From: a virus
Virus record (IMG/VR): IMGVR_UViG_3300042388_000128
Coordinates: 1-28,331 of that record
Reading direction: 5' to 3' (one strand)
Length of the DNA: 28,331 nucleotides
Shown here: one piece after another, positions 1 through 28,331 of the stretch
Layout: every line of letters starts with the position of its first letter
Numbering within the stretch: position 1 is the stretch's first letter
Notes under the pieces: model-generated
Told to the model about the DNA's origin: nothing
Seen by the model: only the letters and a program-made list of their open reading frames with translations
The model's database searches: none
Translations under genes and position numbers: made by a program

Positions 1-64
1 CGGTATGACCAACGAAGGTGTATTTGGTCCCGAGCACTACGCCTGGTGACCAGCCTGGTTTCAT
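1..64 (-). CDS. Partial gene, start only, unknown product
   Basis: An ATG at 64..62 overlaps the stop codon of the upstream 61-aa gene in a TGATG arrangement, which usually means translational coupling. The 21 codons visible before the window edge are open and read MKPGWSPGVVLGTKYTFVGH, then T. The family cannot be named from so little sequence. The overlap and the unbroken frame are seen; that it is a real gene is inferred. Confidence 0.5.
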   Translation of the reverse strand, partial: MKPGWSPGVVLGTKYTFVGHT

Positions 65-249
65 CAATGTGATGCTGTTCCACTGAGATCAGCAGGCAAT
101 GGAACAACGTTGACCTCAAGGTCGAGAATGTCGTTGTCGTTGCTTATGAACTCAGCAATGCGGGAGTAAACATCAGCGGGCAGCTCCTCGGGATCGGTAG
201 CAGACCGAACGATCAGCTTTGCGCTGACCTCAACAATGAACGCCCGCAT
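64..249 (-). CDS. Small protein of unknown function (61 aa)
   Basis: I do not recognise this protein. It starts with ATG, begins MRAFIVEVSAKLIVRS and is rich in acidic and branched residues (NDNDILDLEVNV). It has no cysteine cluster, signal peptide or membrane segment. The pattern of short beta strands around an acidic helix would fit a small alpha/beta fold, but no function follows from that. It lies 79 bases after the dCTP deaminase-like gene. Its stop overlaps the next start as TGATG, so it probably sits in the same transcript as the lysis and nucleotide genes. Confidence 0.55.
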   Translation of the reverse strand: MRAFIVEVSAKLIVRSATDPEELPADVYSRIAEFISNDNDILDLEVNVVPLPADLSGTASH

Positions 250-328
250 GAGCGCAGCCGCGGCCTGTCAAACGGTAGCGGCAATGACACTGCCAACTGA
301 AGCAGTTGTATTTAGGGGGCCTTAAGAA

Positions 329-841
329 TTAGCCCTTGCTGGCGGTGACTACCAAGTCGTGCTGATAGCGGCCAGTGACGGCATAGGAGCGTTCAGGGCT
401 ACCACTGACCAAGAGGAACTTGAGCTGGCCAATGCGCAGGCCGGGCCATATCGGCAGAGGGTGATACTGCCGCGTGTTTTTCAGCTCCAGCGTTAGGCGT
501 CCGCAGTAGCCAGGGTCAGCCCAACCGGCTTCCGCATGGTCCCATCCTTCTCTAGCGCGGGATGACTTCAGAACGAACTGAGCGCCGACATGATCCGGCA
601 GGTGGCAGATCTCTTGCGTTTCACCAAGGAACCATTCACCCGGATGGATCATGAAGGGGTTCTCAGCGCTGTACTCACACAGGCCAATGATTTGCAGGTC
701 AGGGGTGTCCTCCTGCTCAATCATGATCCGATCACCAAGCCTTAGATCCAAGCTGGCCGGGTTGACCAGTTCATCGTTGTATGGCGTGACCATGCCGTGC
801 TGTTTGCAGAGCCGGCGGATTTCGTGATCAGGAAGGAGCAC
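329..841 (-). CDS. dcd: dCTP deaminase-like enzyme (dCTP deaminase/dUTPase superfamily)
   Basis: This 170-aa protein matches the trimeric dCTP deaminase family, which turns dCTP into dUTP (some members go on to dUMP) to supply thymidylate synthesis. Visible motifs in order are NPASLDLRLG (27-36), KSSRAR (92-97; R97 aligns with the catalytic arginine of E. coli Dcd), WADPGYCG (107-114), TLELKN (117-122; E119 aligns with the general-base glutamate that separates deaminases from plain dUTPases) and GLRIGQLKF (134-142). The gene starts with GTG six bases after the endolysin stop and has no clear ribosome-binding site, so it is probably coupled to it. Family membership is firm. Deaminase rather than dUTPase activity is inferred from E119. 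An enzyme of DNA precursor supply after lysis genes is unusual and may be a later acquisition. Confidence 0.83.
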   Translation of the reverse strand: MLLPDHEIRRLCKQHGMVTPYNDELVNPASLDLRLGDRIMIEQEDTPDLQIIGLCEYSAENPFMIHPGEWFLGETQEICHLPDHVGAQFVLKSSRAREGWDHAEAGWADPGYCGRLTLELKNTRQYHPLPIWPGLRIGQLKFLLVSGSPERSYAVTGRYQHDLVVTASKG

Positions 842-847
842 AGGTCA

Positions 848-1936
848 TCAATAATCCCACCTAACCCTAGGCCCGCCACCTTTGCGAATACCAAGGTGAA
901 CAAAGCCTTTTGGTGCGCCATAGCCCAAGCTGTGCGGCCAGTTTTTATCGCACCAGTCCTGCACGGCGTAGATATCGGCACCATCGACGTAGAAGTCGAC
1001 TGCACCCTCGCCTACGGTTGAGTAGAGGTGTTCACTGCCGCTGGCGCCACCAACGCTGCGGTTAATGGCAGGTGGACGGTAGCCCGATGTGATCGTCACC
1101 ATCTTGCCGCCGAACTGCGCACGCACACGCTCCAAGAACTGCGCCAGCTTTAGCGCTGTGTCGCACTGGTGCTGATGCTGAAAGCGGCGGGCAGGGTCAC
1201 CAAGGGCAAATTCACCAGCGGTGAAGTGCGGTGTGATCTTGAAGCTAAAGGGTGACTCAGGCGTGAACATTGCAGAGATGGGTGCCTTGGTCTGACGGAC
1301 GCGACCCCATAGATCACCTTCCGCAAGCCGGCGACGCTTCAGGCCAGCTTCAACGTTGGTACCAGGGTTGCGGTACAGGAGCATTGCATCAGGTACTTGG
1401 TCCCATTGCTTGTCTTGCAGCACGCGGGTGATGGTGCCAAAGCCTGGTGCGGCAAAAAAGTTGGAGCCAAGGTTGAAGGCAAAGCTGATCAACGCTGACT
1501 TCTGGTTAGCCGTCATCTCACCCCAATGGGGAATGCGCTTGGCCAGCACTGCAGCCGTGCGGTCGATCTCTAGCCGCAGCATCTGATCGGCTTCTACCTC
1601 AGTGATCACATCGCCTTGACGCACTGGAGAACCATCGGGATACCGCGTGCAACCGACGCCAATGGTCCAAGGCTCACCACCCGACAACGGGTCCGGGTAG
1701 GCCTGTAGCTTGCACCCCTCAAACTCCTTGACAATCTTGAGTGCAGCACTCAGGTCGTCTTGCTTGGGGTCAGTGCTCCAAGTCTTGAACCACGGCCGAT
1801 CACGACGCATTGCCGCTGCATAGCCATTGGCCTTGAGGTCAGCCTCTAGCTCACTGATTGCTGCCAGCTGATGCGGTAGACCGCGATTGAAGAAACGAAA
1901 CAGCTGCTCAAGTGTGATCGGCGCAGAGTTCGCCAT
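848..1936 (-). CDS. Two-domain endolysin: GH24 muramidase plus M15 peptidase
   Basis: The protein (362 aa) should degrade host peptidoglycan at lysis. Residues 1-60 are a helical, charged N-terminal part that I cannot assign. Residues 63-212 are a T4-lysozyme-type glycosidase: FEGCKLQAYPD places E73 and D82 with the same spacing as E11 and D20 of T4 lysozyme, and TIGVG supplies T91. Residues 235-362 look like a zinc D-Ala-D-Ala carboxypeptidase/endopeptidase of the M15 type: SGYRPPAINRSVGGASGSEH, then GAVDFYVDG and FVHLGIR give the probable ligands H303, D314 and H347. No signal peptide is seen, so export would need a holin. The gene begins with ATG, three bases after the preceding gene. It should cut both glycan and peptide parts of the wall. 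Domain calls are firm; exact bond specificity is inferred. Confidence 0.9.
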   Translation of the reverse strand: MANSAPITLEQLFRFFNRGLPHQLAAISELEADLKANGYAAAMRRDRPWFKTWSTDPKQDDLSAALKIVKEFEGCKLQAYPDPLSGGEPWTIGVGCTRYPDGSPVRQGDVITEVEADQMLRLEIDRTAAVLAKRIPHWGEMTANQKSALISFAFNLGSNFFAAPGFGTITRVLQDKQWDQVPDAMLLYRNPGTNVEAGLKRRRLAEGDLWGRVRQTKAPISAMFTPESPFSFKITPHFTAGEFALGDPARRFQHQHQCDTALKLAQFLERVRAQFGGKMVTITSGYRPPAINRSVGGASGSEHLYSTVGEGAVDFYVDGADIYAVQDWCDKNWPHSLGYGAPKGFVHLGIRKGGGPRVRWDY

Positions 1937-1939
1937 TGT

Positions 1940-2125
1940 TCAACGCTTGACAAGGGGAGTGATGACACCGGCCAGCAGCTCAATAGCGCGGTAGACCTTC
2001 ACGCCCATGCGAGCAATCGTGTCAAGGGTTTCGTCATCCTTCGGTGTGGGCGTCAAGTTCACAATGGCCAAAGCCAGTGCATGAGCCGCAACGATGATTG
2101 CAATGAACTCAGGGATGTGGTTCAC
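1940..2125 (-). CDS. Small membrane protein, holin candidate
   Basis: This 61-aa protein has one clear hydrophobic helix near its N-terminus (EFIAIIVAAHALALAIVNL, about residues 6-24), then an acidic linker (PKDDETLD) and a second amphipathic stretch ending LLAGVITPLVKR. It begins with GTG; no upstream in-frame ATG exists before a stop. It sits directly before the endolysin gene, with three bases between them, which is where holins normally lie. Small size, membrane helix and basic tail fit a holin, but holins have few conserved residues, so this is a context call. It could also be an antiholin or a spanin-like accessory. Confidence 0.55.
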   Translation of the reverse strand: MNHIPEFIAIIVAAHALALAIVNLTPTPKDDETLDTIARMGVKVYRAIELLAGVITPLVKR

Positions 2126-2151
2126 AGCTTTAACTGAGAGTCTGTATCACG

Positions 2152-2385
2152 TTACTTGCTGATTTCAAGTGCTCGCACACGTTGATCAAGTGCATTCCAC
2201 TGTGCTTTGCTGTCAATCTTTAGTTCTTCAACAGCTCGCACCATCTGCTGAACAGTGGCTTCAACTCGTGCCGACTGCACTTGCAGGGAAATTAATAGAG
2301 CCCCAATGGCGATCATGCCAGAGGCCAGAGCAGTGGGGAGAGAAGCAGTCAGCACGTTGCCAACTGATTTAGGTTCTTCAGTCAC
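2152..2385 (-). CDS. Small membrane protein with coiled-coil tail; holin, antiholin or spanin candidate
   Basis: The 77-aa product has a short polar N-terminus, one membrane helix (TALASGMIAIGALLISLQV, about 17-35) and then a heptad-like, charged helix to the end (VEATVQQMVRAVEELKID and WNALDQRVRALEISK). The start codon is GTG. A single helix followed by a coiled coil is common among phage lysis-cassette proteins that oligomerise in the inner membrane. It lies 26 bases before the other holin candidate. A holin/antiholin pair is a reasonable reading of the two genes, but neither matches a family I can name. Confidence 0.5.
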   Translation of the reverse strand: MTEEPKSVGNVLTASLPTALASGMIAIGALLISLQVQSARVEATVQQMVRAVEELKIDSKAQWNALDQRVRALEISK

Positions 2386-2412
2386 TGCCCGCTAAGTGGC
2401 TTTAAAGCATCG

Positions 2413-2434
2413 TAGCTAGCGTCGCTTAGCTAGC
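2413..2434. repeat. Two copies of TAGCTAGC, each containing the palindrome GCTAGC
   Basis: TAGCTAGC occurs at 2413-2420 and again at 2427-2434. Because each copy contains a 6-base palindrome, the two can also pair into a short hairpin with a loop of about 8 bases. The pair lies in the 50-base spacer just after the 47-aa gene. No run of T follows on the minus strand, so it is not a standard intrinsic terminator. Its role is unknown. Confidence 0.4.
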
Positions 2435-2435
2435 C

Positions 2436-2579
2436 CTAGCCGCCTTGACCGCGTAAGGGTTTCTTCCCACGTCTACGCGGGCGTGAGTGTTGGCCAAAGC
2501 CTTGTGCAGTGGTTTTTGGCGGGCCTGACTGATGGATGCGTTTAACAACGCTGACGCCTTTTGTGGATTTAACCGCCAT
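2436..2579 (-). CDS. Very basic 47-aa protein, unknown function
   Basis: An ATG at 2579..2577 overlaps the stop of the preceding gene as TGATG. It opens a 47-codon frame ending in TAG at 2436. The protein starts MAVKSTKGVSVVKRIHQSG, continues PPKTTAQGFG, and ends in a cluster of arginines and lysines, RPRRRGKKPLRGQGG. It fills what would otherwise be a gap of about 190 bases. From memory, small basic proteins with a 'PKKTRQG ... YRGQG' pattern recur in cyanophage and other aquatic phage genomes, and this one fits the pattern. Function is unknown; the charge would suit binding to nucleic acid or to an acidic protein. It may be absent from automatic annotations because of its length. Confidence 0.7.
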   Translation of the reverse strand: MAVKSTKGVSVVKRIHQSGPPKTTAQGFGQHSRPRRRGKKPLRGQGG

Positions 2580-3124
2580 CAACCGTTCCCTGCACCTGCA
2601 CCCACCCACGCCTCATCCACATCAGGCGTCGCGGGATCGTCAGCCATGAAGGTGCCGTCGGCATTGCGAGCGCGGACGGGTTCAAGGCTTGGCCAAGTGG
2701 GGTAGTCGGAGCCGGTGATGTAGGCCGCTAGGGCGTCGGTGTCGGCCGTGTCGCGGATGGCGGTGATCTTGGTGCCGGTAGCGAGGCGGATGTTTTCGCG
2801 CCAGGTCTTGATGGCGGGATCGGCGGGTTTGCCGTTATCAGCCTCGCGGATGATCATCCAGTCGGTCGGGGCCAGCAGCGTGTTGGCCGTGGTGCGGGTT
2901 TGTTGGGTCCACTGCTCCACCAGCTGCGCGTGGTCCTTGGGGATGCCCGTGTCCCAGTAGAACCTCTGATCGACCGGGATGGGATCCGGCTGCTCCGTGA
3001 TGCCGATGGCGGCGCGTTCTTCGGGGGTGGCAAGACGGAGCCAGTTAGCGGGGTACTGCACACCCGTCTCGGGATCCGTGAACGCCACGTCGGGGCTCAG
3101 GGGTTGGCCGTGGAAGATGAACAT
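2579..3124 (-). CDS. Probable tail fibre assembly or fibre-associated protein
   Basis: This 181-aa protein begins with ATG, with a GGAG about 11 bases upstream. The N-terminal 90 residues (TGVQYPANWLRLATPEER, then DPIPVDQRFYWDTG and PKDHAQLVEQW) resemble a recurrent phage protein type found next to tail fibre genes, where it is thought to act as a fibre chaperone or small fibre part. The middle (TDWMIIREADNGKPADPAIK) carries the DWM...R motif common in tail fibre assembly proteins. The C-terminus is rich in Asp, Ala and Gly. It follows the largest fibre gene, which supports the role. Structural versus chaperone function cannot be told from sequence. Confidence 0.6.
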   Translation of the reverse strand: MFIFHGQPLSPDVAFTDPETGVQYPANWLRLATPEERAAIGITEQPDPIPVDQRFYWDTGIPKDHAQLVEQWTQQTRTTANTLLAPTDWMIIREADNGKPADPAIKTWRENIRLATGTKITAIRDTADTDALAAYITGSDYPTWPSLEPVRARNADGTFMADDPATPDVDEAWVGAGAGNG

Positions 3125-3177
3125 GGTCGTCAGGGCTCCAAAACGAGGCTAGCGGGGGGAGAAGGCTTGTTCACTAC

Positions 3178-5571
3178 TCACCTGGCGCGGGCGTAGTTGA
3201 AGGGCGATTCGGCGAAGGCGGCAAATACGATTTGGTTGCCATTTGTGTACGGATAGCGCAGCTTGATTCCATTAGACAGAAAATCAAATTCAACAGAGGT
3301 GAACTCTGCGCTTGACGAGCTAGCAAGCAGTAAGTTATCGCAGACATTTTCAGGATCTCGGCTTGAGTCATACATACCCCAGTTTCCTGTTGCGCTTGCG
3401 TTTTTGTATAGAAGGAAGCGAGGCCGAAATCCTAAATATGCAAATGCGTTGTCTGACGTTCCATTAGATGTAATTGATCCAAAACTAGAGTACCCGGATA
3501 CGGGGGCGAAGGCGTACACCACATACGTGCCACCGTTGGTATTCATCTCTGCTGAGCCAGCACTTACTGTTAGTACAGTTGATGTTGGTGATGTGTTATT
3601 CCAGAAGTTGGCACTTGTAATTGTTGCGTTTGTCAAATTAAGGCCAAGCGCGCCAGTGTTTCCTATTGCCGAGTGATACACATACCAGTTGGCTACAGCA
3701 TCTCTTCGCTTCACAATCATCATGCTTGGAACCACGCCAAGCCCATGGCCAACAGTGCCAGTGGTGCCTGTGCCCGTATAAGTGACAACGCTGAACCCCG
3801 CACTTGCATTAGCCCGCACCTGACTAGAGATGGAGCCTGATGTGTTCGTGACGGTGGAGCTGCCGGCGTCCCAGGTCCACCCCACATAGGTCTGAGATGA
3901 GCCATTAACTACGGTCGCATCCGAAGATCCTGCTACAACGGTAAAGTCTGCAGTTGAGGAGGTTGAAACATAACCAAACTGCTTAAATGCATCCTCTGCA
4001 CTGGTAGCGTTTGAGTACAGACTTTTATCAATGCCCCTCACCGTGTCTGCCAAGAGGTGGCCATAGGCTGCGCTGCGGCACTTAATCCAAACCAGATCCG
4101 GCGAGAAGCCCAACCCCGAGATCGTCTGGGTGCCACCATTGCCGCTCCAGGTCTTCGTATCAAAAACCGTGCTCGGCTTGACGACGGTGGGCGTGGGCAG
4201 GTTCTGCGTGCAGAGCGCCTTGAAGCCGCTGGGGGCCGTGTAGGCGAAGGCGAAGGGGCGTTGGCCGAAGTTGGCGACAGCAGATGCAGATCCAGAGCCA
4301 GAGCCGTGTTCTATAAAAGGCAAGAATCGGCCATTGTTTGCAAGTGAATAATTGGTTCCAACTTGTGTTCCATTTTTATACCAGCGGATTTGGCTGTTAT
4401 CCGCGTCGTACCCAACACCAATAATGTCATTTGTGGTAAAACCGGCGACTGCTGCAGTCTGCACGTCATTGATATAGATGTTCTGCCACCCACCTGTATC
4501 GTATCGATAATATTTGCTCCGCACGCCTGTTTGGTTGTCTACAACGCCAATTGAAAGTTCTCCGACACTAGTTACGGTTACTTCCCAATACCACTTGCCT
4601 GATGATGGTATTCCAACCGTTCCTTTGACCCCGGTAGCAAACGAGGATGAACCATTTATGGCAACATCAAGATTTCCATTAGTCAGTGTTGCAAACGAGG
4701 GTGCTGATAACGGATTCCAAGTGCAGTAATTCCCCCTCACCTCACCGCCCGCGCCAGCGTCTGTGCCGTAATTAGTGGGAACGTCTACAAGGCTGTCGTT
4801 GCCTGCACCAGCAGTGACGGACAAATTCGACGGGGTGAAGTTGTTCCCGTTCCCGCTAGTGTCCTTCCCTAATGTGGTCGCGGTTGCTGCACTGTTATCC
4901 GCGAACTCAAGGTGGAAGCCGTTAGTGCCGTAGCTGCCGGTGTATGCCTTGGGATTCCACACGCCGGTGGTGGCGTCGAACTCGCCGAATGCCGAGGGAG
5001 CAAGTTGCTGACCGTCAATCAGGTGGACATCGGCCAGCATGAAATTGCTGTAATAACTATAAGCATTGTTATATTTGTCTGCGCCTATATTGTGCTCGAC
5101 GTTATTGTTTACGGCGTAATCATAATTTTGCGTAGGATTATTAGACGTTGAAAATGTAGTTACCTCTGCTCCGTTGACGTAAAGCCTAACGCGCTCTGAA
5201 GCAGTTGCAAGTGTCGTGTCAACAGCAAGGCATATGTGCATCCATGCGCCGGGGTCTCGATATACGGCAGTCGTTTTTCGCCAGCCAGTGCCAGTTCCTT
5301 CAAATGAAAGTATGTCTGCACTTGTAAAGGTGAGCTGATTAAATGTTGCGTCTGTCGTGCCAGTTCCTGCAACAAACAAACGAGCAAACACGCCGAGCTG
5401 ATTTCGCTTTACCCACGCTGCCCAGGTCCAGGTGCGGCGGTTACCAGCAGATGCAGGTGTGCGGCTTAAGTAAGCAGAATCGGCGGAGTTGAAGCGTAGT
5501 GATCTACTCACCCGGTAGCCCGTGTCCTGCGAAGCAAGCAGCAGCGGGTTGGCGTTAGCGGGAACACCCAT
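3178..5571 (-). CDS. Large receptor-binding fibre or adhesin with LamG and SPRY domains
   Basis: The 797-aa product looks built from carbohydrate- or protein-binding beta-sandwich domains. About 20-215 is a LamG/concanavalin-like domain (SLRFNSADSAYLSRTP, then WTWAAWVKR, GAWMHICLAVD and RVRLYVNGAEV). About 280-455 is a B30.2/SPRY-like domain (GKWYWEVTV, NDIIGVGYDADNSQIRWYKN, FGQRPFAF). The remainder contains about three diverged repeats of a beta-rich unit, each with a 'hydrophobic-P-x-hydrophobic-hydrophobic-hydrophobic-h-K' strand (FSPDLVWIK, VPSMMIVKRR, FRPRFLLYKN) and an end like TYVGWTWDAG, TYVVYAFAP or QIVFAAFAE. The start overlaps the stop of the gene before it (TAATG). The base composition inside the gene is patchy, as in recombining fibre genes. 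It is probably the host-recognition protein; the ligand is unknown. Confidence 0.82.
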   Translation of the reverse strand: MGVPANANPLLLASQDTGYRVSRSLRFNSADSAYLSRTPASAGNRRTWTWAAWVKRNQLGVFARLFVAGTGTTDATFNQLTFTSADILSFEGTGTGWRKTTAVYRDPGAWMHICLAVDTTLATASERVRLYVNGAEVTTFSTSNNPTQNYDYAVNNNVEHNIGADKYNNAYSYYSNFMLADVHLIDGQQLAPSAFGEFDATTGVWNPKAYTGSYGTNGFHLEFADNSAATATTLGKDTSGNGNNFTPSNLSVTAGAGNDSLVDVPTNYGTDAGAGGEVRGNYCTWNPLSAPSFATLTNGNLDVAINGSSSFATGVKGTVGIPSSGKWYWEVTVTSVGELSIGVVDNQTGVRSKYYRYDTGGWQNIYINDVQTAAVAGFTTNDIIGVGYDADNSQIRWYKNGTQVGTNYSLANNGRFLPFIEHGSGSGSASAVANFGQRPFAFAYTAPSGFKALCTQNLPTPTVVKPSTVFDTKTWSGNGGTQTISGLGFSPDLVWIKCRSAAYGHLLADTVRGIDKSLYSNATSAEDAFKQFGYVSTSSTADFTVVAGSSDATVVNGSSQTYVGWTWDAGSSTVTNTSGSISSQVRANASAGFSVVTYTGTGTTGTVGHGLGVVPSMMIVKRRDAVANWYVYHSAIGNTGALGLNLTNATITSANFWNNTSPTSTVLTVSAGSAEMNTNGGTYVVYAFAPVSGYSSFGSITSNGTSDNAFAYLGFRPRFLLYKNASATGNWGMYDSSRDPENVCDNLLLASSSSAEFTSVEFDFLSNGIKLRYPYTNGNQIVFAAFAESPFNYARAR

Positions 5572-6113
5572 TACTTCACGTCCTTGATGAGCTGGGCGGC
5601 AATGCTGCCGGTGGTTCGGACCGCGTAGACCAGCACATCCACGGCGCTGGCAGCGGTGCTCAGCGTGGGTGCGGTGCCACCTGCGAAGTCCCAGTTGCTG
5701 CCGTAGGCGAGTGTGTGGCTGCCGGTGGTCTGCGTGATGTAAATGCAGCCGCTCTGGCCCGCCGTCAGATTGGTGGGGTTAGCGAGGGTGCGGTTGCCAC
5801 CGATGGACAGCGACCAGTTGTTTGACAAGCTGAAATCGGGGGTGATGGTGGCCCCGTCCGTCAGTGCCGTGATGGCCCCACGCTGGGCTGCCGTAAAGCT
5901 CTGCGCTACATCGGTCTTCGCCGTGTCCGCGTCATAAGCCTGAACACTGACGCCAATCGCGCTTTCCTTCAGCAGCGGGAAGCCGCCGGCGGTGCTGTTG
6001 TTGTGGACGACGACCGTGTTCTTCGTCGTGTCAACCGTGACCTCACCAGCCGCGCCGGTAAATGTGCTGTGTTCCGTGGTCGTGCCACGGCGTAGCTGAA
6101 CGCGAGTAGCCAT
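5571..6113 (-). CDS. Tail fibre protein with Mtd-like N-terminal domain
   Basis: The first 55 residues (MATRVQLRRGTTTEHSTFTG, then GEVTVDTTKNTVVVHNNSTA and GGFPLLKES) closely resemble the N-terminal beta-prism domain of the major tropism determinant Mtd of Bordetella phage BPP-1, as I remember it. That domain anchors the receptor-binding trimer to the tail. The middle (SVQAYDADTAKTDVAQSFTA) is a short segment common in fibre proteins. The rest is a beta-rich head of about 90 residues (LSIGGNRTLANPTNLTAGQS, CIYITQTTGSHTLAYGSNWD). There is no sign of the C-type lectin fold of Mtd at the C-terminus, so only the anchoring module is shared. It is 180 aa long and overlaps its neighbours by one base on both sides. 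Confidence 0.8.
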   Translation of the reverse strand: MATRVQLRRGTTTEHSTFTGAAGEVTVDTTKNTVVVHNNSTAGGFPLLKESAIGVSVQAYDADTAKTDVAQSFTAAQRGAITALTDGATITPDFSLSNNWSLSIGGNRTLANPTNLTAGQSGCIYITQTTGSHTLAYGSNWDFAGGTAPTLSTAASAVDVLVYAVRTTGSIAAQLIKDVK

Positions 6114-6337
6114 CAGACCAAGGCTCCGTAATCGAGGGCGCCATCGGTGGCACCAGTGATCAGTCCGTAGTCCTGATCGGCAAACGCAATCCGAATGATC
6201 TCAGGCGTGCCGTTGTCGCGCCGCATGAACAAGGCGCCGTCAAACGTGTTCATGCCGACCTCGCCCAGCGACAGATCACTGGTGGTCGGGACTTTGCCCG
6301 CGACGGCTGATCGCTTCAGCCTGATTGTGTTTGCCAT
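6113..6337 (-). CDS. Short fibre-module protein (74 aa)
   Basis: This gene codes for little more than the N-terminal adhesin module: MANTIRLKRSAVAGKVPTTS, then LSLGEVGMNTFDGALFMRRD and PEIIRI. The same module begins the two neighbouring fibre genes. The end reads DYGLITGATDGALDYGALV, with two DYG motifs. It has a good ribosome-binding site (AAAGGA, seven bases before ATG), so it is probably a real, expressed gene and not only a remnant. Short proteins of this sort are, from memory, common in cyanophage fibre clusters. It may form a trimeric adaptor between tail and fibre; that is inference. A truncated paralogue of its neighbours is the alternative. Confidence 0.75.
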   Translation of the reverse strand: MANTIRLKRSAVAGKVPTTSDLSLGEVGMNTFDGALFMRRDNGTPEIIRIAFADQDYGLITGATDGALDYGALV

Positions 6338-6375
6338 TTGGCGGTCCTTTGATGGCTATGTAGCCGGACTGAGCA

Positions 6376-7440
6376 CTAGAAAGTGCCCGCATCAATCGTA
6401 GCGTTGGGGCTCAGATAATCAGTGCCGTCAACTGCAGCGGAGAAGGCGGAAGTGCCGTTGCCTTTGACTAATCCAGTGAGGGTAGTTGCGCCAGTACCGC
6501 CGTCGCCAACTGCGAGGGTGCCGGTGATAGCCGAGGCGCCCAGATCCAGCGCCAGCTCGGTGCTCTCGATGACCAGGCCGCCGTTCGCCTTGAGGTCGAC
6601 GGAGAACTCAGAACCGACCAGATCCAGGCCGTTGCCGGCGGTGTAAGTGCTGCCAGTAGCAGCCACCGTGATGGTGCCGTTGCCGTTGGTGATCGTGACG
6701 CCGGCGCCAGCGGTGAGGGTTGCCTTGCTCAGGCTGCCGGTGGCGGTATTGCCGATCAGCAGTTGACCGTCGGTGTAGCTGGTTTGGCCCGTGCCGCCGT
6801 AGCCGGTAGCAATCGTGGTGCCCTGCCAGGTGCCGGTGGCAATGGTGCCAACGCTGGTCAGCGAGCTGCTGGTGACGCCAGAGCCCAGCGCAGAGCCGGA
6901 CAGCACCTGAGCGCCGTTGATGTAGTAGCTCTTGCCCGAGGCGAGATCGATGTGCTCGCTGCTGGTCCACGCGTCGGTGGCGTCGACCCAGTTCCAGGTC
7001 TTGTCCGTGGTGCCTTTCAGCGTGATACCGCCGCCATCTGCACCCGCGTCGGTCGGGCTGGCGACGCTGCCCAGCTCAATGTTCTTGTCGTCCACCGTGA
7101 CGGTGGTGCTGTTAACGGTCGTGGTGGTGCCGTTGACCGTCAGGTTGCCGCCGACCGTGACGTTTCCGGTGGTCGAGAGCGTGTCAACCGTGGCGCCGCT
7201 GAAGTTCAGGCTGCCGGTGAAGGTCTTGGCGCCGCTGATGGTCTGCGTGCCGGTCAGCGAGACATACGCGCCAGCACCTGCAATCGCCGGGATTGTGGTG
7301 GCATCGCCATTACCATCGGCGCCTTTGCCGTAATAAAGAACGTCGTCGACCTCGTTGTACGCCAGCTCGGCGTTCTTCAGCGAGGACGGGGCGCCAGCTG
7401 CACCGCTAACCCGACGCTTAATCCGCAGCGTGTTGGCCAT
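6376..7440 (-). CDS. Tail fibre protein, cyanophage-type repeat architecture (354 aa)
   Basis: The N-terminus is MANTLRIKRRVSGAAGAPSS followed by AELAYNEVDDVLYYGKG, the adhesin module shared with the next two genes. After that comes a low-complexity, Gly/Thr/Ser-rich fibre: NVTVGGNLTVNGTTTTVNST, VDDKNIELGSVASPTDAGAD, TLKGTTDKTWNWVDATDAW, GTIATGTWQGTTIATGYGG and GTGQTSYTDGQLLIGNTAT. These segments recur, from memory, in T4-like cyanophage structural proteins. Such repeats form trimeric beta-helices. The end, NATIDAGTF, resembles the DGGNF end of the upstream gene. There is no visible enzymatic domain. Fibre identity is firm; the position on the particle is inferred. Confidence 0.85.
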   Translation of the reverse strand: MANTLRIKRRVSGAAGAPSSLKNAELAYNEVDDVLYYGKGADGNGDATTIPAIAGAGAYVSLTGTQTISGAKTFTGSLNFSGATVDTLSTTGNVTVGGNLTVNGTTTTVNSTTVTVDDKNIELGSVASPTDAGADGGGITLKGTTDKTWNWVDATDAWTSSEHIDLASGKSYYINGAQVLSGSALGSGVTSSSLTSVGTIATGTWQGTTIATGYGGTGQTSYTDGQLLIGNTATGSLSKATLTAGAGVTITNGNGTITVAATGSTYTAGNGLDLVGSEFSVDLKANGGLVIESTELALDLGASAITGTLAVGDGGTGATTLTGLVKGNGTSAFSAAVDGTDYLSPNATIDAGTF

Positions 7441-7718
7441 CAGAAATTGCCTCCGTCAGCAAGTGTGAGCTTGGTGTTTAACGGGCCAGCGACGAACTTG
7501 GCACTAGGACCATCGTAGACAAGAACGCTGCCATCTACTCGACTCACAGCATCAACATCTGACAACCCTGCGAGTGTTCCAGTCCCGCCAGATGGACCCT
7601 GTGGACCAACCGTGGTGGCGGTAACAACAGTGGTCTGAGGTGTTTGAACAACCGTGGTGCGGCCTTCAGTTGTGACCTCGACGGTGTTGTTGACTGTGGT
7701 TACGTTGACGGAGGTCAT
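7440..7718 (-). CDS. Small fibre protein with short collagen-like segment (92 aa)
   Basis: The N-terminal half is almost only Val and Thr (SVNVTTVNNTVEVTTEGRTT), a beta-strand-rich stretch. A brief collagen-like segment follows (GPQGPSGGTG, about 38-47), then a fibre motif (LAGLSDVDAVSRVDGSVLVY) and the end KLTLADGGNF. The 'LSDVD...DGSVLVYD...KF' motif is one I associate with fibres of aquatic phages. It overlaps the gene before it by four bases (ATGA) and the one after it by one base. It is likely a trimeric linker or adaptor in the fibre cluster. Function is inferred from composition and neighbours. Confidence 0.7.
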   Translation of the reverse strand: MTSVNVTTVNNTVEVTTEGRTTVVQTPQTTVVTATTVGPQGPSGGTGTLAGLSDVDAVSRVDGSVLVYDGPSAKFVAGPLNTKLTLADGGNF

Positions 7719-8053
7719 GCCGTGTAACCCTCAGACACGTAGATGGTGCCCTCCAGGTAATACTCCTTCAAGCCCGAGGGGTTGGTGAGCAGCACGTCGT
7801 AGTACGCCTCATCAGGGAAGAGCGTGGTTTGCTCGTCCGTCAGCGAGATGGCAACGGTGCCTGTTACCCGATTGGTGTAGGTGACGGTGAAGTCTGCGTA
7901 CTTAGTTGTACGGCCTTGGTTCCAGACTTGCGCTGCAGCACTCCAGCCGGTCAGGTTGATTGCGGCGTCGTTGCTGTCCTTGAATTGCAGGGTGATGCTG
8001 TAATCCGCTCGGCGCTGGAGCGTGATGTTGTACTGGCCGGGCTGGATTGCCAT
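7715..8053 (-). CDS. Beta-sandwich structural protein, BppU N-terminus-like (112 aa)
   Basis: The sequence is a single beta-rich domain: YNITLQRRADYSITLQFKDS, AAINLTGWSAAAQVW, GTVAISLTDEQTTLFPDEAY and YYDVLLTNPSGLKEYYLEGT. The pattern 'x-G-D-x-x-h-x-h-x-h-x-D-x-x-G-x-x-h-x-L-T-G-W' resembles the Ig-like domain at the N-terminus of baseplate upper proteins such as lactococcal BppU. A perfect ribosome-binding site (AGGAGGT) lies five bases before the ATG, the strongest in this cluster, which suggests high expression. It could be a baseplate or fibre connector, or a neck decoration protein. The fold is inferred from strand pattern only. Confidence 0.65.
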   Translation of the reverse strand: MAIQPGQYNITLQRRADYSITLQFKDSNDAAINLTGWSAAAQVWNQGRTTKYADFTVTYTNRVTGTVAISLTDEQTTLFPDEAYYDVLLTNPSGLKEYYLEGTIYVSEGYTA

Positions 8054-8074
8054 GTCGCACCTCCTGCGACCAGT

Positions 8075-8296
8075 CTAAATCTCTAACAATGCGCGGAGAT
8101 CTTCGACGGTCAAACCAGCGGCTGCAAGTTTTTGTGCAGCAGTTAATGGCGGGGGAGCCGGTGGAGCAGGATCAGCGTTGTTGCCTTCTTCGCACCACAA
8201 CAGGTAGTCCGCGTAATCGGTGTTGGCGGGGTCAGCAGGGATGTAAGCCTGGTCCGCTTGCCGGAAAATGTCAGTGGTGTGGGTGAGTTGATACAT
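8075..8296 (-). CDS. Small protein of unknown function in fibre cluster (73 aa)
   Basis: The start is the ATG at 8296, five bases after the stop of the preceding fibre gene. The longer frame running up to 8509 lies inside that gene and is not used. The protein reads MYQLTHTTDIFRQADQAYIP and DYADYLLWCEEGNN, then a Pro/Ala linker (ADPAPPAPPPLTAAQK) and a helix (AAGLTVEDLRALLEI). The N-terminal half resembles small phage proteins in which a residue such as 'IP.D..N.DY..YL.W' recurs, often next to fibre genes and sometimes at the C-terminus of fibre assembly proteins. A fibre assembly role is plausible. I am sure of the gene, less of the function. Confidence 0.65.
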   Translation of the reverse strand: MYQLTHTTDIFRQADQAYIPADPANTDYADYLLWCEEGNNADPAPPAPPPLTAAQKLAAAGLTVEDLRALLEI

Positions 8297-8301
8297 GGCT
8301 A

Positions 8302-9690
8302 TCAAAGCTCCGCGCTGTAGGTCATGGATTGAGAGCCTGCTGTGGTTTGCGAGTGAGCAACGCCATTGGCATCGAGCAGAGTGGCTGAATAGCCGGAGCC
8401 GCCGCCTGTTCGCGTCGGTGTTGCCCGCATGGGTCTGGGGTGGGTGTAGCTGGTGATTGCAGTGGTGGGGCCGACGTACTGCGTCGCGGCGTAGTAGTAC
8501 CGCTGGCACAGCGCCAACTTGGTGCCGTATGACGGATCCTCAAAGTCAGTGGCGAGGCTGTTCGTGGCTTCAGAATCCTCAAGCTGAACGCCGGTGATGT
8601 AGAAGGTTGCGCCGGATGTACCGACCCAAGACACGGCACCGTTCGGGGCGTGGTAGTTGCCGGATTGCCAAGCGTTGGTGGTGCCGGTCTGGAAGGTGGT
8701 GCCGCAGCCGAGGGTGAAGCGGATCCTGATGCCGGTGCCGCTGTCTTTCAGCCAAGTGCCGGTGGTAGGGCCGGGGATCTTCATGCTGATGCTGAGCCAG
8801 GTGTTGACGTTGCCAGCAGCCACCGTGAAGCTGGTCACATAGCTCTGGTCATTGGCGGAGTTCTGGATTGCTACGCCATAGGTGCCTGAAACGCTCGCCC
8901 TGACACGGAAGGACAGCATTACATCGCGTGAGTTGGCCGCACCCCAGCCCCAGTTAGCGACGCTGTTACCTTCAATTCGGTGCTGAATGCCTGCGTTATC
9001 GCCCGAAGCAACTGTATAGGCGGAGTTGTTTTCAAAGCCGAAGTAGCTATTGAAAAGGATCGGTGCTCCAACAGTGCCGGAGTTGTAGTTGCGCTGGCCC
9101 TTGACTGACATGGAGCCAACCGAACCGTATAGCCAACGATCAATGAAGTATGCGTTGCTGCCTAGCGGGTTAATTAAGGCCGAGTTGTTGTACTGATCAA
9201 CTGCGAAGTCACCGTTGATGACCTTGTTTTTAAAACCGAAGGGGCCGCCGTTGACGTTGGAGGCAATGAACGTGCTGTTGGCAGACAGCGTTCCAGCGAC
9301 GCTGAGGTTGCCGGTGATGGTGCCGCCGGTCAGGGGCAGGAAGCTGCCGGTTGCGGTGCTGTAGCCCTGGGCCTTCACCCACGCCGTCGTGGCGATGTTG
9401 GTGCTGTTGTCGGCAGTGGCGACGGTCGTGGCTGTGGCGGTGGCCAGCGAGGTGGTGCCGCTGACGGTCAGCGCGTTGAGTACATAGCCGCTGGGGGCAA
9501 GCTCGGCCCAAGCGTTGTTAGACCATTTCTGCCAGCGGCTGATCGAGCTGTTCCAGCGGATCGTGTTGGCAGGGATGTTGGTACTGGTCGTGCCGTCAAA
9601 CTGCTGCGCCAGATCCACGTCACGGTCTTTGACCTCGGTGACGAAGTTGGTGTAGGTGCTGGTGAGCTGCGGGTTTGACCAGTTAGCCAT
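8302..9690 (-). CDS. Tail fibre protein with C-terminal carbohydrate-binding-like jelly roll (462 aa)
   Basis: The N-terminal 70 residues (NPQLTSTYTNFVTEVKDRDV, NTIRWNSSISRWQKW) form an adaptor that recurs in phage fibres. Residues 70-150 are a Thr/Ala-rich shaft (NSTNIATTAWVKAQGY, FLPLTGGTITGNLSVAGTL), typical of trimeric fibre repeats. From about 152 the sequence KNKVINGDFAVDQ, AYFIDRWLYGS and, later, FYITGVQLEDSEATNSLATD and YGTKLALCQRYYY mark a jelly-roll domain found at fibre tips and often linked to sugar binding. The last 55 residues are an extra Gly/Ser-rich strand set. It directly follows the J-like tail tip gene and overlaps it by one base, so it is likely attached to that tip. The ligand is unknown. 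Confidence 0.86.
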   Translation of the reverse strand: MANWSNPQLTSTYTNFVTEVKDRDVDLAQQFDGTTSTNIPANTIRWNSSISRWQKWSNNAWAELAPSGYVLNALTVSGTTSLATATATTVATADNSTNIATTAWVKAQGYSTATGSFLPLTGGTITGNLSVAGTLSANSTFIASNVNGGPFGFKNKVINGDFAVDQYNNSALINPLGSNAYFIDRWLYGSVGSMSVKGQRNYNSGTVGAPILFNSYFGFENNSAYTVASGDNAGIQHRIEGNSVANWGWGAANSRDVMLSFRVRASVSGTYGVAIQNSANDQSYVTSFTVAAGNVNTWLSISMKIPGPTTGTWLKDSGTGIRIRFTLGCGTTFQTGTTNAWQSGNYHAPNGAVSWVGTSGATFYITGVQLEDSEATNSLATDFEDPSYGTKLALCQRYYYAATQYVGPTTAITSYTHPRPMRATPTRTGGGSGYSATLLDANGVAHSQTTAGSQSMTYSAEL

Positions 9691-12600
9691 CAGACTCCTC
9701 GTGCGCTCCAGCTAAAATCGCCACTTACTCGGGTTCCCGCTGCATCAAAGAGGAGCACTTTGAAGCTTGTGGGGTAAGGGACATCACTGAAATCATAAAC
9801 CGCTAGGTAAGCGGAAGTCGTCTTGGGCGTCACCGAAATGGCCTGTACATCGACGAAGATGGTGTTGAAGTTGACCGTGGTGCCTCCGCTATCACCAGCG
9901 TTGGCGTACCCAGTGCCAAAGTCCTGCTTCAACTTGGCATCGACGCGAATGTTGAGTGACGAAGCAGTCAGCAGGTCGTCACCTCCAGCCGAAGCAAAGT
10001 CGTAGCGGATCTTGGCGTAGCGGAAATTGGTGGCGTAGACCTCGCTTAAACCTGGGTAGTCGGTCCAAGTGGTGCCATTGAGTGAGGTGCTCAGCGTTGG
10101 TGTCACAGTCAGCGCCCCAGCCACCACCTGACTGGTCAGGGTTGCGGTCACTTTTGAGCCCGCCAGTGTGCCGAGAGTATCGACTACCTCTTCGTAATAG
10201 CCCGTCGTGGCAGACGGCATCGCGTAGTAGGGGTAACCAGCGCTGACTTGGTTTTGCAGCGTCGTCCAGCCGCGGCTGGTGAAATGGCTTTGCCAGGTCT
10301 CGGTGGTATTGACCGCTGCGACAAGGTTGCCGCCTTCAACAGCGACGTTGCTCTTCGTGCCGTTAAAGGTGCTGTTTGTGTCGAGCTTGAGCTGGTAGTC
10401 GGGGGGTTGGTTGACCACAGCTGCGACGGAGCCCGGTGTGCCGTAGTTGCCGGCTGAATCGATGCCTGCCAGCCAGTAGGTGTAGGTGCCGGAGGCCACC
10501 TCAAACACCGAGGTGAAGCGCCCTTGTTTGGTGCCGATCACCGTGGCCGTGGCCCAGGCGTTGCCTTTGCGCAGTTCGTAGGCGTCGATGGGCAGGGTCT
10601 GGGTGCAGTCGTTCCACTGCAGCAGCACGTTGTTGTCGATTACCTGCTGGGTGATGCTGGGCTGGGTGGGAAGGTTGACCTGTGCGTCGGTTTGGCCTGC
10701 TGCACCAACGTTGCCCTTGGCATCGACTGCCGCCACGAACCACCGGCGCACGCCAGACCAGTTGGCCTTGGTCAGGAACACCGTGCCCTGCACCGTGCCT
10801 GCGGGTGTGGCCGTCGCCCAGGTGGACGAGGTGGTTCCGTAGCGCAGCTCGTAATACTGCGTGGACAGGCTGCCGGCCACTGCGCTCCACTGCAGCTCCA
10901 CGTCTGTGCCCTTGAAGGTGTTGGTGACCGATGGAGCAGTTGCGGCGCCAATGGTTATCGAGGCGCTGGCTGCTGTGGTCGAGTACACCTCTGAGGTGTC
11001 GAGCGCCTTGATGTACCAAGTGATGGTGCCGGTGGGCAGCAGGCCGATCTTGGCGGAGGTGGTTTGGAACAGGCCGATCTTGGTGCCCGTGCCCCAGCTG
11101 TTGCCTTGCCAGATTTCGTAGCCCTGCAGGTCCAGCTCGGTGCTTTTGTTCCAGTTCAGCGTGACGCCAATGTCTGGGTCGAGCACTGCGGTGAAGCCGG
11201 TGACAGCAGCTGGAGGTGCCGTCTTACCCAGTGCCGTGGTGCTGCCCTGCAAAGGCGAAGCAGATGGAAGTTCGGCGGAGTTGATCGAAAAGATCCGGTA
11301 CTCGTAGAAGCCAGGTGTGGTGTTGAGGATTTCGTGGAGCGGGCCGCGGACGCGCTCGACGTTCCAGTTGCCTTTGTCCTTACGCCATTGCACTTCGTAC
11401 TCGCTGATCCCAGGCACAGGCAGCCATTCGGCGCTGAGCTTGGAGCGCACGTCGTTTTGGTAGGTATAAAGCGACTCTGCAAAGGTCAGTGACGATGGTG
11501 TGGCGGGGATCTGGTTCAGCGTCGTGACAGACCGGGCTTGGAGCGCAACGCCGCGTTCCACGTAGTTGTATTTCCCGCTATCCCAAGCCAGGGCCGTGAT
11601 TGCGTACTGACTCGGCTCTTCTTCTTTGACGCTGAGCACCCTCCAGCTGGTGGGAAGGATGGCATCGTTCTGGAACAGCCAAGCCGCGTTGACGTTGGGC
11701 GCGGTTGCAAAGGCACTACTTAGCGTGAGGATGTTGCCGCTGATGCTGGAAACACTGCGGTAGTCGACCGTGCCGTCGGGCAGCATTACGTACAGGCGGG
11801 GATTGGTGCCGAGGGTCAAACCAGTGGCGCTATCAAGCGTGATGGTGGAACCGCTGACTGCCTTGATCCGGCCGCCGCGCCTCACGCCAGATCTCACCGG
11901 GTCGGCAATAGCGATGATCTGACCAGGGCGCACCAACACGCCAGCCTCGATGGATGCGGTAAAAGACACCACCTCGGTTTCGTATCTCTCGGAATACAGC
12001 AACCACTCACCCAGCCGATGCGCTTGACCACGACTGGTGCAGGCAAATGCCTCGATCTCCTTGGTAACAACGCCGTACTTGGCGATGGCGGCCTGGTCCT
12101 CAACTACTTCATAGGCGTAATCCCGCAGTGCAAGGTCGAAGTATTTGACCACCGCCACGGTTGAACGCGTCTTCTGCGAGCTGCCCGAGTAGGTGAAGCC
12201 TTGCTCGGTGACGTTGCTGAGACTGAAGAAATAGCTGCGGGTGCCGGGTGCGTCTTGGGTCAGCGTCAGCGAGCCGGCCGACCAGTAGGGCATAGCCCGG
12301 AACACCGAGCACATGTCGTTGACCAGCTTGTAAGCGTCCTCGGCGGTCTGGATATTGACGTTGCAGGAGAAGCGGGGTTCGTAATTGCCCAAGCCATCGG
12401 GGATGCCGTGCCGGCCGGTGGTGGCGTTGTAGTCGTTGGTGCTGCCGCCGGGACGGGTGTTCAGAGCACTGCAGTACACCGAAGCGGCGTAGAAGGACCA
12501 CTTGTCCAGCTGCGTGGAGTTGAGGAACTGCCCGAAGCCATAGCGCGTGCTGGTCAGCAAATCCCAGAGGCACCAGGCGGGGTCGGAGGTCCACTGCGCT

Positions 12601-13457
12601 GCAGCAAAGGTGCCATCCCAGACGCCGCTATAGATCAGCGCACCAGTGGTGGAATCGACGGTTGCGTTACTGGGGATACGAACCTTGATGCCACGAATCA
12701 GGTAGCTGCGGGTAGGGATGCTGCTGAACTGCTCAGCATCGATGCGCATTGCCACCAAAGCCGAGTTGGGATAACGCAGCTTCTTGTATGTGATCTCCGT
12801 GTAACTGGTCCAAGAAAAGGCGTTGGTCAGCTTCGGGTCAGTGCTATCAGCGGTAATGCGCGTAACGCGCACGTTGACGGGGAACGGCCCGCTTAGGCCG
12901 ATGATGTAATCACGCTGGTAGGCGTCTCCGGTGCGGCCAGTAATCGTGTCCTCTACGCGAGTGACAAAAGCGCCACCGTTGACTTGAGTGGAGATCCTCA
13001 GCTGAATGCTGGAGCCATTTACGTCGCCTTCGTTGCTAATGCTTTGAAGTTGCGGGACCGTGATCGTGACGCGAACCGCGTTGGTGTCGGTGGCCGTGAT
13101 ACTGCGCGTTACCGGAGTGCTCTGAGCGACAGTGACATTGACTGGAACTTCGTTGGCAATTTCAGCTGTACGAGGGATGAAAGCCTGGTTCTGCGTTCCA
13201 TTCCGTGTGACATATTCAAAACTTTGGAAGTTGTAGCTGTTGTCTGCATTTTGTAGCGGGGTGTTATTGAGGAAGATCGATTTAGCGCCGTCTTTTAAAC
13301 CTTGAATCTCACCTTCGCTGAGCAGGTCAATCAGTTTTGCGTATGACCGACTATCAAGACTGTCGGCTGCGGTCGAGGGGGTGCGCTGACTACTGCCGCC
13401 GCCGCCCTTGCCGCCGCCTCCGCCACCACCGCCACCAGCACCGATAATCCGTGTCAT
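9690..13457 (-). CDS. Tail tip host-specificity protein (lambda gpJ type)
   Basis: At 1255 aa this is the longest gene and matches the J family, the central tip protein that contacts the receptor. It starts with a striking glycine tract (residues 7-21, broken by one lysine). Conserved segments follow: DSRSYAKLIDLLSEGEIQGL, SIFLNNTPLQNADNSYNFQ and, near 280-330, YSGVWDGTFAAAQWTSDPAW, CLWDLLTSTRYGFG. The region to about 640 holds the tail-hub domains. Four fibronectin type III repeats then follow, beginning near 647, 747, 837 and 930 (conserved patterns such as VTLNWNKSTELDLQGYEIW and VELQWSAVAGS). The C-terminus (about 1020-1255) is beta-rich and probably the tip or fibre-attachment part. It lies downstream of I with an ATGA overlap, as in lambda. 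Confidence 0.94.
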   Translation of the reverse strand: MTRIIGAGGGGGGGGGKGGGGSSQRTPSTAADSLDSRSYAKLIDLLSEGEIQGLKDGAKSIFLNNTPLQNADNSYNFQSFEYVTRNGTQNQAFIPRTAEIANEVPVNVTVAQSTPVTRSITATDTNAVRVTITVPQLQSISNEGDVNGSSIQLRISTQVNGGAFVTRVEDTITGRTGDAYQRDYIIGLSGPFPVNVRVTRITADSTDPKLTNAFSWTSYTEITYKKLRYPNSALVAMRIDAEQFSSIPTRSYLIRGIKVRIPSNATVDSTTGALIYSGVWDGTFAAAQWTSDPAWCLWDLLTSTRYGFGQFLNSTQLDKWSFYAASVYCSALNTRPGGSTNDYNATTGRHGIPDGLGNYEPRFSCNVNIQTAEDAYKLVNDMCSVFRAMPYWSAGSLTLTQDAPGTRSYFFSLSNVTEQGFTYSGSSQKTRSTVAVVKYFDLALRDYAYEVVEDQAAIAKYGVVTKEIEAFACTSRGQAHRLGEWLLYSERYETEVVSFTASIEAGVLVRPGQIIAIADPVRSGVRRGGRIKAVSGSTITLDSATGLTLGTNPRLYVMLPDGTVDYRSVSSISGNILTLSSAFATAPNVNAAWLFQNDAILPTSWRVLSVKEEEPSQYAITALAWDSGKYNYVERGVALQARSVTTLNQIPATPSSLTFAESLYTYQNDVRSKLSAEWLPVPGISEYEVQWRKDKGNWNVERVRGPLHEILNTTPGFYEYRIFSINSAELPSASPLQGSTTALGKTAPPAAVTGFTAVLDPDIGVTLNWNKSTELDLQGYEIWQGNSWGTGTKIGLFQTTSAKIGLLPTGTITWYIKALDTSEVYSTTAASASITIGAATAPSVTNTFKGTDVELQWSAVAGSLSTQYYELRYGTTSSTWATATPAGTVQGTVFLTKANWSGVRRWFVAAVDAKGNVGAAGQTDAQVNLPTQPSITQQVIDNNVLLQWNDCTQTLPIDAYELRKGNAWATATVIGTKQGRFTSVFEVASGTYTYWLAGIDSAGNYGTPGSVAAVVNQPPDYQLKLDTNSTFNGTKSNVAVEGGNLVAAVNTTETWQSHFTSRGWTTLQNQVSAGYPYYAMPSATTGYYEEVVDTLGTLAGSKVTATLTSQVVAGALTVTPTLSTSLNGTTWTDYPGLSEVYATNFRYAKIRYDFASAGGDDLLTASSLNIRVDAKLKQDFGTGYANAGDSGGTTVNFNTIFVDVQAISVTPKTTSAYLAVYDFSDVPYPTSFKVLLFDAAGTRVSGDFSWSARGV

Positions 13458-14053
13458 GCCACCACCTGATCAATATCAATGCCGGCGGAGATCACCACAG
13501 AGCCAACGATGGTTTCGCCGTAGACGATGGGCACGGGCACGCCTTGACGGCTGGTGTTTTGAATACCACTGAAGCTGTAGGACTTTCGTGGGTCATCGTC
13601 ACTGTCTGAACCGCTAGTAACAGTTGGCGTTGGGGTGAGCATCTCTGCCACGCCTCCAAGGGCCAGGCTGATGCCAATGCCGGCAATGATCGGAACAGCT
13701 TGAGCGCCAAGAGTGAGCAGACCGCCAGCCAACGCGCCGGCAGGTGCAAACAAAAAGGCGGCAGCGGCCAAAGCAACCCCTGCAATGATTCTCCCAGTAG
13801 CACCAGCACCAGCCAGCACAGGCACAATGCGAATCTCCTCGCTAACACCGCTGGGGTGGTGCAGCTCTTCCTCAGCAATTTCACGACCACCTACCAGCAC
13901 TTTGTACTGCTGATCTGCCATGTGCTCTTCAAGGTGAGGGAAATTAGTCAGCAAGAACCGGACCGCCTCAGCGGTGTTCGTGACAGCTGCCTCAAACTTG
14001 CGCCGCTTTAGAAACTTTGCCAGGCGCCCATAGATGCGAATTGAGCGCAACAT
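13454..14053 (-). CDS. Tail assembly protein (lambda gpI type)
   Basis: The 199-aa protein starts with a ubiquitin-like domain of about 80 residues (RSIRIYGRLAKFLKRRKFEA, EAVRFLLTNFP, KVLVGGREI, EIRIVPVLAG). A hydrophobic Ala/Gly-rich middle follows (ATGRIIAGVALAAAAFLFAP and IIAGIGISLALGG). The end contains a conserved motif (SFSGIQNTSRQGVPVPIVYG), known from the I family and from the start of some J proteins. In lambda gpI is needed to build the tail tip but is not found in the virion. Its place between K and J and its one- and four-base overlaps with them agree with that role. Confidence 0.9.
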   Translation of the reverse strand: MLRSIRIYGRLAKFLKRRKFEAAVTNTAEAVRFLLTNFPHLEEHMADQQYKVLVGGREIAEEELHHPSGVSEEIRIVPVLAGAGATGRIIAGVALAAAAFLFAPAGALAGGLLTLGAQAVPIIAGIGISLALGGVAEMLTPTPTVTSGSDSDDDPRKSYSFSGIQNTSRQGVPVPIVYGETIVGSVVISAGIDIDQVVA

Positions 14054-14772
14054 CAGCCAACCTGAAGCCTGCCTGCATCGTAATGGCGAAGGCGACGACC
14101 GGAAGATTTTTCAAGCCAGCCGCCGTACAGATCCAAGGACGACAAACGTGGTCGTAGGTGATGAAGTAGCAGGCCATCTCCGACATAAACGCCGACATGG
14201 TTCAGGCTGGAAGAACCGATAGACATCAACACTGCATCCCCAGGCTTTAACTCCTCTTCTTCAGCAATGACCGTGAAGCCAGCCTGACGCCAGCAGTCAT
14301 CGAACATCGGCGCCTTCTCAAACTCCTCGGGCGTGATTGGGCGCTGCCAATCCGGCAGGTCCAGGCCGTGCTCGGCGTACCAGTCCCGCGCCAGCGTCCA
14401 GCAGTCAGTGACGCCCCAGACCCACTGCCGGCCCACCAATGGCGCTTTGTAGCCCGACGGCTTGCACTCCCCCCAGGTCTCGGTGTTGGGGTTGACGATG
14501 TACCACTGCAAGCCGGACTTCTCACAGCTAACAAGGTCGGCCTCGCTGGGTTCAGCAGGCATCGCCGGGTGCGAGTGGACGACAGCAATAACTTCGCCTT
14601 GGTCTTCGGCTGCGGCGTAGTCCTCGGGATCGAGGATGAACTGCTCGGTGGTGAGCGCCAGGTTGCGGCAGGGGATGTACCGCTTTTTGCCCTTGACCAC
14701 CACCAACAGGCCGCAGGCTTCGCGGGGTGCATCGCGCTTGGCGTGCTCCAGTGCTTCAGTGCGCCAGGTCAT
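14053..14772 (-). CDS. Tail tip peptidase, JAMM plus NlpC/P60 domains (lambda gpK type)
   Basis: The 239-aa protein has two domains. Residues 1-105 are a JAB1/MPN-like metallopeptidase domain with E18 and the motif [14 protein letters not shown] (H66, H68, S76, D79), which would bind zinc. Residues 115-239 are an NlpC/P60 cysteine peptidase with the nucleophile in [12 protein letters not shown] (C124) and the histidine in [12 protein letters not shown] (H192). All of these residues are present, so both domains look active. In lambda gpK is required for tail assembly; such proteins may also cut peptidoglycan during DNA entry. It overlaps L by four bases and I by one. Confidence 0.92.
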
Positions 14773-15506
14773 GTGAAGTAGGTGCCGACGCCGGGGAAGG
14801 ATCCAAAGGGCAGTTCGTTGTTGGCCCCAAAACGCACCTCACAACTGCTTAAACGCTTGCCGCATACGTCTTGACCGGCCGAGCCAACCGCCTGATCGTT
14901 TTCGTTGTAGTAGTTGGTGCCGGTGTAGCCGCACTCAGTCGAGCGGTAGACCCACTGGCAAATGTTGCTGATGCACTGGCGCTTGGGTGCACGGACGCCT
15001 TGGAGGTCAAACGCGGCGGACAGCGTGAACTCCACTAGGTCCCGGTTCTCCAAGGACTTCTGAGAAATGCTGTACACCTCTCTAGGGAACTCGACCGTGG
15101 GGTCGGGGGTGCCGTAGGGGTTGACGTTGCCGGGAAAGTTGGTGGCGTCGATGTAACGCGCCAGCGTGCGGATACGTGTGAGCTTGGCGCCGATCAGGTC
15201 ATTGCCACTTGTGACGGCATTAACGATCAGCAGCAGCGAGGTGACCGTGCCATTGATGTTGGACACGCGCAGCTTTGGTTGGGGGAGCTGGCCGCCGCCC
15301 GTGTACTCAAAGCCATCCGCCTCAATTGGCATCCGCGTGTAGCTGTTGCCGTTCCAATAGACCGGGCCGTTGGCGTTGAGGCTGCTGCCGGCGTGGAAGC
15401 GGTAGGTGTCCGTGGAGCCATGCAGGGCTGCAACTAGCTGCAGCTCGAACAGCTCAATGACAGCGCTGGGCGCAATGCCTTGGAGGTCTGAGACGGGGAC
15501 TGCCAT
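14769..15506 (-). CDS. Minor tail protein with Fe-S-type cysteines (lambda gpL type)
   Basis: This 245-aa protein matches the L family of tail tip proteins. The N-terminal part ([39 protein letters not shown]) and the middle ([20 protein letters not shown]) carry the family pattern. The C-terminal quarter has five cysteines: C178, C183, C192, C215 and C222. The spacing of the last four (9, 23, 7) equals, as I recall, that of the four cysteines that hold an iron-sulfur cluster in lambda gpL. The protein probably binds such a cluster as well. It lies between M and K, as in lambda. The final residues are [11 protein letters not shown]. Confidence 0.92.
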
Positions 15507-15841
15507 TAGGGCTCAAACACTTGGCGAAACGTGGCCGTCACTGTGTTGAAGTTGAATGCGGTCAACGTGACCTGCCATTCGCTGCAAACGTATTTACCAG
15601 CTGTGCCCCGCGGCGGAGTCCAGTCGAAACTCTCACTACCTGCCCGTGCATCAAGAAAGGCCAGTATCTGATCACGTTCAGTGTTGGTGCGTTCAGCAAA
15701 CGTCAAGGACCATTCTTTAGGGTTGGCATTAAGTCCCCAAGTGATTCTGTTCTCGTAGCCATCGCCAAACTGGGTCCGCCTAACACGTGGCTGGCTGGAT
15801 TCCGTAGCTTCAAACGAAGGGGTCCAAGTAAAGGTTGCCAT
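15506..15841 (-). CDS. Minor tail protein (lambda gpM type)
   Basis: The 111-aa product has the typical gpM pattern: an N-terminal FTWTPSFEATESSQPRVRRT, then QFGDGYENRI, LTFAERTNTERDQILAFLDA, SFDWTPPRG and the end TVTATFRQVFEP. Proteins of this family attach near the tail tip and are needed for tail initiation. It sits between the tape measure gene (three bases away) and L (one-base TAATG overlap), the same order as in lambda. There is no sign of truncation: the length matches lambda gpM. Confidence 0.9.
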   Translation of the reverse strand: MATFTWTPSFEATESSQPRVRRTQFGDGYENRITWGLNANPKEWSLTFAERTNTERDQILAFLDARAGSESFDWTPPRGTAGKYVCSEWQVTLTAFNFNTVTATFRQVFEP

Positions 15842-15844
15842 GAT

Positions 15845-17974
15845 TTACGCCAACATCCCGCCGGGGCGCTTTTGCTTGATTAATTCTGCCTGCACTGCAC
15901 CAGCAACGACACGTGCAAGCTGGCCGCCCATAGCTTGATCACCTTGAACGCTGGTTCCCTTGGCATCAACATTCACCGTGATGTTTGTACCACCACCACC
16001 AGCAACGCCCAGTTTTCCATCTCGACCACGCTTGAGAGGAAGAATCCCTTCAGGACCAGCTTCACCCATCAGACCTAGATTTCCTGCACCACCATTTGCA
16101 AAACGGAAAAATGTTGGACTATTCACAATGCCACCATTGGCAAAGTAATTGCCAGAGATAGAGCCAAGACCAAAGTTTGCAGAAGAACGCATCCCAGAGG
16201 CATCTATTGCGCCCGACCGCCCAAGAAAACCGCCACTGAACATTCGACTGCCAGGTAGCAGACTTTGAATCAGTTGCATGACTGGAGCCAAGATCAGCAT
16301 CCGTGTCACCATGCGAGTCAAGTCGCTAACAATTGAAAGAGCAAAATCCTTAAATTGGAACTTGCCTGTCATTGTTAGATTGACAATTGCATCTTCCAAA
16401 TATTGGAATCCACCAGTGGTCACATCGCGAATGGCGTCGCGCAATGTCCCAAGGCTTTGAACATAAGAATCAATACCAGCCCTAAAACCATCTTGCGCGG
16501 CAGGCGCGGAAATTTTAGAGAGCATGTCCTCTCGATCTAAATCACCTAACGCAGCAGCGCGTTCCTTGCTTGCCTTGGCGCCAAGAGCGTTGAGATACTG
16601 CTGCGCTAAGCCTGTACCAGCTGAATTTGCAAGGCCTTCAAAAGCAATCGCGCCGCCAGTCTTGGCTTTCAATTCCTTGATTGTTTTCAGGAGACGCTCG
16701 CCATCGTCGTTAATCGTATTCAGCGCCTGTTGATATTGGGTTTCTATAGCCTGTCGCGCAGACTGACCGACTGCACTGGTCTCCAAATTTAAATCACGAA
16801 TACGCTGGCGAAGATCTGCGGCCAAGTCAGCACTATCGTCTAAGGCTTGATTGAAATCTCTTTGCGCCTTAAGCGCTTCACGTTCTGCTTCGCGTTGAGC
16901 GTTCAGATCAGTTGTTTGAATACCGCTGCCTCTAGTACGACGACCCGTGCCAGGGGAGGCGCTGTCGCTCCAAATTCTTTGGAATGCAGTCATGTTGCTG
17001 CCAAACCGATCCATAAAACCGGAGCCGTAGCGGTTGGCTTCTGCAACAGCACCTGCAAAGTCACCACTGAAAGCTAGTTGCGCACGTTTGGCAAACGAAC
17101 CAATAAGCTTTACGGCCTCATCAACAAGCTTGACCAAGGCATACAAAACAGTGGCAACAGACCGGACACCAACCTTGATTACATCAAACAAAGCGGTCCA
17201 ATCTTGCTTTGAGTCAAACAACTCTGCAAATACTTCTAAGATTGATTGCAGAGAAGGCAGCAGTGCATCTGTTAGCTCAAGGCCAAAGCCTCTGGTACTA
17301 ATTCCCAGTTCGGTAATCGTGTCATTGAACTTATCTGAACGCGCAGCAAAATCATCGCTTACTTTGTAGGTAAACTTTTCCATTGCCGTTGCGCCTTCGT
17401 TAAGCAAGGGAATTAGCTCTGCTCCGCTTTTGCCAAAAAGTGCCACGGCTGCTGCTGCCTTTTGAGCCCCGTCGGGCATATCAGCAAAGCGATCAGCAAG
17501 TTGCTTTAAGACTCGATCTGTTGGGATTAACTGGCCATTGCTGTCTTTTAGGCGAACGCCGAGATCACTAAACTTAGCGGCCAGCTCTTCGTTGCCTGAA
17601 GCAGCTTTTGCGATGTTGACGCTGAGTTTATTGATGCCTTTGCCAAGAGTGCCCATATCAACGTCAGCCAACTTGGCAGCATTGCCTATTGCAATCAGGG
17701 TATTGGCAGCCATGCCAGTCTTTTGCTGCAGGTTAAATAATTCATCACCTGCGTCGATAGACTTTTTGACCACCGCAGTCAATCCACCAACAATCGCACT
17801 TCCTGCAATCGCAGCACCGAATCCAGCCACTGCTCCCTTGAGGCTATTAAAACCAAGTGCTGCATTTTTTACTTGACCCTGCAACCCCTGCATTGAGTTG
17901 CCAAGCCTGCGGATATTGTTCTCCCCCTGCACATCCGCCTTGATGCGGAGCATGGCATCCATGTTCATTGCCAT
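15845..17974 (-). CDS. Tape measure protein (lambda gpH type)
   Basis: The 709-aa protein sets tail length and helps DNA entry. The N-terminal part has a hydrophobic segment (GFGAAIAGSAIVGGLTAVV, about 51-69) and the family pattern DELFNLQQKTGMAANTL, LGVRLKDSNGQLIPTDRVL and AVALFGKSGAELIPLLNEG. The middle (about 350-470) is a long, charged, mainly helical region. The C-terminus has repeated FANGG motifs with GLMGEAGPEGILPLKRGRDG (about 610-660), typical of lambda-like tape measures. At about 0.15 nm per residue the length would predict a tail near 105 nm. Its base composition is somewhat richer in A and T than the flanking tail genes. It starts one base after the chaperone frame ends. Confidence 0.93.
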   Translation of the reverse strand: MAMNMDAMLRIKADVQGENNIRRLGNSMQGLQGQVKNAALGFNSLKGAVAGFGAAIAGSAIVGGLTAVVKKSIDAGDELFNLQQKTGMAANTLIAIGNAAKLADVDMGTLGKGINKLSVNIAKAASGNEELAAKFSDLGVRLKDSNGQLIPTDRVLKQLADRFADMPDGAQKAAAAVALFGKSGAELIPLLNEGATAMEKFTYKVSDDFAARSDKFNDTITELGISTRGFGLELTDALLPSLQSILEVFAELFDSKQDWTALFDVIKVGVRSVATVLYALVKLVDEAVKLIGSFAKRAQLAFSGDFAGAVAEANRYGSGFMDRFGSNMTAFQRIWSDSASPGTGRRTRGSGIQTTDLNAQREAEREALKAQRDFNQALDDSADLAADLRQRIRDLNLETSAVGQSARQAIETQYQQALNTINDDGERLLKTIKELKAKTGGAIAFEGLANSAGTGLAQQYLNALGAKASKERAAALGDLDREDMLSKISAPAAQDGFRAGIDSYVQSLGTLRDAIRDVTTGGFQYLEDAIVNLTMTGKFQFKDFALSIVSDLTRMVTRMLILAPVMQLIQSLLPGSRMFSGGFLGRSGAIDASGMRSSANFGLGSISGNYFANGGIVNSPTFFRFANGGAGNLGLMGEAGPEGILPLKRGRDGKLGVAGGGGTNITVNVDAKGTSVQGDQAMGGQLARVVAGAVQAELIKQKRPGGMLA

Positions 17975-17975
17975 T

Positions 17976-18305
17976 TCACGCGCTCCGTTCGTTGAGTTTT
18001 AGAAGGGCTGCAGCTTCCATGACTTGGAGGTCCTCCAGCATTGATCGCTGATCCTCCACTTCATACAGTTTAAGCACCCATCCCACAGCGTTATAGTCCA
18101 AGCCAAACACGCCAGCCATGGTTGTACGCCATTGGGTCTGGAGGCGCAGAAACATTTGAACAACAGGCCAGTTCTCTTCCCATACCTCATAGTGTTCGGG
18201 TGCAATCAACTTCTCATCTGTGATGATGTTGAACGCATTTGCAGTTTTCTCCAGATCATCCTCGCCCTGATCGCCGCCGGCCCAATGCTCAGCGGCCTCT
18301 ATCAG
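17976..18305 (-). CDS. T domain of tail assembly chaperone, made as a -1 frameshift fusion with G (GT protein)
   Basis: No ATG opens this frame. The only internal candidate is a TTG at 18209, yet the frame is open and protein-like from the frameshift site onwards (LIEAAEHWAGGDQGED, LEKTANAFNIITDEK, then PEHYEVWEENWPVVQMF). The C-terminal part (WRTTMAGVFGLDYNAVGWVL and MLEDLQVMEAAALLKLNERS) resembles DUF1799, the domain that acts as T in lambda-like phages. Read through from G by a -1 shift, the product would be 228 residues (119 + 109). In lambda the GT fusion binds tail tube protein and tape measure, and a fixed G:GT ratio is needed for tails. The segment ends one base before the tape measure start. 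Confidence 0.85.
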   Translation of the reverse strand: MIEAAEHWAGGDQGEDDLEKTANAFNIITDEKLIAPEHYEVWEENWPVVQMFLRLQTQWRTTMAGVFGLDYNAVGWVLKLYEVEDQRSMLEDLQVMEAAALLKLNERSA

Positions 18306-18311
18306 TTTTTT
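18273..18311 (-). promoter_or_regulatory. -1 programmed ribosomal frameshift site of the tail chaperone
   Basis: On the minus strand the heptamer A_AAA_AAC occupies 18311..18305 in the G reading frame (CGA AAA AAC), directly before the G stop TGA (18304..18302). This is a textbook X_XXY_YYZ slip sequence. Eight bases further a GC-rich stem (GCCGC, 18296..18292, with GCGGC, 18277..18273) can form. After the shift the frame stays open for 109 codons. Heptamer, stop and open frame are seen; actual slippage is inferred from lambda-like phages. Confidence 0.88.
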
Positions 18312-18661
18312 CGCTTAGCTCCTTTAAGGCTGTCAAAGTAACTACGAAGGATCGCAACAGCAAGCATCGGGACTTCCAGCAACTGCTCTAGTGCTTTCTG
18401 GCTAAAGGGCACATCCTTGCCCGTGTCGTCTGTAATGCCAGACCAACCAACCAACACCTCGCCTGCCATTTCGGTCAGACGATCCAAATCGCCAGCAGCA
18501 TCTAGTCGGTCAAGCTCAGCCACCATTGGTGCAACGCGTGATTGCGGTAGTCGCTTGAACTCACCATCAAAGGTCTGACGTTCGTGGCGGCCCCCGTCAA
18601 CAGGAATGTCAAAGGAGACCGGCCAGCTGTAGGTGTCTGACTGCTTGAGAACAAATGACAT
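18302..18661 (-). CDS. Tail assembly chaperone, G protein
   Basis: The 119-aa protein is the short, unshifted chaperone. It starts SFVLKQSDTYSWPVSFDIPV and shows the usual pattern of this group: an N-terminal beta-rich segment (TFDGEFKRLPQSR), then helices (MVAELDRLDAAGDLDRLTEM, EVLVGWSGITDDTGKDVPFS) and a C-terminal helix with many basic residues (SYFDSLKGAKRKN). The end of the gene carries the A_AAA_AAC slip site. It lies between the tail tube and tape measure genes, the conserved location. Chaperones of this kind coat the tape measure before tube polymerisation and are absent from mature particles. Confidence 0.86.
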   Translation of the reverse strand: MSFVLKQSDTYSWPVSFDIPVDGGRHERQTFDGEFKRLPQSRVAPMVAELDRLDAAGDLDRLTEMAGEVLVGWSGITDDTGKDVPFSQKALEQLLEVPMLAVAILRSYFDSLKGAKRKN

Positions 18662-18675
18662 AGGGCTAGCTAGCT

Positions 18676-19611
18676 CTAGGAAAAAGCAATTGAAAACTCA
18701 TCGTTGCCAGCCGTGGTGGGAGTGGCAACAAACGGCAGATTCATCATCTGCACACCGTCGGTCTCCGCATAGGTCGGAGCAGTCACGTCGGACTGGGCAG
18801 AAGTAAAGGTCACCCGGTTGCCGGCGGTGGTGCCGTGCAGGAAACTCACGCTGCCGGTAGCGCTGCCAAGGGCGACGGTGAAGAAATCCTTGGCTGCAAT
18901 AGTGGGCGCCTCGATCATGCACGAGCCAGCTGGCTTGCGATCTGTGATCAGCACTTCCCCAGTGGAGCTGCCTACCAGCTGACGGTAGACGGTGCTGTTG
19001 GCCAGGTCAAAGTCGAAAGACTGCAGTAGGCCCGAGTAACCAAAGATCGAGAACGAAGAGGTGTTGCCCTGACGGAACACCAGCGGGGTGGCTTGGTTGC
19101 TGTAGGTAGCAGCTACCGGGGACACGTCGGTAGGAGCGTTAAAGATGCCAACCATTGAAAAGCTAATGGTCGGAATTTGACCCACTTCAGCCCTGATCGT
19201 GAATGAGCCGCGGCAACCCGTCAGCACATGGTTCAGGCCATCGCAGTTGTAAACGATGGTCGAGCTGGTGAAGCTGCTGCTAACTGGAGCGTAAGTAACG
19301 CTGGTGCTAGCAACGATGGTTTCAGAGGTGCCGCAGGCTTTCAGCAAATTGCCGTAGCGGGGGGCAGTGCCAGCAGTACCAGATCCCGCCAGCTCAACTT
19401 CAAAGCTCAGTTCGGCATAAGTGCGAGCAATCAGCTGTTCACTGTTGCCCATGTAGGCCCTAATCAAATCCCGGCTAACCACATCGCCAGCCAGCGGCGT
19501 CAACGACAAGTTGCGGACCAACACCGCATCAGTGTTGGCAGGGGTAGAGCTGGTGGCGTAGGTGGCCTCGCTCTTAGCCAGGATGTACGCCTTCCGCGCA
19601 ATCAGAGCCAT
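18676..19611 (-). CDS. Major tail tube protein
   Basis: This 311-aa protein is beta-rich throughout and starts ALIARKAYILAKSEATYATS, a start common among phage tail tube proteins. The first half has the tube pattern (AYMGNSEQLIARTYAELSFE, VELAGSGTAGTAPRYGNLLK, ACGTSETIVASTSVTYAP). The second half (SFTIRAEVGQIPTISFSMVG) continues the fold and includes the strand TPLVFRQGNTSSFSIFGYSG. It ends FVATPTTAGNDEFSIAFS. At more than 300 residues it is longer than lambda gpV, and resembles the two-domain tubes of many siphoviruses. It lies upstream of the chaperone gene and overlaps the end of the 56-aa gene before it by 38 bases. Confidence 0.88.
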   Translation of the reverse strand: MALIARKAYILAKSEATYATSSTPANTDAVLVRNLSLTPLAGDVVSRDLIRAYMGNSEQLIARTYAELSFEVELAGSGTAGTAPRYGNLLKACGTSETIVASTSVTYAPVSSSFTSSTIVYNCDGLNHVLTGCRGSFTIRAEVGQIPTISFSMVGIFNAPTDVSPVAATYSNQATPLVFRQGNTSSFSIFGYSGLLQSFDFDLANSTVYRQLVGSSTGEVLITDRKPAGSCMIEAPTIAAKDFFTVALGSATGSVSFLHGTTAGNRVTFTSAQSDVTAPTYAETDGVQMMNLPFVATPTTAGNDEFSIAFS

Positions 19612-19744
19612 TGCTCAAGTCCTCAGGTTGGGGATCGGAGGGTTGGGCCGGCTCTGTCCGCTCGATGAGCTTACGCTTGCCGGTTTTGGGGTCGAGTTCG
19701 TAAGAACCACCTTGGCCCCAGTATTCGTCCTTAATCGTAGCCAT
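19574..19744 (-). CDS. Small protein of unknown function between tail terminator and tail tube (56 aa)
   Basis: An ATG at 19744 begins two bases after the stop of the tail terminator gene, with GGAAAG about eight bases upstream. The frame encodes MATIKDEYWGQGGSYELDPK, then TGKRKLIERTEPAQPSDPQP, and closes with TAA at 19574 inside the tail tube gene. The end overlaps the tube frame by 38 bases. It is acidic at the start, basic in the middle and proline-rich after that, and is probably disordered. Without it there would be a gap of 135 bases here, and the overlap with both neighbours suggests coupling. I do not recognise a family. It could be a small head-tail or tail factor. Confidence 0.65.
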   Translation of the reverse strand: MATIKDEYWGQGGSYELDPKTGKRKLIERTEPAQPSDPQPEDLSNGSDCAEGVHPG

Positions 19745-19746
19745 CG

Positions 19747-20172
19747 TTAGCTTTCCAAGCTGCTGAGGGTTGTGCGATACCGGATAAGGTAATCACACAT
19801 GATGACGCCAGCTGATTGATCAGCATCGGCCATATCAAAATTAACGCCTTGTGGTGCAATGTCCATTGCATAACCACCTAACGTCAAATCCGCCATCAGC
19901 TTTGAGTGGGCAGAAACAATAATCGGATCTGCTAGCTGATCAGGAATTGAACCTCTGACGATAATTGCAATCCGTACCGTCAAAATCCAAGTCAGCGTTG
20001 GCAGGCTGGTTTCAATAATTGCCTGATCGTTGACCGCTTCTACGACAATGGCTGGGCTTTCGTCTCTAGCAAAAGCCTCCTGGCGGCTGCGATAAATCCG
20101 TGTACCCACGCCACTGGTGCCCGTAAGGGCAGTGCGGACGGCCGCAAGGATGTTCTCTCGCTTGCTGGTCAT
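19747..20172 (-). CDS. Tail terminator protein (lambda gpU type)
   Basis: The 141-aa protein starts with helix TSKRENILAAVRTALTGTSG, then RIYRSRQEAFARDESPAIVV, LTWILTVRIAIIVRG and, near the end, VIMCDYLIRYRTTLSSLES. This is the mixed alpha/beta layout of the U family: an N-terminal helix, a strand with the 'DESPAIVV' motif, a central strand pair and a C-terminal strand 'YxIxYRT'. Lambda gpU forms a hexameric ring that stops tube growth and joins the head. Order (connector, U, small gene, tube) supports this. A gpZ-like minor tail protein would be the alternative; no separate Z gene is seen in the window. Confidence 0.8.
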   Translation of the reverse strand: MTSKRENILAAVRTALTGTSGVGTRIYRSRQEAFARDESPAIVVEAVNDQAIIETSLPTLTWILTVRIAIIVRGSIPDQLADPIIVSAHSKLMADLTLGGYAMDIAPQGVNFDMADADQSAGVIMCDYLIRYRTTLSSLES

Positions 20173-20450
20173 GTCTTCTGCAGGCTGAGTTCAACAAATG
20201 CACCGTCATCAATCAGAAGCGCTTCACGCACCGTGTAGGCAATGCCACCCACAGAAATGCTGTCGCCATAGCGCAGGTCGCCAAAGTCACTGGCCTTAGC
20301 AGTCAACACGTAATCCGTGCTGATCACCATCCCGTCAGCAGCAAGCACGCGGCCAGGCATATCCAAGATGCCCAACGCAGAAACAGCCCCAGCGGTGCAG
20401 CTGAGGCCGAAGTCGTTAAGGAACTGATTGAGGTCTTCAGTCAGCGCCAT
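20169..20450 (-). CDS. Head-tail connector (lambda gpFII-like)
   Basis: This 93-aa protein starts MALTEDLNQFLNDFGLSCTA and has a beta-rich rest: ISTDYVLTAKASDFGDLRYG, SVGGIAYTVREALLIDDGAF and the end VELSLQKT. This is the pattern of small connector proteins of the FII/'Phage_attach' group, which close the head and bind the tail. It lies between the capsid block and the tail terminator, and overlaps the terminator gene by four bases (ATGA) and the small gene before it by 14 bases. Family assignment rests on size, strand pattern and position. Confidence 0.75.
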   Translation of the reverse strand: MALTEDLNQFLNDFGLSCTAGAVSALGILDMPGRVLAADGMVISTDYVLTAKASDFGDLRYGDSISVGGIAYTVREALLIDDGAFVELSLQKT

Positions 20451-20619
20451 CAGCTTTCGCCTTACGGGTGACTTTGGGCTTGGGCTCCTCAGGAGGTGCT
20501 TCAGCAGCCTTGCCCATTCGGATCAACTGATGTGCGGCTTGGTCTGGGACTTCAGTGACTTTGCCCTCTTCAACGAGAACATCACCAGCCCAGCAGTTCC
20601 GCAATCCAAGAACTTTCAT
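20437..20619 (-). CDS. Small protein of unknown function after the capsid gene (60 aa)
   Basis: The 60-aa product begins MKVLGLRNCWAGDVLVEEGK and ends in a charged tail (PPEEPKPKVTRKAKADGAD). The first 40 residues, with VTEVPDQAAHQLIRMGKAAE, follow a pattern I have seen in small phage proteins located between capsid and connector genes; they may form a small beta barrel with a basic tail. Its ATG lies only five bases after the T run of the terminator, so the ribosome-binding site AAGGAG sits before the terminator hairpin, 33 bases from the start codon. It occupies the place of FI in lambda, but no similarity to FI is evident. Confidence 0.7.
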   Translation of the reverse strand: MKVLGLRNCWAGDVLVEEGKVTEVPDQAAHQLIRMGKAAEAPPEEPKPKVTRKAKADGAD

Positions 20620-20624
20620 GGAAT

Positions 20625-20649
20625 AAAAAAGGGGCGGTTGCCCGCCCCC
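20625..20649 (-). terminator. Intrinsic terminator after the major capsid gene
   Basis: On the minus strand a seven-base-pair stem GGGGCGG/CCGCCCC (20648..20642 with 20637..20631) closes a GCAA tetraloop (20641..20638), followed by six T (20630..20625). This is a nearly ideal rho-independent terminator, ten bases after the capsid stop codon. There is no T run on the plus side, so it acts only in the direction of the operon. It would raise capsid transcripts over downstream genes, with partial read-through. Confidence 0.9.
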
Positions 20650-20658
20650 GGCTCCTTA

Positions 20659-22560
20659 TCAGGTGGTGATGTCCTTGATGGCAGCGAAGCTCTCGGCGTG
20701 ACGGACTGCCACGTCGTAGGTCACGATGCCGCGAACGCTGGCTAATGCTTTGCTGAAGTCGTCGGCGTCTTCTCCCACGGTGATCTCAAGACCGTTACCC
20801 CAGAAGCCAACCATGGCCTGGCTGAAGTCACCCATCAGCACAGCAGAGCAAACGCCGCTGCTGGAACCCTTGGTCAGGGTCGAAGGCACTTGGTTGGTAA
20901 CGGCAACGGGGTAGCCGTTGATCTCAGAACCAGCCGGGCCGCGGCCGAGGGTGTTGCCCACAGCGTTGACCAGGAAGGGGCCGTCGCCAGTGGTGGAACC
21001 ACCAGCACGCAGCTTCTTCAGGGCGCCCATCACCTTGGCGTTGGTGACATAAGCCACGGAGTCGCGGTTCACCGCGCCGTTATCAATCATCACCTCGGTC
21101 TCAAGGTCGACCAGCTTCTCAAGGGTGATGGCGCCACCGTTGGTACCCATGGCCACCGAGCCGATGCCGGAGGTGCCGAGGATGCCGGTGGGCTGACCGT
21201 TGGAGCCAGAGCCGTTGAGGATGCCGAGGTCGAGAGCCAGGTTGAGGCCATCGGTGAGGTCGCGGCGGACCAGCTCCTCAATGCCAGGGGTGCCCTGCAG
21301 AAGCATTTGGCGGCTGTACTTGGACAGAGCGGCCAGGTTCTTGGGGCTGAGCGACACCTGATCGAAGGTGGACTCCGACTGGGTGATGGCGGTGGTCTCA
21401 GTGCTCAGGTAGTAGGTCGAGGCCACACCAGAGCGGCGGGGAATGTCGATGTTGCCAACCAGGCCAGGCATGGTGCGCACGCCCAGGGCCAGCATCACCG
21501 AGTTGTTCCGCAGATACTCGATGAACTCATCAGCCAGCAGGTCGGTGGCAACAATGTCGCCGCCGGTGGAAGCGCTGGAGGTGACGTAGGTGCTACGGGT
21601 CAGAGCGTTGAAAGGAACGAAGAAGCTCTTCTCAGCGCGGGCGCTCATGCCGGAAGTGCGCTGCACCTCTTGGCTCAGTTCGCGCACCAGACCGGCTTCA
21701 CGGGAAGACCAGTCGCCAGACAGAGCGGCGCGAATACCAGCGGTGATGCTGTACTTGGCACGCTCAGCAGGAGCCATGTCCACCGGAGCAACAGCCTCAG
21801 CGGGCTTAATCTCCAGCTTGTCAAGGACAGCTGCGCGAGCTTCGTCAAGACTGCGGCCACCGTCAATCAGTTGACGGCCCAGATCAGCCATGCCGTGCTT
21901 TTCAGTCAGGGCAGTGATGCCAGCAATGCGTGCACGCTCAGCCTTGGCAGCTTCAGCAGCCGCTTCAGCCCGCACCGCCGCAAAGTCGGTGGAGTTTTCC
22001 ATCGGAACCTCAGGTTCTGTTTCGAGGGTTGGTGATGCGGCAGGGGCCGCAGGTTGAGCGTCGAGAGCACGCCCGACGCCGACCGTGGGGTCTAAAGGAA
22101 TGCTAACTGCACTGAGTTCGTAAGGCGTCCAAGAAGTGGCAACAAAATCACCACCACCGCGTTCTTCTAGCTTGTTGATTTGATAGCCAAAAGAGACATT
22201 ACGCAGGATGCCATCCTTGACATCAGCCATGACCTCTTGGGCAAAAGCGTTGCGGCTAAAGCGGACCTTGGCGTAACCCCGCTTCTTTTGTGAATCAATC
22301 CAAGCCCGCTCCACTACGCCAATGACCTTGTTGGGGTCATGGTTGAAAAGCAGCGGAGCACCGTCATTGAGGCGGCTTAGATCTGCCGCACTCCGGTCAT
22401 GGCTCAGGATTTCGTTGCCGAAGTAACGAGCGGCTGGATACTCAGAGCTGAAGGGGAACTCAATCGAGAGTTCGTCCTCGCTGACAGTAAGGTCAACTGC
22501 CTCAGCACGAGTCAGCCGCTGACCGTCATAATCACGCGATTGGTCCATCGCTTGACTCAC
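20659..22560 (-). CDS. Prohead protease, scaffold-like linker and major capsid protein in one frame
   Basis: The 633-aa protein is a fusion. Residues 20-165 are an HK97-type prohead protease (S78 type): LLFNHDPNKVIGVVERAW holds H74, LRNVSFGYQIN holds S123 and TPYELSAVSIPLDP holds E148, so the triad looks complete. Residues 166-200 are an Ala/Pro linker (DAQPAAPAASPTLETEPEVP). About 190-285 is a helical, charged, Ala-rich scaffold or delta-like domain (AVRAEAAAEAAKAERARIAG). From about 300 the HK97-fold capsid follows (STGGDIVATDLLADEFIEYL, NSVMLALGVRTMPG, LALDLGILNGSGSNGQPTGI, KALASVRGIVTYDVAVRHAE). The start given is GTG at 22560; an ATG four codons later (22548) is possible. The start overlaps the portal gene by 29 bases. 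Fusions of protease and capsid are known but not the rule. Confidence 0.9.
   Translation of the reverse strand: MSQAMDQSRDYDGQRLTRAEAVDLTVSEDELSIEFPFSSEYPAARYFGNEILSHDRSAADLSRLNDGAPLLFNHDPNKVIGVVERAWIDSQKKRGYAKVRFSRNAFAQEVMADVKDGILRNVSFGYQINKLEERGGGDFVATSWTPYELSAVSIPLDPTVGVGRALDAQPAAPAASPTLETEPEVPMENSTDFAAVRAEAAAEAAKAERARIAGITALTEKHGMADLGRQLIDGGRSLDEARAAVLDKLEIKPAEAVAPVDMAPAERAKYSITAGIRAALSGDWSSREAGLVRELSQEVQRTSGMSARAEKSFFVPFNALTRSTYVTSSASTGGDIVATDLLADEFIEYLRNNSVMLALGVRTMPGLVGNIDIPRRSGVASTYYLSTETTAITQSESTFDQVSLSPKNLAALSKYSRQMLLQGTPGIEELVRRDLTDGLNLALDLGILNGSGSNGQPTGILGTSGIGSVAMGTNGGAITLEKLVDLETEVMIDNGAVNRDSVAYVTNAKVMGALKKLRAGGSTTGDGPFLVNAVGNTLGRGPAGSEINGYPVAVTNQVPSTLTKGSSSGVCSAVLMGDFSQAMVGFWGNGLEITVGEDADDFSKALASVRGIVTYDVAVRHAESFAAIKDITT
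22000..22011 (-). promoter_or_regulatory. Likely internal translation start inside the protease-capsid gene
   Basis: At codon 187 an in-frame ATG (22002..22000) is preceded by GAGG (22011..22008) with a five-base spacer. The site lies exactly after the protease domain and its Ala/Pro linker, and before the helical scaffold-like part. Starting here would give a 447-aa scaffold-plus-capsid protein without protease. This mirrors lambda, where Nu3 starts inside C. The site is seen; use is inferred. Confidence 0.5.
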
Positions 22561-24100
22561 TTTCAGTGGTGTCCTCTAGATTATCTGCGCTTTCTTCTAT
22601 TGCCTCTTGAGGTTCCATCGCAGGATCCTCCATTGCTTCGTGTTCGTTTTCTGGATTGGTATCGAAGTAAAGGTCTAGCTCTTCAGCGCGATCCACCTCA
22701 GCTTTACGGGCAAGGAGCAACTCTTCAAGGTCACCACCCTGCTCAGCCACCACATCAGCTTGAGTCTTGAAGCCACAGCGAACAGCTTCTTTGTAAGCCT
22801 CTACTTCTTTGGCAGGGTCAATCCAACCCCAGCCCCGCGGCATGAAGCGCACAGCGCGATAGCGGTCTGGATCAGTTTCGTAAGCCGGCAGCCGCAATGC
22901 ACCGCTGAGCACTGCCATCTCAAGCCATGCTTCAAAGACAGGGCGATGCAAGTTCTCGATCATGTACTGCTGCAGCGCCCGCCAGTTGTCGCGGTCCTCT
23001 AAAAGGCTGAGGCGGCTGCTGGAGTAGTTGGACTGGCTGAAGTCACGGCTGATCGTTTCGTAGCTGCAGCCCACACCGGCAGCCATGGCACGGAGCATCA
23101 CGCGCAGGAAGGGCTCCAGCTGACCATCGGGTGCATCCAGCTGTGGGACCGTGACGTTTTCGCCGGGGGCCAGGTACTTAAAAACGCCGGGCTCAAAGTT
23201 GCTGACCCGTTCGTGGTCGTAGAGATCGTCGCCTACCAGCTCACCTTCGTTGTTGGTGATGAAGCCCATCAGCGCCGAGCTAGCCCTAGCCCGCACCACC
23301 TCAGCTTGTTCATAGCCAGCCACCTGATGCAGACGCTGAATAGCAGTAGCCAGCCAAGGCACCCCACGGTTTTGACCAGGGCGCTCCTGCAGGTACAGGT
23401 GGATGATCTGATCAGCAGGGATGATCCGGTGACGGCCTGCCGTGGACTGGCCAAAGGTGGAATCACCAGGGTGCTTGGTCAGGAAGGCGTAGCGAACAGG
23501 GCGGCCCCAGCTGTTCAGCTCAATGCCCATCCGCCATTCGTTGCCCTCTACGTTGCTGGGTCCCACGTAGGCGTCATCAAGCAAGTCGCTTTCGATCACC
23601 TCCAAAGCAAAGGGCACCTCACTTCCGCCAAAGGGTTGACGCACCAAGCGCACAAACACCTCACCGGATTCGGCCATGGCTCCCACTAGAAGCCGTTCCA
23701 TATCAGGAAAGCTCAGGCGGCCAGCGGTGTGGCAGTAGTCCTTGCAGCCCCACTTAAGCCATGCCTTTTCAATGGCATCGTTAACGGTCTGATCAAGGCG
23801 GCCAGAGCCGCGCTGCATCTTGACTTGCGCCTGCAGACGGATGCCGGTTCCAATGACGTTTGCCTTAATGGCGCGGATGGCTTGCTTGGCGTAGTCGTTA
23901 TCGCGGACCAACTGTCGACTGCGATTCCTGAGCCGGGCCAAGCTGCCTTTGATCTCGGCATCAGCGGAGGTGCCAGCCGTTACCCAGTCACTGGTCAGGC
24001 GTGAGACCTTGGCGCCTTCGTACATGCGACGACGCGGGGGTGCGACAGGTGCGTTGCGGTTAGAGCGAAACAGCTCGCGGATAGCAGAACGAATGCCCAT
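22532..24100 (-). CDS. Portal protein (lambda gpB type)
   Basis: The 522-aa protein belongs to the lambda-type portal family, the twelve-fold ring at the head vertex that DNA passes through. Recognisable segments are RLTSDWVTAGTSADAEIKGS, LARLRNRSRQLVRDNDYAKQ, AIRAIKANVIGTGIRLQAQV, FALEVIESDLLDD, GRPVRYAFLTKHPGD, PADQIIHLYLQERPGQNRGV and GVGCSYETISRDFSQSNYSS. The last 60 residues are acidic (EHEAMEDPAMEPQEAIEESA) and probably disordered; the family often has a variable tail there. Length is as expected. It starts with ATG two bases after the stop of the gpW-like gene, and its end overlaps the capsid gene. Confidence 0.95.
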   Translation of the reverse strand: MGIRSAIRELFRSNRNAPVAPPRRRMYEGAKVSRLTSDWVTAGTSADAEIKGSLARLRNRSRQLVRDNDYAKQAIRAIKANVIGTGIRLQAQVKMQRGSGRLDQTVNDAIEKAWLKWGCKDYCHTAGRLSFPDMERLLVGAMAESGEVFVRLVRQPFGGSEVPFALEVIESDLLDDAYVGPSNVEGNEWRMGIELNSWGRPVRYAFLTKHPGDSTFGQSTAGRHRIIPADQIIHLYLQERPGQNRGVPWLATAIQRLHQVAGYEQAEVVRARASSALMGFITNNEGELVGDDLYDHERVSNFEPGVFKYLAPGENVTVPQLDAPDGQLEPFLRVMLRAMAAGVGCSYETISRDFSQSNYSSSRLSLLEDRDNWRALQQYMIENLHRPVFEAWLEMAVLSGALRLPAYETDPDRYRAVRFMPRGWGWIDPAKEVEAYKEAVRCGFKTQADVVAEQGGDLEELLLARKAEVDRAEELDLYFDTNPENEHEAMEDPAMEPQEAIEESADNLEDTTESESSDGPIA

Positions 24101-24102
24101 GG

Positions 24103-24669
24103 TCAGAAACGCACGTAAAGGGAACGGGGGTCGCCCAGCCCGTTTTTGATCAGATCAGCAGCTTGCTCACGTTTGACGATGGCCTTCAGCTGGCTTTCAC
24201 GTTGAATCAGCAGGTTGAGGTCTTGCTTCTTAAAGCTCCGCCCGCCAATGGTGTATTCCTTAGCGCCTGAAGCAACCAGCGCACGAATAGCAGCGGTAAC
24301 AGCTTCAAGGTCCTTTTCAGCTTGACTGCGACCATCAAACGCGCCAGGGGTGCCGGCATAGTTCAATGCAGCTTCAACCGTTAGCTGGCCAGTGCCAAGG
24401 GTGTGCTTGGTGGTGTTTGCAGTTGCAACGGCCTGCCAGTACCAAACGCCTGCGTTGAAGTCAGCGCTAACCGCCGATGAAATCGTTGCCTCCCACCCAT
24501 CGCCATAGGGCGTGGCTACCACCGTCGCGCCCTCCGTTGCAATGTTGGTGCGCAGGTAATAGGTGAGCGTATAAGTGCCTGAGGTGATTGGGTTGCCGAG
24601 GAGATCGGCCGCGGCCTTGTCTCTCCAAGTGACCGTATCCCCGGCGCGAATAGTGGCAGGAATGTTCAT
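24103..24669 (-). CDS. Head-tail joining protein: Ig-like N-terminal domain plus gpW-like domain
   Basis: The 188-aa protein lies where lambda has the 68-aa gpW. Residues 1-105 are a beta-rich domain (IRAGDTVTWRDKAAADLLGN, TSGTYTLTYYLR, ATPYGDGWEATISSAVSA, WYWQAVATANTTKHTLGTGQ), similar in pattern to Ig-like or BppU N-terminal domains. Residues 115-175 resemble gpW: AIRALVASGAKEYTIGGRSF then KKQDLNLLIQRESQLKAIVK, matching the helix-hairpin-helix layout of gpW (ARAALHDLMTG..., VSDLKKYIAELE). GpW fills the portal exit after packaging and gives the FII docking site. The extra domain may be exposed at the neck. The gpW-like part is a moderately sure call; the beta domain is named by pattern only. 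Confidence 0.75.
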   Translation of the reverse strand: MNIPATIRAGDTVTWRDKAAADLLGNPITSGTYTLTYYLRTNIATEGATVVATPYGDGWEATISSAVSADFNAGVWYWQAVATANTTKHTLGTGQLTVEAALNYAGTPGAFDGRSQAEKDLEAVTAAIRALVASGAKEYTIGGRSFKKQDLNLLIQRESQLKAIVKREQAADLIKNGLGDPRSLYVRF

Positions 24670-24675
24670 CTGGCC

Positions 24676-26526
24676 TTACCAGTTGCTGATGAATGAACTG
24701 GCCTGAGGAGAGGCCGCCTTTCGTGATTTTAGTTCTGGTTTAGTGCCTGACAGCCTTGCCTCCAGCTGGTCCCAAACCGTCTTGCGGTCATAGCGCCTCA
24801 GCATCAGTTGCAATGCGGCATAGGCATAAACACAGCCGTCCAGCTTTTCTGAGCGGTCGCTTGATTTCTTGACCCATTCTTTGACCTGAAAACCCCTGAC
24901 CGTTTTGACCTGCTGCTTTTCTGCCGTGAGTTGATTGAAGAAGTCCTCATCAGCAGCTAGGCCGAAGTGGAAATAACCAGGGCCCGGTTGGTTATGACGC
25001 AACCTTCCGTAGATGGTGGTCTTTGCTGTATCGGTACCGATCTGATAAACCATCCCCGAATTTTTGATTGTCTTGCCGCGGTAGCTGATATCGACTTTCG
25101 CGCCACGGTTGATGATCGCTTGGTCGCGTCTGCTGCTGCCCTTTACCGCAATGACCCCTTGCGCCTTCCGTTCCCTGGCATAAAGGTAAACCTGATGGGT
25201 GTAGTGACCGCCAGAGTCAACCGCCATCTGCGCAATCTTCAACGTCTTGCCATTGGCACAGCTCCACTCAGTCGCCAATACATGGTCCAACTGCTCCCAC
25301 ACCTCAGGCAGTGCCGGGTCACCACGTAGCTCTTGGCTCCAAATCAACCAAGCCTCTTCGCCGCGGCCATAACCCCACACGTTCACATCCAGCCACGTGT
25401 CCTGCGTGTCGACTCCAGCCACCAGACACAACACACCCTCAGGACAGACACCAGGCTCATAGTCCTCGCGACGTTTCATCAGTCCTTCAGCGCTCAGCTT
25501 GCTGGCGTAATCCAGCTCAAACGTCTCACCCAACGTGACATTGACAAAGGTGCGCAGCTGGTCAGGGTCGCCCTTCACCTCAAGGAACTCACGCACCAAC
25601 TGCTCCCATGTGGCATTAGGGCTGTAGCTGTATCCAGCCCATAGGTGGAAGCTGACCAGGCCAGGCCGTTGCGCCACTGCCGTAGGTCGCCATTCACCAC
25701 GGTCCACCATCCAACGCTTCTGCGTGTGCGGGATGCGGGTCTTGCAGTTTTCGCATTCATACGCTGCCGTATCCGGCCGGTCCTTCTCCCACTTCATCTG
25801 CTGCCAACGCAGGTACTGCCAGTGGTCGCACTCAGGGCAGGGGACATAGAACCGCCGCTGGTCGCCCTGCAGAAACCATCGCTCAACGCGGCTGAAGTCT
25901 TTGGTCGTAGGCGTGCTGGCAATGCCGATCTTCCGGTTCCAGTAATACTCCGAGCGTTTGATGCCCAGCTTGATTTGGTCACCCTCGGAAGTCGTTGCCG
26001 GGTAGCCATCCACCTCATCGAACAGCACCACCCGCCGGCTGACACGCCTGAAGCCCCGTGCGCTGTTGGCCCCAACCATGCTCAGCGTCCCACCAGGGAA
26101 CTGCTTCATCAGGATCGTGTTGCTTCCATCCTTCGCCTTCGGCTCACTAACCAGCTCCCGCAGCACCGGCGTGTCGCGGATCATTGGCGCGATCTCATCC
26201 TTTGAATACCCCTCCGCGTCTTCCACCGTGGGTTGACACACCATCAACGGGCACGGGTCCTGGTGCATGTGGTACGCGCACAGGTGGTTAAAGATCTTGG
26301 TGGCCCCAACCCTTGCGCTCTTCATCCACACCACCATCTCCACAGTGGGATCCGTAAAGGCGTCCATGATTCCTTTCTGGTAAGCCAGCGTCCGCCAGCG
26401 CCCCGCCTCCGCTGAACTCTCAGCAGACAGGTAGGCATAGCGATCCGCCCACTCACTCAACGTCAACCGCGGTGGTGGCTTCCACAAGCTCAGTGCCTTG
26501 GTCTCTAGCTGCTGATCACTCGGCAT
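24676..26526 (-). CDS. terL: Terminase large subunit (lambda gpA / GPA family)
   Basis: This 616-aa protein is the packaging motor and cos-type nuclease. The ATPase part has the deviant Walker A segment KSARVGATK (69-77), Walker B VVLFDE (166-171) and the following EVDGYPATTSEGDQ. Two CxxC pairs (C230-C233 and C258-C261) form a zinc-ribbon-like insert, a known trait of the GPA family. The nuclease part shows acidic residues in AGVDTQDTWLDVNVWG (D373) and AVDSGGHYT (D437). The family pattern FHLWAGYSYSPNATWEQLV is also present. The start overlaps the small terminase gene by 11 bases. Since gpA-type enzymes usually act at cos sites, this phage probably has cohesive ends, but that is inferred. 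Confidence 0.96.
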   Translation of the reverse strand: MPSDQQLETKALSLWKPPPRLTLSEWADRYAYLSAESSAEAGRWRTLAYQKGIMDAFTDPTVEMVVWMKSARVGATKIFNHLCAYHMHQDPCPLMVCQPTVEDAEGYSKDEIAPMIRDTPVLRELVSEPKAKDGSNTILMKQFPGGTLSMVGANSARGFRRVSRRVVLFDEVDGYPATTSEGDQIKLGIKRSEYYWNRKIGIASTPTTKDFSRVERWFLQGDQRRFYVPCPECDHWQYLRWQQMKWEKDRPDTAAYECENCKTRIPHTQKRWMVDRGEWRPTAVAQRPGLVSFHLWAGYSYSPNATWEQLVREFLEVKGDPDQLRTFVNVTLGETFELDYASKLSAEGLMKRREDYEPGVCPEGVLCLVAGVDTQDTWLDVNVWGYGRGEEAWLIWSQELRGDPALPEVWEQLDHVLATEWSCANGKTLKIAQMAVDSGGHYTHQVYLYARERKAQGVIAVKGSSRRDQAIINRGAKVDISYRGKTIKNSGMVYQIGTDTAKTTIYGRLRHNQPGPGYFHFGLAADEDFFNQLTAEKQQVKTVRGFQVKEWVKKSSDRSEKLDGCVYAYAALQLMLRRYDRKTVWDQLEARLSGTKPELKSRKAASPQASSFISNW

Positions 26527-27091
26527 TGCCTTCTCCTGATAGCTCCATCAACGATTCACGAATCAGCTCATCAGCAATGGCCACCTCCTCCAGGCTCAAA
26601 TGCGGGATCCTCTGCCGTAACCGCGTCGGTACCGCCAGCAACTTGGTCTTCACCGTTGCCACCGTGTTGGCCCATACCCGCTCAACCTGATCCGCAGGCA
26701 GCAGCAGCTTCTCCTTTTGCTTGCGCTCTAGCTCCAGAAGGTTGGCCTTCTCGTACTCAGACCTTGCACGGCTTTCGTTGTAATCCGGCAGCTGAAACGA
26801 ACGCTCAATCAATGTGCGGTCTACACGCTGCTCAGCTTGCGTAGCCATCAGCTGCCGAGTCCTGCGCGCCTTAGCTGGACCTGGGTTGGCTGTAGCTGCC
26901 TGACGGCAATCAACGTTGGCCAGAAATTCAGCCACTAGTGCTTCGCTGTTCACCCTTATTGGTTTAAGTGAAAGGCAGCTAAGCGGAAGACGGCCGGCGT
27001 TACAGAGCTTTTCCAAGTTTTGTCGCGTGCAGGGTCGTCCGGTCTCTTGCCTGATTAGCGCAGAGGCCTTGGTGGAATTGAGGATTGCCAT
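26516..27091 (-). CDS. terS: Terminase small subunit (Nu1-like)
   Basis: I place the start at the ATG at 27091, giving 191 residues. A TTG at 27109 would add six (LANLVA). Neither has a clear ribosome-binding site. The N-terminus (MAILNSTKASALIRQETGRP, CTRQNLEKLCNAGRLPLSCL, SLKPIRVNSEALVAEFLANV) is a winged-helix DNA-binding domain of the Nu1 type, for recognising the packaging site. The C-terminus (SRARSEYEKANLLELERKQK, LLLPADQVERVWANTVATVK, TKLLAVPTRLRQRIP) is a helical region seen in Nu1 homologues that binds the large subunit. It overlaps the large terminase gene, as is usual. Family assignment is good. Confidence 0.85.
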   Translation of the reverse strand: MAILNSTKASALIRQETGRPCTRQNLEKLCNAGRLPLSCLSLKPIRVNSEALVAEFLANVDCRQAATANPGPAKARRTRQLMATQAEQRVDRTLIERSFQLPDYNESRARSEYEKANLLELERKQKEKLLLPADQVERVWANTVATVKTKLLAVPTRLRQRIPHLSLEEVAIADELIRESLMELSGEGNAE

Positions 27092-27132
27092 TGCAACCAA
27101 ATTAGCCAAGCAGTTGCAGTTGAGGTTGCAAG

Positions 27133-28188
27133 CTAGGCAAAAGCCAGTTGCACGGCTACAGGGGGGCGGGTAGCCCTGCGTATTGCTTGCAAGCGCACCT
27201 CGCTAAAAAACGGCTGGGTTCTATACCACGACTCCATCTCGTTGGCGCTTTTTTTGCTATTGCAAGCTGTGCAGGCAGGAACAATGTTGTCGATGTCGTG
27301 GGCTCCTCCTTTGCTTAATGGAACCACGTGCTCAATTTCCATGTCCCCGCCGCAACCGCAATAAGCACAATGATTACCAAAATGAGCAAATTTCAAAATG
27401 ATGGCGTTAGCAGGAATTGCTACCGGCGTTTGGCCTTTTGCCTGTGCCTTACGGCGCTTTGATTTTTCTCGGTGATAAATCCTGTAACGGCGATCCGTCA
27501 TGTGGCGCCATTTTGCATAGTTTCGACTTCTGCTTCTCTGATGCTCGGCATAAGCATCGGGACACTGCCGCCAATAATCACGCTGGGCCTCTATCACCAG
27601 GTCGGCTACCGACGGATAACGACCAGCTCGCTTAATAGCGTTACTTAGTACTAGCCACTCACGACGCTCTAAAACCGTTGCAAATTCTCCGCTCTTGTCT
27701 CTAGAGGGCCGGCCATGAATAGCGCGACGCCTTGCCGCTTTAAGTCTCTGCTTCTCTCTATTGCGTGCGGCCCATTGAGGATCTTTTAATTTTTGCTGAC
27801 GCCATAAACGCGCTTTGGCTCTTGCCTGCTCTTGTGCTTCAGACGATGCCCTTAATCTCTCCTGCCTTTTTGCATTTCTGCTAGGCATACAGATGCGTTC
27901 GCATTCTTGACAGCGACCATTAATCCTCAACGTAATCGGCTGGCCTTCCCATGCATGTTTTCGCTTGCATAGCCTTCCAAGTCTTTGGTTCGCCGGCCAT
28001 CCCATCTGTTCGTAATCAATAAAGCTCACCAACCAATCTCGTTGTTTGGCTCCATGGCAACCCATGCAATCCGGGGTTATTGCATGATTCCTTCTAAGAC
28101 TTAAATCGGTTCCAGGCCACCTATGTCCATGCTTGCAAAGCCTTCCCAAATGAAAGCGCTTGCTATCAAACGAATAAATTAGCTTCAT
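27133..28188 (-). CDS. HNH endonuclease with two N-terminal zinc-finger-like repeats
   Basis: The 351-aa protein has an HNH nuclease domain near its C-terminus (about 270-315): HCAYCGCGGDMEIEHVVPLS, then GGAHDIDNIVPACTACNSKK, with two CxxC pairs and the histidine in IEHVVP. The N-terminal 100 residues have two similar Cys/His motifs: C18/H22...C41/C44 (GRLCKHGHRWPG ... PDCMGCHG) and C74/H78...C93/C96 (GRLCKRKHAWEG ... GRCQECER). Between them and the HNH domain is a very basic helical part. The gene stands upstream of the terminase genes, as in many cos phages where an HNH protein aids terminase at cos. A homing endonuclease is the alternative. AAGG lies three bases before the ATG. The gene is richer in A and T than the terminase genes. 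Confidence 0.9.
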   Translation of the reverse strand: MKLIYSFDSKRFHLGRLCKHGHRWPGTDLSLRRNHAITPDCMGCHGAKQRDWLVSFIDYEQMGWPANQRLGRLCKRKHAWEGQPITLRINGRCQECERICMPSRNAKRQERLRASSEAQEQARAKARLWRQQKLKDPQWAARNREKQRLKAARRRAIHGRPSRDKSGEFATVLERREWLVLSNAIKRAGRYPSVADLVIEAQRDYWRQCPDAYAEHQRSRSRNYAKWRHMTDRRYRIYHREKSKRRKAQAKGQTPVAIPANAIILKFAHFGNHCAYCGCGGDMEIEHVVPLSKGGAHDIDNIVPACTACNSKKSANEMESWYRTQPFFSEVRLQAIRRATRPPVAVQLAFA

Positions 28189-28331
28189 CAGCCTTCTAGA
28201 GAGGTTGGTCGCGGGTCGGGGTGTTAGCGCACCGCCGGCCTAAACAACGCTATCCGTCTTGAGCAACCTTGTTGAGACTCATTATCAACTCTTGTTAAAC
28301 GCGATTGGACGACCCGCAGGCTTTGGCGAAG
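28189..28331. other. Non-coding leader upstream of the HNH gene
   Basis: I see no gene in these 143 bases. On the minus strand the stretch around 28265-28305 has repeated AACAAG and GTTG/CAAC words (AACAAGAGTTGATAATGAG and CTCAACAAGGTTG) that can pair imperfectly, plus a GATAAT that would do for a -10 box, but no good -35 box stands at the right distance. The operon promoter or the packaging (cos) region may lie here or just beyond the window edge. Confidence 0.35.

Follow-up and report, generated by a model that had tools for sequence, protein, structure and literature searches.

In the 28,331-nucleotide viral stretch analysed here (IMG/VR record IMGVR_UViG_3300042388_000128, positions 1 to 28,331; hereafter the window), three consecutive fibre genes share an N-terminal module, and the protein encoded just upstream of such a gene tends to carry a short C-terminal motif whose type mostly tracks the class of the next module. 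We consider it probable that these fibre proteins are joined in series, the C-terminal motif of one acting as a plug that enters a predicted N-terminal socket of the next. Placed proximally on each fibre protein (probably a trimer), the module would serve as a docking socket and grip the short C-terminal plug of the preceding gene's protein. A DGG-type plug would fit KRS-class sockets, and a DYG-type plug would fit most sockets of the Mtd_N class (the labels KRS, MTD, LRRD and QLKRG for classes and G and Y for motifs were coined in this analysis). A single fibre would thus run from an LtfC-like base through a 92-aa starter, gene 1 and gene 2 to gene 3 at the distal tip.

All features described here lie on the minus strand. 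A 112-aa gene (7715..8053) scores above the cut-off for the LtfC domain (Pfam PF23926, 31.5 bits, cut-off 27), matches phrog_3304, 'L-shaped tail fiber protein assembly' (PHROGs, 2.9e-13), and is a possible base of the cassette. The putative starter (7440..7718) has its own N-terminus, a collagen-like GPQGPSG stretch and the putative C-terminal plug LADGGNF. A nearly identical C-terminal half is found in a sister contig (L082/L002) behind a different N-terminus, which is an IQLRRDTAANW module. The starter and gene 1 ORFs overlap by 1 nt (TGATG). Gene 1 (6376..7440) encodes a 354-aa fibre protein starting MANTLRIKRR, with PHROGs matches to phrog_30158 (unknown; 7e-33) and phrog_31660 (tail fiber; 4.8e-18). 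It ends in the putative plug IDAGTF (6379..6396), located 38 nt upstream of gene 2, and its relatives end in DGGTF. Gene 2 (6113..6337; 74 aa, starting MANTIRLKRS) is a stand-alone module, and its residues 56-74 (6116..6172) form a putative double plug, DYGLITGATDGALDYGALV. Gene 3 (5571..6113; 180 aa, starting MATRVQLRRG) consists of an Mtd_N module and a beta-rich tip. The order in the window is therefore ..LADGGNF, gene 1, ..IDAGTF, gene 2, ..LDYGALV, gene 3. The order of genes 1, 2 and 3 was found again in other loci, where the tips following gene 2, the putative adaptor, differ. Beyond gene 3 lies a 797-aa lectin-like protein (3178..5571; LamG, SPRY and DUF7483 in Pfam), in which the N-terminal module was not found, and a lambda J-like central fibre (9690..13457; phrog_31, 2.3e-240) provides further context. 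A megablast search of window bases 1-25000 against phages retrieved no match.

A sequence-only reading had proposed that the three genes begin with duplicated copies of one attachment module, and the profile-level homology of the three starts supports this. Profile–profile alignments were in register and all began at residue 1; over the first 50 residues, hhalign gave 99.6% for genes 1 and 2, 87.5% for genes 2 and 3 and 64.3% for genes 1 and 3, across 39-43 columns. The predicted sockets correspond to residues 1-43 of gene 1 (7312..7440; KRS class, from the alignment with gene 2), residues 1-50 of gene 2 (6188..6337; KRS class, from the hhalign comparison with a T4 gp37 profile) and residues 1-50 of gene 3 (5964..6113; Pfam Mtd_N, 8.4e-15). 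The IQLRRDTAANW-type module bridges the classes, as it matches all three genes at 95.7-99.5% in profile–profile comparisons and is itself a Pfam Mtd_N domain (65 bits). Against 14 control profiles, five of them single sequences, the highest score in 84 module–control comparisons was 15.1, and the top six aligned just 6-16 columns. This value was exceeded in 14 of the 15 module–module comparisons, the exception (14.2) being gene 1 against a single-sequence profile.

The same reading had likened the start of gene 3 to the N-terminus of BPP-1 Mtd, and the two are 68% identical over the first 50 residues. Gene 3 reached 54.9 bits with Pfam Mtd_N (PF18454; gathering cut-off 26.3) and an E-value of 2.5e-14 with BPP-1 Mtd 1yu0, and its socket-module model superposes on Mtd 1yu3 at 1.4 Å over 42 columns. 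The suggested link of all three genes to Mtd_N stands directly for gene 3; genes 1 and 2, which lie below the gathering cut-off and gave no PF18454 match at E up to 1, are related to it at the profile level only. Genes 1 and 2 have a divergent version of the module, the one also present at the N-terminus of T4 gp37. Finer details of the reading fared less well in alignments inspected by eye: a Gly-Glu or Asn-Glu strand motif had been described for all three genes, but the corresponding pair in gene 1 is Ala-Glu (residues 24-25), and a D-G turn is clear in gene 2 alone.

Upstream of module genes, two motif types were recognised: DGG[TSN][FY] (type G) before KRS modules and D[YFL]G[AST][LIV] (type Y) before Mtd_N modules. 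The scan comprised 239 loci. In a first set, after redundancy was removed by gapless identity of C-terminal stretches rather than by phylogeny, a motif was present in 92 of the 142 genes preceding a KRS or Mtd_N module gene and in 10 of 676 controls; the remaining 50 upstream genes carried no recognised plug. The classes were well separated, with 49 G and 0 Y before KRS modules and 2 G and 41 Y before Mtd_N modules. These counts are descriptive, as the regular expressions were written on this set. The 16 distinct control matches in this set include seven that by eye precede module-like starts and were nevertheless retained as controls. Throughout, upstream genes were not curated; the longest ORF whose end lay close to the start of the module was used, and none was present for 18 of 393 module starts in the first set.

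Held-out loci, whose upstream genes were unlike those of the first set, served as the test with frozen expressions. The association recurred, with 37 G and 0 Y in 49 KRS cases, 11 Y and 1 G in 33 Mtd_N cases and matches in 4 of 199 controls; the own-class plug was absent under these strict expressions in 12 of the 49 and 22 of the 33. Of the 199 held-out module ORFs, 30 lacked an upstream ORF and three more were excluded for want of a start codon. A relaxed expression, devised after the genome loci had been viewed, added seven Mtd_N cases and four controls in this set. Fifty of the 52 genome loci were used (L303 and L304 match residues 29-50 only); ten of these had no upstream ORF, and the remaining 40 yielded ten strict Y and one G. 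No motif preceded LRRD modules in either set (0/5 and 0/3), and genes of the S-SSM7 type have ..YVVII-like ends upstream instead. In the first set, a motif also occurred in 10 of 78 clustered module genes with no detected module gene next. Among the titles, abstract openings and passages listed in searches of the open-licence PMC literature, none describes the motif, and the available passages on Peru-2 (PMC13320782), LSH1 (PMC13243795), Sf14 (PMC11821841) and DT57C (PMC4728585), together with those of PMC12309495, have no bearing on it.

The class of the following module matters even when the upstream gene's own class is held constant. Among genes with a KRS module, 67 of 70 end in G and none in Y when a KRS module follows, while 26 of 28 end in Y and none in G when the next module is Mtd_N (first and held-out loci pooled, with Glu also allowed in the first position of G); after clustering, the corresponding figures are 30/32 and 7/9. 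Genes with an Mtd_N module depart from this pattern: before another Mtd_N module 14 of 25 carry G, 11 neither and none Y, and before a KRS module 9 of 11 carry neither. Consequently, the rule is well shown only where the gene's own module is KRS or absent.

These pairs bear on the model of the sequence-only reading, in which the modules are equivalent anchors and three proteins with different heads sit side by side on one type of attachment site at the tail tip. The modules are indeed homologous, consecutive Mtd_N genes in which no plug is recognised exist (with Glu again allowed in G; e.g. loci L220, L242, L245, L277 and L291), and branched two-protein fibres are proposed for DT57C in the accessible text of PMC4728585 and PMC10713586. 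Nevertheless, gene 2, at 74 aa, has no head, and the plug type tracks the next module with the gene's own class fixed at KRS. Because the end of each upstream protein changes according to which class of module comes next, a single attachment site for three proteins is not supported, and the proteins seem rather to join one to the next. Moreover, T4 gp36-gp37, a joint of the long tail fibre and the one relative of this arrangement with a known assembly, is serial (PMC3004832, in the passages available). We therefore regard the side-by-side arrangement as unlikely, although it may hold for the successive Mtd_N genes that lack a recognised plug.

Another explanation is that the C-terminal motif is merely a by-product of the Shine-Dalgarno sequence of the next gene. 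The codons of the starter plug ADGGNF (7443..7460) include GGAGG, usable as the gene 1 ribosome-binding site, and at gaps of up to 20 nt SD-like codons occur in 12 of 24 KRS and 54 of 76 Mtd_N motifs (distinct pairs, not clusters, in all gap counts). At these short gaps, the motif is present in just 24 of 58 KRS pairs, which weighs against the serial reading. At gaps above 20 nt, however, it is still found in 73 of 86 KRS pairs, with SD-like codons in only 6 of the 73, and the gene 1 plug is likewise free of such codons. On the long-gap KRS pairs we reject this by-product as a full explanation of the motif, the class split would also be left unexplained, and we judge the idea highly improbable.

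Plug and following module might also travel as one recombination segment and be correlated without binding. Mosaic exchange did occur at this locus in the sister contig, and, in line with such transfer, the C-terminal regions bearing the plugs share less than 40% similarity outside the motif. Against it, the motif is encoded by differing codons and returns across gaps of up to 100 nt, it is present in phages of the T4 type alongside gp36-like proteins that differ in length, and linkage without selection would be expected to decay. Hitchhiking thus seems quite unlikely, and joining by plug and socket remains our preferred reading.

Within such a series, gene 2 is of particular interest, as it is a bare module with a short C-terminal tail. 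It combines a predicted KRS socket with a DYG plug and would therefore be an adaptor, placing an Mtd-type tip on a KRS-type fibre. Nineteen loci match its residues 1-73 or 1-74 at 70-96% (alignment A3), and 19 of the 41 Y-plug proteins that remain after clustering have a tandem plug copy like that of gene 2. Its structural model is of low confidence at the plug end (pLDDT 53 and 42 in the last two blocks). Foldseek retrieved no PDB match under E 0.001, an Mtd chain appearing at rank 48 (E 5.6); VIA-align, covering 411 of Foldseek's own 415 chains, gave a top Z of 4.0 for a collagen XVIII trimerisation domain; and the KRS alignment A2 had 0 matches among PDB sequences. For gene 3, the C-terminal domain (residues 64-178; 5580..5924; phrog_4757, 6.6e-18) is probably the distal tip. 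The whole gene 3 model matched the Pa223 capsid spike 9ny6 loosely in Foldseek (E 4.8e-4, 135 columns, rmsd 10.4). Mtd_N is its sole Pfam domain, and no match to the C-lectin domain with variable region of a DGR-diversified Mtd was obtained in Pfam or PHROGs; the matches obtained for 26 scanned ORFs of the window, in a record that may be a fragment, include no reverse transcriptase.

Somewhat less firmly, we favour a general plug-and-socket code linking one fibre protein to the next throughout the tailed phages, with two socket classes in one superfamily. If true, it would cover T4 gp36-gp37, BPP-1 Bbp9-Mtd and many marine phages, with D-G-G-x-aromatic or D-aromatic-G-x-hydrophobic ends docking into N-terminal sockets and with gene 2 and similar small adaptors switching between the two couplings. 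Subunit order would become readable from sequence, allowing that of multi-protein fibres to be predicted in uncultured phages. The class-dependent motif makes the joining directly testable and connects Mtd with the gp36-gp37 joint of T4.

Serial head-to-tail joining of the kind proposed here resembles the neck fibre of A-1(L), whose gp82-gp81-gp80 trimers are modelled head to tail via N-terminal beta-hairpins in the accessible part of PMC10966104. The six module profiles had no match listed to gp79-gp82 (four proteins of the genome record, assigned by their lengths and their order), and this fibre is an analogue only. The LtfC-like gene recalls the LtfA/LtfC lateral tail fibre of T5 and DT57C; in DT57C, LtfC is a dodecameric ring holding the fibre N-termini, which LtfA enters through its N-terminal strands (PMC10713586, in the portion consulted). 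BPP-1 shares with the window an Mtd_N module, in Mtd and gene 3, and a DYG-type end on the upstream protein, Bbp9, encoded upstream of mtd, ending in ADLGGIA; Mtd, however, has 381 aa and gene 3 has 180. T4 differs in being a myovirus with a 1026-aa fibre, gp37, in lacking a plug at the C-termini of gp34 and gp35 and in having no 74-aa adaptor among genes 34-38. Yet gp37 carries at its N-terminus the KRS module seen in gene 2 (43 bits; hhalign profile comparison 99.9%, 48 columns), which places gene 2 among gp37-type modules, and gp36 trimers bind the N-terminal region of gp37 (PMC3004832, same passages). The protein preceding gp37, gp36, ends in QDFGYY, and D[FY]G[YTS][YF] ends were found in 9 of 9 cases, namely T4 gp36 and eight gp36-like upstream genes picked for divergence from 1255 matching records (the KLB1 record has no gp36 CDS, and the longest ORF that stops ahead of the module took its place). 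Both systems thus place a D-x-G-x-aromatic end upstream of the module, DAGTF in gene 1 and DFGYY in T4 gp36.

The window spans an entire IMG/VR virus record (28,331 bases). Genes for J-like, minor tail, tape measure, capsid, portal and terminase proteins mark the virus as a lambda-like siphovirus. The fibre cassette lies on the minus strand and comprises a J-like fibre gene (9690-13457), a 462-aa fibre gene (8302-9690), an LtfC-like gene (7715-8053), a 92-aa gene whose product ends in DGGNF (the starter, 7440-7718), gene 1 (6376-7440, 354 aa), gene 2 (6113-6337, 74 aa), gene 3 (5571-6113, 180 aa) and a 797-aa lectin-like gene with LamG, SPRY and DUF7483 domains (3178-5571). Stop and start codons share one base at three junctions (92-aa gene/gene 1, gene 2/gene 3 and gene 3/797-aa gene); 38 nt separate genes 1 and 2. 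The module discussed below was not detected in the 797-aa protein directly after gene 3, which may be a separate adhesin. A dCTP deaminase gene (phrog_1663, 329-841) lies beside the endolysin near the record end.

A sequence-only reading had proposed that genes 1 to 3 begin with one adhesin module, and this observation is confirmed. The starts MANTLRIKRR, MANTIRLKRS and MATRVQLRRG are present as quoted. Both Pfam and a direct match to BPP-1 Mtd identify the third as Mtd_N, and the predicted gene 3 model superposes on Mtd (1yu3; 1.4 A, 42 columns). The Pfam Mtd_N model does not reach genes 1 and 2, which carry what we call the KRS class of module. Profile comparison, a check suggested by that reading, nevertheless relates all three, and gene 3 also to Mtd: the relation is strong between genes 1 and 2 and moderate between either and gene 3, with the register kept from residue 1. 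Among module-module scores, 14 of 15 exceeded the best of 84 control comparisons (14 control profiles, five of them single sequences). Strands are predicted at residues 7-9, 27-29, 36-41 and 45-51 of gene 2, and at similar positions in gene 3 (8-10, 25-28 and 33-36).

Three queries (gene 3, gene 2 and the Mtd_N alignment), with the best 80 matches kept per scan, gave 239 loci (L002-L160, L171-L250), many contigs being present more than once. With ten named phage regions, locus L001 and the window, the set held 251 records and 395 module matches: 393 at a start codon, two at an ORF edge and none internal. The succession of gene 1, a 74- to 78-aa adaptor ending in DYG-type motifs and an Mtd_N gene is also seen in 13 other arrays (our count from the array list). 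Mtd_N genes after such adaptors form five BLAST classes on 19 contigs, three running off the contig, and range from the window's 180-aa kind up to 681 aa; two of three scanned relatives carry a Peptidase_S74 chaperone. In a sister contig (L082), the gene preceding gene 1 has a C-terminal half nearly identical to that of the starter and a fourth module at its N-terminus, also Mtd_N by Pfam (scanned in the L002 copy). Three loci (L220, L242, L245) have three Mtd_N genes in a run, with other C-termini, GLRF.L..RV (L220/L245) and EIYGFV (L242). In six loci (L058, L070, L075, L079, L105, L108) the profiles missed another N-terminus resembling the module, RTPxRVARGTYSNLN..EGEICYATDQDK or its kin, and the preceding proteins there have DGGSFD-like ends.

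Two C-terminal motifs emerged from the end residues of genes preceding module genes: G, DGG[TSN][FY], and Y, D[YFL]G[AST][LIV]. In the first set, with gaps up to 100 nt, G preceded 97 of 144 KRS modules and Y none; before Mtd_N modules Y was found in 78 of 117 and G in 14; a third class, QLKRG, had G in 7/7, and the LRRD class neither motif (0/5). After clustering, a motif was present in 92 of 142 KRS and Mtd_N upstream genes versus 10 of 676 controls, split G/Y as 49/0 for KRS and 2/41 for Mtd_N. Frozen expressions were then applied to bacterial-genome loci and a new viral scan, with upstream genes resembling those of the first set excluded. G preceded 37 of 49 KRS modules (Y none), strict Y 11 of 33 Mtd_N modules (seven more in relaxed form; G one), and LRRD had 0/3, against four strict and four relaxed matches in 199 controls. 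The rule thus held up well for KRS modules and less well for Mtd_N, in part because variants such as IDLGLAS occur at distant bacterial-genome Mtd_N loci.

Among KRS-module genes, the motif tracks the module of the next protein: before a KRS gene, 67 of 70 have G (none Y), and before an Mtd_N gene, 26 of 28 have Y (none G). The pattern is broken for Mtd_N-module genes, which before Mtd_N have G in 14/25 and neither in 11/25, and before KRS G in 2/11 and neither in 9/11, some of these last ending ..YDASGTLLN-like. VYNAAGTLLN / IYDASGTLLN recurs before a KRS subclass (e.g. VVQLKRSET; L173, L175, L195, L243, L248) and is possibly a third plug type. Module genes with no detected module gene next carry a motif in 25 of 119 distinct cases (10/78 clustered). 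Proteins preceding Mtd_N genes often have the motif doubled, as in gene 2 (DYGLITG..DYGALV, 6116-6172) and relatives; tandem copies occur in 19 of 41 clustered Y proteins versus 0 of 49 G proteins, with three copies at some loci from bacterial genomes (L286, L287).

Could these motifs be by-products of the next gene's ribosome-binding site? Where gaps before KRS genes exceed 20 nt, 73 of 86 upstream genes retain the motif and six of the 73 have Shine-Dalgarno-like codons for it, and we reject this as sole cause. At gaps of 20 nt or less, such codons are found in 12 of the 24 motif-bearing genes (of 58) before KRS and 54 of the 76 (of 93) before Mtd_N; since touching genes predominate among Mtd_N pairs, the two causes are less easily told apart there. 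The protein motif seems primary, doubling as a ribosome site where genes touch (e.g. 7443-7460).

We propose that each protein bears a C-terminal plug gripped by the N-terminal module, or socket, of the next. In the window the starter (DGGNF) would engage gene 1 (KRS socket, DAGTF), gene 1 would engage gene 2 (KRS socket, DYG plug), a putative converter of coupling type, and gene 2 would engage gene 3 (Mtd_N socket, no plug), the probable distal tip. This serial chain replaces the earlier interpretation of three heads sharing one attachment site; the 'three heads' fail for gene 2. A candidate adaptor of opposite sense, with Mtd_N socket and G plug, precedes a KRS gene at another locus (L253). 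LtfC may form the fibre base in some phages only, consistent with the array counts: of 216 distinct arrays with 1.5 kb or more of sequence upstream, 51 have an LtfC-like gene no more than 2.5 kb before the first module gene. We infer trimers, binding and the order of the proteins in the particle.

The cassette is of a known kind, that of multi-protein tail fibres and Mtd_N adhesins; we found no description of the paired C-terminal plug in the literature searched, and it is the part deserving tests. T4 gp37 matches the gene 2 profile over residues 6-52 (43 bits), and gp36, encoded upstream, ends in QDFGYY; the motif was not found at the C-termini of gp34 and gp35. D[FY]G[YTS][YF] ends the upstream gene in 9/9 cases, namely T4 and eight divergent records selected from 1255 that encode a gp37-like N-terminus. 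Two of the nine are Krischvirus phages, in which the gp36-like protein is longer. According to a T4 review (PMC3004832), the gp36 trimer binds the N-terminal region of gp37. In BPP-1, the gene preceding mtd is bbp9, which has the annotation putative tail fibre and whose product ends in ADLGGIA. Bbp9 (L161, the BPP-1 region, 4459-5985) also has two internal motif copies, at residues 201 and 425, which might be extra docking points for Mtd.

Follow-up and report, generated by a model that had tools for sequence, protein, structure and literature searches.

How can a phage whose prohead protease, scaffold and capsid protein share one reading frame avoid building a shell with a protease on every subunit? 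Fusion alone would bring in one protease per subunit; the HK97 procapsid holds 415 capsid proteins and ~60 proteases, and phage D3 has 540 and ~90 (PMC12749128). The question arises in an IMG/VR virus record of 28,331 bases (hereafter the window, meaning the whole stretch of DNA analysed), for which a first-pass annotation had proposed that an internal start behind the protease domain yields few protease copies and many capsid copies. This stoichiometric argument fits the HK97 and D3 numbers: an internal start would lift the constraint, and entry of the protease would still be guaranteed through the shared capsid domain. Judging from the sequence, the locus very probably encodes two nested in-frame products: a less abundant subunit that carries the protease and a 447-aa scaffold-capsid protein that makes up the majority (Table 1).

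Three head functions in one frame

The listing of open reading frames gives a single 633-codon frame on the minus strand, opening with a GTG and occupying 20659..22560, flanked by the portal gene (22532-24100) on one side and several small head-tail genes on the other. Its earlier reading as a fusion was borne out, the parts being an S78 prohead protease, a predicted helical, delta-like scaffold and an HK97-fold capsid domain: the Pfam families Peptidase_S78 (E 1.9e-7, above the family cut-off) and Phage_capsid (E 1.5e-41) match the protease and capsid regions, and phrog_617 'major head protein' matches over its full length (residues 13-632 to profile positions 6-625 of 626, E 5.7e-121). The proposed triad of H74, S123 and E148 lies at exactly these positions and is invariant in all 136 family representatives described below; family match and conserved His, Ser and acidic residue together identify a predicted S78 prohead protease. 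An AlphaFold2 model places helices at 189-299 (629-aa numbering), a delta-like scaffold region N-terminal to the capsid domain, and its best fold match in the PDB is 8gta, the capsid of phage R4C (E 2e-16), with HK97 structures also matched; 8gta was likewise the only solved structure found by single-sequence search. Within the phage collection, Synechococcus phage S-LBS1 and roseophages come closest, at 34-38% identity. Rfam and tRNA scans returned no matches.

The long product probably starts at the ATG at 22548 (codon 5), giving 629 aa, rather than at the GTG at 22560, because close relatives align at codon 5 with a conserved M-D-[LQ]-S-R-D start and the GTG has no conserved counterpart among them in the alignment. 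This ATG overlaps the end of the portal gene.

Table 1. Predicted products, domains and initiation signals of the fused head gene, in window coordinates.
Feature	Coordinates	Strand	Basis
Long product, 629 aa (633 aa if GTG 22560 is used), protease-scaffold-capsid	20659..22548	-	Open frame; codon-5 start conserved in close relatives
Predicted nested product, 447 aa, scaffold and capsid without protease	20659..22002	-	Start codon in 128/136; independent set 72/80
S78 prohead protease domain, residues 65-157	22090..22368	-	PF04586; triad 136/136
Variable disordered linker between protease and scaffold, residues 165-186	22003..22068	-	Low column conservation; pLDDT <50
GAGG, Shine-Dalgarno-like, 5 bases 5' of internal ATG	22008..22011	-	Sequence; frequency of Shine-Dalgarno matches of at least 4 nt in window clade
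Internal ATG start, codon 187	22000..22002	-	Sequence; conservation in viral and prophage relatives
Helical scaffold (delta-like) domain, ~residues 187-330, 3' border approximate	21571..22002	-	Model helices; R4C chain start
HK97-fold capsid domain, residues 333-629	20674..21564	-	PF05065; fold match 8gta

Several other features were seen alongside. A 381-aa frame antisense to the capsid gene (20890-22035, plus strand) is probably a shadow frame from codon bias. On the minus strand, one frame at 848-1936 combines phage lysozyme and M15 peptidase domains, a probable two-enzyme lysin, and a 797-aa protein at 3178-5571 carries Laminin_G_3, SPRY and DUF7483 domains and is possibly a tail or receptor-binding protein. 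Among the relatives, the CRP-811 and S-CBS3 proteins (L083:1272-3722 and L086:1278-3788) have ~200 extra N-terminal residues before the protease, and in roseophage CRP-811 part of this extension hits phrog_2859, of unknown function, and gives a weak match to a TUDOR-like Pfam domain; roseophage CRP-823 (L084:947-3875) has two overlapping genes that are both annotated 'major capsid protein', and the upstream one appears to contain part of this extension.

A conserved start codon in the linker

The predicted internal ATG is present at codon 187 with GAGG five bases upstream, as the first-pass annotation had it; the sequence directly 5' of it reads ...cctGAGGttccgATG, and among the 14 in-frame ATGs of the frame it has the longest Shine-Dalgarno (SD) match, 5 nt (GAGGT). 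Its placement at the domain border also held: in the model pLDDT falls below 50 at 162-187, and the first scaffold helix spans 189-217 (629-aa numbering, in which the internal Met is residue 183), which puts the Met between the two domains. The start region of the window is not unusually open (-9.8 kcal/mol against a synonymous mean of -7.4). Synonymous constraint near the site is high in the window clade, where E184 is always GAG and E182 and E188 are always GAA; it carries no weight as evidence, since other segments reach similar values.

To follow the site through the family, 349 relatives from viral contigs and phage records were reduced to 136 representatives less than 90% identical. The aligned column of the internal start holds ATG in 118 and GTG in 10, so the start codon proper was retained, whereas the exact GAGG-N5-ATG arrangement expected of relatives was not retained throughout, GAGG being absent in the S-LBS1 and S-CBS cyanophage clades. 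Elsewhere in the linker Met fills 27 of 4309 cells (0.6%). Valine at the start column is encoded by GTG in 10 of 11 rows, against a background in which 38% of all valines in the relatives' frames are GTG-encoded; the eleventh, from phiHAP-1, is misaligned, its ATG being a few codons off. Eight rows have no start in the exact column, and six of them have an ATG nearby in the linker. Two ECO1230-like sequences offer no clear ATG, one (L341) having only GTG codons in the linker and the other (L355) ATGs only at the linker edges; in these two, initiation may fall on a GTG or at another site, or there may be none within the gene. In the window clade (80 viral contigs) every gene is fused and the Met is kept in every distinct linker listed as the surrounding linker varies. 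Down to ~30-40% identity, ATG or GTG, mostly with an SD, is kept and the rest of the linker has turned over.

Initiation signals accompany this codon in most clades. Compared with the remaining in-frame Mets, the internal start far more often has an SD match of at least 4 nt in the window clade (0.67 vs 0.13), the roseophage-like clade (0.93 vs 0.23), the ECO1230-like clade (0.79 vs 0.18) and also the phiHAP-1-like group, with the reservation that p values for such comparisons overstate independence because the sequences are related. Synonymous shuffles are a strict control here, since the amino acids that they hold fixed may owe their own selection to the SD; against them the frequency stays high in the roseophage-like (0.93 vs 0.56) and ECO1230-like (0.79 vs 0.51) clades. 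The window clade exceeds them only slightly (0.67 vs 0.51), so the argument for the window rests on the wider family. Of the two cyanophage clades, S-LBS1 and S-CBS3, one has such matches in only 12% and the other in 0%, with no excess over other Mets. Their start regions have next to no predicted folding, with a median of -3.6 kcal/mol where other parts of the frames give -11 to -12.5, and their leaders fold more weakly than synonymous shuffles of the same peptide.

A set of 80 prophage relatives from bacterial genomes was gathered after the hypothesis had been formed and was not used to form it; most of its records are proteobacterial, and the rest include some cyanobacterial, planctomycete and Nitrospirales ones. 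A single-protein query of genome contigs retrieved no relatives, and an alignment query did. All 80 are fused. Within 60 codons after the protease, 72 of the 80 have an ATG with an SD match of at least 4 nt, compared with 21% of control stretches from the same frames, and matches of at least 5 nt occur in 50 of the 80, compared with 4.8% of controls; two prophages (L420 and L439) have a GTG with AAGGAG instead. Distances from the protease to the candidate start range from 7 to 58 codons, and the linkers are of differing length and unrelated in sequence.

One product or two

The fusion, the invariant catalytic residues, the border position and a conserved linker start codon with initiation features in very diverged relatives are directly supported. 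Production of both proteins, their ratio, their co-assembly and cutting by a tethered protease are what we infer. Initiation upstream, probably at ATG 22548, would give the minor 629-aa protease-scaffold-capsid protein, and initiation at ATG 22002 on the same message the major 447-aa scaffold-capsid protein. The two would co-assemble through their shared scaffold and capsid domains, so that a minority of shell subunits would bring the protease into the procapsid as an additional domain; once inside, the protease may cut off itself and the scaffold domains to leave a shell of ~300-residue chains. When anti-SD pairing was predicted for 18 annotated phages, the internal start outdid the annotated main start in only 9, with one tie; in the window the internal site is the stronger one (-6.5 kcal/mol against main-start values of -4.4 and -5.8). 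These values hint at a favoured internal start but vary between phages, and they take no account of coupling of translation to the portal gene, so the product ratio is a predicted one.

R4C offers a view of the finished shell. Its gene has GGAGG before an internal ATG at codon 189, its capsid contains 415 copies (PMC10276861), and the first residue of the modelled chain is 362 of 629, which aligns with residue 333 of the window protein. As modelled, the mature chain is without protease and without scaffold, and is compatible with either precursor. It would thus also be expected if only the full-length fusion were made, each subunit bringing its own protease, all proteases and scaffolds being cut off at maturation and the Met serving as a structural residue or a cleavage site; this single product is also the only one annotated in the phage records examined. 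We nonetheless regard exclusive synthesis of the full-length protein as improbable. The Met sits in a disordered, otherwise unconserved linker, is replaced by Val almost solely as GTG (10 of 11), and in prophages shifts position with linker length yet stays beside an SD, and in these features is unlike a residue selected in the protein. Moreover, ~415 internal proteases would be several times the ~60 of HK97 (PMC12749128). A cleavage-site role for the Met was discounted, its position being variable and its flanking residues not conserved.

That the start codon and SD are a now unused leftover from an ancestral separate capsid gene, fused to a protease gene, is very hard to credit: more distant relatives do have separate protease and capsid genes, which makes fusion by loss of an intervening stop plausible, and many nested N-termini look like normal protein starts (MSEE, MTDE, MKIKVL), yet ATG or GTG, mostly with an SD, persists at ~30-40% identity in a linker that has otherwise turned over, where an unused relic would have decayed. 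The 80 closest viral relatives and the 80 prophage relatives, sets that favour full-length matches, include none in which protease and capsid are separated at this very position.

A capsid protein as the predicted nested product

Nested starts within protease genes are known from lambda C/Nu3 and Mu I/Z. Gene 27 of the Mu-like phage PaMx73 has one as well (PMC4378225). Common to these systems is an in-frame start after the protease domain that yields an abundant protease-less protein; in the fusion described here this arrangement is seen as a sequence feature. In those systems what is nested is a scaffold alone, the capsid protein being encoded by a gene of its own, whereas here the predicted nested product is scaffold and capsid protein in one. 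The first-pass comparison of the frame with lambda C, Nu3 and E is therefore apt as to function and fails in the parts, the protease being of S78 type, with the lambda enzyme annotated as S49 (PMC10695390), and the scaffold a predicted delta domain like that of HK97, carried by the capsid protein. Since the nested frame runs through the capsid domain to 20659, it would work like C/Nu3 without being a member of that group. As predicted here, HK97 gp4/gp5 and D3 have an N-terminal scaffold domain on a capsid protein of HK97 fold, and few proteases per many capsid subunits (PMC12749128), but there protease (gp4 in HK97) and capsid protein (gp5) are separate gene products.

The fusion family itself is known: the fused protease-major head proteins of phrog_617 and phrog_4523 (S-LBS1, S-CBS1/3, R4C, VP882, phiHAP-1 and ECO1230-10) belong to the same family, with the same domain order and a full-length match, and the internal start is present in them too, unannotated in the records examined. 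None of 19 phage records annotates a nested product, and a literature search, with subscription literature largely outside it, turned up no account of an internal start for these fusions. What would be new relative to lambda and Mu is the capsid protein itself as the nested product. We lean towards a broader reading: a widespread class of such fused genes, carried by phages and prophages whose hosts include cyanobacteria, many proteobacteria and members of other phyla, would fix the ratio of protease to shell protein by starting translation at two sites on one message, and the cyanophage branches would do so SD-free through a strongly unstructured leader.

The nested product would serve as the chief shell protein in a large group of phages, for which the records examined annotate only the long form. 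This would explain how a covalently tethered protease comes to be present in substoichiometric amounts, and would show structural and proteomic workers the true subunit and how to express these capsids; the cyanophage branch would be a natural test of SD-independent internal initiation.
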